Positions 1 through 64,000 of a DNA stretch of 64,000 nt are shown here, piece by piece. Made by a program: the position numbers and the translations under genes. Under the pieces are notes generated by a model. The model made no database searches. It saw only the letters and a list, made by a program, of their open reading frames with translations, and was not told the origin of the DNA. Within the stretch, counting starts at the first letter, position 1; each line of letters begins with the position of its first letter. Source of the DNA: Burkholderia ubonensis (GTDB taxonomy: Bacteria; Pseudomonadota; Gammaproteobacteria; Burkholderiales; Burkholderiaceae); the NCBI RefSeq assembly GCF_902833085.1, contig NZ_CADFEB010000007.1, positions 62,001-126,000 on the forward strand, in the 5' to 3' direction.

Positions 1-40
1 GGGCCGATGCCGGCGCCCGCGGACAAGCGAAGCGAAGAAT

Positions 41-790
41 ATGGGCAAGGTATATCTGATCGGAGCCGGGCCGGGCGCGGCGGACCTCATCACGGTGCGC
101 GGCGCGCGGCTGCTCGCGCAGGCCGACGTCGTGCTGCACGACGCGCTCGTCGAGCCCGCGATGCTCGACTACGCGCCGAACGCGCGCAGGATCGCGGTCG
201 GCAAGCGCTGCGGGCAGCGCTCGACCGCGCAGCAGTTCATCAACAAGCAGATCGTCGACGCGGCGCGCGAGCATGCGTGCGTCGTGCGGCTGAAGGGCGG
301 CGATCCGATGCTGTTCGGCCGCGCGGACGAAGAGATGCGTGCGCTCGAAGCGGCGGGCATCGACTACGAGATCGTGCCGGGGATCACCGCGGCGCTGGCC
401 GGCGCGGCGACGCTGAAGCGCTCGCTGACGCTGCGCGGCGTCGCGCGCAGCGTCGCGTTCGCGACGCACAGCCGCGCGCCGGGCAGCGACGAGATTCGCG
501 AAGCTGCGCGCGCCGATTCGATCGTCTACTACATGGGCCGCGACAGCGCGCCGGGCATCGCGCAGGAACTGATCGACGCGGGCCGCGCGAGCGCGACGCC
601 GGTCGCGATCGTCGAGGCATGCAGCACCGCGCGCGAGCGCACGCTGACGCTGACGCTCGGCGAGATGGCGGCGGGCGCGGCGCAGGCGTGGCTCGATCCG
701 GCGCAGCCGAGCCTGCTGATGATCGGCGATGCGTTTGCCGAACGCGGAGCGCATGCGAAACGCGCCGGCGGGATGCGCGACGCGGCCTGA
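41..790 (+). CDS. cobA: Uroporphyrinogen-III C-methyltransferase (SUMT)
   Basis: This enzyme makes precorrin-2 from uroporphyrinogen III with two SAM-derived methyl groups, the branch point to siroheme and cobalamin. The 249-residue cytosolic protein is full length for a stand-alone SUMT. Visible family motifs are the N-terminal GAGPGAADL (8-16), RLKGGDP (83-89) and VPGIT (112-116). The ATG at 41 follows a purine-rich stretch (AGCGAAGAA) that can serve as ribosome binding site. It lacks the CysG dehydrogenase/chelatase half, so the later siroheme steps need partners, and the CbiX-like gene just downstream on the other strand is an obvious one. A role in siroheme supply for sulfite reductase is inferred from the usual Burkholderia context, which lies outside this window. 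Confidence 0.93.
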   Translation: MGKVYLIGAGPGAADLITVRGARLLAQADVVLHDALVEPAMLDYAPNARRIAVGKRCGQRSTAQQFINKQIVDAAREHACVVRLKGGDPMLFGRADEEMRALEAAGIDYEIVPGITAALAGAATLKRSLTLRGVARSVAFATHSRAPGSDEIREAARADSIVYYMGRDSAPGIAQELIDAGRASATPVAIVEACSTARERTLTLTLGEMAAGAAQAWLDPAQPSLLMIGDAFAERGAHAKRAGGMRDAA

Positions 791-816
791 GCGGAGCAGG
801 GCGTCCGAAACGAAAA

Positions 817-846
817 AGCGCTGGCCTGGTTGGCCAGCGCTTTTTT
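817..846 (+). terminator. Rho-independent terminator after cobA
   Basis: A 10-bp inverted repeat (AGCGCTGGCC at 817-826, GGCCAGCGCT at 832-841) is followed by a run of T. It also carries a run of A on its left side, so it could act in both directions between the convergent cobA and cbiX. Confidence 0.85.
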
Positions 847-876
847 CTTGTGCGGCAGGTGGGGCAGGCGCAGCGC

Positions 877-1272
877 CTACGCGCCGTCGTCCAGCTGGTC
901 GAGGCAATAGCGCGCGATCGCGTCGAGCACGCCGTCGTCCTCGCCGACCGCGGTCGCGCAGCGAATCTCGACGCCCGGATGCGCGGCGCGGCACGCATCG
1001 ACGAGCTGCGGCAGGTCGCGCCGGATGTGGCCGCCCTGGCCGAAGAACACCGGTACCACGGTGATGCGCGTGCAGCCGGCCGCGGCTTGCGCGGCGACCG
1101 CGGTGTCGAGCGACGGCGTCATCAGCTCGAGAAACGCGAGCGATACGGGCGAAGCGGAAGAAGCGGGCGCGCCGCGCGCGGCGCGCAGCCGTGCGGCGAG
1201 CCGCTCGAACGGCTCCGCCCAGCGCGGATCGCGGGCGCCGTGAGCGAACAGGACGATGCCGTGCGAATCCAT
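877..1272 (-). CDS. cbiX: CbiX-family sirohydrochlorin chelatase (short form)
   Basis: A 131-residue single-domain chelatase of the CbiX family, expected to insert cobalt or iron into sirohydrochlorin. The start is set at the ATG at 1272 (MDSHGIVLFAHGARD); the open frame runs further upstream only as an antisense shadow of lptG. The N-terminal HGAR (11-14) and the GGH motif (His82, after VVPVFFGQG) supply the two metal-binding histidines of this family. Short CbiX proteins work as homodimers, equivalent to half of a full chelatase. It converges on cobA and follows lptG by 26 bases, so it may be the last gene of the lptF-lptG transcript. The metal preference (Co or Fe) cannot be read from the sequence. 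Confidence 0.85.
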   Translation of the reverse strand: MDSHGIVLFAHGARDPRWAEPFERLAARLRAARGAPASSASPVSLAFLELMTPSLDTAVAAQAAAGCTRITVVPVFFGQGGHIRRDLPQLVDACRAAHPGVEIRCATAVGEDDGVLDAIARYCLDQLDDGA

Positions 1273-1298
1273 GTCGAACTCCGTCGCGAGGCCGGCGC

Positions 1299-2447
1299 TC
1301 AGTGCCGGTCGACCCATTTGAGCGCGAACAGGCCGAGCCCCAGGTAGAGCAGGCCGGGGAGCGCCGCCGTCAGCGGCGCGGGCCATGTATTCAGCGTGCC
1401 CATGTGCGAGAACAGCGTATTGAGCAGCTGGAAGCTCATGCCGAGCATGATGCCGCCGAACACCTTCACGCCGACCACGCCCGCGCGCGTATGCAGGTAC
1501 GCGAACGGCAGCGACAGCACCAGCATCACGAACACCGCGAACGGATACAGCAGCTTGCGCCACAGCGCGATGTCATAGCGCTGCGTGTCCTGCTGGTTCT
1601 CCTTCAGGTGCTGGATGTAGCGGAACAGGTTGATCAGCGACATCCGTTCCGGCGACACGAGCAGCACCGACAGGATCTGCGGCGTCAGGTCCGAGCGCAG
1701 CCGGAACTCGGGCAGCGTGACCTGCTGCGACCGGTACACGGGGTTCAGCGCGTCGGCGGGCTGGCCGCTGATCGGCTTGATCGGCGTGAGCTCGGTCTCG
1801 GTGACGCCCGTCAGCAGCCAGTGGCCGGGCGCCTCGTAGCGGCCCGTCTGCGCGATGCGCACGTTCTGCAGCTGGAATTTCGAATCGAATTCGTAGATCC
1901 GCACGTTGCTGATCGTCGAATCCGGCGACAGGCTGCCGACGTTGACGAAGCGCGTGACCTGCTCGCCGTTGTCGCGCGCGGCGAGCGTGTCCTTCACCCA
2001 CACGCCGGACTGGAAGTTCGACGACACCGACGCGCCGAGCGCCTGCAGCCGCACGCGCTCGGACAGCTGGTCGGCGTAGGGGCCGACGAATTCGCCGATC
2101 AGGTAGGTGACGATCACGAGCGGCACGCCGATCTTCAGCAGCGAGCGCAACGCCTGGTTGGTCGCGAGGCCCGACACGCGGAAGATCGTGAATTCCGAGT
2201 TCGCGGCCATCTGCGCGAACACGTAGATCGCGCTGATCAGCGCGGCGACCGGAATGATCTCGTAGAAGCGCGACGGCGTCTGCAGCGCGACGCGCAGCAC
2301 CGCGTAGCCGAACTTGTAGTTGCCGTGCCCGACCGAGTTCAGCTCGTTGATCAGGTCGAAGAAGAAGAACAGGCCCGAGAACGCGAACAGGATGAAGACG
2401 AACGTGACGTAGATCTGCCGCGCGAAGTACTTTTCAAAGAGCCGCAT
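1299..2447 (-). CDS. lptG: LPS export ABC transporter permease LptG
   Basis: A YjgQ-family permease of 382 residues, the expected length for LptG. With LptF and the ATPase LptB it extracts lipopolysaccharide from the inner membrane and passes it to LptC. Three N-terminal membrane segments (about 12-32, 58-80 and 100-122) are followed by a periplasmic beta-jellyroll and three C-terminal membrane segments. The N-terminus MRLFEKYFARQIY is typical of the family. It lies 3 bases after the lptF stop codon in the same direction, implying one transcript and coupled translation. No lptB or lptC is present nearby; in beta-proteobacteria these sit elsewhere. Confidence 0.94.
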   Translation of the reverse strand: MRLFEKYFARQIYVTFVFILFAFSGLFFFFDLINELNSVGHGNYKFGYAVLRVALQTPSRFYEIIPVAALISAIYVFAQMAANSEFTIFRVSGLATNQALRSLLKIGVPLVIVTYLIGEFVGPYADQLSERVRLQALGASVSSNFQSGVWVKDTLAARDNGEQVTRFVNVGSLSPDSTISNVRIYEFDSKFQLQNVRIAQTGRYEAPGHWLLTGVTETELTPIKPISGQPADALNPVYRSQQVTLPEFRLRSDLTPQILSVLLVSPERMSLINLFRYIQHLKENQQDTQRYDIALWRKLLYPFAVFVMLVLSLPFAYLHTRAGVVGVKVFGGIMLGMSFQLLNTLFSHMGTLNTWPAPLTAALPGLLYLGLGLFALKWVDRH

Positions 2448-2450
2448 CGA

Positions 2451-3548
2451 TCATGCTCCCGTCGAGCGGCTGAACAGCGCGCGTGTGAACAGCGGGCGGT
2501 TGCGCACGCGCAGCCAGAAGATGAAGCCGACGATCGCCGCGACGACCACGTGCAGGCCGACGAGGCCGACGCCGAACGACAGCTTGCCCTGCTCGATCTG
2601 CGCCTGCACGACGTTCAGCAGGTTCGAGTAGGTCAGGTAGATCAGCACGGCCATCACGAGGTTGATCGTGCGGCTGCGGCGCGGGTTCTGGTACGCGAGC
2701 GGGATGCCGAGCACCATCAGGTTGATCGCGATCAGCGGCAGCCCCGCGCGCCAGGCGAATTCCGCGAGCTTTTCGCGCGTCGGGTCGCGCAGCAGCTCGG
2801 GCGTCGGCGTGCTGTTGGTCGTCTGCACGTTGACGACCGGCTTGCTCGTGATCTTCACGCCGTAGCGCTCGAACTCCATGATCTTGAAGTTCGGCTGGCC
2901 GGGCGAGCCGTCGTAGCGGCGGCCGTCCTCGAGCACGACGAAGCGGTCGCCGTCCTTCGTGGTCTCGGTGTGGCCCGTCTGCGATACGACGACGTTGACC
3001 TTGCCGTTCTCGGTCGACGTGACGAACACGTTCTGCACCTTGCTCTGGTCCGGCGCCATCTTCTCGATGAAGAACACGCGGTGGCTCGCCGCCGATTCGC
3101 GGAACTGGCCGGGCGCGAGCAGCGAGATCTCGTCGCGCTGCTGGAAGCGCGCCTTGATCATCTTGCTCTGCTGATTCGACCACGGCCAGCCGACGAACGC
3201 GAAGAACGCGATCAGCAGGATGATTGGCGTCGCGAACACGCCGATCGGCTTGATGAGGCGGGTCAGGCTCACGCCGGACGCGAGCCAGACGACCATTTCG
3301 GAGTCCCGGTACCACCGGGTCAGCACGAACAGGATCGACACGAACAGCGTGACGACGAGCATCACGGCGAGGTAGCCGATCACGGTCAGGCCGATCAGCA
3401 CGAGCACGTCCTTCGGATCGATTTCGCCGGACGCGGCGTAGCCGACGATGCGGATCATCATCGTCGTGAGCATGATCGTGAGCAGCACCATGAACACGGC
3501 GCCAGCCGTATACGCAAGCTCGCGCTGGAGGGAGCGTTCGAAGATCAT
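2451..3548 (-). CDS. lptF: LPS export ABC transporter permease LptF
   Basis: A YjgP-family permease of 365 residues, partner of LptG in the LptBFG extractor. The start is the ATG at 3548 (MIFERSLQREL), which matches the usual LptF N-terminus; 39 further in-frame codons upstream fall in the divergent promoter region and are not protein-like. The protein has the same plan as LptG: about three membrane spans, a periplasmic jellyroll (roughly residues 110-270) and three more spans. It is the first gene of the lptF-lptG unit and is transcribed away from pepA, with 122 bases between the two starts. This divergent pepA/lptFG order is common in proteobacteria. Confidence 0.94.
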   Translation of the reverse strand: MIFERSLQRELAYTAGAVFMVLLTIMLTTMMIRIVGYAASGEIDPKDVLVLIGLTVIGYLAVMLVVTLFVSILFVLTRWYRDSEMVVWLASGVSLTRLIKPIGVFATPIILLIAFFAFVGWPWSNQQSKMIKARFQQRDEISLLAPGQFRESAASHRVFFIEKMAPDQSKVQNVFVTSTENGKVNVVVSQTGHTETTKDGDRFVVLEDGRRYDGSPGQPNFKIMEFERYGVKITSKPVVNVQTTNSTPTPELLRDPTREKLAEFAWRAGLPLIAINLMVLGIPLAYQNPRRSRTINLVMAVLIYLTYSNLLNVVQAQIEQGKLSFGVGLVGLHVVVAAIVGFIFWLRVRNRPLFTRALFSRSTGA

Positions 3549-3670
3549 TCTTGAAGAGAAGAGGGCGGGAAGCTGCGCACGCGTGGGCAGGCGCTCGCGC
3601 CGCCACGGGAAAAATAGCGGATAATTGCGGCTTTCATCCTTAGCCCAGATTTTATCCGAGGACAAGCGCG

Positions 3671-5182
3671 ATGGACTTTAGCATAAAAGGCTGTGATTGG
3701 AGCAAAGGTGAGTCGAAGGGGTTCCTGACCGGCAAGTCGGACTGCATCGTGCTCGGCATCTTCGAGGCGCAGACGCTGTCGGGCGCCGCGCTCGACATCG
3801 ATACGGCCACCAAGGGGCTGATCTCGCGCGTCGTGAAGGCCGGCGACATGGACGGCAAGCGCGGCAAGACGCTGATCCTGCACGAAGTGCAGGGCATCGG
3901 CGCATCGCGCGTGCTGCTGGTCGGCCTCGGCAAGCAGGATGCTTTCAATCAGAAAGCCTATAACGACGCGGTCACCGCCGCATGGCGCGCGCTGCTCGCG
4001 ACCAAGGTCGTTCAGGTCACCTTCACGCTGGCCCAGCTGCCGGTCGACGAGCGCGGTTCCGACTGGGGCGTGCGTGCGGCGATTCTCGCGCTGCGCAACG
4101 AAACGTATCGCTTCACGCAACTGAAGAGCAAGCCGGAACCGGCGTCGCATGCGCTCAAGCGCATCGTGTTCAGCGTCGATCCGGCCGACGAGAAGGCCGC
4201 GAAGGTCGCGGTCAAGCAGGCCGTCGCGCTCGCGAACGGGATGGATCTGACCCGCGATCTCGGCAACCTGCCGGGCAACGTCTGCACGCCGACCTATCTC
4301 GCGAACACCGCGAAGCAGCTCGCGAAGGACTGGGGCCTGAAGGCCGAGGTGCTCGGGCTCAAGCAGGTTCAGGCGCTCAAGATGGGCTCGTTCCTGTCGG
4401 TCGCGCGCGCATCGGTCGAGCCGGCGCAGTTCATCGTGCTGCACTACCAGGGCGCCGCGGCGAAGGCCAAGCCGGTCGTGCTGGTCGGCAAGGGCATCAC
4501 GTTCGACACGGGCGGCATCTCGCTGAAGCCGGGCGACGGCATGGACGAGATGAAGTACGACATGTGCGGCGCGGGCTCGGTGCTCGGCACGATCCGCGCG
4601 GTCGCGGAGATGGGCCTGAAGATCAACGTCGTCGCGATCGTCCCGACCTGCGAGAACATGCCGGGCGGCAATGCGACCAAGCCGGGCGACATCGTCACCA
4701 GCATGAAGGGGCTGACGATCGAGGTGCTGAACACCGACGCCGAGGGTCGCCTGATCCTGTGCGACGCGCTGACCTACGCGGAGCGCTTCAAGCCGGCTGC
4801 GGTGATCGACGTCGCGACGCTGACGGGCGCCTGCGTGATCGCGCTCGGCGGTCACAACAGCGGCCTGTTCTCGAAGGACGACGCGCTCGCGGGCGAGCTG
4901 CTCGACGCGTCGCGCGAGGCGAACGATCCGGCATGGCGCATGCCGCTCGACGACGAATACCAGGACCAGCTGAAGTCGAACTTCGCGGATCTCGCGAACA
5001 TCGGCGGGCGTCCGGCCGGCGCCGTGACGGCCGCGTGCTTCCTGTCGCGCTTCACCGACAGCTACCCGTGGGCGCACCTCGACATCGCGGGCACCGCGTG
5101 GAAGAGCGGCGCGGCGAAGGGCGCGACCGGCCGTCCGGTGCCGCTGCTCGCGCAATTCCTGATCGACCGCGCCGGCCAGTGA
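3671..5182 (+). CDS. pepA: Leucyl aminopeptidase PepA (M17)
   Basis: A cytosolic two-metal M17 aminopeptidase that removes N-terminal residues from peptides; in enterobacteria the homologue also binds DNA in XerCD recombination and carAB control. It has 503 residues, the normal length. The C-terminal catalytic domain shows [12 protein letters not shown] (metal and active-site Lys/Asp), MKYDMCGAG and the signature NTDAEGRL (354-361). The N-terminal domain (1 to about 170) is the usual poorly conserved macro-like fold. The ATG at 3671 follows GAGGACAAG. holC starts 34 bases downstream, so pepA-holC is likely an operon, an order shared by many proteobacteria. Whether this copy binds DNA cannot be seen. 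Confidence 0.95.
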
Positions 5183-5216
5183 TGGCAGAGTGGTCGACAA
5201 TGCGGGCGGTCGGGTG

Positions 5217-5633
5217 ATGACGCGGATCGATTTCCACACGAACGTCGGCGATTCGCTCGCTTACGCGTGCCGGCTGCTGCGCAAGGCCTACCAGGCCGGG
5301 CAGCCGGTCGTCGTGCTCGCGGAACCCGCGCGCTTGCGCGCGCTCGACGAGCGGCTCTGGACGTTCTCGCCGCTCGATTTCATCCCGCATTGCGGGATCG
5401 ACAGCCGGCACGCGGCCGACACGCCGATCGTGCTGACCGCCGAGCTCGACAAGGCGCCGCATCATCAGGTGCTGCTGAATCTCGGCGCGGCGGTGCCCGC
5501 GCAGTTCGCGCGCTTCGAGCGGCTGCTCGAGGTGGTCGGCAACGAGCCGCCCGAACTGGCCGCGGGCCGCGAGCGCTACCGCTTCTATCGAGATCGCGGT
5601 TATGCGCTGAACAACTACAAGCAGGGCAGCTAG
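5217..5633 (+). CDS. holC: DNA polymerase III chi subunit
   Basis: HolC (chi) bridges the clamp-loader complex, through psi, to single-strand binding protein during replication. The product has 138 residues and matches the family throughout, for example MTRIDFHTNV at the start and FIPHCGID in the middle. The ATG at 5217 is chosen over an upstream in-frame GTG-like start because the family begins with M-T-R/K-I-D-F. It lies 34 bases after pepA and is followed after 20 bases by the DUF2486 gene, so the three genes probably form one transcript. No psi gene (holD) is visible here, as is usual outside enterobacteria. Confidence 0.92.
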   Translation: MTRIDFHTNVGDSLAYACRLLRKAYQAGQPVVVLAEPARLRALDERLWTFSPLDFIPHCGIDSRHAADTPIVLTAELDKAPHHQVLLNLGAAVPAQFARFERLLEVVGNEPPELAAGRERYRFYRDRGYALNNYKQGS

Positions 5634-5653
5634 CCAGTCGACGGAGTATCACC

Positions 5654-6253
5654 GTGGGACAAGCCGAAACCTCCTCCATCCCGATGCTGACGGACGTGCT
5701 GGTGCCGGGCCATCCGGCGCCCGCGCGCCGGCCTGAGGCCGGGTTGCCGCAGGACGACGCGGCGATTCCGGTGCTTACCGACGTGATCGCGCCGGGCAAT
5801 CCGGCCACGGCGGCGCCGGAGGCTGCGGCGCAGACGGTGCCGGCGCCCGAAGCAGCCGCGCCTGCCGACATCGAAGCCGACCCCGCGACGGTCGTGGTCC
5901 AGCCGGTGCCGACGCCGGAGGTGCCGGTCGTCGAGCTGGCGCCGGTCCCGCGGGCGGACGCGCCCGAGATGGCCACGCAGGGTGCCGCGACCGCGGCCGC
6001 GGCAGCGTTGACGCCGGAAGACGCGCAGCACATCGCCGAGCGGCTGCGCGATCGTCTGATGAATTACCTGACCGGGGAAGGGCGGGAGGCGATCGAGGCG
6101 CGCTGCCGCGACGCGCTGCAAGGCCATACGGCGTGGCTCGTCAGCCAGATCACGCGCGAAGTGGCGCTGGCGCTCGAGACCGAAGTGATGGATTGGGTGC
6201 GGGACGCGGTCGACGACGAGATCGCGCGCCGCCGCACCGGACGTTCGGGCTGA
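5654..6253 (+). CDS. DUF2486 family protein
   Basis: A 199-residue protein that I place in DUF2486, a Burkholderiales family usually found beside holC. The start is a GTG at 5654 with GGAG 8 bases upstream; an internal ATG at 5684 is an alternative. The N-terminal two thirds is Pro/Ala/Val-rich and probably disordered, with a repeated motif (IPMLTDVLVPG, then IPVLTDVIAPG). The C-terminal 75 residues form a predicted helical domain rich in charged residues (HIAERLRDRLMNYL to MDWVRDAVDDEIARRR). No catalytic motif, signal peptide or membrane span is seen. The function is unknown; the place in the pepA-holC operon only hints at a link with replication or the cell envelope. Confidence 0.75.
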   Translation: MGQAETSSIPMLTDVLVPGHPAPARRPEAGLPQDDAAIPVLTDVIAPGNPATAAPEAAAQTVPAPEAAAPADIEADPATVVVQPVPTPEVPVVELAPVPRADAPEMATQGAATAAAAALTPEDAQHIAERLRDRLMNYLTGEGREAIEARCRDALQGHTAWLVSQITREVALALETEVMDWVRDAVDDEIARRRTGRSG

Positions 6254-6267
6254 CCGGGCCGGCCGCC

Positions 6268-6591
6268 TTATCTGAGCGACATCACCCAGTTCGCGAGGGC
6301 GTGCGCTTCGGCGCCCGTCAGCTGGGTATTGGCGGGCATCGGTACGCTGCCCCACACGCCGACGCTGCCCTTCACGATCGTCTGCGCGAGGTAGTCGCTC
6401 GCGTCGCTGCGCGGCGCGTACTTGCCCGCGATATCGTGGAATGACGGGCCCATCAGTGGTTTGCTGACCGCATGACAGGCCATGCAGTTCTTGCGCTGCG
6501 CGAGCGCGAGGCCGTCCGCCTCGGCGGCGTGCGCGGCCGTGCCGCCGAGCAGCAGGGCCAGGAGCGTCGCGCGCAATATCATCTGTTTCAT
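6268..6591 (-). CDS. Small periplasmic cytochrome c (class I)
   Basis: A 107-residue c-type cytochrome with a cleavable signal peptide (MKQMILRATLLALLLGGTAAHA, cut near residue 22). It has one haem-binding CMACH motif and a downstream Met in VPMPANTQL that fits the sixth haem ligand, as in cytochromes c551/c552. It probably carries electrons in the periplasm to or from a terminal oxidase or dehydrogenase; the partner is not encoded nearby. The ATG at 6591 is the first start that gives a signal peptide. It stands alone, converging on the DUF2486 gene with only 14 bases between stops and no visible terminator, and ilvD ends just upstream of it. Confidence 0.9.
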   Translation of the reverse strand: MKQMILRATLLALLLGGTAAHAAEADGLALAQRKNCMACHAVSKPLMGPSFHDIAGKYAPRSDASDYLAQTIVKGSVGVWGSVPMPANTQLTGAEAHALANWVMSLR

Positions 6592-6638
6592 GCCGTTCTC
6601 CGCCAGCAGGCACCGCCGGCTTGACTCCCGGGCATTAT

Positions 6639-6677
6639 AAAAGCAAAGGGAGCGCGAGTTTTTCGCGCCCCCTTTGC
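6639..6677 (-). terminator. Rho-independent terminator after ilvD
   Basis: Read on the minus strand, GCAAAGGG...CCCTTTGC arms enclose an inner GCGCGA/TCGCGC stem, followed by TTTTATAA. It lies 41 bases past the ilvD stop and separates ilvD from the cytochrome c gene. Confidence 0.8.
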
Positions 6678-6717
6678 GTGCGATCAATCAGGGGCCGCAT
6701 CGCGGCCCGGCCGGGCG

Positions 6718-8391
6718 TCAGCCGGTGACGGCGCCCTGGTTCGCCGGGCGGGCGAGCGCGGCGAACTTGGCGAGCACGCCGCGCGTATAGCGCGGCGCCG
6801 GCTGCTTCCACGCGGCGCGGCGGCGCGCCAGTTCGGCGTCGTCGACGTTCAATTGCAGCAGCAGCTTGTGCGCGTCGATCGTGATCGAATCGCCTTCCTG
6901 CACGAGCGCGATCGTGCCGCCGACGAACGCTTCCGGCGCGACGTGGCCGACCACCATCCCCCAGGTGCCGCCCGAGAAGCGGCCGTCGGTGATGAAGCCG
7001 ACCGACTCGCCGAGGCCCTTGCCGATGATCGCCGAGGTCGGCGCGAGCATCTCCGGCATCCCCGGGCCGCCCTGCGGGCCGAGGTAGCGCAGCACGAGGA
7101 TGTCGCCCGCGCGAATCCGGTCGCCGAGGATCGCTTCCAGCGCGCTCTGCTCGTCGTCGAACACGCGCGCCGGGCCCGTGATGACCGGGTTCTTCAGGCC
7201 GGAGATCTTCGCGACCGCGCCGTCTTCCGCGAGGTTGCCCTTCAGGATCGCGAGGTGCCCCTCCTTGTATAGCGCCTGCTCGATCGGGAAGATCACCTTC
7301 TGGTCCGCGCGCGGCGCGCTCGACACGTCCTTCAGCTCGTCGGCGAGCGTGCGGCCCGTGATCGTCATGCAGTCGCCGTGCAGCAGGCCGGCGTCGAGCA
7401 GGATCTTCAGCACCTGCGGAATGCCGCCGGCCTGGTGCAGGTCGGTCGCGACGTACTGGCCCGACGGCTTCAGGTCGCAGATCACCGGCACGCGCTTGCG
7501 AATGCGCTCGAAATCGTCGATCGTCCAGTCGACCTCGGCCGCGTGCGCGATCGCCAGATAGTGCAGCACCGCGTTGGTCGAGCCGCCGGTCGCCATGATC
7601 AGCGACACCGCGTTCTCGATCGACTGCTTCGTGATGATGTCGCGCGGCTTCAGATCCTGCTTGACCGCCTCGACCAGCACGCGCGCCGATTCGGCCGCGG
7701 AGTCGACCTTTTCCTGGTCCGGGTTCGCCATCGTCGACGAATACAGCAGCGACATGCCGAGCGCCTCGAATGACGAGCTCATCGTGTTCGCGGTGTACAT
7801 GCCGCCGCACGAGCCCGTCGTCGGACACGCGTTCTGCTCGACCCCTTCGAAATCCTCCTGCGACATCCGGCCCGCGGTGAACTCGCCGACCGCCTCGAAC
7901 GACGACACGATCGTCAGGTCGCGGCCCTTCCAGTGGCCCGGGCGGATCGTGCCGCCGTACACGTAGATGCCCGGCACGTTCAGGCGCGCGAGCGCGATCA
8001 TCCCGCCCGGCATGTTCTTGTCGCAGCCGCCGACGACGACCACGCCGTCCATCCACTGGCCCTGCGCGCAGGTCTCGATGCAGTCGGCGATCACTTCGCG
8101 CGACACGAGCGAGTACTTCATCCCCTCGGTGCCCATCGACATGCCGTCCGAGATCGTCGGCGTGCCGAAGATCTGCGGATTCGCGCCGGCGTCCTTCACG
8201 GCCGCGACCGCCGCGTCCGACAGGCGCTGCAGGCCCGCGTTGCACGGCGTGATCGTCGAATGGCCGTTGGCGATGCCGATCATCGGCTTGTCGAAATCTT
8301 CCTTCCGGTAGCCGAGCGCGTAATACATCGAGCGGTTCGGCGAACGGGCCACGCCCTGCGTGATGTTCTTCGAGCGGCGGTTGTATGACAT
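6718..8391 (-). CDS. ilvD: Dihydroxy-acid dehydratase
   Basis: IlvD dehydrates 2,3-dihydroxy acids to 2-keto acids in valine, isoleucine, leucine and pantothenate synthesis. The 557-residue product has three Fe-S cysteines: Cys50 (TPCNAG), Cys123 ([10 protein letters not shown]) and Cys195 (in [11 protein letters not shown]). This spacing is that of the [2Fe-2S] type. The ATG at 8391 ([13 protein letters not shown]) is preferred over an upstream in-frame ATG at 8448 because the family starts here; the weak purine stretch GGAGTCCCCC precedes it. It is divergent from a LysR-type gene 148 bases away, which may regulate it. It also links to the panC/panD genes near 26-27 kb through the shared precursor ketoisovalerate. 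Confidence 0.96.
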
Positions 8392-8539
8392 GGGGGACTC
8401 CATCCTCGTTGGTGGGGGCATCGGCAGGTGCGTCCGGAGGCGGCGCATCGACTCGGCTGAGCCAAGAATGCAATGTCCGTTTGGGCGTGTCCAATATATT
8501 ATTCATCGCCTATTAGGTCGATTTTCATATGACTGACCG

Positions 8540-9463
8540 ATGCCTGATGTGACCCCCGATCTGCGCCAATGGCGCTATTTCGTGACCGTAGCCGAGGAAC
8601 GCCATTTCGGCCGCGCGGCGGCGCGCCTGTCGATGACGCAGCCGCCGCTGTCGCAGGCGATCCGCGCGCTCGAGGACCTGCTCGGCGTCGCGCTGTTCGT
8701 GCGCACCAAGCGCTCGGTCGCGCTGACCGCGGTCGGCGCGGCGCTGCTGCCGGACGTGCGCAAGCTGCTGGCGGCGGCCGACGCGCTGCCGCCGCGCGCG
8801 CAGAGCCTCGCGCGCGGCGAGACCGGTTCGCTCGCGCTCGCGTTCGTGTCGACCGCCGACTACGGGCTCTTGCCGTCGCTGCTGCGCGCGTTCGGCGCGC
8901 GCTATCCGCAGGTGCGGCTGCAGCTCGAGGAGGCGACCAGCGACGTGCAGATCGAGGAGCTTGCCGCCGGCCGGATCGACGCCGGGCTGATCATTCCGCC
9001 GGTGCCGCCGCGTCATGCGGCCGAGCTGTCGTACCTGCCGGTCGTGCGCGAGCCGCTCGTGCTGGCGATGCCGGCCGCCGCAGCGCCGGCCGACGCATCC
9101 GAGAATGCGCCGGTGCGGCTCGCCGACGTCGCCGCGCTGCCGCTCGTGATCTTTCCGCGCCGTTTGGCGCCCGGCTTTTATGACATCATTACGGGCTGCT
9201 ACGGCGCGGCGGGGGCGACCCCGCGCATCGGCCAGGAAGCGATCCAGATGCAGACGATCGTGAGCCTCGTGTCGGCCGGCATGGGCGTCGCACTGGTGCC
9301 GCAATCGCTGCGTAACCTGCGGCGCACCGGCGTGGTCTACCGGCCGCTCGCGGACGGCGCGCCCGTCGTCGAGACGGGCCTCGTGTGGCGCACCGGCGAC
9401 GTCAGCCCCGTGCTCGCCGGCTTCATCGACATCGTGCGCGCGCAGGCGTTCGTGCGCGCATGA
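8540..9463 (+). CDS. LysR-type transcriptional regulator
   Basis: A 307-residue LysR-family regulator. The N-terminal winged helix-turn-helix (about 8-66) contains the signature AAARLSMTQPPLSQAIRALEDLLGV in which ARLSMTQPPLSQ is the recognition helix region. Residues from about 95 form the periplasmic-binding-like effector domain (SLALAFVSTADYGLLPSLL...). The domain resembles the CatM/BenM branch in general shape, but the effector cannot be inferred. It is transcribed divergently from ilvD, the usual arrangement for a LysR regulator and its target, so control of ilvD and of itself is a reasonable inference. The ATG at 8540 has no strong ribosome binding site (ATGACTGACCG precedes it). Confidence 0.9.
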   Translation: MPDVTPDLRQWRYFVTVAEERHFGRAAARLSMTQPPLSQAIRALEDLLGVALFVRTKRSVALTAVGAALLPDVRKLLAAADALPPRAQSLARGETGSLALAFVSTADYGLLPSLLRAFGARYPQVRLQLEEATSDVQIEELAAGRIDAGLIIPPVPPRHAAELSYLPVVREPLVLAMPAAAAPADASENAPVRLADVAALPLVIFPRRLAPGFYDIITGCYGAAGATPRIGQEAIQMQTIVSLVSAGMGVALVPQSLRNLRRTGVVYRPLADGAPVVETGLVWRTGDVSPVLAGFIDIVRAQAFVRA

Positions 9464-9552
9464 CGCGAACGATGGCGCGCCGGCGCCGTCCAATGCGCGA
9501 CGCGACGCAGGTGTGCGCGCCGCGCCGAATTCGAAAACTTCACCGCTAACCC

Positions 9553-10443
9553 ATGATCATTCACCCGAATTTCGACCCCGTTGCGATCCATCTCGGGCCG
9601 CTGGCCGTGCGCTGGTACGGGCTCATGTATCTCGTCGCGTTCATCGCGGCGATCGTCGTCGGCCGGCTGCGCCTGAAGCTGCCGCATGTGGCCGCGCAGG
9701 GCTGGACCGTGAAGGACATCGACGACATGATGTTCTACGGCGTGCTCGGCACGGTGCTCGGCGGCCGGCTCGGCTACGTGCTGTTCTACAAGGCGGGCTA
9801 CTACCTCGCACATCCGCTCGACGTCTTCAAGGTATGGGAAGGCGGGATGTCGTTTCACGGCGGCTTTCTCGGCGTGACGCTCGCGATGATGCTGTTCGCA
9901 TGGCAGCGCAAGCGCCACTGGCTGCAGGTCACCGACTTCGTCGCGCCGATGGTGCCGACGGGGCTGGCGGCGGGCCGGCTCGGCAACTTCATCAACGGCG
10001 AGCTGTGGGGCCGCGTGACCGATCCGAATTCGCCGTGGGCGATGCTGTTCCCGGGCGCGATGCGCGACGATGCGGCCTGGCTGCCCGCGCATCCGGAGCT
10101 CGTCGCGAAGTGGCATCTGGCCGACGTGTTCATGCAGTACCAGATGCTGCCGCGCCATCCTTCGCAGCTCTATGAAATCGCGCTCGAAGGCGTCGTGCTG
10201 TTCTTTGCGCTGTTCTTGTTCTCGCGCAAGCCGCGGCCGATGGGCGCGATATCCGCGCTGTTCCTGATCGGCTACGGTCTCGCACGCTTCACGGTCGAGT
10301 TCGCGCGCGAACCGGACGACTTCCTCGGGCTGCTTGCGCTCGGCCTGTCGATGGGGCAGTGGCTGTCGCTGCCGATGATCCTCGCGGGCGTCGCGCTGAT
10401 GGTCTGGGCATACCGCCGCCGTGCGGCGGCCTCGGCTGCATGA
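9553..10443 (+). CDS. lgt: Prolipoprotein diacylglyceryl transferase
   Basis: Lgt adds diacylglycerol from phosphatidylglycerol to the lipobox cysteine of prelipoproteins, the first step of lipoprotein maturation at the inner membrane. The product has 296 residues with about seven membrane spans. The signature [14 protein letters not shown] begins at residue 141, and MSFHGGFLG and the C-terminal [11 protein letters not shown] are also family hallmarks. Several lipoproteins in this window (the OmpA-like protein at 40.1 kb and the SodC-like protein at 42.3 kb) would be its substrates. It stands in a monocistronic position, 89 bases after the LysR gene, and is closed by a clear terminator. Confidence 0.96.
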
Positions 10444-10471
10444 TGCGATCGCGCAACTGACGCACCAACGA

Positions 10472-10499
10472 AAAACGCCGGCCCAGTGGCCGGCGTTTT
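10472..10499. terminator. Bidirectional terminator between lgt and the SIMPL gene
   Basis: A perfect inverted repeat with arms AAAACGCCGGCC and GGCCGGCGTTTT around a CAGT loop. The A-run on one side and T-run on the other suit both convergent genes. Confidence 0.88.
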
Positions 10500-10527
10500 C
10501 GCATCTGACGTACTCGAGCGTCGTGCG

Positions 10528-11268
10528 TTACTTCATCTGCACCGAGCCGTTGACCGTGACGGACACGGTCGCCTTGCCGCCTTCGACCGCGATCGGCGCG
10601 CTCATCTTCGCGTTGTCCATCGGTGCTGCGGCCATCGCCATCATGCGCGGATACGGCTGTACGTTGCGGCCGCTGCCGACGTTCACGTCGCGAATCGAAT
10701 AGTTGTTGTAGCCGAACGCCTTCGCGGCTTCGTCCGCACGCACGCGGAACGACTTGATCGCTTCGGTCGTGAGCTTCTGCTCGGCCGTGCGCTGCGCTTC
10801 CGGCGACAGCGAGAACTCGACGTTCGCGACCTGCATCAGGTTCGACAACTGGCCCGCGAGCTTCGACGCCGCGGCGAAATCGCGCGATTCGAGCACGACC
10901 TCGGTGCGGCCGCGCCATGCGGAGATCCGGCCGTCGCGGTCGGTGCTCGGATAGACGGAGAACGCGCCCGTGTGCGCAGTGACGCCCGACACGGCCTTGG
11001 CCTGCGCGAGCGCGGCGTCGGCGCGCTGGTTCAGCGCGGACGTCAGGCTGCCCGGGTCCTTCGCCTGCTGCTCGTAGAACAGCGTGATGTGGATGATGTC
11101 CTGCGGCACTTCGGCGCTGGCCTGCGACGACAGCGACAGCACGCCCGACGGCTCCGGAAAGTGCGGGTTGACGGCCTGCGCGCGCGCCGCGGGCGACGCG
11201 AGCGTCACCGCGACGGGAACGGCGGCGGCGAGCGCGAGCGACAGCGCGAGTGCGGATTTCTTGGTCAT
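10528..11268 (-). CDS. SIMPL domain-containing periplasmic protein (DUF541)
   Basis: A 246-residue exported protein of the SIMPL/DUF541 family, with a signal peptide (MTKKSALALSLALAAAVPV..., cleavage near AARA-QA at about residue 31). The mature part has the family pattern GVLSLSSQASAEVPQDIIHITLFYEQQAK followed by a conserved C-terminal segment ending in TVSVTVNGSVQMK. E. coli homologue YggE is an oligomeric periplasmic protein linked to oxidative stress; the biochemical role of the family is not settled. The ATG at 11268 has GGAG (AAGGAGTCC) in the ideal place upstream. It is a single gene between two terminators. Confidence 0.88.
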   Translation of the reverse strand: MTKKSALALSLALAAAVPVAVTLASPAARAQAVNPHFPEPSGVLSLSSQASAEVPQDIIHITLFYEQQAKDPGSLTSALNQRADAALAQAKAVSGVTAHTGAFSVYPSTDRDGRISAWRGRTEVVLESRDFAAASKLAGQLSNLMQVANVEFSLSPEAQRTAEQKLTTEAIKSFRVRADEAAKAFGYNNYSIRDVNVGSGRNVQPYPRMMAMAAAPMDNAKMSAPIAVEGGKATVSVTVNGSVQMK

Positions 11269-11336
11269 TGTTGGACTCCTTGTGCGAGGGCGCGCACGCG
11301 GATCACGCGTGCGCGATGCGGGCGGGCCGCGCGACG

Positions 11337-11366
11337 AAAAAACGACGGCCGGCCCGATTGGCCGGC
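11337..11366 (-). terminator. Probable terminator after the EVE-domain gene
   Basis: A 7-bp perfect stem (GCCGGCC/GGCCGGC, 11348-11366) followed on the minus strand, after five bases, by TTTTTT. It lies 85 bases beyond the EVE gene stop. The gap before the T-run makes this less certain than the other terminators. Confidence 0.5.
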
Positions 11367-11451
11367 AGCGGTTGCTTAGGCTGCGCGAGCGCGCCGCGAG
11401 TTCCGGGCGGGCGGTCGTGCATTGACCAAATTTAATGTTTGCCCTTTACGT

Positions 11452-11913
11452 TCACTTCATCAGCCGTTCGGTGATGAAGCGCCATTCGGCGCGCGTGACG
11501 GGCGTGATCGACAGCCGGTTGCCTTTCGCGAGCACGCGCATGTCGGCGAGCGCGTCGTATTCGCGCAGCGCGGCGAGCGGCACGAGCGCCGCCTTCTTCA
11601 CGAAGCGCACGTCGACGAGCAGCCAGCGCGGCGTTGCCTGCGTCGACTTCGGATCGTAATAGGGGCTCTTCGGATCGAACTGCGTGGGATCGGGGTAGGG
11701 TGTCGACGACACTTCGGCGAGGCCCGCGATGCCGGGCTCGGGGCAGCTCGAATGATAGAACAGCACGCCGTCGCCGATCTGCATCGTGTCGCGCATGAAA
11801 TTGCGTGCCTGATAGTTGCGCACGCCGGTCCACGGCAGCGTGCGCTGCGGCGCATTCGCGAGATCGTCGATGCTCGCTTCGTCCGGTTCGGACTTCATCA
11901 GCCAGTATTGCAT
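11452..11913 (-). CDS. EVE domain-containing protein
   Basis: A 153-residue EVE-domain protein (PUA-like fold, related to human THYN1 and YTH domains). It shows the family landmarks MQYWLMKSEPDE at the start, WTGVRNYQARNFMRD (residues 29-43) and YHSSCPEPGIAGLAEV. EVE domains are thought to bind modified bases in DNA or RNA. The start is the ATG at 11913; an upstream in-frame extension would run through the 6S RNA gene. The gene follows zapA and 6S RNA on the same strand, the slot occupied by ygfA in enterobacteria. It may be co-transcribed by read-through from 6S RNA, but a terminator-like hairpin lies between them. Its substrate is unknown. Confidence 0.88.
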   Translation of the reverse strand: MQYWLMKSEPDEASIDDLANAPQRTLPWTGVRNYQARNFMRDTMQIGDGVLFYHSSCPEPGIAGLAEVSSTPYPDPTQFDPKSPYYDPKSTQATPRWLLVDVRFVKKAALVPLAALREYDALADMRVLAKGNRLSITPVTRAEWRFITERLMK

Positions 11914-11950
11914 GGATCGTGATCGACGCAGAAAGAGGCCGCTACAAAAG

Positions 11951-11985
11951 GAAACGGCATCGGGATGTGTACCCGATGCCGTTGA
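11951..11985 (-). terminator. Terminator after 6S RNA
   Basis: The inverted repeat CGGCATCGGG/CCCGATGCCG, read on the minus strand, is followed by TTTCCTTTTGT. It lies just past the inferred 3' end of 6S RNA and before the EVE gene. Confidence 0.75.
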
Positions 11986-11996
11986 ATAGGCCCCCG

Positions 11997-12176
11997 CCTT
12001 AGCCGCTAGGCCGGCATCCTGAACCTGGGGTTCAGAATTGGTCGCAGTTAGCAGCACTTCGGGTACATCAGACAGAGTGACGCGCGCGCCCGTGCTACAA
12101 ATTTCCGCAACCGTGCACATGGCATTGGTTCAAGGAATATATGACCTTGGCGAACCAGGCAGGGAAGCTGACTAAA
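11997..12176 (-). ncRNA. ssrS: 6S RNA
   Basis: 6S RNA mimics an open promoter and sequesters sigma70 RNA polymerase in stationary phase. On the minus strand the sequence contains AACTGCGACC followed by the hairpin CTGAACCCCAGGTTCAG, closely resembling the conserved E. coli segment AACUGCGACGACAC with CCUUGAACCAAGGGUUCAAGG. The ends can pair (TTAGTC near 12176 with GGCTAA near 12000) to form the closing stem. The length of about 180 nucleotides and the position just downstream of zapA match the proteobacterial norm. A possible -10 (TAGATT, 12187-12182) places the 5' end near 12175; both ends are approximate. Confidence 0.85.
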
Positions 12177-12248
12177 CTGTGAATCTATGTGTCCAATTTG
12201 ACCACCGTTGACCGTGGAGATCAAGGGAAATCGACGCATCGATTCGGG

Positions 12249-12563
12249 TTACTGCGTCTCGTGCTGTGCGAGCACCGCACCGAGCTGTTCATTCATCTGG
12301 CGCATTGTACGCCGGATTTCTTCCGCGGGAAATGCTTCACCGTGACGCACGCTCTGCTGCAGCCGCAGCAGCTCCGACGCGAGCGACAGCGCCGCCATCA
12401 CGGCGATGCGGTCGGTGCCGCGCACCGAGCTGTTCGAGCGGATCTTCGTCATTTCCGCGTCGACGCGCGCGACGGCTTCCAGCAGCGCCGCTTCGGTCTC
12501 GGCCGAACAGGCTAGCCGGTAGGCCTGGCCGAGAATCGAGACTTCGATCTGCTTGGTGCTCAT
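12249..12563 (-). CDS. zapA: Cell division protein ZapA
   Basis: ZapA bundles FtsZ protofilaments and stabilises the Z ring. The 104-residue protein shows the family start MSTKQIEVSILGQAYRLAC and a C-terminal long helix (about 70-104) for the coiled-coil tetramer. Its ATG overlaps the stop codon of the upstream coiled-coil gene by 4 bases (ATGA), so the two are translationally coupled. 6S RNA begins about 70 bases past its stop, the same order as in E. coli. A product of this length and start is standard for beta-proteobacteria. Confidence 0.92.
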   Translation of the reverse strand: MSTKQIEVSILGQAYRLACSAETEAALLEAVARVDAEMTKIRSNSSVRGTDRIAVMAALSLASELLRLQQSVRHGEAFPAEEIRRTMRQMNEQLGAVLAQHETQ

Positions 12564-12910
12564 GCATGTTCTCCGTGGCTGGCTGCGTCGTCGCTATCGG
12601 TGCGCGACTGCGCATCCAGCAGGTCGAGCTGGTTGTCGGCTTCCGCCGCGCTCTTCGTGCGCGGCAGCTTCTCGAGAATCGCGTTCAGCTTGACCTGCGC
12701 GTCGTCGATCTTCGCCGACAGCGTGTCGCGTTCCTCCGCAAGCGCGTTGCGTTCCTCGCGCAGCTGCGTGAGCTCGCCACGCACCGTGTCCGCTTCCGCG
12801 CGCAATTGCGCGACCTGCTCCTCGAGCGCGAGCCGTTCCGAGTGATAGCGCTGGTTCAGCGCAATCAGTCGGCCAATATTTTGAGATAAGGTTTCGAGTT
12901 CGTTGAGCAT
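12560..12910 (-). CDS. ZapB-like coiled-coil protein (TIGR02449-type)
   Basis: A 116-residue protein that is nearly all coiled coil from residue 4 to about 85 (LETLSQNIGRLIALNQRY, then heptads rich in Leu, Glu and Arg), with a short charged tail. It has no signal peptide or membrane span. It is coupled to zapA by a 4-base overlap, a pairing seen across gamma- and beta-proteobacteria. A role in the Z-ring apparatus, in the manner of ZapB, is inferred from position and coiled-coil content only. The ATG at 12910 follows AGAGGACGCAGCAG, which offers a good ribosome binding site. Confidence 0.75.
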   Translation of the reverse strand: MLNELETLSQNIGRLIALNQRYHSERLALEEQVAQLRAEADTVRGELTQLREERNALAEERDTLSAKIDDAQVKLNAILEKLPRTKSAAEADNQLDLLDAQSRTDSDDAASHGEHA

Positions 12911-13042
12911 CTGCTGCGTCCTCTAAAGACCCAGCATTTTAGCGCGGAATAACGCACATTCCGACATATGTAACGTTTCCAGTCGTAACACCCCCGCTTC
13001 TTGCCGCGAATATGTCGATTGCGCGTCGCGCGGACCGCTTTC

Positions 13043-13071
13043 TTGACGCTCTCGCGGCCCGCTCCTAAACT
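13043..13071 (+). promoter_or_regulatory. Sigma70-type promoter for the cobalamin locus
   Basis: TTGACG (13043-13048) and TAAACT (13066-13071) are separated by exactly 17 bases. Transcription would start near 13078, right at the 5' edge of the riboswitch, which makes the assignment coherent. Confidence 0.7.
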
Positions 13072-13079
13072 TGGCGCCG

Positions 13080-13310
13080 CCTCGGTGCTCGCGCGTGCAA
13101 CGCGCGGTTAAACGGGAAGCAGGGCGCGGGCTCCGCCAGGAGCCGCCAACCTGCGCTGCCCCCGCAACGGTAAGCGGCCGCATCGGACGATGCAGGCCGG
13201 CTCGGGTGCGCTCGACGTGTGCGGTTCGCACGCGGGCGCAGGCCACTGCGCATGTCTCGCGCGGGAAGGCGAGCCGGAACGCCGCCAGCCCGGATACCGG
13301 CCGAGGCGGG
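13080..13310 (+). promoter_or_regulatory. Cobalamin (AdoCbl) riboswitch
   Basis: The leader carries the conserved pieces of the cobalamin riboswitch in order: GGTGC (13085-13089), AACGGGAAGC (from 13112), CCCGCAACGGTAAGC (from 13161), the B12 box GCCACTG (13242-13248), GGGAAGGC (from 13263) and AGCCCGGATACCGGCC (13287-13302). It precedes a btuB-type receptor gene. Downstream, GAGCCCG/CGGGCTTC (13311-13329) can form a hairpin, but no U-run follows. Control by blocking translation of btuB is therefore more likely than termination; this is inference. Confidence 0.93.
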
Positions 13311-13385
13311 GAGCCCGTGCGCGGGCTTCGTGACGCGCGGCCTGCGGGGAAGCGGGGCGCGCTGCGGTTCACAGGACTTTCTTCG

Positions 13386-15269
13386 ATGCTGACCCCAATC
13401 GCTCGCACGGCGCTCGGCGCGCTTTGCGGGCTGCCGCTCGCCGCCGTCGCGCAGACGGCGGCCGCCGCCGGTAATGCCCCCGCTGCGCCCACGGCCGCGT
13501 CCGCCGGCCATGCCGTCGACGCCGCGCAGCTCGCGCCGGTCGTCGTCACCGCGCAGCGTGCGCCGCAGGCGCTCGCCGACGCGATCCCGCAAACCACCGT
13601 GTTCGACGCGCAGGACATCGCCGCGCATCCCGGCGCCGACCTGCCGACGCTGCTCGCGCTCGCGCCGGGCGCGCAGATCGTGCGCAACGGCGGCCCGGGC
13701 GCGACCGCGACGCTGTTCCTGCGCGGCGCGCAATCGACGCAGTCGCTCGTGCTGATCGACGGCGTGCGGGTCGATTCCGCGAGTCTCGGCGCAGCGCAAC
13801 TGAGCCAGCTGCCGCTCGACCAGATCGAGCGCGTCGAGGTCGTGAACGGCAACGTGTCGTCGCTGTATGGCTCCGGCGCGATCGGCGGCGTCGTGCAGGT
13901 GTTCACGAAGCACGGCGGCAATCATCCGCCGCGCTTCAATTTTGCGGTCGGCCTCGGCAGCTACGGCACGCAGACGCAGCAGGCCGGCGTGTCGGGCCGG
14001 CTCGACGGCGACGGCAGGACGACCTTCAGCGTGTCGGTCGCGCGCGAAAAGGACAACGGGTTCTCCGCGCTTGATCCGGCGAAGCGGCCGAAGGCGAACC
14101 CGAACGCGAACGGCTATCTGAACGAGAGCGTCACCGCGTCGCTGCGGCACCGCTTCGACGACCGCTGGGATGCGGGCGTCAGTTACTTTCAGTCGAACGG
14201 CAACAACAGCTACGACAGCGCGTTCGGTGCGCCGACCGACCTGAACAACCTGTATTCGCGCGTGCAGCAGGCGCGCGCGTTCGCGAACGGCAACCTGTTC
14301 GACTGGTGGACAACGCACGTGAGCGTCGCGATCGGCAACGACCGCAACCAGTCGGAACTGAACGGCGCGTACACCGACCACTTCAATACCGACAGCCGCC
14401 AGTACACGTGGCAGAACGATTTCCGGATCGCGCCGGACCACGTGATCCAGGCCGGTTACGAACGGCTCGACCAGCAGTTCATGTCGAACGTCTATTCGGT
14501 GCCGCAGCGTCACGTGAATTCCGGCTGGCTCGGCTACACGGCGCGCATCGGCCGCCAGCAGTTCCAGGCGAACGTGCGGCGCGACCAGTATTCGGATTTC
14601 GGCGGCGCGAACTCGTACTATCTCGGCTACGGTCTCGACCTCACCGACCGGTGGAAAGTCACCGCGAGCTATTCGAGCGCATTTCGCGCACCGACCTTCA
14701 ACGACCTCTACTACCCGATTTACGGTAATCCGTCGATCCGGCCCGAGCGCAGCCATTCGGTCGAGGCCGCGGTGCAGTATGCGTCCGATGCGGTGGGCGT
14801 CGCGCGCTTGACCGCATTTCAGACGCGTTACACGAACCTCATCGACTACCAGCCCGTCGCACAGAACGTGGGCCGTGCAAAGGTGCAGGGGCTCGAAGCA
14901 TCGTGGCAGGGGCATGTCGGCGCGACCGACGTGCGGGTCGCCGCCACCTTGCAGAACCCGGTCGACGAATCGCAGAATCAGGACCTGGACCGCCGCGCGC
15001 GGCGTTTCGCGTCGGCTTCGGTGGGCCGTGCATTCGGTCCCGTGCGGGTCGGCGGCGAATGGCTCGTCAGTGGCGCGCGCAACGATCAGTATGGCGGACG
15101 TCTCGGCGGCTACGGGCTCGTCAACCTGTCCGCGCGCTACAACATCACGAAGGCGTGGTACGTCAGCGCGCGCATCGACAACCTCTTCGACAAGGACTAC
15201 GAGCTTGCCTACGCCTACAACACGCCGCGGCGCGGCGCCTATGTCACGCTCGGCTGGCAGCAGCAGTAA
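13386..15269 (+). CDS. btuB: TonB-dependent vitamin B12 receptor (BtuB type)
   Basis: An outer-membrane TonB-dependent receptor of 627 residues, expected to bind cobalamin or cobinamide and pull it into the periplasm with TonB energy. The N-terminus is a signal peptide (cleavage near AVAQTAAAAG), then a TonB box-like PVVVTA (51-56), a plug domain (about 65-170, with LFLRGAQSTQSLVLIDGVRV and SSLYGSGAIGGVV) and a beta barrel. The size is close to E. coli BtuB. The ATG at 13386 has AGGA 9 bases upstream and sits 75 bases past the riboswitch. The last residues are GWQQQ, so the usual terminal aromatic residue is displaced by three glutamines. The ABC genes that follow make the inner-membrane step. 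Confidence 0.92.
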   Translation: MLTPIARTALGALCGLPLAAVAQTAAAAGNAPAAPTAASAGHAVDAAQLAPVVVTAQRAPQALADAIPQTTVFDAQDIAAHPGADLPTLLALAPGAQIVRNGGPGATATLFLRGAQSTQSLVLIDGVRVDSASLGAAQLSQLPLDQIERVEVVNGNVSSLYGSGAIGGVVQVFTKHGGNHPPRFNFAVGLGSYGTQTQQAGVSGRLDGDGRTTFSVSVAREKDNGFSALDPAKRPKANPNANGYLNESVTASLRHRFDDRWDAGVSYFQSNGNNSYDSAFGAPTDLNNLYSRVQQARAFANGNLFDWWTTHVSVAIGNDRNQSELNGAYTDHFNTDSRQYTWQNDFRIAPDHVIQAGYERLDQQFMSNVYSVPQRHVNSGWLGYTARIGRQQFQANVRRDQYSDFGGANSYYLGYGLDLTDRWKVTASYSSAFRAPTFNDLYYPIYGNPSIRPERSHSVEAAVQYASDAVGVARLTAFQTRYTNLIDYQPVAQNVGRAKVQGLEASWQGHVGATDVRVAATLQNPVDESQNQDLDRRARRFASASVGRAFGPVRVGGEWLVSGARNDQYGGRLGGYGLVNLSARYNITKAWYVSARIDNLFDKDYELAYAYNTPRRGAYVTLGWQQQ

Positions 15270-15311
15270 GCGGCCGGGCGGCGCGCCCGCGCGCGCGGGA
15301 CGGGGCGCCGC

Positions 15312-16325
15312 ATGAGCCCCGCACGCGCCGCCGCGATCTGGGCCGCGCTCGCGACCGCGGTCGCCGCGCTGTTCGTCGCGTCGCTGACGATCGGCAGCGT
15401 GCCGATCTCGCCGCTGCAGGCGCTCGCGTCGCTCGTGCCGCACGGCGGCGACGCATCGGGCGGCACGGCGCTGTTGGCCGACATCGTCCGCACGCTGCGC
15501 GTGCCGCGCGCGCTCGCCGGCTTCGCGTGCGGTGCGCTGCTCGCGCTCGCGGGCGCGCTGCTGCAGGTGCTGCTGCGCAATCCGCTCGCCGAGCCGTACG
15601 TGCTCGGCGTATCGGGCGGCGCGGCCGGTTTCGCGCTGGTCGCGATGATCGCGGGCGGCGCGTGGTGGCTCGTCGATGCGTCGGCGTTCGCCGGTGCGCT
15701 CGTGTCGATGCTGCTCGTGCTCGGCCTCGCGCGCCGCGAGCTGTGGCGCGGCGACGCGCGCGACGCGTCGCCGCGGCTGCTGCTCACCGGCGTCGTGATC
15801 GCGGCCGGGTGGGGCGCGCTCGTCACGCTGCTGCTGTCGCTCGCGCCCGATGCGCGGCTGCGCGGCATCATCTTCTGGCTGACGGGCGACCTGAACGGCG
15901 TCGCGACGCCGTGGTTCGCGTGGGCCGCGCTCGCGCTGGCCGCTAGCGTCGCGCTGCCGGCCGCGCCGCAACTGAACGTGCTGCTGCGCGGCGACGCGAC
16001 CGCGCTCGCGCTCGGCGTGCCGGTCGCGCGGCTGCGCGTGCGGATCTATCTCGTCGCGTCGCTGGCCGCCGCGGCCGCGGTGACGACCGCCGGCACGATC
16101 GGCTTCGTCGGGCTCGTCGTTCCGCACGCGCTGCGCCTCGCGTTCGGCAACGACCAGCGCATGCTGCTGCCCGCCGCGATGCTCGCGGGCGGCGGCGGCG
16201 TGATGGCGGCCGACCTGCTCGCGCGCACCGTGATCGCGCCCGCGCAACTGCCGGTCGGCGTGATGACCGCGCTGATCGGCGTGCCGGTGTTCCTGTGGAT
16301 GTTGCTGAGGAGACCGATGCGATGA
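15312..16325 (+). CDS. btuC: Cobalamin ABC transporter permease (BtuC/FecCD family)
   Basis: A 337-residue FecCD-family permease with about nine to ten hydrophobic segments. Family motifs include RVPRALAGFACGALLALAGALLQ in which R-x-PR-x-L-x-G begins the conserved block, NPLAEPYVLGVSGGAA, and near the C-terminus GTIGFVGLVVPHALR, the coupling region that meets the ATPase. It starts 42 bases after btuB and its stop overlaps the ATPase start by 4 bases (ATGA). Substrate assignment to cobalamin rests on the riboswitch, the adjoining btuB and the corrinoid genes, since FecCD permeases for haem or siderophores look alike. The binding protein gene btuF lies about 4 kb downstream on the other strand. 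Confidence 0.88.
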   Translation: MSPARAAAIWAALATAVAALFVASLTIGSVPISPLQALASLVPHGGDASGGTALLADIVRTLRVPRALAGFACGALLALAGALLQVLLRNPLAEPYVLGVSGGAAGFALVAMIAGGAWWLVDASAFAGALVSMLLVLGLARRELWRGDARDASPRLLLTGVVIAAGWGALVTLLLSLAPDARLRGIIFWLTGDLNGVATPWFAWAALALAASVALPAAPQLNVLLRGDATALALGVPVARLRVRIYLVASLAAAAAVTTAGTIGFVGLVVPHALRLAFGNDQRMLLPAAMLAGGGGVMAADLLARTVIAPAQLPVGVMTALIGVPVFLWMLLRRPMR

Positions 16326-17134
16326 GCGTGACCGAATCCCGTCGTTCCGGCGATGCCGTATACGCGGCCGTCGACCTGACGCTGCGGGCCGGTGCGCGCA
16401 CGCTGCTGGGCGACTTCACGCAGACGTTCCGGCCCGGCGAGATCTGGTGCGTCGCGGGGCCGAACGGCGCCGGCAAGACGACGCTGCTCGCGACGCTCGC
16501 GGGCCTTTCCACGCCGTCGGGCGGCCACGTCGAAGCCGACGGCCGGCCGCTCGCCGCGTGGCCGGCCGCGCAGCTCGCGCAGCGGCGCGCGCTGATGCCG
16601 CAGCAACTGCACGACGCGTTCAGCGCGACCGTGTTCGACACGGTGCTGCTGAGCCGCTTCCCGTATCTCGGCGGCTGGGGCTGGGAGCGCGACGGCGATC
16701 GCGCGGCCGCGCGCGATGCGCTGGCGACCTTCGGCCTCGCGGCGTTCGCCGGGCGCGACGTGCTGTCGCTGTCCGGCGGCGAACGGCAGCGCGTCGCGCT
16801 GGCCGCGACGCTGTGCCAGGGCGCGCCGCTGCTGCTGCTCGACGAGCCGCTCGCGCATCTCGACGTGCATCACCAGATCGACTGCCTGACCGCGCTGGCC
16901 GCTTGGCTCGAAGCCGGCCGGCGCACCGTGCTGTTTTCGTGCCACGATCTGAATCTCGCGCGGCGCTTCGCGACGCATGCTCTGCTGCTCGATGGACGCG
17001 GCCGCGCATGGGCGGGGCCCGTGCATGACGTGCTGACGCCCGAACGCGCGAGCGACGCGTTCGGCTACCCGCTCGTGCTGATCCGCCAGGACGGCCGCGA
17101 TGCGCTGCTGCCCGCGTGGCCGGAGCGGCGATGA
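16322..17134 (+). CDS. btuD: Cobalamin ABC transporter ATP-binding protein
   Basis: A 270-residue FepC/BtuD-type ATPase that powers the BtuC permease. Walker A GPNGAGKTT is at 46-54, the signature LSGGE at 150-154 and Walker B LLLDEP at 171-176, with the switch His in FSCHDLNLA further on. The start at 16322 (MSVTESRRSG) overlaps the permease stop by 4 bases, so the two are coupled. An in-frame start 27 bases upstream lies deep inside btuC and is not needed. As with the permease, the cobalamin substrate is inferred from context. Confidence 0.89.
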   Translation: MSVTESRRSGDAVYAAVDLTLRAGARTLLGDFTQTFRPGEIWCVAGPNGAGKTTLLATLAGLSTPSGGHVEADGRPLAAWPAAQLAQRRALMPQQLHDAFSATVFDTVLLSRFPYLGGWGWERDGDRAAARDALATFGLAAFAGRDVLSLSGGERQRVALAATLCQGAPLLLLDEPLAHLDVHHQIDCLTALAAWLEAGRRTVLFSCHDLNLARRFATHALLLDGRGRAWAGPVHDVLTPERASDAFGYPLVLIRQDGRDALLPAWPERR

Positions 17135-17186
17135 ATGCCTTTCTTTCGACGCGCGGCGGTTGCCGCGCACATGAGGTGAACTCACG

Positions 17187-18239
17187 ATGACACCGATCGA
17201 CTTCCTGCCCGAGATCGCGCCGCTCGACGCGTCGCTGCGCGCGCGCCTGCAACATGTGATCGACCACAAGACCAAGCCGCCCGGCAGCCTTGGCCAGCTC
17301 GAAGCGCTGGCGCTGCAGCTCGGCATGATCCAGCGCACCGAGCGTCCGCTCGTGCAGCGTCCGGTGACGATCGTGTTCGCCGCCGACCACGGGATCGCGG
17401 CCGAAGGCGTGAGCCCGTATCCGCAGGCCGTGACCGCGCAGATGGTCACGAACTTTCTCGCCGGCGGCGCGGCGATCAACGCGTTCTCGGGTGTCGCGCA
17501 GAGCACGCTCGAGATCGTCGACGCGGGCGTCGCATCACCGCTGCCCGCGTCCGACCGGCTGATCGCGCTGCCGATCGCGCGCGGCACGCGCAACTTTGCG
17601 CAAGAGCCCGCGATGACGCGCGACGAGGCCGTCGCCGCGCTCGCGGCCGGCGCGGCGCGCGTGCGTCATCACGCGGCGCTCGGCACCAACGTGATCGGCT
17701 TCGGCGAGATGGGCATCGCGAACACGTCGTCCGCCGCGTGCCTGATGAGCCGCCTGCTCGACGTGCCGATCGACGCCTGCGTCGGGCGCGGCACCGGCCT
17801 CGACGACCAGGGGCTCGCGCACAAGCGCGCGGTGCTCGGGCGCGCGCTCGTGCGGCATTCGCATGCGATCACGCCGCTCGACGTGCTCGCGACGTTCGGC
17901 GGTTTCGAGATCGCGATGATGACGGGCGCGTTTCTCGCGGCGGCGAGCGAGCGGATGACGATCCTCGTCGACGGCTTCATCGCGACGTCCGCGCTGCTGG
18001 TCGCCGAGCGGCTCGCGCCGGCCGTGCGCGACTACTGCGTGTTCTCGCACACGTCGCACGAGGCGGGGCACCGCCGGATGCTCGAGCATTTCGGCGCGAA
18101 GCCGTTGCTCGCGCTGGACCTGCGGCTCGGCGAGGGCACCGGCGCGGCGCTCGCGCTGCCGCTCGTGCGTGCGGCGGCGGCGTTCATGAGCGAGATGGCG
18201 AGCTTCGAATCCGCGGGCGTCGACGATCGTGACGCCTGA
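17187..18239 (+). CDS. cobT: Nicotinate-nucleotide-dimethylbenzimidazole phosphoribosyltransferase
   Basis: CobT makes alpha-ribazole 5'-phosphate from dimethylbenzimidazole and nicotinate mononucleotide, forming the lower-ligand nucleotide of cobalamin. The 350-residue protein has the expected length and start region (KTKPPGSLGQLEALALQLG). Conserved pieces include FAADHGIAAEGVSPYP, VTAQMVTNFLAGGAAIN and the C-terminal LGEGTGAALALPLV, which holds the catalytic Glu. The ATG at 17187 is preceded by GAGGTGAACTC. Its end overlaps the GTG start of cobS by 11 bases. It belongs to the riboswitch-led plus-strand group, which completes the nucleotide loop. Confidence 0.95.
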   Translation: MTPIDFLPEIAPLDASLRARLQHVIDHKTKPPGSLGQLEALALQLGMIQRTERPLVQRPVTIVFAADHGIAAEGVSPYPQAVTAQMVTNFLAGGAAINAFSGVAQSTLEIVDAGVASPLPASDRLIALPIARGTRNFAQEPAMTRDEAVAALAAGAARVRHHAALGTNVIGFGEMGIANTSSAACLMSRLLDVPIDACVGRGTGLDDQGLAHKRAVLGRALVRHSHAITPLDVLATFGGFEIAMMTGAFLAAASERMTILVDGFIATSALLVAERLAPAVRDYCVFSHTSHEAGHRRMLEHFGAKPLLALDLRLGEGTGAALALPLVRAAAAFMSEMASFESAGVDDRDA

Positions 18240-19005
18240 CCGGACGACCGGCGTGCGCGCCGAGCTGCGTTACTTCTTCGTCGCGCTCGGCTATTTCACG
18301 CGCGTGCCGGTGCCGCGCGCGATCGGCTATGCGGCGGGCGATCTCGATCAGGCCGCGCGCTACTTCCCGCTGGTCGGCGCATGCGTCGGCGCGTGGGGCG
18401 CGCTCGTCTACCTGGCCGCGCTGCGCGTGTTCCCGGCATCGATCGCGGTCGGCCTGTCGATCGCCGCGACGCTCGTCGCGACCGGCGCGTTCCACGAGGA
18501 CGGCCTTGCCGACAGCTGCGACGCGTTCGGCGGCGGCTACACGCGCGACGACGTGCTGCGCATCATGCACGACTCGCGGATCGGCACGTTCGGCGCTGCC
18601 GCGCTCGTGATCGCGCTCGGCCTGAAGTGGCAGGCGCTCGCCGCGCTGCCGCCGCTGCGCGCCGCGTGGACGATGATCGCCGCGCACGCGGCGAGCCGCG
18701 CGGCGGCGGTGAGCCTCTTGATGTCGCTCGACTATGTGCGGGCGGAGGGCAAGGCGAAGCCGGTCGCGCAGCGGATGGGGCCGCGCGCCGCGCTCGTCGC
18801 GGCGGCGTTCGGGCTGCCGTGGCTGTTCTGGCCGGACTGGCGCATGGGCGTTGCCGCGCTCGGCGCGCTCGTGCTGCTGCGCGCGTGGCTCGCGCGCTAT
18901 CTGGTCCGGCGGATCGGCGGCTATACCGGTGATTGCCTGGGCTTCGCGCAGCAACTGTGCGAATTGACGATCTATCTGGTCGTGCTCGGATGGACGTCGT
19001 CCTGA
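18229..19005 (+). CDS. cobS: Adenosylcobinamide-GDP ribazoletransferase (cobalamin synthase)
   Basis: CobS is the membrane enzyme that joins adenosylcobinamide-GDP to alpha-ribazole(-phosphate), the last assembly step. The protein has 258 residues with about six hydrophobic segments. The start region LRYFFVALGYFTRVPVPRA and the motif HEDGLADSCDAFGGGYTRDDVLRIMHDSRIG hold the family's metal-binding acidic residues (the H-E-D-G-L-A-D and D-A-F-G-G sections). Translation starts at GTG 18229 inside the end of cobT, and its own end overlaps cobC by 16 bases, implying tight coupling of cobT-cobS-cobC. Confidence 0.93.
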   Translation: MTPDRTTGVRAELRYFFVALGYFTRVPVPRAIGYAAGDLDQAARYFPLVGACVGAWGALVYLAALRVFPASIAVGLSIAATLVATGAFHEDGLADSCDAFGGGYTRDDVLRIMHDSRIGTFGAAALVIALGLKWQALAALPPLRAAWTMIAAHAASRAAAVSLLMSLDYVRAEGKAKPVAQRMGPRAALVAAAFGLPWLFWPDWRMGVAALGALVLLRAWLARYLVRRIGGYTGDCLGFAQQLCELTIYLVVLGWTSS

Positions 19006-19574
19006 TCCGCCATCCGGCAGTCGCCGTCGATCCGGGCGTGTGCTACGGACGCAGCGACGTGCCGCTCGCCGCATCGGCGCAGGCCGGCGCGCAGGGGATG
19101 CGCGAGCGGCTCGACGCGTTGCGCGCGCCATTGCCGCAGCGCATCTGGTCGAGCCCGCTCGCGCGTTGCGCGTCGGTCGGCGAACGGCTCGCACAGGCGC
19201 TCGGCGTGCCGTTGCAGTACGACGGATGCTGGCAGGAGATGGACTTCGGCGCGTGGGAGATGCAGCGCTGGGACGATATCGACCGCGCGGCGCTCGATGC
19301 TTGGGCCGCCGATCTGATGCACGCCTGCGCGCATGGCGGCGAAAGCGTCGCGCGCTTCGCCGCACGGGTCGCGCAAGGCGTCGACGCGACCGTGCAGGCC
19401 GACGCGCCGCAATGGGCGGTCACGCACGCCGGCGTGATCCGCGCGTTTGCGTCGCAGGTGCTGCGCGTGCCGCTCGACACGCTGTTGTCGCGGCCGGTGC
19501 CGTTCGGCGGCATCGTATGGCTGCGCATGCGCGATGCGGCCGGCGCGTGGGAGATCGTGCACTGGGACGCGTGA
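18990..19574 (+). CDS. cobC: Alpha-ribazole phosphatase (histidine phosphatase family)
   Basis: A 194-residue histidine-phosphatase (phosphoglycerate-mutase fold) protein, expected to remove the phosphate of alpha-ribazole-5'-phosphate or of cobalamin-5'-phosphate. The catalytic motif is LIRHP in place of the common RHG/RHA (His at residue 7). The second motif PLARCA and the later QWAVTHAGVIRAF, with the second catalytic His, are both present. The ATG at 18990 overlaps the cobS stop by 16 bases. It is the last gene of the plus-strand run and converges on btuF with only 14 bases between stops. Confidence 0.88.
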   Translation: MDVVLIRHPAVAVDPGVCYGRSDVPLAASAQAGAQGMRERLDALRAPLPQRIWSSPLARCASVGERLAQALGVPLQYDGCWQEMDFGAWEMQRWDDIDRAALDAWAADLMHACAHGGESVARFAARVAQGVDATVQADAPQWAVTHAGVIRAFASQVLRVPLDTLLSRPVPFGGIVWLRMRDAAGAWEIVHWDA

Positions 19575-19588
19575 GCGTCGCGCGTCCG

Positions 19589-20506
19589 TCAGCGTGCGGG
19601 CCGCCGCGTGCGCGCAGCGTCGAGGTCCTCGCACAGCGCGGCCGCGCCCTGCGCGACGCGCGGCGACGCGCGGGTCAGCAGGTCGCCGTCGATCGCGAAC
19701 AGGTTGCCGCGCGCGACGGCCGTCAGCGCCGGCCATGCGCGCCAGCGCGCGAGGCTCGGCAGCGCGTCGTTCGACGGCGTCGCACCGGCGCTGGTCGTCA
19801 CGATCGCTTCGGGATTGGCCGCGAGCACGGCCTCGTCGGTCACCGTCGGCACGAGCGGCTTGAGCGACGCGAACACGTTGCGGCCGCCGCACAGCGCAAT
19901 CACGTCGCTGATCAGATGCGCGCCGTTGAGCGTCACCAGCGGCCGGTCCCACACCTGGAAGAACACCGTAACGGGCGGGCGCGCCGCATAGCGCGTGCGC
20001 AGCGCAGCGACGTCGCGCGTGAACGAAGTGGCCGCCGCGTCGGCCGCGGGCTGCGTGCCGAGCAGTGCGCCGAGCTGGCGCAGCGACGTCGCGATGTCGT
20101 CGAGACGTTTCGGTTCGCTGTAGAACAGCGGGATGTGCAATGCGCGCAGCGCATCGGTCTGCCGCTCGGCGTTGCCGTGACGCCAGACGACGATCAGGTC
20201 GGGCTTCAGCGCGGCGATGCGTTCGAGATCGAGCGACTTGTTGTCGCCGACGCGCGGCACCGCTCTCGCGGCGCTCGGGTAGTCGCTGTAAGTGACCGTG
20301 CCGACGAGCTTCGCGCCGCCGCCCGCCGCGTAGACCAGCTCGGTCGCGTGCGGCGCAAGGCTGACCACGCGCTGCGCGGGCGCGGGGAGCGTGACCGTGT
20401 TGCCGGCGTCGTCGCGTGCGCTGACGTCCGCATGCGCGAACGGGGCGGCGCCGAGCGCAATCAGTGCGGCAAGCGCCGGCAGGCCGCGGCGCGCCACGTT
20501 CGTCAT
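19589..20506 (-). CDS. btuF: Cobalamin ABC transporter substrate-binding protein (BtuF type)
   Basis: A periplasmic helical-backbone binding protein of 305 residues. The N-terminus is a signal peptide (MTNVARRGLPALAALIALG, cleavage after AHA at about 27). The mature part shows the BtuF pattern RVVSLAPHATELVYAAGGGAKLVGTV, then DNKSLDLERIAALKPDLIVVWRHGNAERQ. It would deliver cobalamin or cobinamide to the BtuC/BtuD transporter encoded on the other strand 2.5 kb away. Its ATG overlaps the cobD stop by 4 bases, so its production is tied to the cobU-cbiB-cobD biosynthetic unit instead of the riboswitch-led transport unit. Confidence 0.88.
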   Translation of the reverse strand: MTNVARRGLPALAALIALGAAPFAHADVSARDDAGNTVTLPAPAQRVVSLAPHATELVYAAGGGAKLVGTVTYSDYPSAARAVPRVGDNKSLDLERIAALKPDLIVVWRHGNAERQTDALRALHIPLFYSEPKRLDDIATSLRQLGALLGTQPAADAAATSFTRDVAALRTRYAARPPVTVFFQVWDRPLVTLNGAHLISDVIALCGGRNVFASLKPLVPTVTDEAVLAANPEAIVTTSAGATPSNDALPSLARWRAWPALTAVARGNLFAIDGDLLTRASPRVAQGAAALCEDLDAARTRRPAR

Positions 20507-21522
20507 CGCGGCTCCGCGAGCAAGGCCGGCACGCACTGTGCAAGCGCGCGCTCGAGACGCCGCCATTCGTCGTCGTTGCCGGGCAAGCCGAAGCGCACGC
20601 TCGACGGCTGCGCGAAATGGCGCGTCCAGATGCCGTGCCGCGCCAGCGCCGCATGCAGGTCCGCCGCGCGCGGATCGGCGGTCCAGCTGAACAGCGGCGT
20701 CGATTGCACGACGCAGCCGTGTCCGCGCAGCAGCGCCGCGAGCCGTTCGCCGTCGGCGGTGAGCCGTTCGCGTGCGGCCGCCTGCCACGCACGGTCGGCG
20801 AACGCGGCGGCCACCGCATGACGCGCGGGGCCGCCGACCGTCCACGCGCCAAGCGTGTCGCGCAGCCGGACGATCAGTTCGGGATGGGCCAGCACGAAAC
20901 CGGCGCGGATGCCGGCGAGGCCGAAGAACTTGCCGACCGAGCGCAGGACGACGAGACCCGGGCGGTTCACGCAAGCGGCGAGCGAGCCGGTCGCGCCCGT
21001 ATCGGCGAACGCCTCGTCGACGATCAGCGTGCCGCCGCGCGCCGCCAGCTGCGCATGCCAGCCGAGCAGGCGCTCGGCGGCGACGCGCTCGGCAGTCGGG
21101 TTGTTCGGATTCCCGACGATCACGTGGCGCAGCGTCGCGGGCAGCGTGTCGACGGTGATGTCGAGCGGTGCGACGCGATGGCCGCGCCGCGCGAACGCGG
21201 GCCCGTATTCGCCATACGCGAGTGGTGCGACGCCCACGTCGCCGTCGGGCAGCAGCGCGGGCAGCGCGCGGATCGCGGCCTGGCTGCCGGCGACCGGCAG
21301 CACGTGCGCCGGGTCCGGCGCGCCGTAGTAATCGGCCGCGCACGCGGCGAGCCCGTCGCCGTCGTCGGGCAGCCGGCGCCACGCGTCGGCGGGCACGGGC
21401 GGCACCGGATAGCCGACCGGGTTGATGCCGGTCGACAGGTCGAGCCATGCGTCGTACGGAATGCCGTGGCGGCGCGCGGCGTCATGCAGGTTGCCGCCGT
21501 GCGCGATGCGGGTGTCAGACAT
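20503..21522 (-). CDS. cobD: Threonine-phosphate decarboxylase
   Basis: A PLP-dependent aminotransferase-fold enzyme of 339 residues (CobD in Salmonella naming, CobC in Pseudomonas). It decarboxylates L-threonine-O-3-phosphate to (R)-1-amino-2-propanol phosphate, the linker that CbiB attaches. It starts with the family pattern HGGNLHDAARRHG, and shows GNPNNPT (PLP-proximal), DEAFAD and RSVGKFFGLAGIR, whose Lys would form the Schiff base. It overlaps cbiB upstream by 8 bases and btuF downstream by 4, indicating one coupled unit. Context rules out a histidinol-phosphate aminotransferase, which looks similar. Confidence 0.92.
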   Translation of the reverse strand: MSDTRIAHGGNLHDAARRHGIPYDAWLDLSTGINPVGYPVPPVPADAWRRLPDDGDGLAACAADYYGAPDPAHVLPVAGSQAAIRALPALLPDGDVGVAPLAYGEYGPAFARRGHRVAPLDITVDTLPATLRHVIVGNPNNPTAERVAAERLLGWHAQLAARGGTLIVDEAFADTGATGSLAACVNRPGLVVLRSVGKFFGLAGIRAGFVLAHPELIVRLRDTLGAWTVGGPARHAVAAAFADRAWQAAARERLTADGERLAALLRGHGCVVQSTPLFSWTADPRAADLHAALARHGIWTRHFAQPSSVRFGLPGNDDEWRRLERALAQCVPALLAEPR

Positions 21523-22459
21523 GTTGGGTGCCCATGACGAGGATGGCGCCGGCGACCAGCAGCGCGAGCCAGAGCGCGAGCGTGCGCGTGACGAGCGACA
21601 GCGCGGCGACGATGTGCGCGGCGCTCGCGGGCGAACCCGCGCCGAGCACCGGGCGGTGCTCGAGCTCGCCGTGATAGACGGCCGGGCCGCCGAGCTGCAC
21701 GTTCAGGCTGCCGGCGCCGGCGGCCATCACCGGGCCCGCGTTCGGGCTGTCCCAGTGCCGGGCCTGCGTGCGCCAGCAGCGCCATGCCGACGCGGTGTCG
21801 CCGAGCAGCGCGTAGCTCGCGGCCGTGAGGCGCGCGGGCACCCAGTTCAGCAGGTCGTCGGTCCGCGCGGCGGCCCAGCCGAAGGTCAAAAAGCGCGGCG
21901 TGCGATAGCCCCACATCGCGTCGAGCGTGTTCGCGAGCCGGAACATCAGCGCGCCGGGGCCGCCGGCGATGACGAACCAGAAGAGGGCGCCGAAGATCGC
22001 GTCGTTGCCGTTCTCGAGCGCCGATTCGACGGCCGCGCGCGACAGCGCGCCCTCGTCGGCGGCGCTGGTGTCGCGCGACACGATGCGCGCGGTCAGCGCG
22101 CGCGCGCCCGGCAGGTCGTGCCGGAACAGCGCGGCGGCGATCGGCGCGAGATGGTCGGCGAGGCTCTTCGCGCCGAGCGCGAACCAGAGCAGCGCGACGT
22201 GCAGCGCGGCCGCGAGCGGCGTGGGCAGCGCGGCGGCCAGCCACACGGCGATCAAGACCGGCGGCGCGACGGCCGCGAGCCACGCGGCGATGCCCGTCAG
22301 GCGACCGCGCCGGCCCGTGTTCAGCACCGCTTCGATGCGTGCGGCGAGCCGCCCGAACGCGACGAGCGGATGCGCGGCCGACGGCTCGCCGACCACGCGG
22401 TCGACGATTACCGCGATGACCGCGAGCATCGCGACCGTGGGCAACGACAGCATCAGCAT
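21515..22459 (-). CDS. cbiB: Adenosylcobinamide-phosphate synthase
   Basis: CbiB (CobD in Pseudomonas naming) is an inner-membrane enzyme that condenses adenosylcobyric acid with aminopropanol phosphate. The 314-residue protein has about five hydrophobic segments, the opening VDRVVGEPSAAHPLVAFG and the conserved FWFVIAGGPGALMFRLANTLDAMWGYR region, of which LANTLDAMWGYR is the hallmark. The ATG at 22459 has GGAG 8 bases upstream (ACGGAGCCCGCGTC) and overlaps cobU by 7 bases; the next in-frame ATG at 22453 is the alternative. It forms a unit with cobU, cobD and btuF. Confidence 0.93.
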   Translation of the reverse strand: MLMLSLPTVAMLAVIAVIVDRVVGEPSAAHPLVAFGRLAARIEAVLNTGRRGRLTGIAAWLAAVAPPVLIAVWLAAALPTPLAAALHVALLWFALGAKSLADHLAPIAAALFRHDLPGARALTARIVSRDTSAADEGALSRAAVESALENGNDAIFGALFWFVIAGGPGALMFRLANTLDAMWGYRTPRFLTFGWAAARTDDLLNWVPARLTAASYALLGDTASAWRCWRTQARHWDSPNAGPVMAAGAGSLNVQLGGPAVYHGELEHRPVLGAGSPASAAHIVAALSLVTRTLALWLALLVAGAILVMGTQHV

Positions 22460-23007
22460 GACGCGGGCTCCGTCTTGATCGCGACCGGCACCCCGGCGAC
22501 GAGCAGCGTGACGCGCGTCGCGAGCGCGGCGACGCGCTGGTTCAGGCGGCCGAGTTCGTCGACGTAGCGGCGCGTGAGCGCGCCGAGCGGCACGACGCCG
22601 AGCCCGATCTCGTTGCTGACGACGATCACCTTCGCGCGGGCGTCGCGCAGCGCGGCTTCGAGCGCGGCGACGCGCGCTTCGTAGTGCGCGTCGTCGAGCG
22701 GCTCGCCTTCGGCCGGGCACAGCAGGTTCGTGAGCCACAGCGTCAGGCAGTCGACCAGCAGGCATGCGCCGGGATCGTCGAGCCGCGCGATGGTTTCGGC
22801 GAGCTCGACGGGCGCGTCGGCGAATCCCCAGCTCGCGGGCCGGCGCGCGCGATGATGCGCGATGCGCTGCGCGAATTCGGCGTCGGCAGCCTGCGCGGTC
22901 GCGATATAGGTGACGGGGCGGCCGCAGTCGGCCGCGAGCCGTTCGGCATGCGCGCTCTTGCCCGAGCGTGCGCCGCCGAGGACGAAGGTGAGATCGTGCG
23001 GAATCAT
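22453..23007 (-). CDS. cobU: Adenosylcobinamide kinase / adenosylcobinamide-phosphate guanylyltransferase
   Basis: A bifunctional 184-residue enzyme that phosphorylates adenosylcobinamide and then transfers GMP to give adenosylcobinamide-GDP, the CobS substrate. The P-loop GGARSGKS is at 11-18, and family motifs [10 protein letters not shown] and [14 protein letters not shown] follow, then [14 protein letters not shown]. The ATG at 23007 starts the minus-strand corrinoid unit cobU-cbiB-cobD-btuF. It is divergent from cobQ, with 60 bases between the two starts that must hold both promoters, or one shared control site. Confidence 0.94.
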
Positions 23008-23067
23008 CGCGTGATTGTAACGGCGCAGGCGATAATGCGGCCTTCGATTCGCCACGCCTTTCACACG

Positions 23068-24567
23068 ATGAATGCACCCGAGCCGCGGCCGCACGGCACG
23101 CTGATGATCCAGGGCACGACGTCGGACGCCGGCAAGAGCACGCTCGTCGCGGGCCTGTGCCGCCTGGCGCGCCGCGCCGGCGCGCGCGTCGCGCCGTTCA
23201 AGCCGCAGAACATGGCGCTCAACAGCGCGGTGACGGCCGATGGCGGCGAGATCGGCCGCGCGCAGGCGCTGCAGGCGCTCGCCGCGGGCGTCGCGCCGCA
23301 TACCGATTTCAACCCCGTGCTGCTCAAGCCGACCAGCGACCGCGGCGCGCAGGTGATCATCCACGGCAAGGCGCGCGCGAACCTGAACGCGCGGGCGTAC
23401 CACGACTACAAGCCGGTCGCGTTCGACGCGGTGCTCGAATCGTATGCGCGGCTGCGCGCCGGCTACGACACGGTGATCGTCGAGGGCGCGGGCAGCCCGG
23501 CCGAGATCAACCTGCGCGAAGGCGACATCGCGAACATGGGCTTTGCCGAGCGGGTCGACTGCCCGGTCGTGCTGGTCGCCGACATCGACCGCGGCGGCGT
23601 GTTCGCGCATCTGGTCGGCACGCTCGCGTGCCTGTCGGACACCGAGCGCGCGCGGGTGCGCGGCTTCGTGATCAATCGCTTCCGCGGCGACTTCAAGCTG
23701 CTCGAACCGGGCCTCGACTGGCTGCGCGCGCAGACCGGCAAGCCGGTGTTCGGCGTGCTGCCGTATCTGCACGGCCTCACGCTCGACGCAGAGGACATGC
23801 TGCCCGCGCAGGCCCGAAGCGGCGCCGCGCACGCCGGCGGCCGCGTGCTGCGTGTCGTCGTGCCGGCGCTGCCGCGGATCAGCAACCACACCGATTTCGA
23901 TCCGCTGCGCGCGCATCCGCAGGTCGAGTTCACGTACTGGAAGAGCGGGCCCGTGCCGGCCGCCGACCTGCTGATCCTGCCCGGCTCGAAGAGCGTGCAG
24001 CGCGATCTCGCGTGGCTGCGCGACGCCGGCTGGGACGCGGCGATCCGGCGGCACCTGCGCTATGGCGGCAAGCTGATCGGCATCTGCGGCGGCATGCAGA
24101 TGCTCGGCCGCTCGCTCGACGATCCGCTGGGCCTCGAAGGGGCGCCCGGCAGCGTGCCGGGGCTCGGCCTGCTCGAGTTCGACACGACGCTGCAGCCGGA
24201 CAAGACGCTGAAGAACGTGACGGGCCGCCTGGCGTTGCCGGGCGGCGCGGCCGTGCACGGCTACGAGATCCACATGGGCGAGACGCGCGGCCCCGCGCTC
24301 GCGGCGCCGGCGCTCGAGCTGACGGCCGACGGCGCGGCCGCCGCGCACGCGGACGGCGCGCGGTCCGACGACGGCCAGATCCTCGCCACCTACGTGCACG
24401 GGCTGTTCGACGCGCCGGACGCGTGCGCGGCGCTGCTCGCGTGGGCGGGCCTCGACGCGGCCGAGCGGATCGACTACCCGGCGCTGCGCGAGGCGTCGCT
24501 CGAACGCCTCGCCGACACGTTCGCCGCGCATCTCGACCTGCCGGCGCTGTACGCCGAATTCCGCTGA
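23068..24567 (+). CDS. cobQ: Cobyric acid synthase
   Basis: A 499-residue glutamine-dependent amidase (CbiP in Salmonella naming) that amidates four carboxylates of the corrin ring to give cobyric acid. The N-terminal ATPase-like domain begins [17 protein letters not shown] and continues [13 protein letters not shown] and [23 protein letters not shown], in which VEGAGSPAE is the hallmark. The C-terminal class-I glutamine amidotransferase domain holds the nucleophile Cys in [10 protein letters not shown] and a late His in YVHGLFD. The ATG at 23068 ([10 protein letters not shown]) fits the family; an in-frame ATG at 23035 would add 11 residues inside the cobU promoter gap. It is the only early-assembly enzyme of this locus. 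Confidence 0.95.
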
Positions 24568-24643
24568 GCGATTCGTCCTCGCTTTTTTCGTCGCGTGGCG
24601 TACAACCAAAGCAGGGCGGATATCCGTTCTGAGGAGCGCGACG

Positions 24644-24784
24644 ATGAAGGCTCGACGGTGGTTGGGTGTATTGCTGCTGGCGTTGCTGACTGTTCCGACG
24701 TTGGCACAGGCCTGCGATTACGGATCGGGCGGCGGCAGCTCGTCCGGCACTAGCGGATCGCAAGGCAAGGGCGGCGGCTACTGA
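24644..24784 (+). CDS. Small secreted Gly/Ser-rich peptide (46 aa)
   Basis: A 46-residue open frame with a textbook signal peptide: MKARR, a hydrophobic core WLGVLLLALLTVPTL and an A-Q-A cleavage site, leaving a 23-residue mature peptide that starts Cys-Asp-Tyr. The rest is almost only Gly, Ser, Thr, Gln and Lys and ends GKGGGY. The Cys right after the cleavage site resembles a lipoprotein but the lipobox (LAQAC) is not canonical. It has its own ribosome binding site (GAGGAG, 7 bases upstream) and a strong terminator 11 bases past the stop, which argues that it is a real gene. I do not recognise the family and the function is unknown. Confidence 0.65.
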   Translation: MKARRWLGVLLLALLTVPTLAQACDYGSGGGSSSGTSGSQGKGGGY

Positions 24785-24795
24785 CGCACGAATCG

Positions 24796-24824
24796 GGGGC
24801 ATGATCGCTCATGCCCCTTTTTAT
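24796..24824 (+). terminator. Rho-independent terminator after the small secreted peptide
   Basis: A perfect 9-bp stem (GGGGCATGA, TCATGCCCC) with the loop TCGC is followed by TTTTTATTTT. It is one of the strongest terminators in the window. Confidence 0.92.
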
Positions 24825-24934
24825 TTTGATTCGTTCTTTTGAGGAGATAATTTAAGCGGGGTTGCGTATTTATTGGTGGAAAAGGTTCGAATAGAGTGCG
24901 GTTCATTCCAATCCACTCACGAAGGAACCCCGAC

Positions 24935-25351
24935 ATGAACCCCAACCGCCTCAACGATTTCGCCGCCACGCTGCTGCGCGTGGCGCTCGGCGTGCTGTAT
25001 CTCGCGCACGTCGCGCAGAAGGTATTCGTCTTCACGCTGCCCGGCACCGCGCAGTTCTTCGCGTCGATCGGCCTGCCCGCGTGGCTTGCGTACGTCACGA
25101 CGGCCGTCGAGCTGGCGGGCGGCATCGCGCTCCTGGCCGGCTTCCGTGTGCGCGTCGCCGCGCTGGCGCTGCTGCCGTTCATGCTCGGCGCGACGGCCGC
25201 GCACCTGCCGAACGGCTGGAGCTTCGGCGCGCCGCACGGCGGCTGGGAATATCCGGCATTCTGGGCCGTGACGCTCGCCGTGCAGGCGCTGCTGGGCGGC
25301 GGCGCATTCGCGCTCGGCGGGCCGCGGGTCGCGGCGCAGCGCGCGGCGTGA
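24935..25351 (+). CDS. DoxX family membrane protein
   Basis: A 138-residue inner-membrane protein with four hydrophobic segments, matching the DoxX/DoxD-like family (RVALGVLYLAHVAQKVF near the start, AVELAGGIALLAGF in the middle). Members are often linked to redox stress or to quinone or thiosulfate metabolism, but the activity of this short type is not known. The ATG at 24935 has GAAGGAA 8 bases upstream; an earlier in-frame ATG at 24896 lacks one. It is a single gene, separated by a terminator from the small peptide gene and followed by the ParA gene after 136 bases. Confidence 0.82.
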   Translation: MNPNRLNDFAATLLRVALGVLYLAHVAQKVFVFTLPGTAQFFASIGLPAWLAYVTTAVELAGGIALLAGFRVRVAALALLPFMLGATAAHLPNGWSFGAPHGGWEYPAFWAVTLAVQALLGGGAFALGGPRVAAQRAA

Positions 25352-25487
25352 CCCGGCCCGGCGCCGGGCGGCATCGATGCCGCCGGTTCCGGTGATGCCC
25401 CATTTGCCGATATCATCGCTCCCTGTATCCGCAATTGTGCGGCGCCCGCCTGCCGGCCGGCGCCGCACGGCTTCTTCGGGGGAATTC

Positions 25488-26129
25488 ATGACGGTGATCG
25501 TGGTGGCGAATCCGAAGGGCGGCGTCGGCAAGAGCACGCTGTCCACCAATCTCGCTGGTTATTTCGCGGCGCAGGGCGCATGGGTCGCGCTGGCCGATCT
25601 CGACCGGCAGCAGTCCGCGCACGCGTGGCTCGACCTGCGCCCGGCCGGGCTGCCCGCCATCGAGGCGTGGGCGCTCGACCCGGATGCGCCGTCGAAGCCG
25701 CCGCGCGGGCTCGAATACGCGGTGATCGACACGCCGGCCGGCCTGCACGGCAACCGGCTGAACGTCGCGCTGCAGCTCGCGGACAAGGTGATCGTGCCGC
25801 TGCAGCCGTCGATGTTCGACATCCTCGCGACCCAGCACTTCCTCGAACGGCTCGCGAATGAAAAGGCGGTGCGCAGGGGCAGCGTCGAAGTCGGCATCGT
25901 CGGGATGCGGGTCGATGCGCGCACGCGCTCGTCCGAGCAGCTGCACCGTTTCGTCGAGGGGCTCGAGCTGCCGGTGCTCGGCTACGTGCGCGACACGCAG
26001 AACTACGTGCAGCTCGCCGCGCACGGGCTCACGCTGTGGGACGTCGCGAAGAGCCGCGTCGACAAGGACCTCGAACAGTGGGGCCCGATCGTCGCGTGGG
26101 CGGAGCGCAAGGCGTCGAAGGGCGCATGA
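25488..26129 (+). CDS. ParA/MinD family ATPase, orphan
   Basis: A 213-residue deviant-Walker ATPase of the ParA family. The P-loop with the signature Lys is PKGGVGKST (9-17), followed by DLDRQQSAHAWL (switch I) and YAVIDTPAGLHG (switch II). It lacks an N-terminal DNA-binding domain and has no parB or parS beside it, so it is not a chromosomal segregation pair. Similar orphan ParA proteins position chemoreceptor clusters, plasmids, carboxysomes or flagella; which applies is not visible. The ATG at 25488 follows GGGGGAATTC, a fair ribosome binding site. It is a single gene ending at a terminator shared with panD. Confidence 0.85.
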   Translation: MTVIVVANPKGGVGKSTLSTNLAGYFAAQGAWVALADLDRQQSAHAWLDLRPAGLPAIEAWALDPDAPSKPPRGLEYAVIDTPAGLHGNRLNVALQLADKVIVPLQPSMFDILATQHFLERLANEKAVRRGSVEVGIVGMRVDARTRSSEQLHRFVEGLELPVLGYVRDTQNYVQLAAHGLTLWDVAKSRVDKDLEQWGPIVAWAERKASKGA

Positions 26130-26187
26130 CGGCGCGGCGCGGATCGGTCGCCGGCGATAACCGCCGACACGCCGCGCGCACGTGACA

Positions 26188-26222
26188 AGGGCCGGATTCC
26201 GTGCTGGACGGAATCCGGCCCT
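26188..26222. terminator. Bidirectional terminator between the ParA gene and panD
   Basis: Long perfect arms AGGGCCGGATTCCG and CGGAATCCGGCCCT surround a 7-base loop, with TTT on the right. It lies between convergent genes and can serve both. Confidence 0.85.
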
Positions 26223-26259
26223 TTGCATTGGGCGGCGCCGCCTGACGCGGCGCTCGGGC

Positions 26260-26646
26260 TTACGACCAGCTCTGGGTCGGCACGTGGTCGCGGCTGCCCT
26301 TGATCTTGTTGTCGTCGTCGACGAACACGAGGTTCGGCTTCCAGCCGGCCTGCAGTTCGGCTTCGTCGACCATCGCGAACGCCGCGATGATCACGAGATC
26401 GCCGAGCTGCGCGCGCCGTGCGGCCGAGCCGTTCAGCGAGATCATCCCGCTGCCGCGTTCGCCCTTGATCGCGTAGGTCGAGAAGCGTTCGCCGTTGTTG
26501 ATGTTCCAGATGTCGATCCGCTCGTTTTCCGCGATGTTCGCGGCCTCGAGCAGGTTCTCGTCGATCGCGCACGAGCCTTCGTAGTGCAATTCGCAGTGGG
26601 TGACGGCTACGCGGTGGATCTTCGATTTGAGCATGTGGCGCTGCAT
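26260..26646 (-). CDS. panD: Aspartate 1-decarboxylase
   Basis: PanD makes beta-alanine from aspartate for pantothenate synthesis. It is a 128-residue pyruvoyl enzyme; the self-cleavage site Gly24-Ser25 (YEGSC) is intact and creates the catalytic pyruvoyl group. The opening [17 protein letters not shown] with Lys9 and the WNINNGERF motif are typical. The ATG at 26646 has GGAGG (AAGGAGGCCCC) upstream. It follows panC by 44 bases on the same strand, so both beta-alanine supply and its ligation to pantoate are encoded together. No panB is in the window. Confidence 0.96.
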
Positions 26647-26690
26647 GGGGCCTCCTTGATGCGTCGTGATGCGCTGGCGGACGAAAGCCG

Positions 26691-28653
<1,963 letters not shown>

Positions 28654-28657
28654 GTCG

Positions 28658-28846
28658 TCAGAAGTTCTGGTAGTAGACGTAGGACGTCTGCTTCACGCGC
28701 GATTCCTGCTGCGCGGCGCGCTCGTCGAGGTCGATCGGCTGCTTGTCCCACAGCAGTGCGCGGCCCTTGCGCTGCTCGTCCTCGAGCGTCGGCTTCTGCT
28801 GCTTGAGCTGGTTCAGGAATTGCGTGACGTCGGACTGGTACGGCAT
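28658..28846 (-). CDS. DUF3460 family protein
   Basis: A 62-residue protein of DUF3460, a Burkholderiales family usually found just upstream of scpA. It reads MPYQSDVTQFLNQLKQQ at the start and is rich in charged and Gln residues, ending QTSYVYYQNF. It has no signal peptide or membrane span and is likely a small helical cytosolic protein. It lies 4 bases before the scpA GTG, so coupling to scpA is likely; a role in chromosome condensation is only a guess from position. The ATG at 28846 follows AACGGAAAGCC. Confidence 0.82.
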   Translation of the reverse strand: MPYQSDVTQFLNQLKQQKPTLEDEQRKGRALLWDKQPIDLDERAAQQESRVKQTSYVYYQNF

Positions 28847-29067
28847 GGCTTGGCTTTCCGTTTCAGGCGGCGCGCAACGCGCCGGATTGTGCGATGGCGG
28901 GATTTTACCGCATCGCGGGGAACGGCCGGCGTGAAACGCGCGTCGAACGCGCGGGCGTCGCGCCGTTGCGCGCAAGCATCAAAGCGGCGCGCAGGCGGGG
29001 GCGGCGACGTCCGTGTGGTCAAATACGGGTTTTCGAACAATTCACATCATTGAGGGCGAGGTCATAT

Positions 29068-30876
29068 TTGGCGGGGCAGGCACACCAGCAACGAAACACG
29101 GCGCATGACGCCGCGCGGGGCGCCCGACGCGGCGACGCCGGCGCGGCCCGGGCCGCGCGCATCCTCGCCGGCTGCCTGGCCGCGCTCGCCGCACTGCCCG
29201 CCTGGGCGAAATACGACGTCGAGATCGACGCGCCGCGCGCGGTCCGCAAGCTGCTCAAGTCGCACCTCGACATCGCGCGCTTCGCGAAGCGCGACGACGT
29301 CAGCGACGACCAGTTCGACTTCCTCGTCACCGCCACGCCGCAGCAGGTGCGCGACCTGACCGCGACCGAAGGCTATTTCTCGCCGGTCGTGCGCACCGAC
29401 GTGCGCACGCGCGACGGCAAGCGCAGCGTGCAGATCGCGGTCGATCCGGGGCCGCAGACCGTCGTGTCGTCGGTGGACCTGACGTTCAAGGGTCCGGTCG
29501 GCTCGGAAGACCCGAAGCAGGAGACCGCGACGCGCTTCGCGTTCTCGCTGAAGACGGGCGAGCCGTTCACGCAGGCGGGCTGGGACGCCGCGAAGGGCGC
29601 CGCGCTCAGGCAGCTGCAGTCGCGCCGCTACCTCGGCGCGAAGATCACCGCGTCCGAGGCGCGCGTCGATCCGCGCACGCAGCGCGCGACGCTCGCGGTC
29701 ACGTTCGACAGCGGCCCGACGTTTACGATCGGCAAGGTCGACGTCGAAGGCGTGCGCCGCTATCCGGAGAAGATCGTCACCAACGTCAATCCGCTGTCCG
29801 AAGGCGAGATCTACGACGTGCAGCGGATCACCGAGCTGCAGCGGCAACTGCAGAACACGCCGTACTACGCGAGCGTCGCGATCGACGTCGGCAACGACAC
29901 CGAGAAGCCGGACAAGACGCCCGTGCACGTGAAGGTCAGCGAGTACCCGTACAACAGCGTGCGCGGCGGGGTCGGCTACGCGACCGACACCGGCCCGCAC
30001 ATCCAGGGTTCGTACACGTACCTCGACACGTTCGGTGCGGCCTGGCCGCTGACGGTGTCGGGCCGGCTCGACCAGATCCAGCAGTACGGCCAGGTGCAGC
30101 TGTCGATGCCGCCGGGGCAGCGCGCGTGGACCAACAGCGTGCTCGCGTCGTATACGAACACCGACGTGTCGGACACGCGCATCTACAGCGCGCGGGTCGG
30201 CGTGCAGCGCACCCGCACCGGGCAGTACATCGACTACGCGTATTCGCTGATGTTCTATCAGGACCGGCTCAAGCAGAACGGTGCGGGACCGACCATGAGC
30301 CGCGCGCTCGTGCCGCAGTGGGCGTGGACGCGCCGCAACGTCGACGATCCGCTGTTTCCGCGCTCGGGCAACCTGATTCATGCGGAGGCCGGCTTCGCGA
30401 TCAAGAACGTGCTGACCGACCAGACCTTCATCCGCGGCTATGCGCGCGGCCAGCAGTACGTGCCGATCGGCAAGCGCGACCTGTTCGTGTTCCGCGCGGA
30501 GCTTGGCGGCGTGTTCACGAGCGGCAGCTCGAGCGGCGTGCCGGCGTCGCTGCTGTTCCGCGCGGGCGGCTCGAACTCGGTGCGCGGCTACGGCTACCAG
30601 AGCATCGGCAACAGCGTCGCCGGCTCGGTGCTGCCCACCAAGTACCTGACGACCGGCACCGCCGAATACCAGCACTGGTTCAACCGCGACTGGGGCGCCG
30701 CGACGTTCTTCGACGTCGGCACCGCGACCGACGCGTGGGGCGAGAAGGTGTTCTACAAGGGCGTCGGCATCGGCGCGCGCTGGCGCAGCCCGGTCGGCCC
30801 GATCAATGTCGACCTCGCCTACGGGCTGCGCAACCACAGCGTGCGCCCGTACCTGACGCTCGGCGTCGCATTCTGA
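29068..30876 (+). CDS. tamA: Autotransporter assembly factor TamA (Omp85 family)
   Basis: TamA is the outer-membrane Omp85 protein of the translocation and assembly module; with TamB it helps insert autotransporters and move lipids to the outer membrane. The protein has a signal-like hydrophobic stretch (ILAGCLAALAALPAWA), POTRA domains (about 50-280) and a C-terminal barrel with RAGGSNSVRGY, the Omp85 loop-6 motif, ending in Phe (YLTLGVAF). No ATG or GTG exists between the upstream stop-free region and the signal sequence; the best start is TTG at 29068, 7 bases after GAGGGCGAG, giving 602 residues. Another TTG lies at 29050. It is followed after 28 bases by tamB. Confidence 0.9.
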   Translation: MAGQAHQQRNTAHDAARGARRGDAGAARAARILAGCLAALAALPAWAKYDVEIDAPRAVRKLLKSHLDIARFAKRDDVSDDQFDFLVTATPQQVRDLTATEGYFSPVVRTDVRTRDGKRSVQIAVDPGPQTVVSSVDLTFKGPVGSEDPKQETATRFAFSLKTGEPFTQAGWDAAKGAALRQLQSRRYLGAKITASEARVDPRTQRATLAVTFDSGPTFTIGKVDVEGVRRYPEKIVTNVNPLSEGEIYDVQRITELQRQLQNTPYYASVAIDVGNDTEKPDKTPVHVKVSEYPYNSVRGGVGYATDTGPHIQGSYTYLDTFGAAWPLTVSGRLDQIQQYGQVQLSMPPGQRAWTNSVLASYTNTDVSDTRIYSARVGVQRTRTGQYIDYAYSLMFYQDRLKQNGAGPTMSRALVPQWAWTRRNVDDPLFPRSGNLIHAEAGFAIKNVLTDQTFIRGYARGQQYVPIGKRDLFVFRAELGGVFTSGSSSGVPASLLFRAGGSNSVRGYGYQSIGNSVAGSVLPTKYLTTGTAEYQHWFNRDWGAATFFDVGTATDAWGEKVFYKGVGIGARWRSPVGPINVDLAYGLRNHSVRPYLTLGVAF

Positions 30877-30904
30877 CCCAACCGATTCATCCATCACGCA
30901 CCGC

Positions 30905-33900
30905 ATGACGAAGGACACCCACGACACGCCGCCGCCCCACGATCCGGACACGCCCGAGCGAGCGCCCGAGGACGCGCCGCGTCGGTCGCGGCTCGTGCGC
31001 GGCGTCGCATGGACGCTGGCCGGCGTCGTGCTGCTGGTCGTGCTGGTGGCGGGGCTCGCGCTCGCCGCGGTCACGACCGAGCGCGGCACCCGGCTCGCGT
31101 GGCAGACGGCGGTGCACGTGCTCGGCGGACGGTTGTCGGGCAAGCTCGACGGCGGCGCGCTGGCTACCGGCGTGCGCCTGCGCGCGTTCGCGTGGACGAG
31201 CCCGGACGGCACGGGTACCGAGGTGCGGATCGACCGTCTCGACGGCCGCTGGGCGTTGACCCGTGCGCCGCTGCGCCTGACGATCGACGCGCTGCGCGCG
31301 GGCACGATCGACGTGCGGATCGTGCCGGGGCCGCCGACGCCGACCGTGATGCCGCAGGACCTGCGCCTGCCGCTGCAGCTGCGGATCGTCGACCTGCGCT
31401 TCGACCGTCTCGCGATCCACGAGGGCGGCTCGACGACGCAGCTCGACCATCTCGCGCTGAGCGGCCGCAGCGACGGCCGCCACCATGAGCTTGCGCTCGA
31501 GCGGCTCGACACGCCGTACGGCGCGCTCACCGCGCGCGCGAAGCTCGACGGCGTGCGGCCGTTCGCGCTGACGGGCGACGCGACCTACGCGGGCAAGCTC
31601 GCCGACGAGCCGGTCGATGCGCGCGCGCGCGTGTCGGGCTCGCTCGAAGCGCTCATCGCCGACGTCGACGCGAGCGGCCTGAAGCTCAACGGGCGCGCGC
31701 ATGTCGAGGCGGCGCCGTTCGGCGCGGTGCCGCTCACGCGCGCGTCGCTCGCGTTCGATCACGTGAATCCGCAGGCGCTGGCGCCGGGCGCGCCGGCCGC
31801 GGACCTCGCGGTGCGCGCCGAGCTCGCACCCGCGCCGGCCGATCCCGCGCATCCGCACGCATTCGCGGTGACGGGCCCGGTGTCGATCGTCAACGCGAAG
31901 CCCGGCACGCTCGGCGACCATCTGCTGCCGGTCGTCGATGCGCACGCGGCCGTGCGGCTCGACGCGCACGCGCAGCGGATCGACGGCCTCGCGCTGAAGC
32001 TGATCCGCGACGGCAGCGTGACGGGCGGCGGCGCGGTGGCGGGCGGCAAGGGCCGTTTCGACCTGAAGGTCGCGAATCTCGACCTCAATGCGTTCGTGGC
32101 TGAACTGCGCCCGATGCGGCTCGGCGGGCCGGTCGGCGTGACGCTCGCGAGCGGCGTGCAGACCGTCGAGTTCGACCTGAACGATCCGAAGCTCGCGCTC
32201 GGCGCGCGCGCGAAGGTCGCGCTGACGCCGCAGCAGACGGTGCTGACCGAAGCGCGCGTGACGGCGGCCAAGGGGCGCATCGACCTGGCCGGCGTGTTCC
32301 GCCACGACGCGCATTCGAGCTACGACGCGAAGGCGACGCTCGCCAACTTCGATCCGCTGCTGCTCGCCGCGATGCGCGCGCCGCCGCCAGCCGCCGGCAA
32401 GGCGGCCAGGAATGTACCGAAGCTGGCGAAGGCCGCGCCCGCGAAGCGCGGCGAGACGCGCGTGAACGGCACGCTGACCGCGTCGGGCGCGTTCGCGCCG
32501 CAAGTGTCGACGAAGGCGACCTTCAAGCTCGGCGACAGCCTGTACGACGGCTTGCCGCTGACCGGCGCGGGCGTCGTGCAGCTCGCGGGCGCGCGAATCC
32601 TGCCGAGCAACGCGAACCTGTCGATCGCGGGCAACCGCGTCGACCTGCGCGGCAGCTTCGGTGCGCCAGGCGACCGGCTGCGCTTCGTCGTCGATGCGCC
32701 GCAGCTCGACCGGCTCGGCTTCGGCGTCGCGGGGCTCGTCGAGGCGCAGGGCGACCTGACGGGCAGCTTCGCGCATCCGAACGTGACCGCGACCTACAAG
32801 GCGCAGGGCGTCGTGTTCGGCGCGAACCGGATCGGCGCCGCGCAGGGCCGCGCCGATATCCGCGACGGTGCGCACGGCGCGCTGGTGTTTACCGCCGACG
32901 CGAGCAACGTGGCGCTCGGCTCGCTGCAGCTGAAGACGCTGCGCGCGAACCTCGACGGCACGCGCGCGAAGCACACGCTCGACGCGTCGGCGCTCGGGGC
33001 GGCCGGCGGGCGCGTGATCGACCTGACGGTCGCGGCGAACGGCGGCGTCGTCGAGAACCGTGACGGGATGCGCTGGGACGGCACCGTGACGCGCCTTGCG
33101 AACCGCGGCACGCCGGCGCTTGCGCTGCAGACGCCGCTCGCCGTCTCGGCGGGCGCCGGGCGCGTGACGCTCGGCGCAGCGAAGCTGACGCTCGAAGGCG
33201 CGGCGATCGACCTGAAGACCTTCGTGTTCGACCACGGCCTGCTGCGCTCCGTGGGCACGGTGAGCGGCGCGTCGGTCGCGCGCTTGCTCGAGGTCCGCCA
33301 GGAACTGACGGGCGAGCGAGCGCCGGTGCGGACCGACGTGGTGCTCGATGCCGACTGGGATTTCGCGGTCGGCGCGAGCGCGACCGGCCATCTGCAGGTC
33401 AAGCGGCGCAGCGGCGACGTGACCGTCGAGACCGCGCGCGGGATCGCGTCGCTCGGGCTCACCGACCTGCAGGCGCGCGCCGTGTTCGGCGCGGGCAATC
33501 GGCTGAACGTGACCGTGCAGGGCAAGGCGAACCGGGTCGGCACGCTCGACGCGAGCGTCGCGGTGCCGTTCGCGCCGCGCGACGGCATGCTCGCGGTCGC
33601 CGACGACGGTCCGCTGTCGGGCCGCATCGATGCCGACATCCCTTCGCTGAAGGCGACCGGCAACCTGTTCGGGCCGAGCTACCTGCTCGGCGGGCGCGCG
33701 GCGCTGAAGCTGACGGTCGCCGGCACGCCGGCGAAGCCGAACGTGTCCGGGATGCTGACGGGCGACGACCTGTCCGCGACGCTCGTCGACCAGGGCGTGC
33801 AGCTGAAGGACGGCATCGTGCGCATCCGGCTGGCGGAGAACCTCGTCGAATTCCAGCAGGTCGAGTTCCACGGCGGCAGCGGCACGCTGCGCGCGATCGG

Positions 33901-34945
33901 CCGCGTGCGGCTCGACAACGAGGCGCCCGACCTGACCGCGAGCATCGTCGCGGACAAGCTCGAGCTGTTCGCAGCGCCGGACCGCAAGCTGTCGCTGTCG
34001 GGCAAGGCGACGGTCGCGAACGAGGGGGCGCACGGCGGGCTCGCGATCGACGGCAAGTTCGTCGTCGACCATGCGCTGTTCGACCTGCCGGAACAGGCGG
34101 CGCCGCACCTGTCCGACGACGTGGTGATCGTGCGCCCGGACAGCACGGTGCGCGGCGAGACGCAGACCGGCACCGCGATCGCGAAGCCGAAGCCGGCGAC
34201 CGACAAGCCTGCGCCGTCGCTCGCGCCGCGCGCGAACATCGACATCGGCCTTGGCAACGACTTCCGCTTCAAGGGCCACGGCGCGGATCTCGGGCTGCGC
34301 GGCACGATCACCGTGATGAGCGCGCCCGGCGTGCCGCTGCGGGCGGTCGGCAACGTGCGCGTGACGGAAGGCTCGACGTACACGTCGTTCGGCCGCAAGC
34401 TCGCGGTCGAGAACGGCTTCTTCACGTTCAACGGCCCGGTGTCGAACCCGGGCGTCAACATCCTCGCGATGCGGCGCAACCAGGAAGTCGAGGCGGGCGT
34501 GCAGGTGACGGGCACGATCCAGGCGCCGACGGTGAAGCTCGTGTCGGAGCCGAACGTGACCGACAACGAGAAGCTGTCGTGGCTGCTGTTCGGCCACGGC
34601 ACCGACCAGGGCAACAACGTCGGCCAGCAGAACGCGATGACCGCCGCGCTCGCGCTGCTCGGCAGCGCGACCGGCAAGCGCGTCGCACAGAGCATCGGCC
34701 TCGACGAATTCTCGATCGGCCGCAGCGATGTCGGCCTGACCGATCCGCAGGTCGTGCAGATCTCGAAGGCGATCAACGAGCGCTTCGTGCTCGGCTACGA
34801 GCAGGGGCTGCAATCGGCAGCCAACGCGTTCAAGGGGACGATCAACCTGACGCGCTTCTGGTCGGTGTCCGCGTACGGCGGCACGTTCCAGGGCGTCGAC
34901 CTGAACTACACGCGGCGCTTCGACCGGTGGTTCGGCCAGCGGTGA
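30905..34945 (+). CDS. tamB: Translocation and assembly module protein TamB
   Basis: A 1346-residue TamB/DUF490 protein, anchored in the inner membrane by one N-terminal span (about residues 25-48, after a charged Pro/Glu/Arg-rich cytosolic tail) and spanning the periplasm as a long beta-taco with a hydrophobic groove. The body is a series of AsmA-like beta repeats; the C-terminal DUF490 domain shows DFRFKGHGADLGLRGTI, then NPGVNILAMRR and LSWLLFGHG near the end. It pairs with TamA, whose gene precedes it by 28 bases. The ATG at 30905 gives MTKDTHDTPPP. The whole frame is open without irregularity. Confidence 0.94.
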   Translation: MTKDTHDTPPPHDPDTPERAPEDAPRRSRLVRGVAWTLAGVVLLVVLVAGLALAAVTTERGTRLAWQTAVHVLGGRLSGKLDGGALATGVRLRAFAWTSPDGTGTEVRIDRLDGRWALTRAPLRLTIDALRAGTIDVRIVPGPPTPTVMPQDLRLPLQLRIVDLRFDRLAIHEGGSTTQLDHLALSGRSDGRHHELALERLDTPYGALTARAKLDGVRPFALTGDATYAGKLADEPVDARARVSGSLEALIADVDASGLKLNGRAHVEAAPFGAVPLTRASLAFDHVNPQALAPGAPAADLAVRAELAPAPADPAHPHAFAVTGPVSIVNAKPGTLGDHLLPVVDAHAAVRLDAHAQRIDGLALKLIRDGSVTGGGAVAGGKGRFDLKVANLDLNAFVAELRPMRLGGPVGVTLASGVQTVEFDLNDPKLALGARAKVALTPQQTVLTEARVTAAKGRIDLAGVFRHDAHSSYDAKATLANFDPLLLAAMRAPPPAAGKAARNVPKLAKAAPAKRGETRVNGTLTASGAFAPQVSTKATFKLGDSLYDGLPLTGAGVVQLAGARILPSNANLSIAGNRVDLRGSFGAPGDRLRFVVDAPQLDRLGFGVAGLVEAQGDLTGSFAHPNVTATYKAQGVVFGANRIGAAQGRADIRDGAHGALVFTADASNVALGSLQLKTLRANLDGTRAKHTLDASALGAAGGRVIDLTVAANGGVVENRDGMRWDGTVTRLANRGTPALALQTPLAVSAGAGRVTLGAAKLTLEGAAIDLKTFVFDHGLLRSVGTVSGASVARLLEVRQELTGERAPVRTDVVLDADWDFAVGASATGHLQVKRRSGDVTVETARGIASLGLTDLQARAVFGAGNRLNVTVQGKANRVGTLDASVAVPFAPRDGMLAVADDGPLSGRIDADIPSLKATGNLFGPSYLLGGRAALKLTVAGTPAKPNVSGMLTGDDLSATLVDQGVQLKDGIVRIRLAENLVEFQQVEFHGGSGTLRAIGRVRLDNEAPDLTASIVADKLELFAAPDRKLSLSGKATVANEGAHGGLAIDGKFVVDHALFDLPEQAAPHLSDDVVIVRPDSTVRGETQTGTAIAKPKPATDKPAPSLAPRANIDIGLGNDFRFKGHGADLGLRGTITVMSAPGVPLRAVGNVRVTEGSTYTSFGRKLAVENGFFTFNGPVSNPGVNILAMRRNQEVEAGVQVTGTIQAPTVKLVSEPNVTDNEKLSWLLFGHGTDQGNNVGQQNAMTAALALLGSATGKRVAQSIGLDEFSIGRSDVGLTDPQVVQISKAINERFVLGYEQGLQSAANAFKGTINLTRFWSVSAYGGTFQGVDLNYTRRFDRWFGQR

Positions 34946-34967
34946 CGGCGGCGCGCGCGCAACCGGC

Positions 34968-36104
34968 TCAGCGGTCGTTCGCGCCTGCCGCCGCGCACGC
35001 GGCGTATCCTTCCCGCGTGTCGGCGACCGTGACGTCGACCTGCAACAGCCGGCCGTGCGCATCGACCCGCCGCGCGCGGAAGTAGTGGCGGTAGCGCAGC
35101 GCGGCGGCCGCGACTGGCGGCGTGATCCGTGCATTCCACGATTCCAGCGCAAAGCCGTCGGCTTCCAGCCATTGCAGCAGCCGCGATACGCCCGCGTCGT
35201 CGGGCGGCACCACGAGGTCGACGTCGTTCAGCGGCGCATCGGCGTCGTCATCGCCATGGCCCGCTTCGGCCGCGAGCCGGCGCGCGAAGCCGCCGATCAC
35301 GGCGAACGCGAAGCCGTCGCGCGTCAGCGCGGCGACGAGCGCACGGGCGGCGTCGGCGTCGCTCGCAAGCGGCGCCTTGCGGCACACGAGCGCGTACTCG
35401 TGCGTGCGATCGGTCGCGCCGTCGCCGTGCGGCGCGGGGCCGCCCGCGCGTTCGTAGATCAGCACGCGCTCCTCGTGCAGCTCGAAGCGTTCGCCGAGCA
35501 GCCGCGCGACATCCCACGCGAGCGGCACGAACCGGCCGCCGAGGCGCAGGTTCTGCGCCATCGCGATGCACCAGCCGCCCGGTTCGAGCAGCGCGTGCAC
35601 GCCCGCGAATACGTTGCGCATCCGTTCCAGATACGGCGCGTAGTGCGCGACACCGTACAGCTGCCCGTCGGACGCCTTGCCGGGCAGCTCGTCGCAGCCG
35701 AAGTACGGCACGCTCGTCAGGCACAGCGTGAACGGGCCGCCGGCGCTGCGCGCGGAGGCTTGCGTCGCGATGGTCGACAAATCGCCCGCGAGCACCGGAT
35801 GGCGGCCGGCCGCGGCGCCCGCCCGCGCGAGCCGTTCGCGCGCGAACGCCGCGCGCTCCGGATCGACCTCGACGCCGAGCGCCGGCGCACCGCATTGCGC
35901 AGCGGCCACGAGCGTCGTGCCGAAGCCGCAGAATGGATCGACGATCCAGCCGCCCGGCGTCGCGTGGCTGCCGATGAACGGCACCATCTGCTCGACCCAG
36001 CCGCAATCGCGCGCGGCGAATGAATCCCGCGCGCGCAGGTCGGCGGGCAGGGTGGTGTCGGCGGCCTCTTCGGTCAGGCGCAGCCAGCTAGTCACGGTGG
36101 TCAT
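34968..36104 (-). CDS. Methyltransferase-nucleotidyltransferase fusion protein
   Basis: A 378-residue cytosolic protein of two domains. Residues about 30-245 form a Rossmann methyltransferase related to the DNA N4-cytosine/N6-adenine or TRM11 type: SAM motif DPFCGFGTT (56-64), the acidic VEVDPE (79-83) and a motif IV TSVPYFG (130-136), where most relatives have (T/N)-(S/P)-P-P-Y. Residues about 250-378 look like a minimal nucleotidyltransferase, with GGF (271-273), DVDL (Asp294 and Asp296) and a third acidic residue Asp357 in LQVDVT. No target-recognition domain is evident. It overlaps the upstream radical SAM gene by 17 bases, so the two are one unit. The substrate is unknown. Confidence 0.75.
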   Translation of the reverse strand: MTTVTSWLRLTEEAADTTLPADLRARDSFAARDCGWVEQMVPFIGSHATPGGWIVDPFCGFGTTLVAAAQCGAPALGVEVDPERAAFARERLARAGAAAGRHPVLAGDLSTIATQASARSAGGPFTLCLTSVPYFGCDELPGKASDGQLYGVAHYAPYLERMRNVFAGVHALLEPGGWCIAMAQNLRLGGRFVPLAWDVARLLGERFELHEERVLIYERAGGPAPHGDGATDRTHEYALVCRKAPLASDADAARALVAALTRDGFAFAVIGGFARRLAAEAGHGDDDADAPLNDVDLVVPPDDAGVSRLLQWLEADGFALESWNARITPPVAAAALRYRHYFRARRVDAHGRLLQVDVTVADTREGYAACAAAGANDR

Positions 36105-37242
36105 CGTCGCTCCACAGGATGTCGCGCGTCGGTTGCCAGCCCGCGCACAGGTTGCCGTTCGGATGAAATACGAGCTTGTACACGGCGTCGCGCAGTTCAT
36201 GCTCGCGCATCGCGCCGTAGTCGGACGCCTCGAACACGACCTCGAACCCGTCGCGGTGCGCCCAGCGCGCGTTCCAGAAGTAGTAGCCGCCCGTCAGCGC
36301 GATCGGCTCGCACCGGGAGGCGAACGCGGGGTCGGCGACGCACGCGAGCAGCAGCGCGTCGATCGCGATCCGCGCGTGGTCGACGTAGCGCCGCGTCGCG
36401 TTGTGCCGGTACGTGTCGGGCAGCGCGGAGAACTCGCGGAAGATCACGGCGCTCGCGCCGAGCACGCGTGCGCGGTCCAGGTAACGGAGCACGTCGGCCG
36501 GCGTCTCGACGCCGCCGCGCTGCACGATGCAGACGAGCTTGACCGGGAAGCGCTCGCGCGCGGCGGCGAACGCCGTCTCGAACGCGGCGTCGCGCATCAC
36601 GGGCTGGCCGGGGCGAAAGCGCATGATCGACTGATTCACGTCGTCGCGATCGTGATGCCGCGACCATTCGAGCCACGACAGCCCGAAGCTCGCGAGCGCG
36701 GGCAGCAGCGCGCCGCCGTGCTCGACGAGGCCCGCGCCGTTCGTATACAGCACGCTGCCGCCGACGTCGGGGCCGTCGTCGCCGGCCGCGCCGAGGGTCG
36801 CGACGAGCGACAGCAGCCAGCCCGGATCGTCGGTGTTCTCGAGCCCGGACAGCGAATACGACAGCGGCACGCCGCGCAGCGCCCGCAGCGCGCGGCCGAG
36901 CGTGTCGAAGTAGCTCGCGCCCGGGCGCAGGCTCGCGGCCATCGGGCCGGACGCGGTCTCGTCGACGAGCGTTTCCGAGCAGAACCGGCAGCGCGCGGAG
37001 CAGGGCTGCGCGGCGGCGTAGGGCGTGAACGTCAGCGGCTGCGCGAAGCGGATCGCGCGTTTGCCGAGCCTGTGCGCGTGCCAGCGGGCATTGTCGTCGG
37101 CGGGCGGCTCGCGCAGCGCGAGCCACGCGAAGCGTTCGGCGAGCGCGTCGAACGCGCGGCTGCGCGCGACGAGCGGCGCGACGCCGTTCGCGTCGGCGAC
37201 CGGCACGAGCGGGATCGTCATCGGGGAACGGGCGCGGCTCAT
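36088..37242 (-). CDS. Radical SAM protein of unknown function
   Basis: A 384-residue radical SAM enzyme. The [4Fe-4S] ligands are Cys81, Cys85 and Cys88 in CSARCRFC (C-x3-C-x2-C). Family-like blocks follow: YSLSGLENTDDP, SVLYTNGAGL and a long strand-helix barrel, then a C-terminal FHPNGNLCAGWQPTRDILW that recalls the tail of SPASM-type proteins but holds a single Cys. The start is uncertain: ATG at 37242 or at 37221 are both plausible and neither has a good ribosome binding site. It overlaps the methyltransferase-nucleotidyltransferase gene by 17 bases. No precursor peptide gene is visible. Reaction and substrate are unknown; joint action with the partner gene is inferred from the overlap. 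Confidence 0.78.
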   Translation of the reverse strand: MSRARSPMTIPLVPVADANGVAPLVARSRAFDALAERFAWLALREPPADDNARWHAHRLGKRAIRFAQPLTFTPYAAAQPCSARCRFCSETLVDETASGPMAASLRPGASYFDTLGRALRALRGVPLSYSLSGLENTDDPGWLLSLVATLGAAGDDGPDVGGSVLYTNGAGLVEHGGALLPALASFGLSWLEWSRHHDRDDVNQSIMRFRPGQPVMRDAAFETAFAAARERFPVKLVCIVQRGGVETPADVLRYLDRARVLGASAVIFREFSALPDTYRHNATRRYVDHARIAIDALLLACVADPAFASRCEPIALTGGYYFWNARWAHRDGFEVVFEASDYGAMREHELRDAVYKLVFHPNGNLCAGWQPTRDILWSDDDHRD

Positions 37243-37473
37243 GCGGGACGACGCGCGCGTCCGGCCGGCCGGGAAGGTGTCGGGTGCGTTTTCATTTCGT
37301 TGTTCTGTGGGCGGAGCCCCGCCGCCACGGCCCGTGGCCGACCGCTCGCGGCGATCGTCGGAATCCGGCGGGTTCCGGTGCTGCATATTGCGTCGGCATG
37401 CGCTAGCGGCTGCCGCGCAAGCCGACATGGTAGCGGAATCCGTCCGCGGTACGCACCGCGCGGCCCAAGCATA

Positions 37474-37500
37474 AAAAAACCCCGCACGCATCGTGCGGGG
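37474..37500 (-). terminator. Rho-independent terminator after metG
   Basis: CCCCGCACGCATCGTGCGGGG (stem 9 bp, 37480-37500) is followed on the minus strand by TTTTTTT. It lies 29 bases past the metG stop and isolates metG from the radical SAM gene. Confidence 0.92.
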
Positions 37501-37528
37501 CTGTCGCGCAAGCGGCGGCGCGTGCGGC

Positions 37529-39703
37529 TTACTTCACGCGCATGCCGGGCTTCGCGCCGCTGTGCGGCTCGAGGATGTAGAGGCCCGGCTCGGCCTTCTC
37601 GTCGGTTGCCGACGCCGCGAGCACCATCCCTTCGGACAGGCCGAACTTCATCTTGCGCGGCGCGAGGTTCGCGACCATCACGGTCAGCTTGCCGACGAGC
37701 TGCTCCGGCTGGTACGCGGACTTGATCCCGGAGAACACGTTGCGGGTCTTCTCCTCGCCGACGTCGAGCGTGAGCTGCAGCAGCTTGTCCGAGCCTTCGA
37801 CCGCCTGGCACGCGACGATTTTCGCGATGCGCAGGTCGATCTTCGCGAAATCGTCGATCGAGATGGGCGCGCCGGTGTCGTCCGCGCCGTTCGCGGCCGC
37901 TGCGGGCTTCGCGTTCGTCTTCGCGGCCTTGGCGTCGGCCGTCGCGGCTTTCGCGGCCTTCGCGCTGCCGGCCGCATCCGTCGAGGCGCCCGCGCCGGCC
38001 AGCGAATCGCGGTTCGCGGCGAGCAGCGCGTCGATCTGCTTCGCGTCGACGCGGGTCATCAGGTGCTGGTACGCCTTGATCGGCTGCTCCGACGACAGCG
38101 GCTTCGCGGCGTCGGCCCACGCGAGCGGCGCGATGCCGAAGAACGACTCGACCGCAACCGCCACGCGCGGCATCACCGGCTTCAGCGCGAGCGACAGCAG
38201 GCGGAACGCCTCGAGGCTGACGCTGCAGGTCTCGTGCAGCGCGACGGCGTTGGCCGGATCCTTCGCGAGCTCCCACGGCTTCGCGCCGTCGACGTACGCG
38301 TTGACTTCGTCGGCGAGCTCCATCGTGTGGCGCAGCGCGCGGCCGTATTCGCGGGCCTCGTAGTGGGCGGCGATGCCGGGAATCGCGTCGCGCAGCTTCG
38401 CGACGAGCGGATGGTTCATCGCGCTGTCCTGCACGCGGCCGTCGAAGCGCTTGAGCAGGAAGCCCGCCGCGCGGCTCGCGATGTTCACGTACTTGCCGAC
38501 GAGGTCGCTGTTCACGCGCGCCTGGAAGTCGTCGAGGTTCAGGTCGAGGTCTTCCATCGTCGCGTTCAGCTTCGCGGCGAAGTAGTAGCGCAGCCACTCG
38601 GGGTTCAGGCCCGTGTCGATGTAGCTTTGCGCGGTGATGAACGTGCCGCGCGACTTCGACATCTTCGCGCCGTCGACCGTCAGGAAGCCGTGTGCGAACA
38701 CGTTGGTCGGCGTGCGGTGGCCGGAGAACTCGAGCATCGCGGGCCAGAACAGCGTGTGGAAGTACAGGATGTCCTTGCCGATGAAGTGGTACTGCTCGGC
38801 GGTCGAGCCCTTGCGGATCCACGCGTCGAAATCGATCCCGCGCTGGTCGCACAGGTTCTTGAAGCTCGCGTAGTAGCCGACCGGCGCGTCGAGCCACACG
38901 TAGAAATACTTGCCGGGCGCGCCCGGGATCTCGAAGCCGAAGTAGGGCGCGTCGCGCGAGATATCCCAGTCGGCGAGCTTCGCTTCGCCGGCGTCGCCGA
39001 GCCATTCGCGCATCTTGTTGGTCGCTTCCGGCTGCGCGAGGCCGCTCACCCAGTCGCGCAGGAACGTTTCGCAGCGCGGATCGGACAGGCGGAAGAAGTA
39101 GTGCTTCGACGTCTTGCGCACCGGCGTCGCACCCGACACCACCGAATACGGGTTCAGCAGCTCGGTCGGCAGGTAGGTCGAGCCGCACACTTCGCAGCTG
39201 TCGCCGTACTGGTCCTTCGCGTGGCACTTCGGGCACTCGCCCTTGATGAAGCGGTCCGGCAGGAACATTTCCTTGACGGGATCGTACGCCTGCTCGATCT
39301 CGCGCTCGGCGATCAGGCCGTTTTCCTTCAGCGCGACGTAGATCTGCTCGCTCAGCACGCGGTTCTCGTCCGAATCGGTCGAGTAGAAGTTGTCGAACGA
39401 CACGCCGAAGCTGTCGAAGTCGCGCTTGTGCTCGGTCCAGACGCGGTCGATCAGCTGCTTCGGCGTCAGCCCTTCCTTCTCGGCGCGCAGCATGACCGGC
39501 GTGCCGTGCGTGTCGTCGGCGCCGATGTAGTAGACCTCATGGCCGTGCATTCGCAGCGTCCGCACCCAGATGTCGGTCTGGATGTACTCGACCAGGTGGC
39601 CGATGTGGATCTGGCCGTTGGCGTACGGCAGAGCGGACGTGACGAGAATCTGGCGGCGGCCTTGCGGCGCGGCCTGCACGGAAGTGAGGTCGGATGCGGA
39701 CAT
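37529..39703 (-). CDS. metG: Methionyl-tRNA synthetase
   Basis: A 724-residue class I aminoacyl-tRNA synthetase that charges tRNA-Met. The HIGH motif is at 33-36 ([11 protein letters not shown]), a four-Cys zinc knuckle reads [17 protein letters not shown], and KMSKS is at 347-351. After an Ala/Lys-rich linker (about 590-620) comes a C-terminal OB-fold tRNA-binding domain ([11 protein letters not shown] to the end), typical of the dimeric bacterial form. The ATG at 39703 starts [30 protein letters not shown]; the frame upstream of it is not protein-like. It is a single gene and is divergent from nothing close, with 375 bases to the OmpA-like gene upstream. Confidence 0.96.
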
Positions 39704-39868
39704 AGGGTCTGTAGAGGAACGGCGGGAAACCACTGGAAACTGCGATTCTAGCAGGGGCGCGGGCCGGACAGGCGGGTGGCCGGCCCAGGTGGCACGGGCG
39801 GGACGCAGCGGGCTGCAAGCGGCGTGTCCGGGTGTCGAATGTTGCGTTGCAGCGCAAATTGCGCAGGC

Positions 39869-39897
39869 AAAAAAAACCGGGGCGGATACGGCCCCGG
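39869..39897 (-). terminator. Strong rho-independent terminator downstream of the OmpA-like gene
   Basis: Stem CCGGGGC/GCCCCGG (39877-39897) is followed on the minus strand by an uninterrupted run of eight T. It lies about 180 bases past the OmpA-like stop, with a U-tract better than the nearer hairpin, so a transcript or a processed small RNA ends here. Confidence 0.88.
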
Positions 39898-40005
39898 AGC
39901 AACAACGACAAGAGGAGAATGGTGACGCGCCGGCAACACCAGCCACGTACCGTAAAGAAAGACCGCGGAACGCGACAGAAGTTCGAAATTTTTTTCGATT
40001 TGTTA
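39869..40005 (-). ncRNA. Candidate 3'-UTR small RNA with an anti-Shine-Dalgarno stretch
   Basis: Between the hairpin at 40009-40037 and the U8 terminator at 39869 the minus strand carries a C/U-rich segment containing TTCTCCTCTTG (39919-39909), complementary to a strong ribosome binding site. This form, a single-stranded anti-SD stretch before a terminator, is typical of trans-acting small RNAs. There is no evidence of expression, the 5' end is not defined, and it could simply be the tail of the OmpA-like mRNA. Confidence 0.3.
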
Positions 40006-40008
40006 CTT

Positions 40009-40037
40009 GCCCCGCCGGAAGCCTTGTCCGGCGGGGC
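40009..40037 (-). terminator. GC-rich hairpin just past the OmpA-like gene
   Basis: An 11-bp perfect stem (GCCCCGCCGGA, TCCGGCGGGGC) 42 bases past the stop. On the minus strand AAGTAACAAA follows instead of a T-run, so it is a stabilising 3' hairpin or a weak terminator. Confidence 0.5.
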
Positions 40038-40078
40038 AGTGCGGGCGGCGCGAGCCGCGCATTCCCCCGCCTGCGCGC

Positions 40079-40723
40079 TTACTGCTGGGCAGCGCGCAGG
40101 TAGATCTCGACGCGGCGGTTCTGCGCGCGGCCGGCTTCGGTCGCATTGTCGGCGATCGGGTTCGACGCGCCCATGCCTTGCGCCGACAGGCGGCCGCCGG
40201 CGACGCCGCGCTGCGTCAGCGCGTTGACGACGCTCTGCGCGCGGTTCTGCGACAGCGTCTGGTTCAGCCCTGCCGAGCCGGTGCTGTCGGTGTAGCCGAC
40301 GACCGACGCGGTGACCTGCGGGTTCTGGTTCAGCGTCGTCGCGAGGTCGTTCAGCAGCGGCGTGAACGCCGGCGTGATCGCGTACTGGTTCGTCGCGAAC
40401 GTCACCGAGCTCGGCACGTTCAGCTTCAGCGAGCCGTCCGGCTGCTCGGTCACCTGCGTGCCGGTCTGGGCCGCCGACGGCGCGAGCTTGTTCTTGATCG
40501 CCTGCCAGTTGTAACCCGTCACGCCGCCGACCAGCGCGCCGACGCCTGCACCGATCGCCGCGCCCTTGCCGCCGCCCGCCAGCGCGCCGATGCCGGCGCC
40601 CAGCGCGGCGCCCGCGCCCGTGCCGACGGCCGTGTTGGTGCCTTGCGGCGACGTCGCGCAGCCGGCGAGAACCGCACCGGCCAATACGAAGACGGACAGG
40701 CGAGTCGCGATTTTCATGTTCAT
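40079..40723 (-). CDS. OmpA-family lipoprotein with glycine-zipper (YiaD-like)
   Basis: A 214-residue outer-membrane lipoprotein. A signal peptide ends in the lipobox LAGC (Cys22), then comes a glycine-zipper segment (GTGAGAALGAGIGALAGGG and GAGVGALVGG) that may insert in the membrane. The C-terminal OmpA domain (about 100-214) binds peptidoglycan, with GYTDSTGS and NRRVEIYLR, where the diaminopimelate-contacting Asp and Arg sit. It resembles E. coli YiaD. The start at 40723 (MNMK) has AGAGGAA 6 bases upstream; a second ATG follows at 40717. It stands alone and is divergent from apbC. It likely tethers the outer membrane to the wall. Confidence 0.9.
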   Translation of the reverse strand: MNMKIATRLSVFVLAGAVLAGCATSPQGTNTAVGTGAGAALGAGIGALAGGGKGAAIGAGVGALVGGVTGYNWQAIKNKLAPSAAQTGTQVTEQPDGSLKLNVPSSVTFATNQYAITPAFTPLLNDLATTLNQNPQVTASVVGYTDSTGSAGLNQTLSQNRAQSVVNALTQRGVAGGRLSAQGMGASNPIADNATEAGRAQNRRVEIYLRAAQQ

Positions 40724-41077
40724 GTTGGATTCCTCTCTTGATTGAACGAGTCGACAACGACAACAACAACAGGTACGGCTTCCCGGGCAGGCCCGCCCGG
40801 AAAAAGAGGGGCGATCCTGCACGCGCGGCGGTCGCCGCGGCGACCGCATGCCCTGCCCGGCAGCGTGGCTGTTCGGGCAGCGCGACGCGTCAGCCTCTAC
40901 AATATAGGCGGTACGGGGTCGATTTGGCCCCATGGCCGCGCCGCACGCGAAGATTGCGCCGGCCCGCGCGTTCGCGCAATGGCATGCAACAGATTCTTTC
41001 ACTTTTCCCGATTTTCGCCGCGTTATTTGATAATTCTTGACGTTTGGGTGCGAAAAGAACGTTTTCACGGAGTTTCG
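40724..41077. other. Gene-free divergent region between the OmpA-like gene and apbC
   Basis: The region holds leaders for both flanking genes. A short AT island CTACAATATAGG (40896-40907) contains TACAAT on the plus strand and TATATT on the minus strand, so it could supply a -10 box either way, but neither has a convincing -35. The remainder is GC-rich with several imperfect palindromes. No protein-coding frame is convincing. Confidence 0.4.
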
Positions 41078-42169
41078 ATGAGCATTGACCGGGCACTCGT
41101 CGACGCCGCGCTCGCGGCTGTCGTTGATCTCAACACCGGCCGCCCGTATGCGGCCAGCAAAGGCGTGCGCAACGTCGCGATCGACGGCGACGTCGTGAGC
41201 GTCGACGTCGTGCTCGGCTATCCGGCGAAGAGCCTTCATGACGATGTGCGCGCGCGCGTGAGCGCTGCGCTCGAGGCCGTGCCGGGCGTGCGCGATGCGC
41301 GCGTCGCCGTCTCGCAGGACATCGTCGCGCATACCGTGCAGCGCGGCGTCAAACTATTGCCGAACGTGAAGAACATCGTCGCGGTCGCGTCCGGCAAGGG
41401 CGGCGTCGGCAAGAGCACGACGGCCGTCAACCTCGCGCTCGCGCTGGCCGCGGAAGGCGCGTCGGTCGGCATCCTCGACGCCGACATCTACGGCCCGTCG
41501 CTGCCGACGATGCTCGGCATCCACGGCCAGCGGCCCGAGTCGCCGGACAACCAGTCGATGAACCCGCTCGTCGGCCACGGGCTGCAGGCCAACTCGATCG
41601 GCTTCCTGATCGAGGAGGACAACCCGATGGTGTGGCGCGGCCCGATGGCGACGTCGGCGCTGGAGCAACTGCTGCGCCAGACCAACTGGCGCGAGCTCGA
41701 CTACCTGATCGTCGACATGCCGCCGGGCACCGGCGACATCCAGCTGACGCTCGCGCAGCGCGTGCCGGTGACGGGCGCGGTGATCGTCACGACCCCGCAG
41801 GACATCGCGCTGCTCGACGCGAAGAAGGGCCTCAAGATGTTCGAGAAGGTCGGCATCCCGATCCTCGGCATCGTCGAGAACATGAGCATCCATGTGTGCT
41901 CGAACTGCGGCCACGAGGAGCACATCTTCGGCGCCGGCGGCGCGCAGCGGTTGTCGCAGGACTACGGCGTGAACGTGCTCGGCAGCCTGCCGCTCGACAT
42001 CGCGATCCGCGAGCAGGCCGACAGCGGCGCGCCGACGGTCGCGGCGGATCCGGACGGCAAGCTCGCGCAGCGTTATCGGGAAATCGCGCGCGGCGTCGCG
42101 CTCGCGATTGCCGAGCGCGCACGCGACATGACGTCGAAGTTTCCGAGCATCGTTGTTCAAAATACGTAA
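41078..42169 (+). CDS. apbC: Iron-sulfur cluster carrier protein ApbC (Mrp)
   Basis: A 363-residue Mrp/NBP35-type P-loop ATPase that binds and transfers [4Fe-4S] clusters to target proteins. It has an N-terminal DUF59/MIP18 domain (1 to about 90), the deviant Walker A SGKGGVGKST (105-114) and the cluster-binding pair Cys274-x-x-Cys277 (CSNC). The motifs DADIYGPS and DMPPGTGDIQ are also typical. The ATG at 41078 has GGAG 9 bases upstream; a long upstream frame is not conserved in character. It would serve Fe-S proteins such as IlvD and the radical SAM protein of this window, though nothing ties it to them specifically. Confidence 0.95.
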   Translation: MSIDRALVDAALAAVVDLNTGRPYAASKGVRNVAIDGDVVSVDVVLGYPAKSLHDDVRARVSAALEAVPGVRDARVAVSQDIVAHTVQRGVKLLPNVKNIVAVASGKGGVGKSTTAVNLALALAAEGASVGILDADIYGPSLPTMLGIHGQRPESPDNQSMNPLVGHGLQANSIGFLIEEDNPMVWRGPMATSALEQLLRQTNWRELDYLIVDMPPGTGDIQLTLAQRVPVTGAVIVTTPQDIALLDAKKGLKMFEKVGIPILGIVENMSIHVCSNCGHEEHIFGAGGAQRLSQDYGVNVLGSLPLDIAIREQADSGAPTVAADPDGKLAQRYREIARGVALAIAERARDMTSKFPSIVVQNT

Positions 42170-42197
42170 AACCCTTGCGGGGCGGGGCCGGACGCTG

Positions 42198-42225
42198 TTT
42201 ACGCCGCCGCGAGGCGCGGTATCAT
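42198..42225 (+). promoter_or_regulatory. Possible sigma70 promoter for the SodC-like gene
   Basis: TTTACG (42198-42203) and TATCAT (42220-42225) are 16 bases apart, 77 bases ahead of the SodC-like start. The match to consensus is moderate. Confidence 0.4.
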
Positions 42226-42301
42226 GGCGACTTTTCCAGGGTCCCTTTACCCGCCCGGTGGGCGCCACGCCACAAGCGGCGTCCGCCGGCATGAGGAACG
42301 C

Positions 42302-42838
42302 ATGAACGATCGACATCACGGCGCGCGCGCCGGCAGCGTGCGGCACGCGCTGCTGGCCGCCGCCGCGCTGGGCCTCTTGGCCGGCTGTACTTCCTTTTCA
42401 TCGACGCACGAAAAGCGCGCCGACGCGCAACTGCAACCGACGGTCGGGTCGCAGGCGCGCGGCATGGTGACGCTCGTCGAGCGCCCCGACGGCGTGCAGG
42501 TCACCTACAACCTGGTGGGCCTGCCGCCGAACAGCGACCACGCGCTGCAGGTGCACGAGCGCGGCGACTGCAATGCGGGCGACGGCTCGAGCGCCGGCCA
42601 GGTGTTCGCGCCGGCCGCCGACCGGCTGCGCGCGGGCGCCCGCGTCGCCGGCGACCTCGGCAATATCCACGCGGACGCGAACGGCGTCGCGGCGGGTTTC
42701 ATCGTCGCGCCCGACCTGGCTCTCGACGGCGTGCGCTCGGCGTTCGGCCGCTCGGCGCTCGTGCATCGCGACCCGAGCGATCCGGCGTTCCCGCAGCACG
42801 GCGCGGGGCCCGCGCTCGCGTGCGGCGTGATCCGCTGA
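42302..42838 (+). CDS. SodC-like lipoprotein lacking most Cu/Zn ligands
   Basis: A 178-residue lipoprotein (lipobox LAGC, Cys29) with the Cu/Zn superoxide dismutase fold. The disulfide cysteines Cys90 (ERGDC) and Cys174 (ACGVI) and the motifs GDLGNI and FGRSALVH are kept. However, several metal ligands are lost: Gln83 replaces the first Cu His (LQVHE; only His85 remains), GQVF (99-102) replaces G-H-F at the bridging His, and V115/A116 replace the Zn His before Gly-Asp-Leu. Ala172-Leu-Ala also replaces the usual active-site Arg region. It is therefore probably not a working dismutase; a binding or structural role is possible. It lies between apbC and dcd. Confidence 0.85.
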   Translation: MNDRHHGARAGSVRHALLAAAALGLLAGCTSFSSTHEKRADAQLQPTVGSQARGMVTLVERPDGVQVTYNLVGLPPNSDHALQVHERGDCNAGDGSSAGQVFAPAADRLRAGARVAGDLGNIHADANGVAAGFIVAPDLALDGVRSAFGRSALVHRDPSDPAFPQHGAGPALACGVIR

Positions 42839-42953
42839 TGACAAGGGCCGCATGCGCGCCGTCGCGATCGCGTAAAATGTGCGCCTTTCCCGGCCGCCGC
42901 CCTGGGCGGACGGCCCTCCCTGACAGTCACGCAGCGTTTTCTGGCGCCCATTT

Positions 42954-43523
42954 ATGAGCATCAAGTCCGACAAGTGGATCCGGCGCATGGCCGAAGAGCA
43001 CAAGATGATCGAGCCGTTCGTGCCCGATCAGGTCCGTGCGTCCGCGGACGGCCGCAGGATCGTCAGCTACGGCACGTCGAGTTACGGCTACGACATCCGC
43101 TGCGCCGACGAATTCAAGATCTTCACGAACATCAACTCGACGATCGTCGATCCGAAGAACTTCGACGAGGGTTCGTTTGTCGATTTCAAGGGCGACGTGT
43201 GCATCATCCCGCCGAACTCGTTCGCGCTGGCCCGCACCGTCGAATATTTCCGCATTCCGCGCACCGTGCTGACGGTCTGCCTCGGCAAGTCGACCTACGC
43301 GCGCTGCGGGATCATCGTCAACGTGACGCCGTTCGAGCCCGAATGGGAAGGCTACGTCACGCTGGAATTCTCGAACACCACGCCGTTGCCCGCGAAGATC
43401 TACGCGAACGAAGGCGTCGCCCAGGTGCTCTTCTTCGAGAGCGACGAGGTGTGCGACGTGTCGTACGCGGATCGCGGCGGCAAGTATCAAGGGCAACGGG
43501 GTGTCACGCTGCCGAAAACCTGA
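42954..43523 (+). CDS. dcd: dCTP deaminase
   Basis: Dcd deaminates dCTP to dUTP, feeding dTMP synthesis. The 189-residue protein matches the bacterial trimeric enzyme along its whole length: [19 protein letters not shown] at the start, [19 protein letters not shown], and [23 protein letters not shown], whose Arg and Glu belong to the active site. The ATG at 42954 has no strong Shine-Dalgarno match (GGCGCCCATTT). It stands as a single gene 115 bases after the SodC-like gene, and a possible -10 TAAAAT lies at 42877-42882. Confidence 0.96.
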
Positions 43524-43611
43524 TCTGGTTGCATATCAGCCATACACCGACCGGTTATCAGGTGACCGCTGCGCGTGACGCGCCGCGGTCGTTCTTTTTG
43601 GAGATTCGCCC

Positions 43612-45891
43612 ATGAAGTTTCGTTTCCCCGTCGTGATCATCGACGAAGATTTCCGCTCCGAGAACATCTCGGGCTCCGGCATCCGGGCACTGGCCGAAGC
43701 GATCGAGAAGGAGGGCGTCGAAGTCCTCGGCCTCACGAGCTACGGCGATCTGACGTCGTTCGCGCAGCAGTCGAGCCGCGCGTCGTGCTTCATCCTGTCG
43801 ATCGACGACGACGAACTCATGCTCGGCGAGACGGGCCCGGACGGCGAGCTGCCCGAACTGGCCACCGCGATCATCGAGCTGCGCGCGTTCGTCAGCGAAG
43901 TGCGCCGCCGCAACGCGGACATCCCGATCTTCCTGTACGGCGAGACGCGCACGTCGCGCCACCTGCCGAACGACATCCTGCGCGAGCTGCACGGCTTCAT
44001 CCACATGTTCGAGGACACGCCGGAGTTCGTCGCGCGCCACATCATCCGCGAGGCGAAGGTGTATCTCGACTCGCTCGCGCCGCCGTTCTTCAAGGAGCTC
44101 GTCAAGTACGCGGACGAAGGCTCGTACTCGTGGCACTGCCCGGGCCACTCGGGCGGCGTCGCGTTCCTGAAGAACCCGCTCGGCCAGATGTTCCACCAGT
44201 TCTTCGGCGAGAACATGCTGCGCGCGGACGTCTGCAACGCGGTCGACGAACTCGGCCAGCTGCTCGACCACACGGGCCCGGTGGCCGCGTCCGAGCGCAA
44301 CGCGGCGCGCATCTTCAGCGCCGACCACCTGTTCTTCGTGACCAACGGCACGTCGACGTCGAACAAGATCGTCTGGCACGCGACGGTCGCGCCCGGCGAC
44401 ATCGTGCTGGTCGACCGCAACTGCCACAAGTCGATCCTGCACGCGATCACGATGACGGGCGCGATTCCGGTGTTCCTCACGCCGACGCGCAACCACTTCG
44501 GCATCATCGGCCCGATCCCGCGCGACGAGTTCAAGCCGGAGAACATCCGCAAGAAGATCGAGGCGAACCCGTTCGCGCGCGAGGCGATGCGCCAGAATCC
44601 GGACATGAAGCCGCGCATCCTGACGATCACGCAGAGCACGTACGACGGCGTCGTCTACAACGTCGAGATGATCAAGGACCTGCTCGGCGACCTGCTCGAC
44701 ACGCTGCACTTCGACGAAGCGTGGCTGCCGCATGCGACGTTCCACGACTTCTATCGCGACATGCACGCGATCGGCGACGGCCGGCCGCGCACCGGCGCGC
44801 TCGTGTTCGCGACGCACTCGACCCACAAGCTGCTCGCGGGCATCTCGCAGGCGTCGCAGATCGTCGTGCAGGATTCGGAGAACCGCACGTTCGACAAGCA
44901 CCGCTTCAACGAGGCGTACCTGATGCACACGTCGACGAGCCCGCAGTACGCGATCATCGCGTCGTGCGACGTTGCGGCCGCGATGATGGAGCCGCCGGGC
45001 GGCACCGCGCTCGTCGAGGAATCGATCGCCGAGGCGATCGACTTCCGCCGCGCGATGCGCAAGGTCGACGCCGAGTACGGCGACGACTGGTTCTTCAGCG
45101 TGTGGGGGCCGGAAGACCTCGCGCAGGAAGGCATCGGCTCGCGGGAAGACTGGATGCTGAAGCCGAACGACCGCTGGCACGGCTTCGGCCCGCTCGCGGA
45201 AGGCTTCAACATGCTCGACCCGATCAAGGCGACGATCATCACGCCGGGGCTCGACGTGGACGGCGAATTCGGCGAGACCGGCATCCCGGCCGCGATCGTC
45301 ACGAAGTACCTCGCCGAGCACGGGATCATCGTCGAGAAGACGGGCCTGTACTCGTTCTTCATCATGTTCACGATCGGCATCACGAAGGGCCGCTGGAACT
45401 CGATGGTGACCGAGCTGCAGCAGTTCAAGGACGACTACGACAACAACCAGCCGCTGTGGCGCGTGCTGCCGGAATTCGTCGCGCAGCATCCGCGCTACGA
45501 GCGCGTCGGCCTGCGCGACCTGTGCACGCAGATCCACGACGTCTACCGCGCGAACGACATCGCGCGCCTGACGACCGAGATGTACCTGTCGGACATGGAG
45601 CCGGCGATGAAGCCGTCGGACGCGTTCGCGAAGCTCGCGCACCGCAAGATCGACCGCGTGCCGCTCGACGAGCTCGAAGGCCGCGTGACGAGCATCCTGC
45701 TGACGCCGTACCCGCCGGGCATTCCGCTGCTGATTCCGGGCGAGCGCTTCAACAAGACGATCGTCAACTACCTGCGGTTCGCGCGCGACTTCAACGAGCG
45801 CTTCCCGGGCTTCCACACCGACATCCACGGCCTCGTCGCGGAAGAGGTGAACGGGCGCGTCGAGTACTTCGTCGACTGCGTGCGCGACTGA
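43612..45891 (+). CDS. Lysine/ornithine/arginine decarboxylase (fold-type I, AdiA/LdcI family)
   Basis: A 759-residue PLP-dependent basic amino-acid decarboxylase of the large bacterial type, with an N-terminal receiver-like wing domain (1 to about 130), a PLP domain and a C-terminal domain. The Schiff-base Lys lies in ATHSTHKLLAGISQ, and SWHCPGHSGGVAF and TYDGVVYN are family motifs. Such enzymes consume protons and produce cadaverine, putrescine or agmatine, in acid resistance or polyamine supply. Which amino acid is used cannot be settled here. There is no antiporter gene beside it, so an acid-resistance module of the cadB or adiC kind is not present. The ATG at 43612 follows TTGGAGATTCG. 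Confidence 0.93.
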   Translation: MKFRFPVVIIDEDFRSENISGSGIRALAEAIEKEGVEVLGLTSYGDLTSFAQQSSRASCFILSIDDDELMLGETGPDGELPELATAIIELRAFVSEVRRRNADIPIFLYGETRTSRHLPNDILRELHGFIHMFEDTPEFVARHIIREAKVYLDSLAPPFFKELVKYADEGSYSWHCPGHSGGVAFLKNPLGQMFHQFFGENMLRADVCNAVDELGQLLDHTGPVAASERNAARIFSADHLFFVTNGTSTSNKIVWHATVAPGDIVLVDRNCHKSILHAITMTGAIPVFLTPTRNHFGIIGPIPRDEFKPENIRKKIEANPFAREAMRQNPDMKPRILTITQSTYDGVVYNVEMIKDLLGDLLDTLHFDEAWLPHATFHDFYRDMHAIGDGRPRTGALVFATHSTHKLLAGISQASQIVVQDSENRTFDKHRFNEAYLMHTSTSPQYAIIASCDVAAAMMEPPGGTALVEESIAEAIDFRRAMRKVDAEYGDDWFFSVWGPEDLAQEGIGSREDWMLKPNDRWHGFGPLAEGFNMLDPIKATIITPGLDVDGEFGETGIPAAIVTKYLAEHGIIVEKTGLYSFFIMFTIGITKGRWNSMVTELQQFKDDYDNNQPLWRVLPEFVAQHPRYERVGLRDLCTQIHDVYRANDIARLTTEMYLSDMEPAMKPSDAFAKLAHRKIDRVPLDELEGRVTSILLTPYPPGIPLLIPGERFNKTIVNYLRFARDFNERFPGFHTDIHGLVAEEVNGRVEYFVDCVRD

Positions 45892-45893
45892 CG

Positions 45894-46712
45894 ATGGCAC
45901 GGAATCGAATCGGGACGATGCGCGCGGCCGCGGCCGCGCTCGTCGCCTGGGCGGCCTGGTCGGCGGGGTTGGGGGGGGCGCACGCGGAAGTCGCGGCGGC
46001 CGATCCGATCGACGTCGCGATGCGGCAGTGCCTCGCGCAGCGCGACCGCTCGTCGACGGCCGGGCAGATCCAGTGCATGGGCGAAGCGCAGCAGCAGTGG
46101 CAGACGGTGATGGACGCCGCGTACAAGCGCCTGCTGAACGACGCGCCCGCCGACGCGAAGCGCGGCTGGCAGGAGAGCCAGCGGCGCTGGCTGATGTGGC
46201 GCAAGGACGAGGCGCACCTGCTGACGGCCGTGTACGACACGACGCGCGGCACGATGTACACGATGGCGAGCGCCGACATGCAGCTGCAGCCGGTGCGCGA
46301 GCGCGCGCTCGCGCTGCGGGCGGCGGCCGATCGTTATGCGGCGCCGGCCGGCGGGCCGGGCCAGGTGGCGGCGAAGGCGGCGGACAACGGCGCGGCGAAC
46401 GCGGCGAATGCAGATGCGAGCGGCCCGGCGAACGCGCCCAGGAACGACGCGCGCGATCCGTTGCGCCGCATCCGGCCGTGCGAGCAGGACGCCGCGTGCG
46501 AGCACGCGCTGTTCGACCTGAACCGCTATTACCAGAAGCTGCGGCGCAAGATGCCCGCGCATTCGGCCGCGACGCTCGTGCATGCGCAGCGCGCGTGGGT
46601 CACGTACCGCGACGCGACCGCGCCGCTCGTCGGCGAGGACGGGCGCATCGACATCATCGGCGCGCGCATCGCGACGATGAAGCGCCTGTCGGAGACGGCC
46701 GGCAACAATTGA
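45894..46712 (+). CDS. Periplasmic protein with two LprI/DUF1311-like domains
   Basis: A 272-residue exported protein: a signal peptide (MARNRIGTMRAAAAALVAW..., cleavage near AHA-EV) and two copies of a Cys-containing helical domain like LprI N-terminal/DUF1311. The first copy is at about 40-105 (RQCLAQRDRSS...IQCMGEAQQQWQTVMDAAY, motif W-x-x-x-M-x-x-x-Y), the second at about 190-255 (CEQDAACEHALFDLNRYYQ...HAQRAWVTYRD). An Ala/Asn/Gly-rich linker joins them. LprI of Mycobacterium inhibits lysozyme; most other members have no known role. It starts 2 bases after the decarboxylase stop, so it is co-transcribed and possibly coupled. Confidence 0.82.
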   Translation: MARNRIGTMRAAAAALVAWAAWSAGLGGAHAEVAAADPIDVAMRQCLAQRDRSSTAGQIQCMGEAQQQWQTVMDAAYKRLLNDAPADAKRGWQESQRRWLMWRKDEAHLLTAVYDTTRGTMYTMASADMQLQPVRERALALRAAADRYAAPAGGPGQVAAKAADNGAANAANADASGPANAPRNDARDPLRRIRPCEQDAACEHALFDLNRYYQKLRRKMPAHSAATLVHAQRAWVTYRDATAPLVGEDGRIDIIGARIATMKRLSETAGNN

Positions 46713-46742
46713 CGGCCAGGCGACGCATCGTGGCAAGGAAAG

Positions 46743-46768
46743 ACGGGCACCGGGAGGTGCCCGTTTTC
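46743..46768. terminator. Terminator between the LprI-like and HAD genes
   Basis: CGGGCACC and GGTGCCCG arms (46743-46762) with a GGGA-type loop are followed by TTTT on the plus strand. The pair of genes is convergent here. Confidence 0.8.
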
Positions 46769-46787
46769 ATTTGGGGAGGTGGGTTGC

Positions 46788-47468
46788 CTACGCGCGCTGC
46801 GCGTCGTGCAGCCCGAACCACGCCGGCACGAGGGCGAGCGCGTCGTCGAGCGACGCGAGCACGTGCAGGCTCAGCGTGACGATCTCCGGCGTGGGCGCCT
46901 TCAGGTCGGGCACGGTGACGACCGACGCGCCCGAGCCGGCCGCGGCCTGCGCGCCGAAATCGCTGTCCTCGAACGCGATGCACGCGTGGGCCGGCACGCC
47001 GAGCCGTTCGGCGGCGAGCCGGTAGACGGCCGGGTCGGGCTTGCCGCGCGCGACTTCGTCGCCGCCCGCGAGCGCGTGGAAGAACGGCAGCGCGCCGACC
47101 GCGTCGAGCCGCGCGCGGATCACGTCGCGCGCGGACGACGACGCGACCGCGCACGGGATGCCGGCCTGCGCGAGTGCGTTCAGCAGCGCGTGCGCGCCGG
47201 GCTTCAGCGGGAATTTCGGATGGGGTTCGGGCGCCGCGAGCTGTTCGCGCACGCGCATGCGGACCGCGTCGAACGTGCCGGTGTCGCCGATGATGCCCGC
47301 GAGAATCGTCTGGCCTTCCGCGAACGAGCGGCCGACGATCTGCAGGTAGTCGGCGACGGACAGCCCGACGCCGTGCGCGCGGGCGACGTCGATCCACGTG
47401 TTCATGATCGTCCGCTCGGAATCGATGAGCAGGCCGTCCATGTCGAAGATCGCGGCGGAAAACGTCAT
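46788..47468 (-). CDS. HAD-superfamily phosphatase (beta-phosphoglucomutase/YniC-like)
   Basis: A 226-residue haloacid dehalogenase-family hydrolase with a C1 helical cap. Motif I is FDMDGLLIDSE (catalytic Asp9 and Asp11), motif II VASSSA, motif III the Lys of RGKPDPAVY, and motif IV EDSDFG, where the common EDS(P/A/V)xG has Asp in the fourth place. It resembles YniC-type 2-deoxyglucose-6-phosphate phosphatases and beta-phosphoglucomutases; the substrate is unknown. The ATG at 47468 has no strong ribosome binding site (GACCTCAGCA). It is downstream of argH on the same strand but a terminator lies between. Confidence 0.88.
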   Translation of the reverse strand: MTFSAAIFDMDGLLIDSERTIMNTWIDVARAHGVGLSVADYLQIVGRSFAEGQTILAGIIGDTGTFDAVRMRVREQLAAPEPHPKFPLKPGAHALLNALAQAGIPCAVASSSARDVIRARLDAVGALPFFHALAGGDEVARGKPDPAVYRLAAERLGVPAHACIAFEDSDFGAQAAAGSGASVVTVPDLKAPTPEIVTLSLHVLASLDDALALVPAWFGLHDAQRA

Positions 47469-47538
47469 TGCTGAGGTCCGGAAGTCGGGGGAGAAGGCGG
47501 GCGACGCACGCAACGTGAGCGGCCCGCGCCAACAAGAA

Positions 47539-47560
47539 ACGGACGCCGCGGGGCGTCCGT
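47539..47560 (-). terminator. Rho-independent terminator after argH
   Basis: The arms ACGGACGCC and GGCGTCCGT with a GCGG loop are followed on the minus strand by TTTCTTGTT, 13 bases past the argH stop. Confidence 0.82.
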
Positions 47561-47572
47561 TCGCGGCGACGC

Positions 47573-48982
47573 TTACTTGCCGAGCGCCGCGCGCGCGGCC
47601 TTCACGGCGGCGCGCACCTGGTCCGGCGCGGTGCCGCCCGGGTGGTTGCGGCTCGCGACCGAGCCTTCGAGCGTCAGGTAGCCGAACACGTCGTCGCCGA
47701 TCAGGTGCGCGACGTTCGGCAGCTCCTGCTTCATCTCGTCGAGCGTCAGGTCGGCGAGGTCGATGCCGCGATCGTCGCAGATCCGCACCGCGTGCGCGAC
47801 CGCCTCGTGCGCGTCGCGGAACGGCAGCCCGCGCTTCACGAGGTAGTCGGCGAGGTCGGTCGCGGTCGAGAAGCCCTGCAGCGCGGCCGCGCGCATCGCG
47901 TCGGGCTTCACGGTGATGCCCGCGACCATCTCGGCGAAGATCCGCAGCGTGTCGGCGACCGTGTCGACCGTGTCGAACAGCGGTTCCTTGTCTTCCTGGT
48001 TGTCCTTGTTGTACGCGAGCGGCTGGCCCTTCATCAGCGTGAGGAGCGCCATCAGGTGGCCGTTCACGCGGCCGGTCTTGCCGCGCGCGAGCTCGGGCAC
48101 GTCCGGGTTCTTCTTCTGCGGCATGATCGAGCTGCCGGTGCAGAAGCGGTCGGCGATGTCGATGAAGCCGACGCGCGGGCTCATCCACAGCACGAGCTCT
48201 TCCGAGAAGCGCGACACGTGCGTCATCACGAGCGCGGCCGCGGCCGTGAATTCGATCGCGAAGTCGCGATCCGACACCGCGTCGAGCGAGTTCGCGCAGA
48301 TGCCGTCGAAGCCGAGCGTCTTCGCGACCGCGTGACGGTCGATCGGGTAGCTCGTGCCCGCGAGCGCGGCCGCGCCGAGCGGCAGGCGGTTCACGCGGGT
48401 GCGGCAGTCGCGCATGCGCTCGGCGTCGCGCGAGAACATTTCGACGTACGCGAGCAGGTGGTGGCCGAACGTGACCGGCTGCGCGACCTGCAGGTGCGTG
48501 AAGCCGGGCATGATCGTGTCGGCGTTTTGTTCCGCGAGGTCGATCAGCGCGCCGCGCAGGTCGCCCAGCAGGCCGCCGATGCGGTCGATCTCGCCGCGCA
48601 GCCACAGGCGGATGTCGGTCGCGACCTGGTCGTTGCGCGAGCGGCCCGTGTGCAGGCGCTTGCCGGCGTCGCCGATCAGCGCGGTCAGGCGCGCCTCGAT
48701 GTTCAGGTGGACGTCCTCGAGGTCGAGCTGCCATTCGAATTCGCCTCGCTCGATCTCGCCCTGGATCTGCGCCATCCCGCGTTCGATCGCGGCCAGGTCG
48801 TCGGCGCTGATGATCTTCTGCGCGGCGAGCATCTTCGCGTGCGCGAGCGAGCCGGCGATGTCGACGAGCGCGAGGCGCTTGTCGAAAAACACCGACGACG
48901 TGTAGCGCTTGACCAGCTCGGACATCGGTTCCGAGAAGCGGGCCGACCAGGCCTCGCCCTTTTTGTGCAGTTGGGACGTCAT
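47573..48982 (-). CDS. argH: Argininosuccinate lyase
   Basis: ArgH splits argininosuccinate into arginine and fumarate, the last step of arginine synthesis. The 469-residue protein has the fumarase/aspartase superfamily signature [12 protein letters not shown] (catalytic Ser about residue 284) and the family blocks [13 protein letters not shown] and [17 protein letters not shown]. The ATG at 48982 is preceded by a weak AAGATTCGCC stretch; an upstream in-frame start at 49043 is not protein-like. It is a single gene with its own terminator. No other arg genes are present. Confidence 0.96.
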
Positions 48983-49068
48983 GGCGAATCTTCGAAGGGT
49001 GTTGGGCGGCGTGCGCCGCGAGGGAATCGGAGGATTTTAGCATTCGCCGCCGTGCGACCGGGCGGGCG

Positions 49069-51447
49069 TCAGCGCAGCGCGCAGGTCAGCGGGCCGATGC
49101 GCGGCAGCGTGCCGTCGTCCGGGCGCTGGTACGCGAATTCGACGCTGCAGCGGCGTCCGTCGCCGGCAATCTCCAGATGATTGTCGGCGACGAGGCCGTC
49201 GACGAACGTGAGGCCGTCGTAGCCGACGATCGTGCGCTGCCCGCTCTCGACGTGGACGACTTCGAGGCCGGGCGGCAGCGGCGCGCCGTCGGGCATGCGC
49301 AGCGCGATCGTCGCGGCGCGGTAGCGCGTGACCGGAAACCGCGCGAACACGCCGGAGCGGGCCTGCGGCACGAGGTCGAGCGTCGTGTCCGTAATGCGCG
49401 CATCGGCCGGCAGCGTCGTGCCGTCGATCGCGACGCGGTTGTTCTGGTACGCGTTGAGGTCGGGCACGAGCAGGTAGCCGGCGCGGTCGGTCTCGCCGAT
49501 CGGCCGGTTCTGGTGCAGCACCGGCACGCGCCCGGCGTCCGTCGATACGAGCGCGAAGCCGTCGTCGATGCGGCGCGACGCCATCAGGTGGCCGTTCATC
49601 AGCACGAGCGCGCCGGCGACGTCGACCGCCGCATTGCGCTCGCCGGCGAACGACTGCGCGAGCAGCGTGACTTCGCCCGCGCGGCCGAGGTATTGAAGCT
49701 GTCCTTGCCCGTAGCGCATCCCGCCGTTCCCGCCGGCCTGCACGTTCCAGCCGAAGCCGCCGTCGTAGTCGGGCGCGCGCGACGCGTTGACCGCGTAGGT
49801 CGACTTGCCGTTCTGCCGGCCGGCGCTCGCGGAGATCGACGTGTTGTCGCCGAGGCCGATGCTCAGGCTGATGAAGAAGCCGCGCGCGCTGCGTTGCCGG
49901 AAGTCCTGGAACGCGCTGATGGTCATCGACGCGAGCATCCCGAAGTTGACCGACCAGGCGGCCGAACCGATTCGCGATGCGCGGGCGCCCGGATACTTGA
50001 GGCCGAGATAGCTGAACGACAGCGTCTGCGCGTGGAGGAACGGCAACGACACCGTCACGCGGTCGCTCGCGGTCGCGACCGGCGTGCCCTCGCGGGAGCC
50101 GAGGTCGCCGTAGCCGCCGAACGCGCGCAGCGTCTGCGCGTCGATCGAGAAGCGCGGCGTCACGTACTGGTAGCCTGCGCCCGCCTGCGCGCCGCCGAAG
50201 CGTCCCGCGCTGACGGCCAGCGACGCATTCGCGACACCCGCGTCGCCGATGCGCGCGAGCGCGCCCGCGCCGGCGTTGTAGACGCCGCTCGTTGCTTCGG
50301 CGTGCGCTTCGACGGTCAGCCGCTCGTTGATCCCGTAGCGCAGCGACCCGCTCGCGGCCGGCGTGCGCGCATAGTCGAACGTGTCGATGCCGTACGCGCG
50401 GCGCAGGAAGCCCGCTTCCGCCGAATAGCTCGCGAGGCCGGGCGCGAGCAGGCGCGTGTCGACGTACAGCGGGATCGACGTGGTGATCGTGCGGCCGAGC
50501 GCATCGCGCGTGATCACGGTCGCGTTGCCGGCGCCGGTGATGCCCGGCACGCTGTTGATCACGAACGGGCCGCCCGGGACGTTGCCGCTGAACTGGCGCA
50601 CGTTGTTCACGTACAGGTCGACCGCCGACGGCACGACCGCGCTGCCGGACAGCGCCGGCACCGGGAAGGTCACGAGATCGGGGCGCAGCCCGAAATTGCT
50701 GCGCCACTGCAGGCCGCCGAGGCGCAGCGAGCGGGTCCACGACAGCGACGACGAGATGGTGTCGCCGATCTGCATCGTCGTGAGCGTGCGCGGGTCGGAC
50801 GTCGTCCACGACGTGTCGTAGCGCAGATAGCGCTGCCGGTCGCGATAGAGATAGGCGACGCCGGTGCTGCTGAACACGCCGGCCGGATCGAAGTAGCGCG
50901 CTTCGCTCCAGATCGAGAACGGCGCGTGCGCGACGGTCTGCGCGTACGCATCGTAGTTCAGCACGATGCCGCGCCCGGACGTGGCCGGCGGCGTGGCGGC
51001 GAGCGCGCGCGTGTCGAACGTGTGCGGAATGCGCAGCGCGTCGGGCACCCGCAGGTCGATCGTCTGGCGGCCGGCGTCGTAGTCGTAGCGCACGCCTTCG
51101 AGCGTGTCGAGCGCGACCAGTGCGTTCGACGGTGCGTTCGACGGCGCGTGCGCGCGGTCGCCGGCCGCGATGCCGAGGTCGTTCAGGTCGGCCGACGCCG
51201 CGAACAGGTGTCCGTCGACCAGCTGGAAGCGCGCGATCCGGTGCGTCGGTTCGCCGTTGATCGACACGTCGAGGTACAGCGCGCCGGGCTCGGGAGCCGC
51301 TGCAAGCGGCGGTGCGGCAGCCGGTTGCGCGCACGCGCCGGTCGCGCGCAGCACGAGCGCGACCAGTGCCGATGCTGCGGCGACAACGCGCGCGCGTCGC
51401 CCGGAGGGCGTCGGTCGATCGGCGGGTCGCGTCGTCGGCACGCGCAA
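49069..51447 (-). CDS. Outer-membrane fimbrial usher (Csu/sigma type)
   Basis: A 792-residue FimD/PapC-family usher, the outer-membrane channel that polymerises and secretes pilin subunits. It starts with a signal peptide (LVALVLRATGACAQ), an N-terminal chaperone-binding domain (LYLDVSINGEPTHRIARFQL), a 24-strand barrel with a plug region (about 250-330, PVPALSGSAVVPSAVDLYVNNVRQFSGNVPGGPF, containing the typical N-G-V/V-N-N-V element) and C-terminal domains ending YQRPDDGTLPRIGPLTC. The reading frame opens at TTG 51447, 28 bases after the chaperone stop, with no clear ribosome binding site; a GTG at 51441 is the alternative. It is the last gene of the minus-strand pilus unit. Confidence 0.9.
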   Translation of the reverse strand: MRVPTTRPADRPTPSGRRARVVAAASALVALVLRATGACAQPAAAPPLAAAPEPGALYLDVSINGEPTHRIARFQLVDGHLFAASADLNDLGIAAGDRAHAPSNAPSNALVALDTLEGVRYDYDAGRQTIDLRVPDALRIPHTFDTRALAATPPATSGRGIVLNYDAYAQTVAHAPFSIWSEARYFDPAGVFSSTGVAYLYRDRQRYLRYDTSWTTSDPRTLTTMQIGDTISSSLSWTRSLRLGGLQWRSNFGLRPDLVTFPVPALSGSAVVPSAVDLYVNNVRQFSGNVPGGPFVINSVPGITGAGNATVITRDALGRTITTSIPLYVDTRLLAPGLASYSAEAGFLRRAYGIDTFDYARTPAASGSLRYGINERLTVEAHAEATSGVYNAGAGALARIGDAGVANASLAVSAGRFGGAQAGAGYQYVTPRFSIDAQTLRAFGGYGDLGSREGTPVATASDRVTVSLPFLHAQTLSFSYLGLKYPGARASRIGSAAWSVNFGMLASMTISAFQDFRQRSARGFFISLSIGLGDNTSISASAGRQNGKSTYAVNASRAPDYDGGFGWNVQAGGNGGMRYGQGQLQYLGRAGEVTLLAQSFAGERNAAVDVAGALVLMNGHLMASRRIDDGFALVSTDAGRVPVLHQNRPIGETDRAGYLLVPDLNAYQNNRVAIDGTTLPADARITDTTLDLVPQARSGVFARFPVTRYRAATIALRMPDGAPLPPGLEVVHVESGQRTIVGYDGLTFVDGLVADNHLEIAGDGRRCSVEFAYQRPDDGTLPRIGPLTCALR

Positions 51448-51475
51448 GGTGAAGGGAGGGAGGCCGGCGCCCGGT

Positions 51476-52186
51476 TCAGGGCGGCGTCAGCCGCGCCTCG
51501 ACCGGTTGCGCGTTGACGGTCGCCCGGACCTTCACGAACGGCGGCTTGCGCGCATCGAGCCGGAGCGGCCAACGGCGCACGCTGCCGGCCAGCGCGTAGC
51601 CGAGCAGTCCGCGCGCGACTTCCTGCGCATTGCCTTGCGCATCGACGAGCCGCACCGCGGAGATCTGCGCACGCCGGCCGCCGAGGTTCGAGACCGACAG
51701 CAGCCAGCCCCGCGGGTCGGATTCGACGCGCCAGTCGAGCCGCGGCGGCGCAGGCGTTCTGTCGGGCTCGACGAACACGGGGACCGAGTAGCGCAGGCGC
51801 AGCGTGATGCCGTTCGCTACCGGCGTGCCGGGCGCGGGCAGCTCGTCGATCAGCACGCGATAGCTTTCCTCGGCGGCCGGCGTTGCGGGCGTCGTGCGTA
51901 CGAGGCGGATCAGTTGCTCGGCGTTCGCGCCGATCTGCAGCAGCGGCGGCGACGCGGCGAGCGAATCGGTCGGCGTCAGCACGTCCTCGCCGTTTTCCTG
52001 GGTCCAGCGGAACGTGCGGACCTGGCCATAGATCGCCTGCGCGCCCGAATTGGTGAGCGTGACGCCTGCTGCGGCCACGGAGGGCGGCAGTTCGAGCGTC
52101 ACCGGCGAAATCTGCAGCGTCGCCGCCGACTCGGTTGCCGCTGACGCGGCGCACAGGGCGGCGAGGAGACGGGCGCGAATCGCCAC
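51476..52186 (-). CDS. Fimbrial periplasmic chaperone (Csu/archaic type)
   Basis: A 236-residue PapD-like chaperone with a signal peptide (MAIRARLLAALCAASAATES). The two immunoglobulin-like domains show LQISPVTLELPPSVAAAGVTLTNSGAQAIYGQVRTFRW in domain 1 and ESYRVLIDELPAPG, the family signature around G1, followed by LRLRYSVPVFV. The pattern (EESYR-V-L-I-x-E-x-P) is that of archaic, CsuC/CupE-type chaperones. The start is GTG 52186, six bases after the pilin stop. It accepts subunits by donor-strand complementation and hands them to the usher encoded downstream. Confidence 0.9.
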   Translation of the reverse strand: MAIRARLLAALCAASAATESAATLQISPVTLELPPSVAAAGVTLTNSGAQAIYGQVRTFRWTQENGEDVLTPTDSLAASPPLLQIGANAEQLIRLVRTTPATPAAEESYRVLIDELPAPGTPVANGITLRLRYSVPVFVEPDRTPAPPRLDWRVESDPRGWLLSVSNLGGRRAQISAVRLVDAQGNAQEVARGLLGYALAGSVRRWPLRLDARKPPFVKVRATVNAQPVEARLTPP

Positions 52187-52192
52187 GGCGCG

Positions 52193-52726
52193 TCAGAAAT
52201 AGACGGTCGCGGTCACGGTGGCCTGATAGGTGTCCGGCTTCGGTGTGGTCTGGGTCGGCACCTGGCCGTACACGTTCACCGTCTGGGCGGACCCGTTGCC
52301 GGTGCCGCCGACGGTGTCGGTGCCCTGCGTGTTCCCCCAGACGGTCGTGTGGCCGGCGTCCTGGTAGAGCTGGAAGCCGACCGTCGTGCTCGTATTGCCG
52401 CTCGCCGTGCCGGCCATCAGCCGCGCGGAGACCGTCGAGCCGGTGACACCGCCCGCGTCGAGACCGAGGTTGTACGGCGTCGAGTCCGTGCAGGTGACGG
52501 ACAGCGTGGTCTGCTGATTGACCGCCGAACCCACCACGCCGCTGGTGCCGAATGCGAGCGGGTTCGCGGAAACCGTGCAGTTCGCCTGGATCGTCAGCGT
52601 GACGTTGAATTGCGCGGTGGCGGTGCCGTTCGAGTAGACCGCGGCGGCGGCGGGGCGCCACGCGGGCGTGAATGCGACGGCTGCCGCGAGGGCGGCCGAA
52701 AGTCCGAGGCGTGTAGTGGTGTTCAT
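52193..52726 (-). CDS. Spore coat U domain pilin subunit (CsuA/B-like)
   Basis: A 177-residue SCPU-domain protein, probably the main pilin of an archaic (sigma) pilus. A signal peptide (MNTTTRLGLSAALAAAVAFTPAW..., cleavage at PAAAA-VY) precedes the domain; a donor strand ATAQFNVTLTIQANC follows. Two Cys (in QANCTV and VTCTDS) form the usual disulfide. The C-terminus NVYGQVPTQTTPKPDTYQATVTATVYF fits the SCPU pattern GQVPxQ...YxDTVTVTVxY. The ATG at 52726 is preceded by CCGGAGGAAACC. It is the first gene of pilin-chaperone-usher and faces the divergent two-domain SCPU gene. Confidence 0.9.
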   Translation of the reverse strand: MNTTTRLGLSAALAAAVAFTPAWRPAAAAVYSNGTATAQFNVTLTIQANCTVSANPLAFGTSGVVGSAVNQQTTLSVTCTDSTPYNLGLDAGGVTGSTVSARLMAGTASGNTSTTVGFQLYQDAGHTTVWGNTQGTDTVGGTGNGSAQTVNVYGQVPTQTTPKPDTYQATVTATVYF

Positions 52727-53024
52727 CTTGGTTTCCTCCGGCCGTTCAGGAAATCGCCCGGCTCGCGTGGCCTGGTCCGCGCAATGCGCCGCCGTTTCGA
52801 TAAAACCGCACATCCGTCTGACAAGATTAGACTACTCTACGCATTTGATTGTGTGAAATGGAAGAAAATACGCAGATGATTGCATTTGCCGGGATTGTTT
52901 CGGAATCTGAATTGATCTGAGTCGAGGGTCGGGCGCGCGGCATGTCGGCCGCTTGTCGCCGACAGCCGGCGATCGTGCCGGCGGCGGGCGCCGTCGAGCC
53001 GGATGCGTTTCCATGAGGAGAACC
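52727..53024. other. AT-richer divergent control region of the pilus locus
   Basis: The 298-base gap between the two SCPU genes is clearly richer in A and T between about 52800 and 52920 than its surroundings. It must hold the promoters of both units. I see no promoter pair good enough to call and no protein-coding frame. Confidence 0.55.
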
Positions 53025-54020
53025 ATGACGGACGAGCGGATCGGGCGGGTGCATCGGCGCCTGCGCTGGATGGCGTGCTGGCTGCTGGCTGCGGTGCTCG
53101 GTGCGCCGTGGCTGTCCGCGCGCGCGGACAGCTGTTCGGTGAGCGCACCGACGACGAGCTTCGGCTCGGTCAGCCCGATCACCCAGCTCGCGTACACGAC
53201 GACGAGCACGGTGAGCGTGACGTGCACGTGGGATGTGGCAAGCCTCAATACGACCGCGCTCGTCTGCCTGAACCTCACCGGGACCCCGCGCGCGCTGACC
53301 AACGGGGCGAACCAGATGCAGTACGACCTGTACCAGGATGCTGGCTATACGCAGTCCTGGGGCGCGGTCGCCAGCGGCACGACGCCGATGTCGGTCACGC
53401 TGACGAGGCCGGGGGTCGGCACGACCGCGAACGCGAACCTGACCGTCTACGGCCGCATCGCGCCGAGCCAGCCGACGGTGCCGAGCGTCAACAACAGCAG
53501 CACGGTCTACTCGCAGACGTTCGCCGGGAACCAGGCGTCGTACAGCTACAACTTCGCGCTGCTCGGCATCCAGCTGACGCCATGCACGTCGCAAGCATCG
53601 GCCGGCACGTTCTCGTATGCGGCGAACGCGACCGTCGTGAACAACTGCCTCATCAGCGCGACGAATGTTGCATTTCCGGCAGCGGGCGTGCTCGCGTCGC
53701 CGCTGACGGCGACCGGCTCGATCAGCGCGCAGTGCACGAACGGCGATGCGTACCAGATCGCGCTGAACGCCGGCGGCAGCGGCAACGTTGCCGCGCGCAC
53801 GATGCAGCGCTCGGGCGGCGGGGGCGCGGTCGGCTATCAGCTCTACCAGGACGCCGGCCATTCGACGCCGTGGGGCGACGGCACCGGCGGCACGTCGATG
53901 GCGACGGGCACCGGCAGCGGGCTCGCGCAATCGGTCACGATCTACGGGCGCGTGCCCGCGCAGACCACGCCCGCGCCGGGCAGTTACAGCGACACGATCA
54001 CCGCGACGATCAGCTTCTGA
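53025..54020 (+). CDS. Two-domain spore coat U protein, probable pilus tip adhesin (CsuE-like)
   Basis: A 331-residue exported protein with a signal peptide (WMACWLLAAVLGAPWLSARA, cleavage ARA-DS) and two SCPU domains in tandem: about 37-175 (CSVSAPTTSFGSVSPIT to ANLTVYGRIAPSQ) and 200-331 (TFSYAANATVVNNCLISATNVAF to ITATISF). In Acinetobacter Csu pili the tip adhesin CsuE is the two-domain SCPU protein, so this is the likely tip. It is transcribed away from the pilin-chaperone-usher genes. The ATG at 53025 has GAGGAG close upstream. The usual operon order has the adhesin downstream of the usher, so the divergent placement is unusual. Confidence 0.82.
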   Translation: MTDERIGRVHRRLRWMACWLLAAVLGAPWLSARADSCSVSAPTTSFGSVSPITQLAYTTTSTVSVTCTWDVASLNTTALVCLNLTGTPRALTNGANQMQYDLYQDAGYTQSWGAVASGTTPMSVTLTRPGVGTTANANLTVYGRIAPSQPTVPSVNNSSTVYSQTFAGNQASYSYNFALLGIQLTPCTSQASAGTFSYAANATVVNNCLISATNVAFPAAGVLASPLTATGSISAQCTNGDAYQIALNAGGSGNVAARTMQRSGGGGAVGYQLYQDAGHSTPWGDGTGGTSMATGTGSGLAQSVTIYGRVPAQTTPAPGSYSDTITATISF

Positions 54021-54027
54021 TGCGCGG

Positions 54028-54837
54028 TCACTCGCGTACCAGCACGACGAGCTTCAGGTCCTCGCGATGCGCGGGCTTCAGCGTGATCTGCTGGTAGACG
54101 AGCCGCCCGTCGGCCGGGTGGTCGAATTCGCGCTCGCCGCCTTCGCGCTCGAACACGTCCTGCGACGCCCAGTACTGCGCGAACGCGTCGCTGCCGGCCG
54201 TCAGCGCGTCGATCAGCGCGCGCGTCGGCGCATCGTTCAGGTGGCGGATCGAGTCGGCGCGGAATTCGGCGGCGAGCCGGCGCGCACGGGTCTCCCAGTC
54301 GACGATCAGCGTGCGCGCGGCCGGCGACATGAACACGAAGCGCAGCAGGTTGCGGTCGTGGCCGCCGTCGAGCCAGCCGGTGAACAGCGCGGCGGCGGGC
54401 GGGTTCCACGCGAGCGCGTTCCATTGGCGGTCGAGCACGTACGCGGGCGTCGCGATCGCGGCGACGGTCGCGGCGAGCGTCGGCGGCAGGTCGCCGGCGG
54501 CGACGTCCGGCTCGGCCGGGTCGCGCTGCGCGGCCAGTTCGAACAGGTACGCGCGCTCGGCCCGCGACAGCTGCAGCGCGACCGCGATCCGCGCGAGCGC
54601 GTCGGCCGACGCGGACACCGGGCGGCCCTGTTCGATCCACGTGTACCAGGTCGGGCTCACGCCGCACAGCTGCGCGACTTCCTCGCGCCGCAGCCCCGGC
54701 GTGCGGCGGCGCGGGCCGGGCGGCAGGCCGACCGCCTGCGGCGACAGGCGCTCGCGGTGCGCGCGGATGAAGTCGCCGAGCGCGCGGGCGGGCGTCGCGT
54801 CGAGCGGCGGGGTGGGGGCGGCGGGCGGAAGGTTCAT
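54028..54837 (-). CDS. XRE-family regulator with MmyB-like ligand domain
   Basis: A 269-residue regulator. The N-terminal helix-turn-helix (about 20-90) carries the diagnostic LRREEVAQLCGVSPTWYTWIEQGR, of which REEVAQLCGVS-TWYTWIEQG is the HTH. The C-terminal MmyB-type domain (about 105-269) contains PAYVLDRQWNALAWNPPAAALF and a conserved FEREGGEREFDHPADGRL tail; it probably senses a fatty acid or similar small molecule. It is divergent from the SAM methyltransferase gene, and a palindrome over the intervening promoter is a likely operator. Control of that gene and of itself is inferred. It converges on the two-domain SCPU gene with 7 bases between stops, without an obvious functional link. 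Confidence 0.9.
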   Translation of the reverse strand: MNLPPAAPTPPLDATPARALGDFIRAHRERLSPQAVGLPPGPRRRTPGLRREEVAQLCGVSPTWYTWIEQGRPVSASADALARIAVALQLSRAERAYLFELAAQRDPAEPDVAAGDLPPTLAATVAAIATPAYVLDRQWNALAWNPPAAALFTGWLDGGHDRNLLRFVFMSPAARTLIVDWETRARRLAAEFRADSIRHLNDAPTRALIDALTAGSDAFAQYWASQDVFEREGGEREFDHPADGRLVYQQITLKPAHREDLKLVVLVRE

Positions 54838-54884
54838 GCGAAATCGTCAGGCGGGTGGATCGAATACCAGAATAACTGCTTAAC

Positions 54885-54913
54885 TTGTACTGGTACATGG
54901 GCGGGCCTATTGT
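54885..54913 (+). promoter_or_regulatory. Promoter of the methyltransferase gene with overlapping operator
   Basis: TTGTAC (54885-54890) and TATTGT (54908-54913) are spaced by 17 bases. A perfect palindrome, TGTACTGGTACA (54886-54897), overlaps the -35 box. On the minus strand the same palindrome overlaps a possible -35 (TGTACC) 16 bases before TTATTC, so one bound regulator could block both genes. Confidence 0.6.
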
Positions 54914-54970
54914 AGCGGCTCACGCGTCTGCCCGCATCGGCGCGGACGGTTCCCCCCAAGCTTTGCATGG

Positions 54971-55004
54971 GGCCGGAGTAAGCGCTGAAGCGCCAACTCC
55001 GGCC
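54971..55004 (+). promoter_or_regulatory. Perfect nested hairpin in the methyltransferase leader
   Basis: Outer arms GGCCGGAGT and ACTCCGGCC (9 bp) enclose an inner GCGC-TGAA-GCGC hairpin. The structure ends four bases before the ribosome binding site AGGAGAG at 55008. It could mask that site, stabilise the mRNA, or be a dispersed repeat; there is no U-run, so it is not a terminator. Confidence 0.6.
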
Positions 55005-55018
55005 AACAGGAGAGTGCG

Positions 55019-55771
55019 ATGAAACACCACGACCAGGTTGCCGACGCGTTCGGCTCGACTGCCGCCGCCTATCTGACGAGCACGGTCCACGCGACCGGCG
55101 CCGACCTGCAGGCGCTCGCCGACGCGGTGCGCGCGACGCCGGGCGCGACGGTGCTCGACCTGGGCTGCGGCGCGGGCCACGCGAGCTTCGCGGTCGCGCC
55201 GCACGCGCGCGAAGTGGTCGCGTACGACCTGGCGCCGCAGATGCTCGCGACCGTCGACGCGGCGGCGCGCGAGCGCGGCTTCGCGAACATCCGCACCTGC
55301 CACGGGCCGGCCGAGCGGCTGCCGTTCGACGCGGCGACGTTCGACTGGGTCGTGAGCCGGATGAGCGCACATCACTGGCACGACGTGCCCGCCGCGCTCG
55401 CCGAGGCGCGCCGGGTGCTGAAGCCGGGCGGCCGCGTACTGATGATCGACATCGCCGGCCCCGACCATCCGCTGCTCGATACCTATCTGCAGGCGCTGGA
55501 AGTGCTGCGCGACGCGTCGCACGTGCGCAACTACCGGGCCGACGAATGGCTCGCGATGTTCCGCGGCGCGGGCTTCGACGCGCAGGTGGCGAGCCGCTGG
55601 CGCCTGCCGATCGAGTTCGATTCGTGGGTCGCGCGGATGCGCACGCCGGCCGGCAGCGTGACCGGAATCCGCGCGCTGTGGGCGCACGCGCCGGACGAGG
55701 TGCGCAGCCATTACGCGGTGCAGCCGGACGGCTCGTTCGAGCACGATGCGCTGCTGATCGACGCGCGCTGA
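55019..55771 (+). CDS. Class I SAM-dependent methyltransferase (UbiE-like)
   Basis: A 250-residue soluble methyltransferase. SAM motif I is VLDLGCGAGHASF (residues 44-56), motif II the acidic YDLAPQML, and the post-motif AERLPFDAATFDWVVSRMSAHHWHD, with HHW typical of UbiE-like enzymes, is followed by RVLKPGGRVLMIDI. The acceptor molecule is unknown; such proteins in Burkholderia are often annotated as arsenite or quinone methyltransferases without proof, and there are no arsenite-binding cysteines beyond the motif I Cys. The ATG at 55019 has AGGAG 6 bases upstream. The divergent MmyB regulator probably controls it. Confidence 0.88.
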   Translation: MKHHDQVADAFGSTAAAYLTSTVHATGADLQALADAVRATPGATVLDLGCGAGHASFAVAPHAREVVAYDLAPQMLATVDAAARERGFANIRTCHGPAERLPFDAATFDWVVSRMSAHHWHDVPAALAEARRVLKPGGRVLMIDIAGPDHPLLDTYLQALEVLRDASHVRNYRADEWLAMFRGAGFDAQVASRWRLPIEFDSWVARMRTPAGSVTGIRALWAHAPDEVRSHYAVQPDGSFEHDALLIDAR

Positions 55772-55812
55772 AACGAAACGGCCGCGACGCCCGGCAAGGC
55801 GCGTCGCGGCCG
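55772..55812 (-). terminator. Terminator after ppc
   Basis: The 12-bp arms CGGCCGCGACGC and GCGTCGCGGCCG flank a 10-base loop. On the minus strand TTTCGTTT follows. It lies between the convergent ppc and methyltransferase genes and starts right after the latter's stop. Confidence 0.82.
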
Positions 55813-55862
55813 CAGTGCGTGCTGCGCGGCGCGTGCGTCGCACGCGCTCGCGCTGGCGCGGA

Positions 55863-58800
55863 TCAGCCCGTGTTGCGCAGGCCGGCCGCGATCCCGTTGA
55901 TGGTCAGGTGAATCCCGCGCCGCAGCCGCGCGTTGGTGTCGCCCGCGCGGTGCCGCTTGATCAGCTCGACCTGCAGGTGGTTGAGCGGATCGAGATACGG
56001 GAAGCGGTTCTTGATCGAACGCGCGAGCAGCGGGTTCGTCGCGAGCCGCGTGTCCTGGCCGGTGATCTCGACCAGCGCCTGCGACGTGCGCTCCCACTCG
56101 GCGACGATCCGCTCGAACACGTGCTTGCGCAGCTTCTTGTCGGCGACGAGCTGCGCGTAGCGCGACGCGACCGCGAGATCGGTCTTCGCGAGCACCATGT
56201 CCATGTTCGACAGCAGGTTCGAGAAGAACGGCCAGGTCTTGTTCATCTTCTTCAGCAGCGCGAGGCGCTTGCCGCGCTCGGCCGCGTCCTTCGTGCCGTC
56301 GAGGTACGCGGCGACCGCGCTGCCGAAGCCGTACCAGCCGGTCAGCAGCAGCCGGCACTGGCCCCACGAGAAGCCCCACGGGATCGCGCGCAGGTCCTCG
56401 ATGCGGCGGTGCTTCGGGTCCTGCAGCTTGCGCGACGCGGGACGGCTGCCGATGTTCAGCTCGGCGATCTCGGTGATCGGCGTCGACGAGAAGAAGTAGT
56501 CGGTGAAGCCGGGCGTCTCGTAGACGAGCGCGCGGTACGCGGCCATCGCGGTGTCGGACAGCGTCTGCATCGCCGTCTCGAACGCGGGCAGCTGCGCGGG
56601 CGCGTTCGACTGCGGCAGCAGCGACGCCTCGAGCGTCGCGGCGACGACCGTCTCCAGGTTGCGGCGGCCGATTTCCGGGTTCGCGAACTTGCTGGCGATC
56701 ACCTCGCCCTGCTCGGTCAGGCGGATCTGGCCGTTCACGGTGCCGGGCGGCTGCGACAGGATCGCCTGGTAGGTCGGGCCGCCGCCGCGGCCGACCGTGC
56801 CGCCGCGGCCGTGGAACAGGCGCAGCGTGATGCCGCGCTCGTGGAACAGGTCGACGAGCGCGAGCTCCGCGCGGTACAGCTCCCAGTTCGACGTGAGGAA
56901 GCCGCCGTCCTTGTTGCTGTCCGAGTAGCCGAGCATCACTTCCTGCTCGCCGCCCTGGTGCGCGACCAGCGCGTCGACGCCCGGCAGCGCGAAGTACTCG
57001 CGCATGATCCGCGACGCGTCGCGCAGGTCGGGGATCGTCTCGAACAGCGGGATCACCATCAGGCCGTTCTTCGCGCCGCCGTGCTTCGCACCGAATGCGC
57101 CGTCGAGCAGGCCGGTTTCCTTCTGCAGCAGCAGCACCTCGACGAGATCGCTGACCGTCTCGGTATGCGAAATGATGTAGTTGCGCACCGCGCGCGGGCC
57201 GAACTGCGCGCGCACCGCGCGTGCCTTCTCGAACACGCCGAGCTCGCTTTGCGCGAGCGCCGAGTATTCGAAGTACGGCGAGCGCAGCGGGCGGGGATCG
57301 GCGAGCGCGGCGAGCAGCGCGGTCAGCTTGTCTTCCTCGGCGAGCGACGCGTAGTCGGCCACGACGCCTGCGCGCGCGAACAGCTCGGCGACGACCGCCT
57401 CGTGGATGTCGGAGCTCTGCCGCAGGTCGATGCTCGCGAGGTGGAAGCCGAACACCTCGGCCGCGCGCGCGAGCGGCGCGAGGCGCGGCGCGGCGAGCGA
57501 CGCGCCGTGATGCTCGTCGAGCGATTCCATCAGCACCTTCAGGTCGCGCACGAATTCCTCGGAATCGGCGTACGGCGTCGCGCGCACGGGCGCGGCGCCC
57601 CGCCCGGCGCTGCGCACCGGCACCGTGCCTTCGCCGAGGCGCACGCGCGCGCTTGCCGCGAGCCGCGTGTAGATGCCGATCAGCGCCCGGCGGTACGGCT
57701 CGTCGACGCGGTGCGGCGACTGGTCCGGCGATGCGGCCGCGAGCGCCTTCACCGCGTCGTTCGCGCCGACCAGCAGGTTCGACACCGACAGCTCGGCGCC
57801 GAGCTTGTGCACTTGTTCGAGGTAGTGCTCGAGGATCACCGCGGACTGGCGGTGGATCGCCTCGTCGAGCGTCGTGGCGGTCACGTTCGGGTTGCCGTCG
57901 CGGTCGCCGCCGATCCAGCTGCCCATCTGGAAGAACGCCGGCACGCGGGCGGGCAGGCCGTGCTCGGCGAGCGCGGCCTCGATGTCGCCGTACAGCGCGG
58001 GCAGCTCGTCGAGGAACGTCGCACGGTAGTACGACAGCGCGTTCTCGATCTCGTCGCCGACGGTCAGGCGCGCGTCGCGCAGCATCCGCGTCTGCCACAG
58101 CGCGGTCACGCGCGCGCGCAGCATCGCCTCGTTGTACTGGCGTTCGCGCGCGGTCAGCTCCTGGTCGCGCTCGGCGAGCAGCCTCGCGATGTCGTGCTGC
58201 GCGTCGAGGATGCTCTTGCGCTGCACCTCGGTCGGGTGCGCGGTGAGCACGGGCACGATCAGCGCGTCGTCGAAGAAGCGCTGCAGCACGCCCTTCGAAG
58301 CGCCGCCCGCCTGCTTCAGCTGGTCGAGCGCGAACGCGACGGTGCCCGGCTGCGGCGCGGAGCCGGCGAGCGCGTGGATGCGGCGGCGGCGGTTGTGGTG
58401 GCGGTCCTCGGCGATGTTCGCGAGGTGCGAGAAATAGCTGAACGCGCGCACGACGCTCACCGTCTGCTCGGGCGTCAGCTTGCGCAGCTTCTTCTCGAGC
58501 GTCTGCGCGGCTTCGCGGTCGTCCTCGCGGCGGAATTTCACCGCGGTCTGGCGGATCGTCTCGACGACGTCGAACACCGCGTCGCCTTCCTGCTCGCGCA
58601 CGACGTCGCCGAGCAGGCGGCCGAGGAAGCGGATGTCCTCGAACAGCGGGCGGTCCTTGTCCTCGCGGGTGCGGGCGCCCGGCTTCGCCGCGACGGCGGC
58701 CTCGCCGTTCGCGGCGGCGGCCTTGGCCGCGCGTTTCGTCTGTCGTATCGGGTCTTTCGGTTTCGTTGCCGGCTGGGTTGCCGATTTCGCACGACCGTTT

Positions 58801-58889
58801 GCGGCGGCGGCGATGGAGCCCGTCTGGGCGTCGGAGGAGGGCAAGGCAGCATTGCGGCGCGCCGCGCGCGCCGATCCGGAAGACTTCAC
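55863..58889 (-). CDS. ppc: Phosphoenolpyruvate carboxylase
   Basis: Ppc makes oxaloacetate from phosphoenolpyruvate and bicarbonate to refill the citric acid cycle. The 1008-residue product has the catalytic His218 in HPTEVQRKS, the Arg-rich [19 protein letters not shown] motif and the C-terminal [12 protein letters not shown]. The start is GTG 58889 with AAGGAAA 6 bases upstream; frames further up are not conserved in character. The first 80 residues are Ala/Lys/Ser-rich and probably disordered, longer than in enterobacteria. It is a single gene divergent from hemC with 190 bases between starts. Confidence 0.95.
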
Positions 58890-59079
58890 GATGGGTTTCC
58901 TTGGGAAAGCTCGAGTGAAAAGGGACTGCGATCCAGCGACTGCGACTTCTGCGGCACTTCCGCGCATCCGCGCCGCGGCCCGCACCAGGCGGCGCCGGGG
59001 CCGGCTCCGCGCCCGGGCGGGCGCGGGCGTGCGTGCTACCATTATTCGATCTTCAATCCCGTCCTTCGATGTTCCTGCA

Positions 59080-60066
59080 ATGAATTCCGAGACTCTGTCG
59101 GCACAGCCGCCGGCGACGCTGACGATTGCTTCGCGCGAAAGCCGCCTGGCGATGTGGCAAGCCGAACATGTGCGTGATGCGCTGCGCAAATTATATCCAG
59201 CTTGTGACGTGAAAATCCTCGGGATGACGACCCGCGGCGATCAAATTCTCGATCGCACGCTGTCGAAGGTCGGCGGCAAGGGCCTGTTCGTGAAGGAGCT
59301 CGAAAACGCGCTCGCCGACGGCCGCGCCGACCTCGCCGTGCATTCGCTGAAGGACGTGCCGATGGCGCTGCCCGACGGCTTCTCGCTCGCGGCGATCATG
59401 ACCCGCGAAGACCCGCGCGACGCGTTCGTGTCGAACGACTACGCGTCGCTCGACGCACTGCCGGCCGGCGCCGTGGTCGGCACGTCGAGCTTGCGCCGCG
59501 AGGCGATGCTGCGCGCGCGCTACCCGCACCTGCAGGTGCAGCCGCTGCGCGGCAACCTCGACACGCGCCTGGCGAAGCTCGACCGCGGCGACTACGCGGC
59601 GATCATCCTCGCGGCGGCCGGGCTCAAGCGCCTCGGTCTCGACGCGCGGATCCGCGCGCTGATCGGCGTCGACGACAGCCCGCCCGCGGCGGGCCAGGGC
59701 GCGCTCGGCATCGAGATCGCGTCGCATCGGGCGGACGTCGCCGCGTGGCTCGCGCCGCTGCACGACCAGGCGACCGCGCTGGCGGTCGAGGCCGAGCGGA
59801 TGGTGTCGCGCGCGCTCGGCGGCAGCTGCGAGGTGCCGCTCGCCGCGCATGCGGTATGGCGCGCGGGCGAGCTGTACCTGACGGGCCGCGTGTCGACGAC
59901 CGACGGCAAGCGCGTGCTGACGTCCGAGGAATGCGCTTCGGTGATGACCGTTGCCGACGCGCTCGCGCTCGGCCGCGCGGTCGCCGACGAGCTCGAGGCG
60001 CAGGGCGCGCTCGACATCGTCCGCGCGCTGCTCGCCGGCTCGCAGGCCGGCAAGGGCGACGCCTGA
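59080..60066 (+). CDS. hemC: Porphobilinogen deaminase (hydroxymethylbilane synthase)
   Basis: HemC polymerises four porphobilinogens into hydroxymethylbilane, the precursor of uroporphyrinogen III. The 328-residue protein has [44 protein letters not shown] and the cofactor Cys250 in [12 protein letters not shown], to which the dipyrromethane is bound. The ATG at 59080 gives [11 protein letters not shown]. The stop overlaps the hemDX start by one base (TGATG), so hemC and hemDX are translationally coupled. The same pathway feeds cobA (uroporphyrinogen III methylation) at the left end of the window. Confidence 0.96.
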
Positions 60067-62042
60067 TGGCGGGCGGCGCACGCACGTTCACCGCCGTCCT
60101 GACGCGCCCGGACGGCCAGTCCGCCGGGCTCGCGGCGCAACTGGCCGACGCCGGTTGCGACGTCCTCGATTTCCCGCTGATCGACATCGCGCCGCTCGAC
60201 GATCCGGCGCCGCTTGCCGCCGCGTTCGCGGCGCTGGCCGATTACGCGCTCGTGATCTTCGTGTCGCCGAACGCGATCGACCGCGCGCTCGCGCAGTACG
60301 GCGCGATCTGGCCGAACGCGCTGCCGGTCGGCGTGGTCGGGCCCGGCAGCGTCGCCGCGCTCGAGCGTCACGGCATCGCCGCGCCCGCGCACCGGGTGAT
60401 CGCGCCGCAGGCGCCCGCCGACGGCGGCGCGCCGCATTACGATTCCGAAAGCCTGTTCGCGTGCATCGAAGCCGCGTTCGGCGGCGCGGCCGCGCTCGCC
60501 GGCCGGCGCGTGCTGATCGTGCGCGGCGACGGCGGCCGCGAATGGCTCGCCGACCGGCTGCGCGACGCCGGCGCGGACGTGCACCTCGTCGCCGCATACC
60601 GGCGCGTCGTGCCGGAGCCGCGCATCGGCGCGTGGGAGCGCGTGCACGCGCTGCTCGGCGGCGAGCCGCACGCGTGGCTCGTCACGAGCTCGGAAGGCGT
60701 GCGCAACCTGCACGAGCTCGCGCAGGCGCATCTCACCGAGGCCGAGATCGACGCGCTGAAGCACGCGCCGCTCGTGACGCCGCACCCGCGGATCGAGCAG
60801 ACCGCGCGCGCATTGGGTTTTGATAGGATTACGCTGACCGGCGCGGGCGATGAGCGCATCGTCCGCGCGTTTCGATCGATGGCCGACGAGGCCGTCCAAC
60901 CGGCGACAGCCGCACCGGTGACTAAACGCATGACAGATACCAACGATTCCAAAAGCGTCGCTTCCCAGCCGGGCGCTGCATCCGCAGCGCCGTCCAGTCC
61001 GCCTTACGTGTCGCCCGAGCCGCGCGCGCGCCGGGGGGGCAGCGCGTTCCTGTGGCTCGTGGTCGTCGTGCTCGGCTGCGCGGCGGGCGTCGGCGGCTAT
61101 GCGCTGAACCGCAAGGTCGACCGGCTCGACAACACGCTGGCGGCGCGCCAGAAGACGCTCGACGCGCAGGCCGCCGAGACGCGCACGAAGACCGAGCAGG
61201 CGCTTGCGAGCGCGCACCAGGTCGATACGCAGCTCGCGCAGCTCGACGGCAAGCTCGCCGATGCGCAGAACGCGCAGCAGGCGCTGCAGCAGCAATACCA
61301 GGATCTCGCGCGCAACCGCGACGCGTGGATGTTCGAGGAAGTCGACCAGATGCTGTCGAGTGCGAGCCAGCAGCTGCAGCTGACGGGCAACACGCAGCTC
61401 GCGCTGATCGCGCTGCAGAACGCCGACGCGCGCCTCGCGAGCTCGCAGAGCGCGCAGGCCGTCACGGTGCGCAAGGCGCTCGCGCAGGACATCGAGAAGC
61501 TGAAGGCCGCGCCGTCGGCGGATCTCACGGGCCTCGCGATCAAGCTCGACGACGCGATCGCGAAGATCGACGCGCTGCCGCTCGCCGGCGAGGCGATCGT
61601 GCCGCATGCGGCGCCGAAGGCGAATACGGCGGCCGACGTCGCGAAGACGGCCGCCGCGACCGGCGAGCCGCGCTGGAAGGTCTGGTGGCACGGCTTCTCG
61701 GCCGGCATCGGCGAGCAGCTCAAGGGTCTCGTGCAGGTGCGCCGGATCGACAACGCCGACGCGATGCTCGCATCGCCCGACCAGGGCTACTTCGTGCGCG
61801 AGAACGTGAAGCTGCGCCTCTTGACCGCCCGGCTGTCGCTGCTCGCGCGCAACGACGCGGCGATGAAGGCCGACCTGCACGCGGCGCAGGCGTCGCTCGC
61901 GAAATACTTCGACCAGGCGGCGAAGGATACGCAGACCGTCGAGGATCTGCTCAAGCAGGTCGACGGCGCGTCGCTGGCGGTCGCGGTGCCGAACCTGAAC
62001 ACGAGCCTGAACGCCGTTCAGCAGTTCAAGAGCCGGGGGTAA
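60066..62042 (+). CDS. hemDX: Fused uroporphyrinogen-III synthase and HemX membrane protein
   Basis: A 658-residue fusion. Residues 1 to about 275 are uroporphyrinogen-III synthase (HemD), which closes hydroxymethylbilane with inversion of ring D: TAVLTRPDGQSAGLAAQL, LVIFVSPNAIDRAL and LVTSSEGVRNLHELA are typical. After a Ser/Ala/Pro-rich linker comes a membrane span (about 327-347, FLWLVVVVLGCAAG) and a long periplasmic coiled-coil HemX part (from about 350). HemX is of unknown function and in enterobacteria a separate gene next to hemD. The fusion is known in Burkholderia and puts HemD on the inner face of the membrane. It starts one base inside hemC and ends two bases before hemY. Confidence 0.93.
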   Translation: MAGGARTFTAVLTRPDGQSAGLAAQLADAGCDVLDFPLIDIAPLDDPAPLAAAFAALADYALVIFVSPNAIDRALAQYGAIWPNALPVGVVGPGSVAALERHGIAAPAHRVIAPQAPADGGAPHYDSESLFACIEAAFGGAAALAGRRVLIVRGDGGREWLADRLRDAGADVHLVAAYRRVVPEPRIGAWERVHALLGGEPHAWLVTSSEGVRNLHELAQAHLTEAEIDALKHAPLVTPHPRIEQTARALGFDRITLTGAGDERIVRAFRSMADEAVQPATAAPVTKRMTDTNDSKSVASQPGAASAAPSSPPYVSPEPRARRGGSAFLWLVVVVLGCAAGVGGYALNRKVDRLDNTLAARQKTLDAQAAETRTKTEQALASAHQVDTQLAQLDGKLADAQNAQQALQQQYQDLARNRDAWMFEEVDQMLSSASQQLQLTGNTQLALIALQNADARLASSQSAQAVTVRKALAQDIEKLKAAPSADLTGLAIKLDDAIAKIDALPLAGEAIVPHAAPKANTAADVAKTAAATGEPRWKVWWHGFSAGIGEQLKGLVQVRRIDNADAMLASPDQGYFVRENVKLRLLTARLSLLARNDAAMKADLHAAQASLAKYFDQAAKDTQTVEDLLKQVDGASLAVAVPNLNTSLNAVQQFKSRG

Positions 62043-62044
62043 CG

Positions 62045-63232
62045 ATGACGCTTCGAGGAATCGTTTGGCTCGCGGTCCTGTTCGCGATCGCCGCGGCGCT
62101 CGCCACCGTCGGCCGCTTCGATACCGGCCAGGTGCTGCTCGTCTATCCGCCGTACCGGGTCGACCTGTCGCTGAACCTGTTCGTGGTCGGCATCGTCGTG
62201 CTGTTCATCGTCGTCTACGCGCTGATGCGCATCGTGCGCAACATCTGGCGCATGCCGCAGCGGGTCGCCGCGTATCGCGCCCGCTCGCGCAACGAGAAGG
62301 CGCAGGCGTCGCTGCGCGACGCGATCGCGAACCTGTACGCGGGCCGCTTCTCGCGCGCCGAGAAGGCCGCGCGCGACGCGCTGTCGATCGACGCGAACCA
62401 GGGCGCGGCGAGCCTCGTCGCGGCCACCGCCGCGCATCGGATGCATGAATACGCGCGCCGCGACGACTGGCTGTCGAAGGTCGGCGCGCCGGAGTGGCAG
62501 GATGCGCGCCTGCTAGCCGCGGCCGACATGCGCGCCGACGCGCGCGATGCCGACGGCGCGCTCGCCGCGCTGTCCGAGATGCAGGCGGGCGGCAAGCGCA
62601 TCCACGCGCAGCAGGTCGCGCTGCGCGCGCAGCAGCAGCTGAAGAACTGGGCCGAGGTGCTGAAGCTCGCGAAGGCGCTGGAAAAGCGCGAGGCGCTGCA
62701 TCCGGCCGCGGCGGTGCGGCTGCGCCAGCAGGCGGCCGAGAACCTGCTGCGCGAGCGCCGTCACGATCCCGATGCGCTGCTCGAGGTGTGGCAGTCGCTG
62801 TCGACGACGGAGCGGCAGTCGCCGCGTCTCGCCGATCTCGCGGCGGACCTGCTCGTGTCGCTCGAACGCCGGCCGGAAGCGCGCCGCATCGTCGAGGACG
62901 CGCTCGCGCACAACTGGGATGCGCGCCTGCTGCGCCGCTACCCGGATACCGCCGGCGCGGACGCGCTGCCGCTGATCCAGAAGGCGGAAGGGTGGAAGAA
63001 GGATCACCCGGACGACGCGGACCTGCTGTTCGCGCTCGGCCGCCTCTGCCAGCAGCAGCAGCTGTGGGGCAAGGCGCAGTCGTTCCTCGAATCGGCGCTC
63101 AAGCTTGCCGACAACGAGGCGCTCAGGGTGCGCGCACATCGTGCGCTCGCGCGCCTGTTCGAGCATCTCGGCGAAACCGACAAGGCGGCGAAGCACTACC
63201 GCGAAAGCGCGCTCGCGATCACCGTGGTCTGA
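62045..63232 (+). CDS. hemY: HemY protein (TPR-repeat inner-membrane protein)
   Basis: A 395-residue proteobacterial HemY, not the protoporphyrinogen oxidase of the same name. Two N-terminal hydrophobic segments (about 5-24 and 42-64, ending IVRNIWRMPQRV) anchor it, and the rest is TPR-like helical repeats (ARDALSIDANQGAASLV, LFALGRLCQQQQLWGKAQSFLESALKLAD). It is thought to assist the haem enzymes at the membrane, but the mechanism is not known. The ATG at 62045 starts right after the hemDX stop, with GGGGGTAACG upstream. It is the last gene of hemC-hemDX-hemY and ends at a strong terminator. Confidence 0.93.
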   Translation: MTLRGIVWLAVLFAIAAALATVGRFDTGQVLLVYPPYRVDLSLNLFVVGIVVLFIVVYALMRIVRNIWRMPQRVAAYRARSRNEKAQASLRDAIANLYAGRFSRAEKAARDALSIDANQGAASLVAATAAHRMHEYARRDDWLSKVGAPEWQDARLLAAADMRADARDADGALAALSEMQAGGKRIHAQQVALRAQQQLKNWAEVLKLAKALEKREALHPAAAVRLRQQAAENLLRERRHDPDALLEVWQSLSTTERQSPRLADLAADLLVSLERRPEARRIVEDALAHNWDARLLRRYPDTAGADALPLIQKAEGWKKDHPDDADLLFALGRLCQQQQLWGKAQSFLESALKLADNEALRVRAHRALARLFEHLGETDKAAKHYRESALAITVV

Positions 63233-63260
63233 CGCGCCGCCGCGCCGCGCGCACGCAAAA

Positions 63261-63293
63261 CCCCGAACACCGGCCGGCGTTCGGGGTTTTTTT
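63261..63293. terminator. Terminator after hemY, usable from both sides
   Basis: CCCCGAAC and GTTCGGGG arms (63261-63286) with TTTTTTT on the right and AAAA on the left. It separates hemY from the convergent MFS gene. Confidence 0.9.
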
Positions 63294-63305
63294 CATGGGG
63301 GCGCG

Positions 63306-64000
63306 TCACTTGTCGACCAGCCGCTTCGGTACCGACAGCGCGAGCAGGCCGCCGAGCACGAGGAACCCGGCGAGCATGTACATGCCCGAGTCGTTCGCGC
63401 CCGTCGCCTGCTTGAGCCAGCCCATCAGGTAAGGGCTCAGGAAGCCCGCGAGGTTGCCGATCGAGTTGATCATCGCGATGCCCGCCGCGGCCGCCGTGCC
63501 GCCGAGGAACGCGGTCGGCAGGCTCCAGAACAGCGGCAGCGTGGTCAGGATGCCCATCGTCGCGAGCGTGAGGCCGAGCATCGCGAGCGCGGTCTCGTGT
63601 GCCCAGATCACCGACAGCACGAGCCCGAGCGCGCCGAGCGCGGCGGGGATCGCGAGATGCCAGCGGCGCTCGCGGCGCTTGTCCGCGCTGCGCGCGATCA
63701 GGATCATCGCGACCACCGCAGCCGCATACGGCACCGCCGACAGCAGGCCGATCGCGAACGTATCGGTGACGCCGGTCGCCTTGATGATCGTCGGCAGCCA
63801 GAAGCCGACGCCGTAGAGCCCCATCACGAACGAGAAGTAGATGAGCGCCATCAGCCATACGCGCGGGCTCGCCATCACGGTGCTGAGTGACGGATCTTCC
63901 TTGGTCGCCTCCTCCGCGTCGACGTTGCGGGCGAGCAGCGCCTTTTCCTCGTCGGTGAGCCAGGTCGCCTTCGCGATCCGGTCGTCGAGCGCGAAGAACA
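63306..64000 (-). CDS. MFS transporter, ACS family (5' part outside the window)
   Basis: The C-terminal half of a major facilitator superfamily permease, cut by the window edge (the frame stays open to base 64000). The visible 231 residues begin with a cytosolic loop (FFALDDRIAKATWLTDEEKALL) followed by six membrane segments, ending SVPKRLVDK. The loop pattern (L-T-x-E-E-K/R) is typical of the anion:cation symporter family that takes up phthalate, tartrate, hexuronates or 4-hydroxyphenylacetate. The substrate cannot be inferred from the visible half. It ends 13 bases from the hemY terminator. Confidence 0.85.
   Translation of the reverse strand, partial: FFALDDRIAKATWLTDEEKALLARNVDAEEATKEDPSLSTVMASPRVWLMALIYFSFVMGLYGVGFWLPTIIKATGVTDTFAIGLLSAVPYAAAVVAMILIARSADKRRERRWHLAIPAALGALGLVLSVIWAHETALAMLGLTLATMGILTTLPLFWSLPTAFLGGTAAAAGIAMINSIGNLAGFLSPYLMGWLKQATGANDSGMYMLAGFLVLGGLLALSVPKRLVDK

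Follow-up and report, generated by a model that had tools for sequence, protein, structure and literature searches.

A radical SAM gene and a methyltransferase-nucleotidyltransferase fusion gene form a conserved pair that, in about half of the lineages surveyed, lies beside genes of NAD salvage or their regulator

NAD salvage is textbook metabolism, in which NadV converts nicotinamide to NMN and NadM converts NMN to NAD. MoaA (GTP 3',8-cyclase), a member of the fold group to which the radical SAM protein analyzed here is predicted to belong, has, towards its C-terminus, a three-Cys motif for a second Fe-S cluster and ends in Gly-Gly. Trm11, TrmN and Trm14, the top structural matches of the methyltransferase domain analyzed here, possess an N-terminal THUMP tRNA-binding domain, and these relatives act on nucleobase nitrogens. 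The DNA amino-methyltransferases are recognized by a motif IV of the form (D/N/S)PP(Y/F/W). In PMC11610977, altemicidin and its enzyme SbzP provide a precedent for NAD feeding a tailoring pathway. SbzP is a PLP enzyme, whereas the pair analyzed here contains none.

The combination of a radical SAM enzyme with NAD salvage was not described among the matches listed from the CC-licensed literature, and an earlier mention elsewhere is possible. NAD supply is presented as a battleground between phages and hosts in the main text of PMC9503650, which contains no mention of radical SAM and names only NadV, NadM and NadR in its passage on phage NAD synthesis. The available text of PMC10907753 on Xanthomonas NadV contains neither radical SAM nor operon, and that of PMC5343134 on regulons does not contain radical SAM. 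In the portions seen of PMC3468402, a QueE radical SAM gene is reported in a vibriophage and NAD salvage in KVP40 is mentioned separately, and the radical SAM gene in the excerpt of PMC3130047 is a 68-residue plasmid protein, apparently unrelated to the one studied here. As far as the literature searched goes, we found no paper that assigns a radical SAM enzyme to NAD salvage.

The window, a stretch of 64,000 nucleotides from Burkholderia ubonensis (host assembly of 7.77 Mb in 42 contigs), contains the two genes together with the following features; their coordinates and strand were confirmed, as was the 17-base overlap given in the initial annotation.

36088..37242, minus strand: radical SAM (rSAM) gene, protein P0001 of 384 residues; no Pfam match; AlphaFold pLDDT 90.9; predicted fold of the GDGT-MAS/MoaA/viperin group
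36979..37002, minus strand: CxxxCxxC cluster site, Cys 81, 85 and 88, kept in 80/80 loci
34968..36104, minus strand: methyltransferase-nucleotidyltransferase fusion gene, protein P0002 of 378 residues
35370..36104, minus strand: methyltransferase domain, residues 1-245 (end approximate); top structural matches of the model Trm11/TrmN/Trm14
35697..35717, minus strand: motif IV TSVPYFG, residues 130-136; relatives mostly N(V/I)PYF
34968..35360, minus strand: nucleotidyltransferase domain, residues 249-378; its homologs elsewhere include separate genes adjoining the rSAM gene
35217..35225, minus strand: D-x-D, residues 294-296, expected metal ligands (sequence motif)
35034..35036, minus strand: third acid, D357 (sequence motif)
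36088..36104, minus strand: 17-nt overlap of the rSAM and fusion reading frames
37478..37502, minus strand: terminator-like hairpin separating metG from the rSAM gene (terminator scan)

The closest relatives of the two window proteins were found in Burkholderia ubonensis clusters, with 95 and 98% identity. From the translations of its neighbors, we take the pair to be flanked by TamA/TamB and, at its opposite end, by MetG. The terminator scan revealed three terminator-like sites in the window against 1.4 expected in shuffles; the hairpin between metG and the rSAM gene suggests a separate transcript for the pair, and no consensus promoter was found in the same scan.

The cluster site of P0001 reads CSARCRFC, in agreement with the intact radical SAM cluster reported earlier, and Cys 81, 85, 88, 238 and 366 were kept in 80/80 rSAM loci. 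In alignment A1, Cys 238 and Cys 366 were invariant and Cys 301 was nearly so; of these three, only Cys 238 reached at least 90% in the broader alignment A3. Upon comparison with MoaA, we found that the rSAM protein lacks the Cys triad, since neither alignment showed a conserved CxxC pair C-terminal of the cluster site, that its C-terminus is not Gly-Gly and that the two proteins share 16% identity. The model of P0001 contains a radical SAM barrel fold. The Pfam scan returned no family for P0001, PF04055 included. A Nocardia relative scored below the PF04055 cut-off (17.6 vs 29.5) and a viral relative scored above it (34.6), a match to this family being a detection threshold and no chemical feature. 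The NCBIfam models gave a chance match to MoaE only, and the viperin model NF038283 was unmatched. A sequence search of P0001 alone against solved structures gave nothing useful, and a profile of the family yielded weak matches to anSME and PqqE (E 0.004); RiPP maturases were also present among the structural matches of the predicted fold.

The methyltransferase part of P0002 carries DPFCGFGTT and TSVPYFG. PF01555, the DNA N6/N4 methyltransferase family, matched above its cut-off in two stretches (47.8 vs 26.7 bits; best residues 41-87), but motif IV in the window protein and its relatives reads (N/S)(V/I)PYF instead of the motif of that family. The structural match list for the fusion was filled by the methyltransferase half (residues 10-246), whose modeled fold resembles Trm11, TrmN and Trm14. 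Unlike these proteins, P0002 has only 55 residues N-terminal of motif I and hence no room for THUMP, which was absent among its seven Pfam matches at E up to 1, and it carries a fused nucleotidyltransferase. In the latter domain, the earlier claim of three acidic residues held: D294, D296 and D357 were present in 70/70 alignment rows with a letter at these positions, and three further rows had a gap. A search with family members matched NTP_transf_5 in 4/8 (best E 6e-4) and DUF2204 in 3/8, P0002 alone scored 12.3 bits where the cut-off is 31.2, and the domain profile found no relative among solved structures. The active-site residues of both proteins are conserved far beyond chance.

To describe the pairing, genome contigs were scanned with the rSAM alignment; this revealed 95 relatives, and the best 80 were taken as loci. 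The fusion gene lay directly downstream of the rSAM gene in 72 of the 80, with overlapping reading frames at 68 of 71 measured junctions (start codons chosen by a script rule) and gaps of 4 to 12 nt at the other three. The fusion was split over two frames in L011 and L043, which suggests a frameshift or sequencing error, and was clipped by the contig end in L012; in L006 (Burkholderia sp. Ac-20379), the rSAM gene stood at a contig end without the fusion. In the window's own family, a full-length rSAM was present in 3/249 genomes and the fusion in exactly these three; a fourth genome, G336, had an rSAM remnant, and three genomes of another genus gave a partial rSAM match, which was a different rSAM in the two that were read. 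In the family of a Lysobacter maris genome, the rSAM was found in 17/149 genomes and the fusion in the identical 17, three of the 17 fusion matches running across a stop codon. A class-wide scan found each gene in 1/274 genomes, the window's own, and the family of a Nocardia genome contained the rSAM in 1/121, the starting genome itself. The rSAM family extends to Bacteroidota and Actinomycetota (best 120 of 635 matches listed). Distances of the rSAM and fusion proteins correlated at 0.97 over 73 loci, a value to be expected under shared descent and therefore no strong evidence of pairing. The two genes thus form one unit, as the initial annotation had inferred: they stay together outside Burkholderia in varied neighborhoods, with matching genome sets in two families, and the proposed refutation, that they usually lie apart, was not borne out by the 80 loci.

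The distribution of the pair across genomes is patchy. In genome G336, of the same genus as the window, an rSAM remnant (residues 27-73) lay between metG and tamB (L090 4126-4439) and no fusion gene was found between these two genes; the pair has been lost there within the genus. Genome G478 carries the 3' end of metG on either side of the pair, as a direct repeat of 300 nt with 98% identity (L091 5226-5525 and 8554-8853), as if the pair had integrated at metG. A presumably Hcp-like gene follows (L091 9361-9840). No metG-end repeat surrounds the pair in the window.

Outside Proteobacteria, the composition of the locus was different. A stand-alone nucleotidyltransferase of about 150-190 residues followed the rSAM gene in two Nocardia, Hyalangium, a planctomycete and a Hymenobacter plasmid, the last being the best match in the plasmid search; these proteins are homologs of the fusion's C-terminal domain and share its conserved G, D-x-D, W, Y-x-R-A and D. 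None of the five non-proteobacterial loci that have a partner contains the methyltransferase, the nucleotidyltransferase was the only partner in L075, L076, L080 and L081, and the rSAM stood without either partner in L073, L078 and L079 (two Myxococcota and Nannocystis). Because the stand-alone nucleotidyltransferase adjoins the rSAM in five cases, this comparison of gene content suggests a core of rSAM plus nucleotidyltransferase, to which the methyltransferase appears to be an N-terminal addition, encountered only in Proteobacteria in the loci examined.

The neighborhood was then compared in 23 lineages, each a genus or an unnamed lineage represented by a single locus that we picked from the 80; short contigs such as L066 and L075 were excluded. 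From this all-against-all comparison, which did not target NAD genes, we set aside families confined to three close lineages as well as frames that we judged to run antisense to the pair or to NadM/NadV. NadM was found in nine lineages, NadV in eight, NrtR in eight and a DraG-type hydrolase in five; besides the pair, these were the sole families in five or more lineages, and the remaining family at four lineages was a frame antisense to NadM/NadV. At least one of the four was present in 12/23 lineages, so the earlier statement that the pair fits no pathway is not supported. The window shows no pathway because the Burkholderia locus, between metG and tamB, is an exception to the placement with NAD genes. 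Among the example proteins, NadM and NadV exceeded curated cut-offs, whereas NrtR and the DraG-type hydrolase were best matches but below theirs. Counted over all 80 loci, with those shortened by contig ends taken as negative, NadM was near the pair in 43, NadV in 39, NrtR in 13, the DraG-type hydrolase in seven, PncB in five, PncA in five and any of these in 46; as the Nudix domain makes NadM and NrtR match each other, the NrtR matches in L005 and L017 were counted as NadM and the NadM match in L074 as NrtR.

The gene orders were diverse. In Xanthomonas, Lysobacter and Paraburkholderia, NadM and NadV directly precede the pair, as in all 22 Xanthomonas loci examined; in Alcanivorax and Microbulbifer, NadM precedes and NadV follows it, with NrtR and the DraG-type hydrolase divergent. 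In Herbaspirillum, NrtR is divergent from a PncA-PncB-NadE-NadM-pair cluster, in which the first gene is taken to be PncA. The names PncB and NadE there are backed by the similarity of the L036 proteins to viral ones that Pfam names, and NadE in L036 and L057 was assigned by eye. In the Lysobacter-containing family, NadV was present in 17/17 genomes with the pair and in 20/132 without it (Fisher p = 1.7e-12, uncorrected for shared descent); in 16 of the 17, no more than 1.1 kb separated the NadV match from the rSAM match, and in the seventeenth the two were on different contigs. NadV was not nearby in 41 loci; genomes were searched for 30 of these, and 18 carried NadV elsewhere.

Massilia (L024) and Pseudoduganella (L040) each have NrtR divergent from the rSAM gene, with no salvage enzyme in the flanking DNA examined. 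Their intergenic site, TTAGTT-N7-TA-N3-TAA-N5-CTA-N-A-N-TG, also occurs upstream of pncA in a further Burkholderiales genome and in four loci of Herbaspirillum, so that it stands beside NrtR in seven loci and directly before the rSAM gene in two. The 34-nt pattern had no further match in 140 loci; since it was derived from the same seven, its value lies in the absence of other matches and in the common position. The same clusters (NadM-NadV, PncA-PncB-NadE) and the divergent regulator are as in NrtR-controlled NAD salvage operons, and the common upstream site in several genera is a candidate NrtR site; a radical SAM member of that regulon was not described in the literature searched. The window contains no such site, and the Pfam winged-helix model found no NrtR in its genome, so control of the pair differs there.

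Alignment A1 found no relative among viral contigs, whereas the broader alignments revealed a distant rSAM relative in 14; among named phages, the only match of P0001 was Dulem virus 40 (27% identity). On viral contig L124 (5926-14188; L128 8067-16335), one strand carries consecutively pncB, three rSAM genes (the second being the relative of this family), nadE, pncA, nadD and nrtR. Pfam names pncB, nadE, NrtR and a cytidylyltransferase-like protein taken as nadD, pncA rests on 28% identity to the Herbaspirillum protein, and the third rSAM belongs to a PHROG of unknown function. NadV lies about 5 kb from the relative in L135 and L136; the flanking DNA examined of the other eleven contigs, several of them short, contained no NAD gene. 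Neither nucleotidyltransferase nor methyltransferase relatives were found beside the first 14 viral rSAM relatives. A short second radical SAM protein precedes the relative in 8/14 contigs, directly in L114, L128, L129 and L136 and by about 1 kb in L134, L137, L138 and L139. In Dickeya phage vB_DsoM_AD1, a radical SAM gene stands two genes after 'putative RNA NAD 2' (L140 8675-9208 and 9680-11167).

These neighborhoods make a functional link between the pair and NAD metabolism very probable. More specifically, the pair would be an accessory module of NAD+ salvage, most likely one that makes a modified nucleotide, a reading to which we give an even chance. Nucleoside triphosphates are the substrates of two of the closest rSAM folds; together with methyltransferase relatives that act on nucleobase nitrogens and neighbors that make NMN and NAD, this renders a nucleotide the most economical substrate, and we favor it over a nucleic acid or another small molecule. 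The chemistry can be drawn more tentatively. NadV and NadM would supply pyridine nucleotides, and the pair would make a modified nucleotide from or alongside them: the rSAM, with its predicted MoaA/viperin-like fold, may perform a radical change on the nucleotide, the nucleotidyltransferase may add a nucleotidyl group to the rSAM product or to a partner, and the Trm11-like methyltransferase, in the proteobacterial version only, may methylate the product, perhaps at an exocyclic nitrogen. It is conceivable, though doubtful, that this constitutes an undescribed branch of NAD metabolism in bacteria and viruses, in which the rSAM (with the nucleotidyltransferase in bacteria) converts a pyridine nucleotide from salvage to a new signal or cofactor and methylation is added in Proteobacteria. 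If the functional link is true, NAD or its precursors have a new fate, an orphan radical SAM family whose window member escapes Pfam gains a substrate class to test, and the rSAM relative inside a viral NAD cassette may be explained.

We consider it rather unlikely that the pair instead modifies RNA, probably tRNA, with NAD genes nearby since the RNA process itself consumes or releases NAD or ADP-ribose. P0002 has neither THUMP in the Pfam scan nor more than the 55 residues before motif I, and the methyltransferase, missing from all five non-proteobacterial loci that have a partner, appears not to be part of the core. Additionally, no tRNA-modification gene recurred in four or more of the 23 lineages, a presumed PcnB-like gene was near the pair in three close Comamonadaceae only, and the patchy spread (3/249; 17/149) is unlike classical tRNA modification. 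It is still less probable that the pair serves NAD-based stress, defense or counter-defense, rebuilding or disguising depleted NAD+ as a variant that NADases leave uncut. The patchy distribution, the G336 remnant, the metG-end repeat in G478, the viral relatives beside NAD salvage genes and the DraG-type hydrolases in 7/80 loci are consistent with such a role, whereas the constant position behind NadM-NadV in all 22 Xanthomonas loci looks more housekeeping-like and no defense gene recurred in four or more lineages. Among the matches listed (25 of 39 for the fusion), PADLOC gave only methyltransferase models for the fusion, including mad2 and PglX. The rSAM matched no PADLOC model; PADLOC called no defense system on the window pair.

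A chance ancestral position next to NadM-NadV, kept by descent, might also produce the association, and about half of the lineages do lack NAD genes while many positives are Xanthomonas and Lysobacter; we nevertheless regard this hitch-hiking as quite improbable, as at least three gene orders are hard to derive from one position, the NAD genes themselves differ (NadV, or PncA-PncB-NadE), two genera have NrtR without the other NAD genes and the association is also seen on a viral contig. An orphan DNA methyltransferase or restriction-modification remnant beside an unrelated radical SAM gene, as the PF01555 score might suggest, is largely refuted and extremely improbable, given the different motif IV, the identical genome sets of the two genes in two surveys and the lack of a nuclease, since the initial annotation noted no restriction enzyme beside the pair and none was a repeated neighbor in at least four lineages; restriction-modification was dropped on the first two of these grounds. 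RiPP maturation was also rejected, no non-NAD neighbor family being common to four lineages, a comparison that covered frames of at least 80 residues, so that a short precursor could be missed.

Apart from these readings, the neighborhoods provided two further observations. What we take to be a large DUF4132-like protein follows the pair in two Lysobacter-type genomes (L008 10202-13927 and L014 5733-9557). In L088 (4608-7721) and L089 (2710-5901), a different rSAM directly follows NadM-NadV, and next come a PLP aminotransferase-like protein and a methyltransferase, which suggests that NAD salvage has been paired with radical SAM chemistry more than once.
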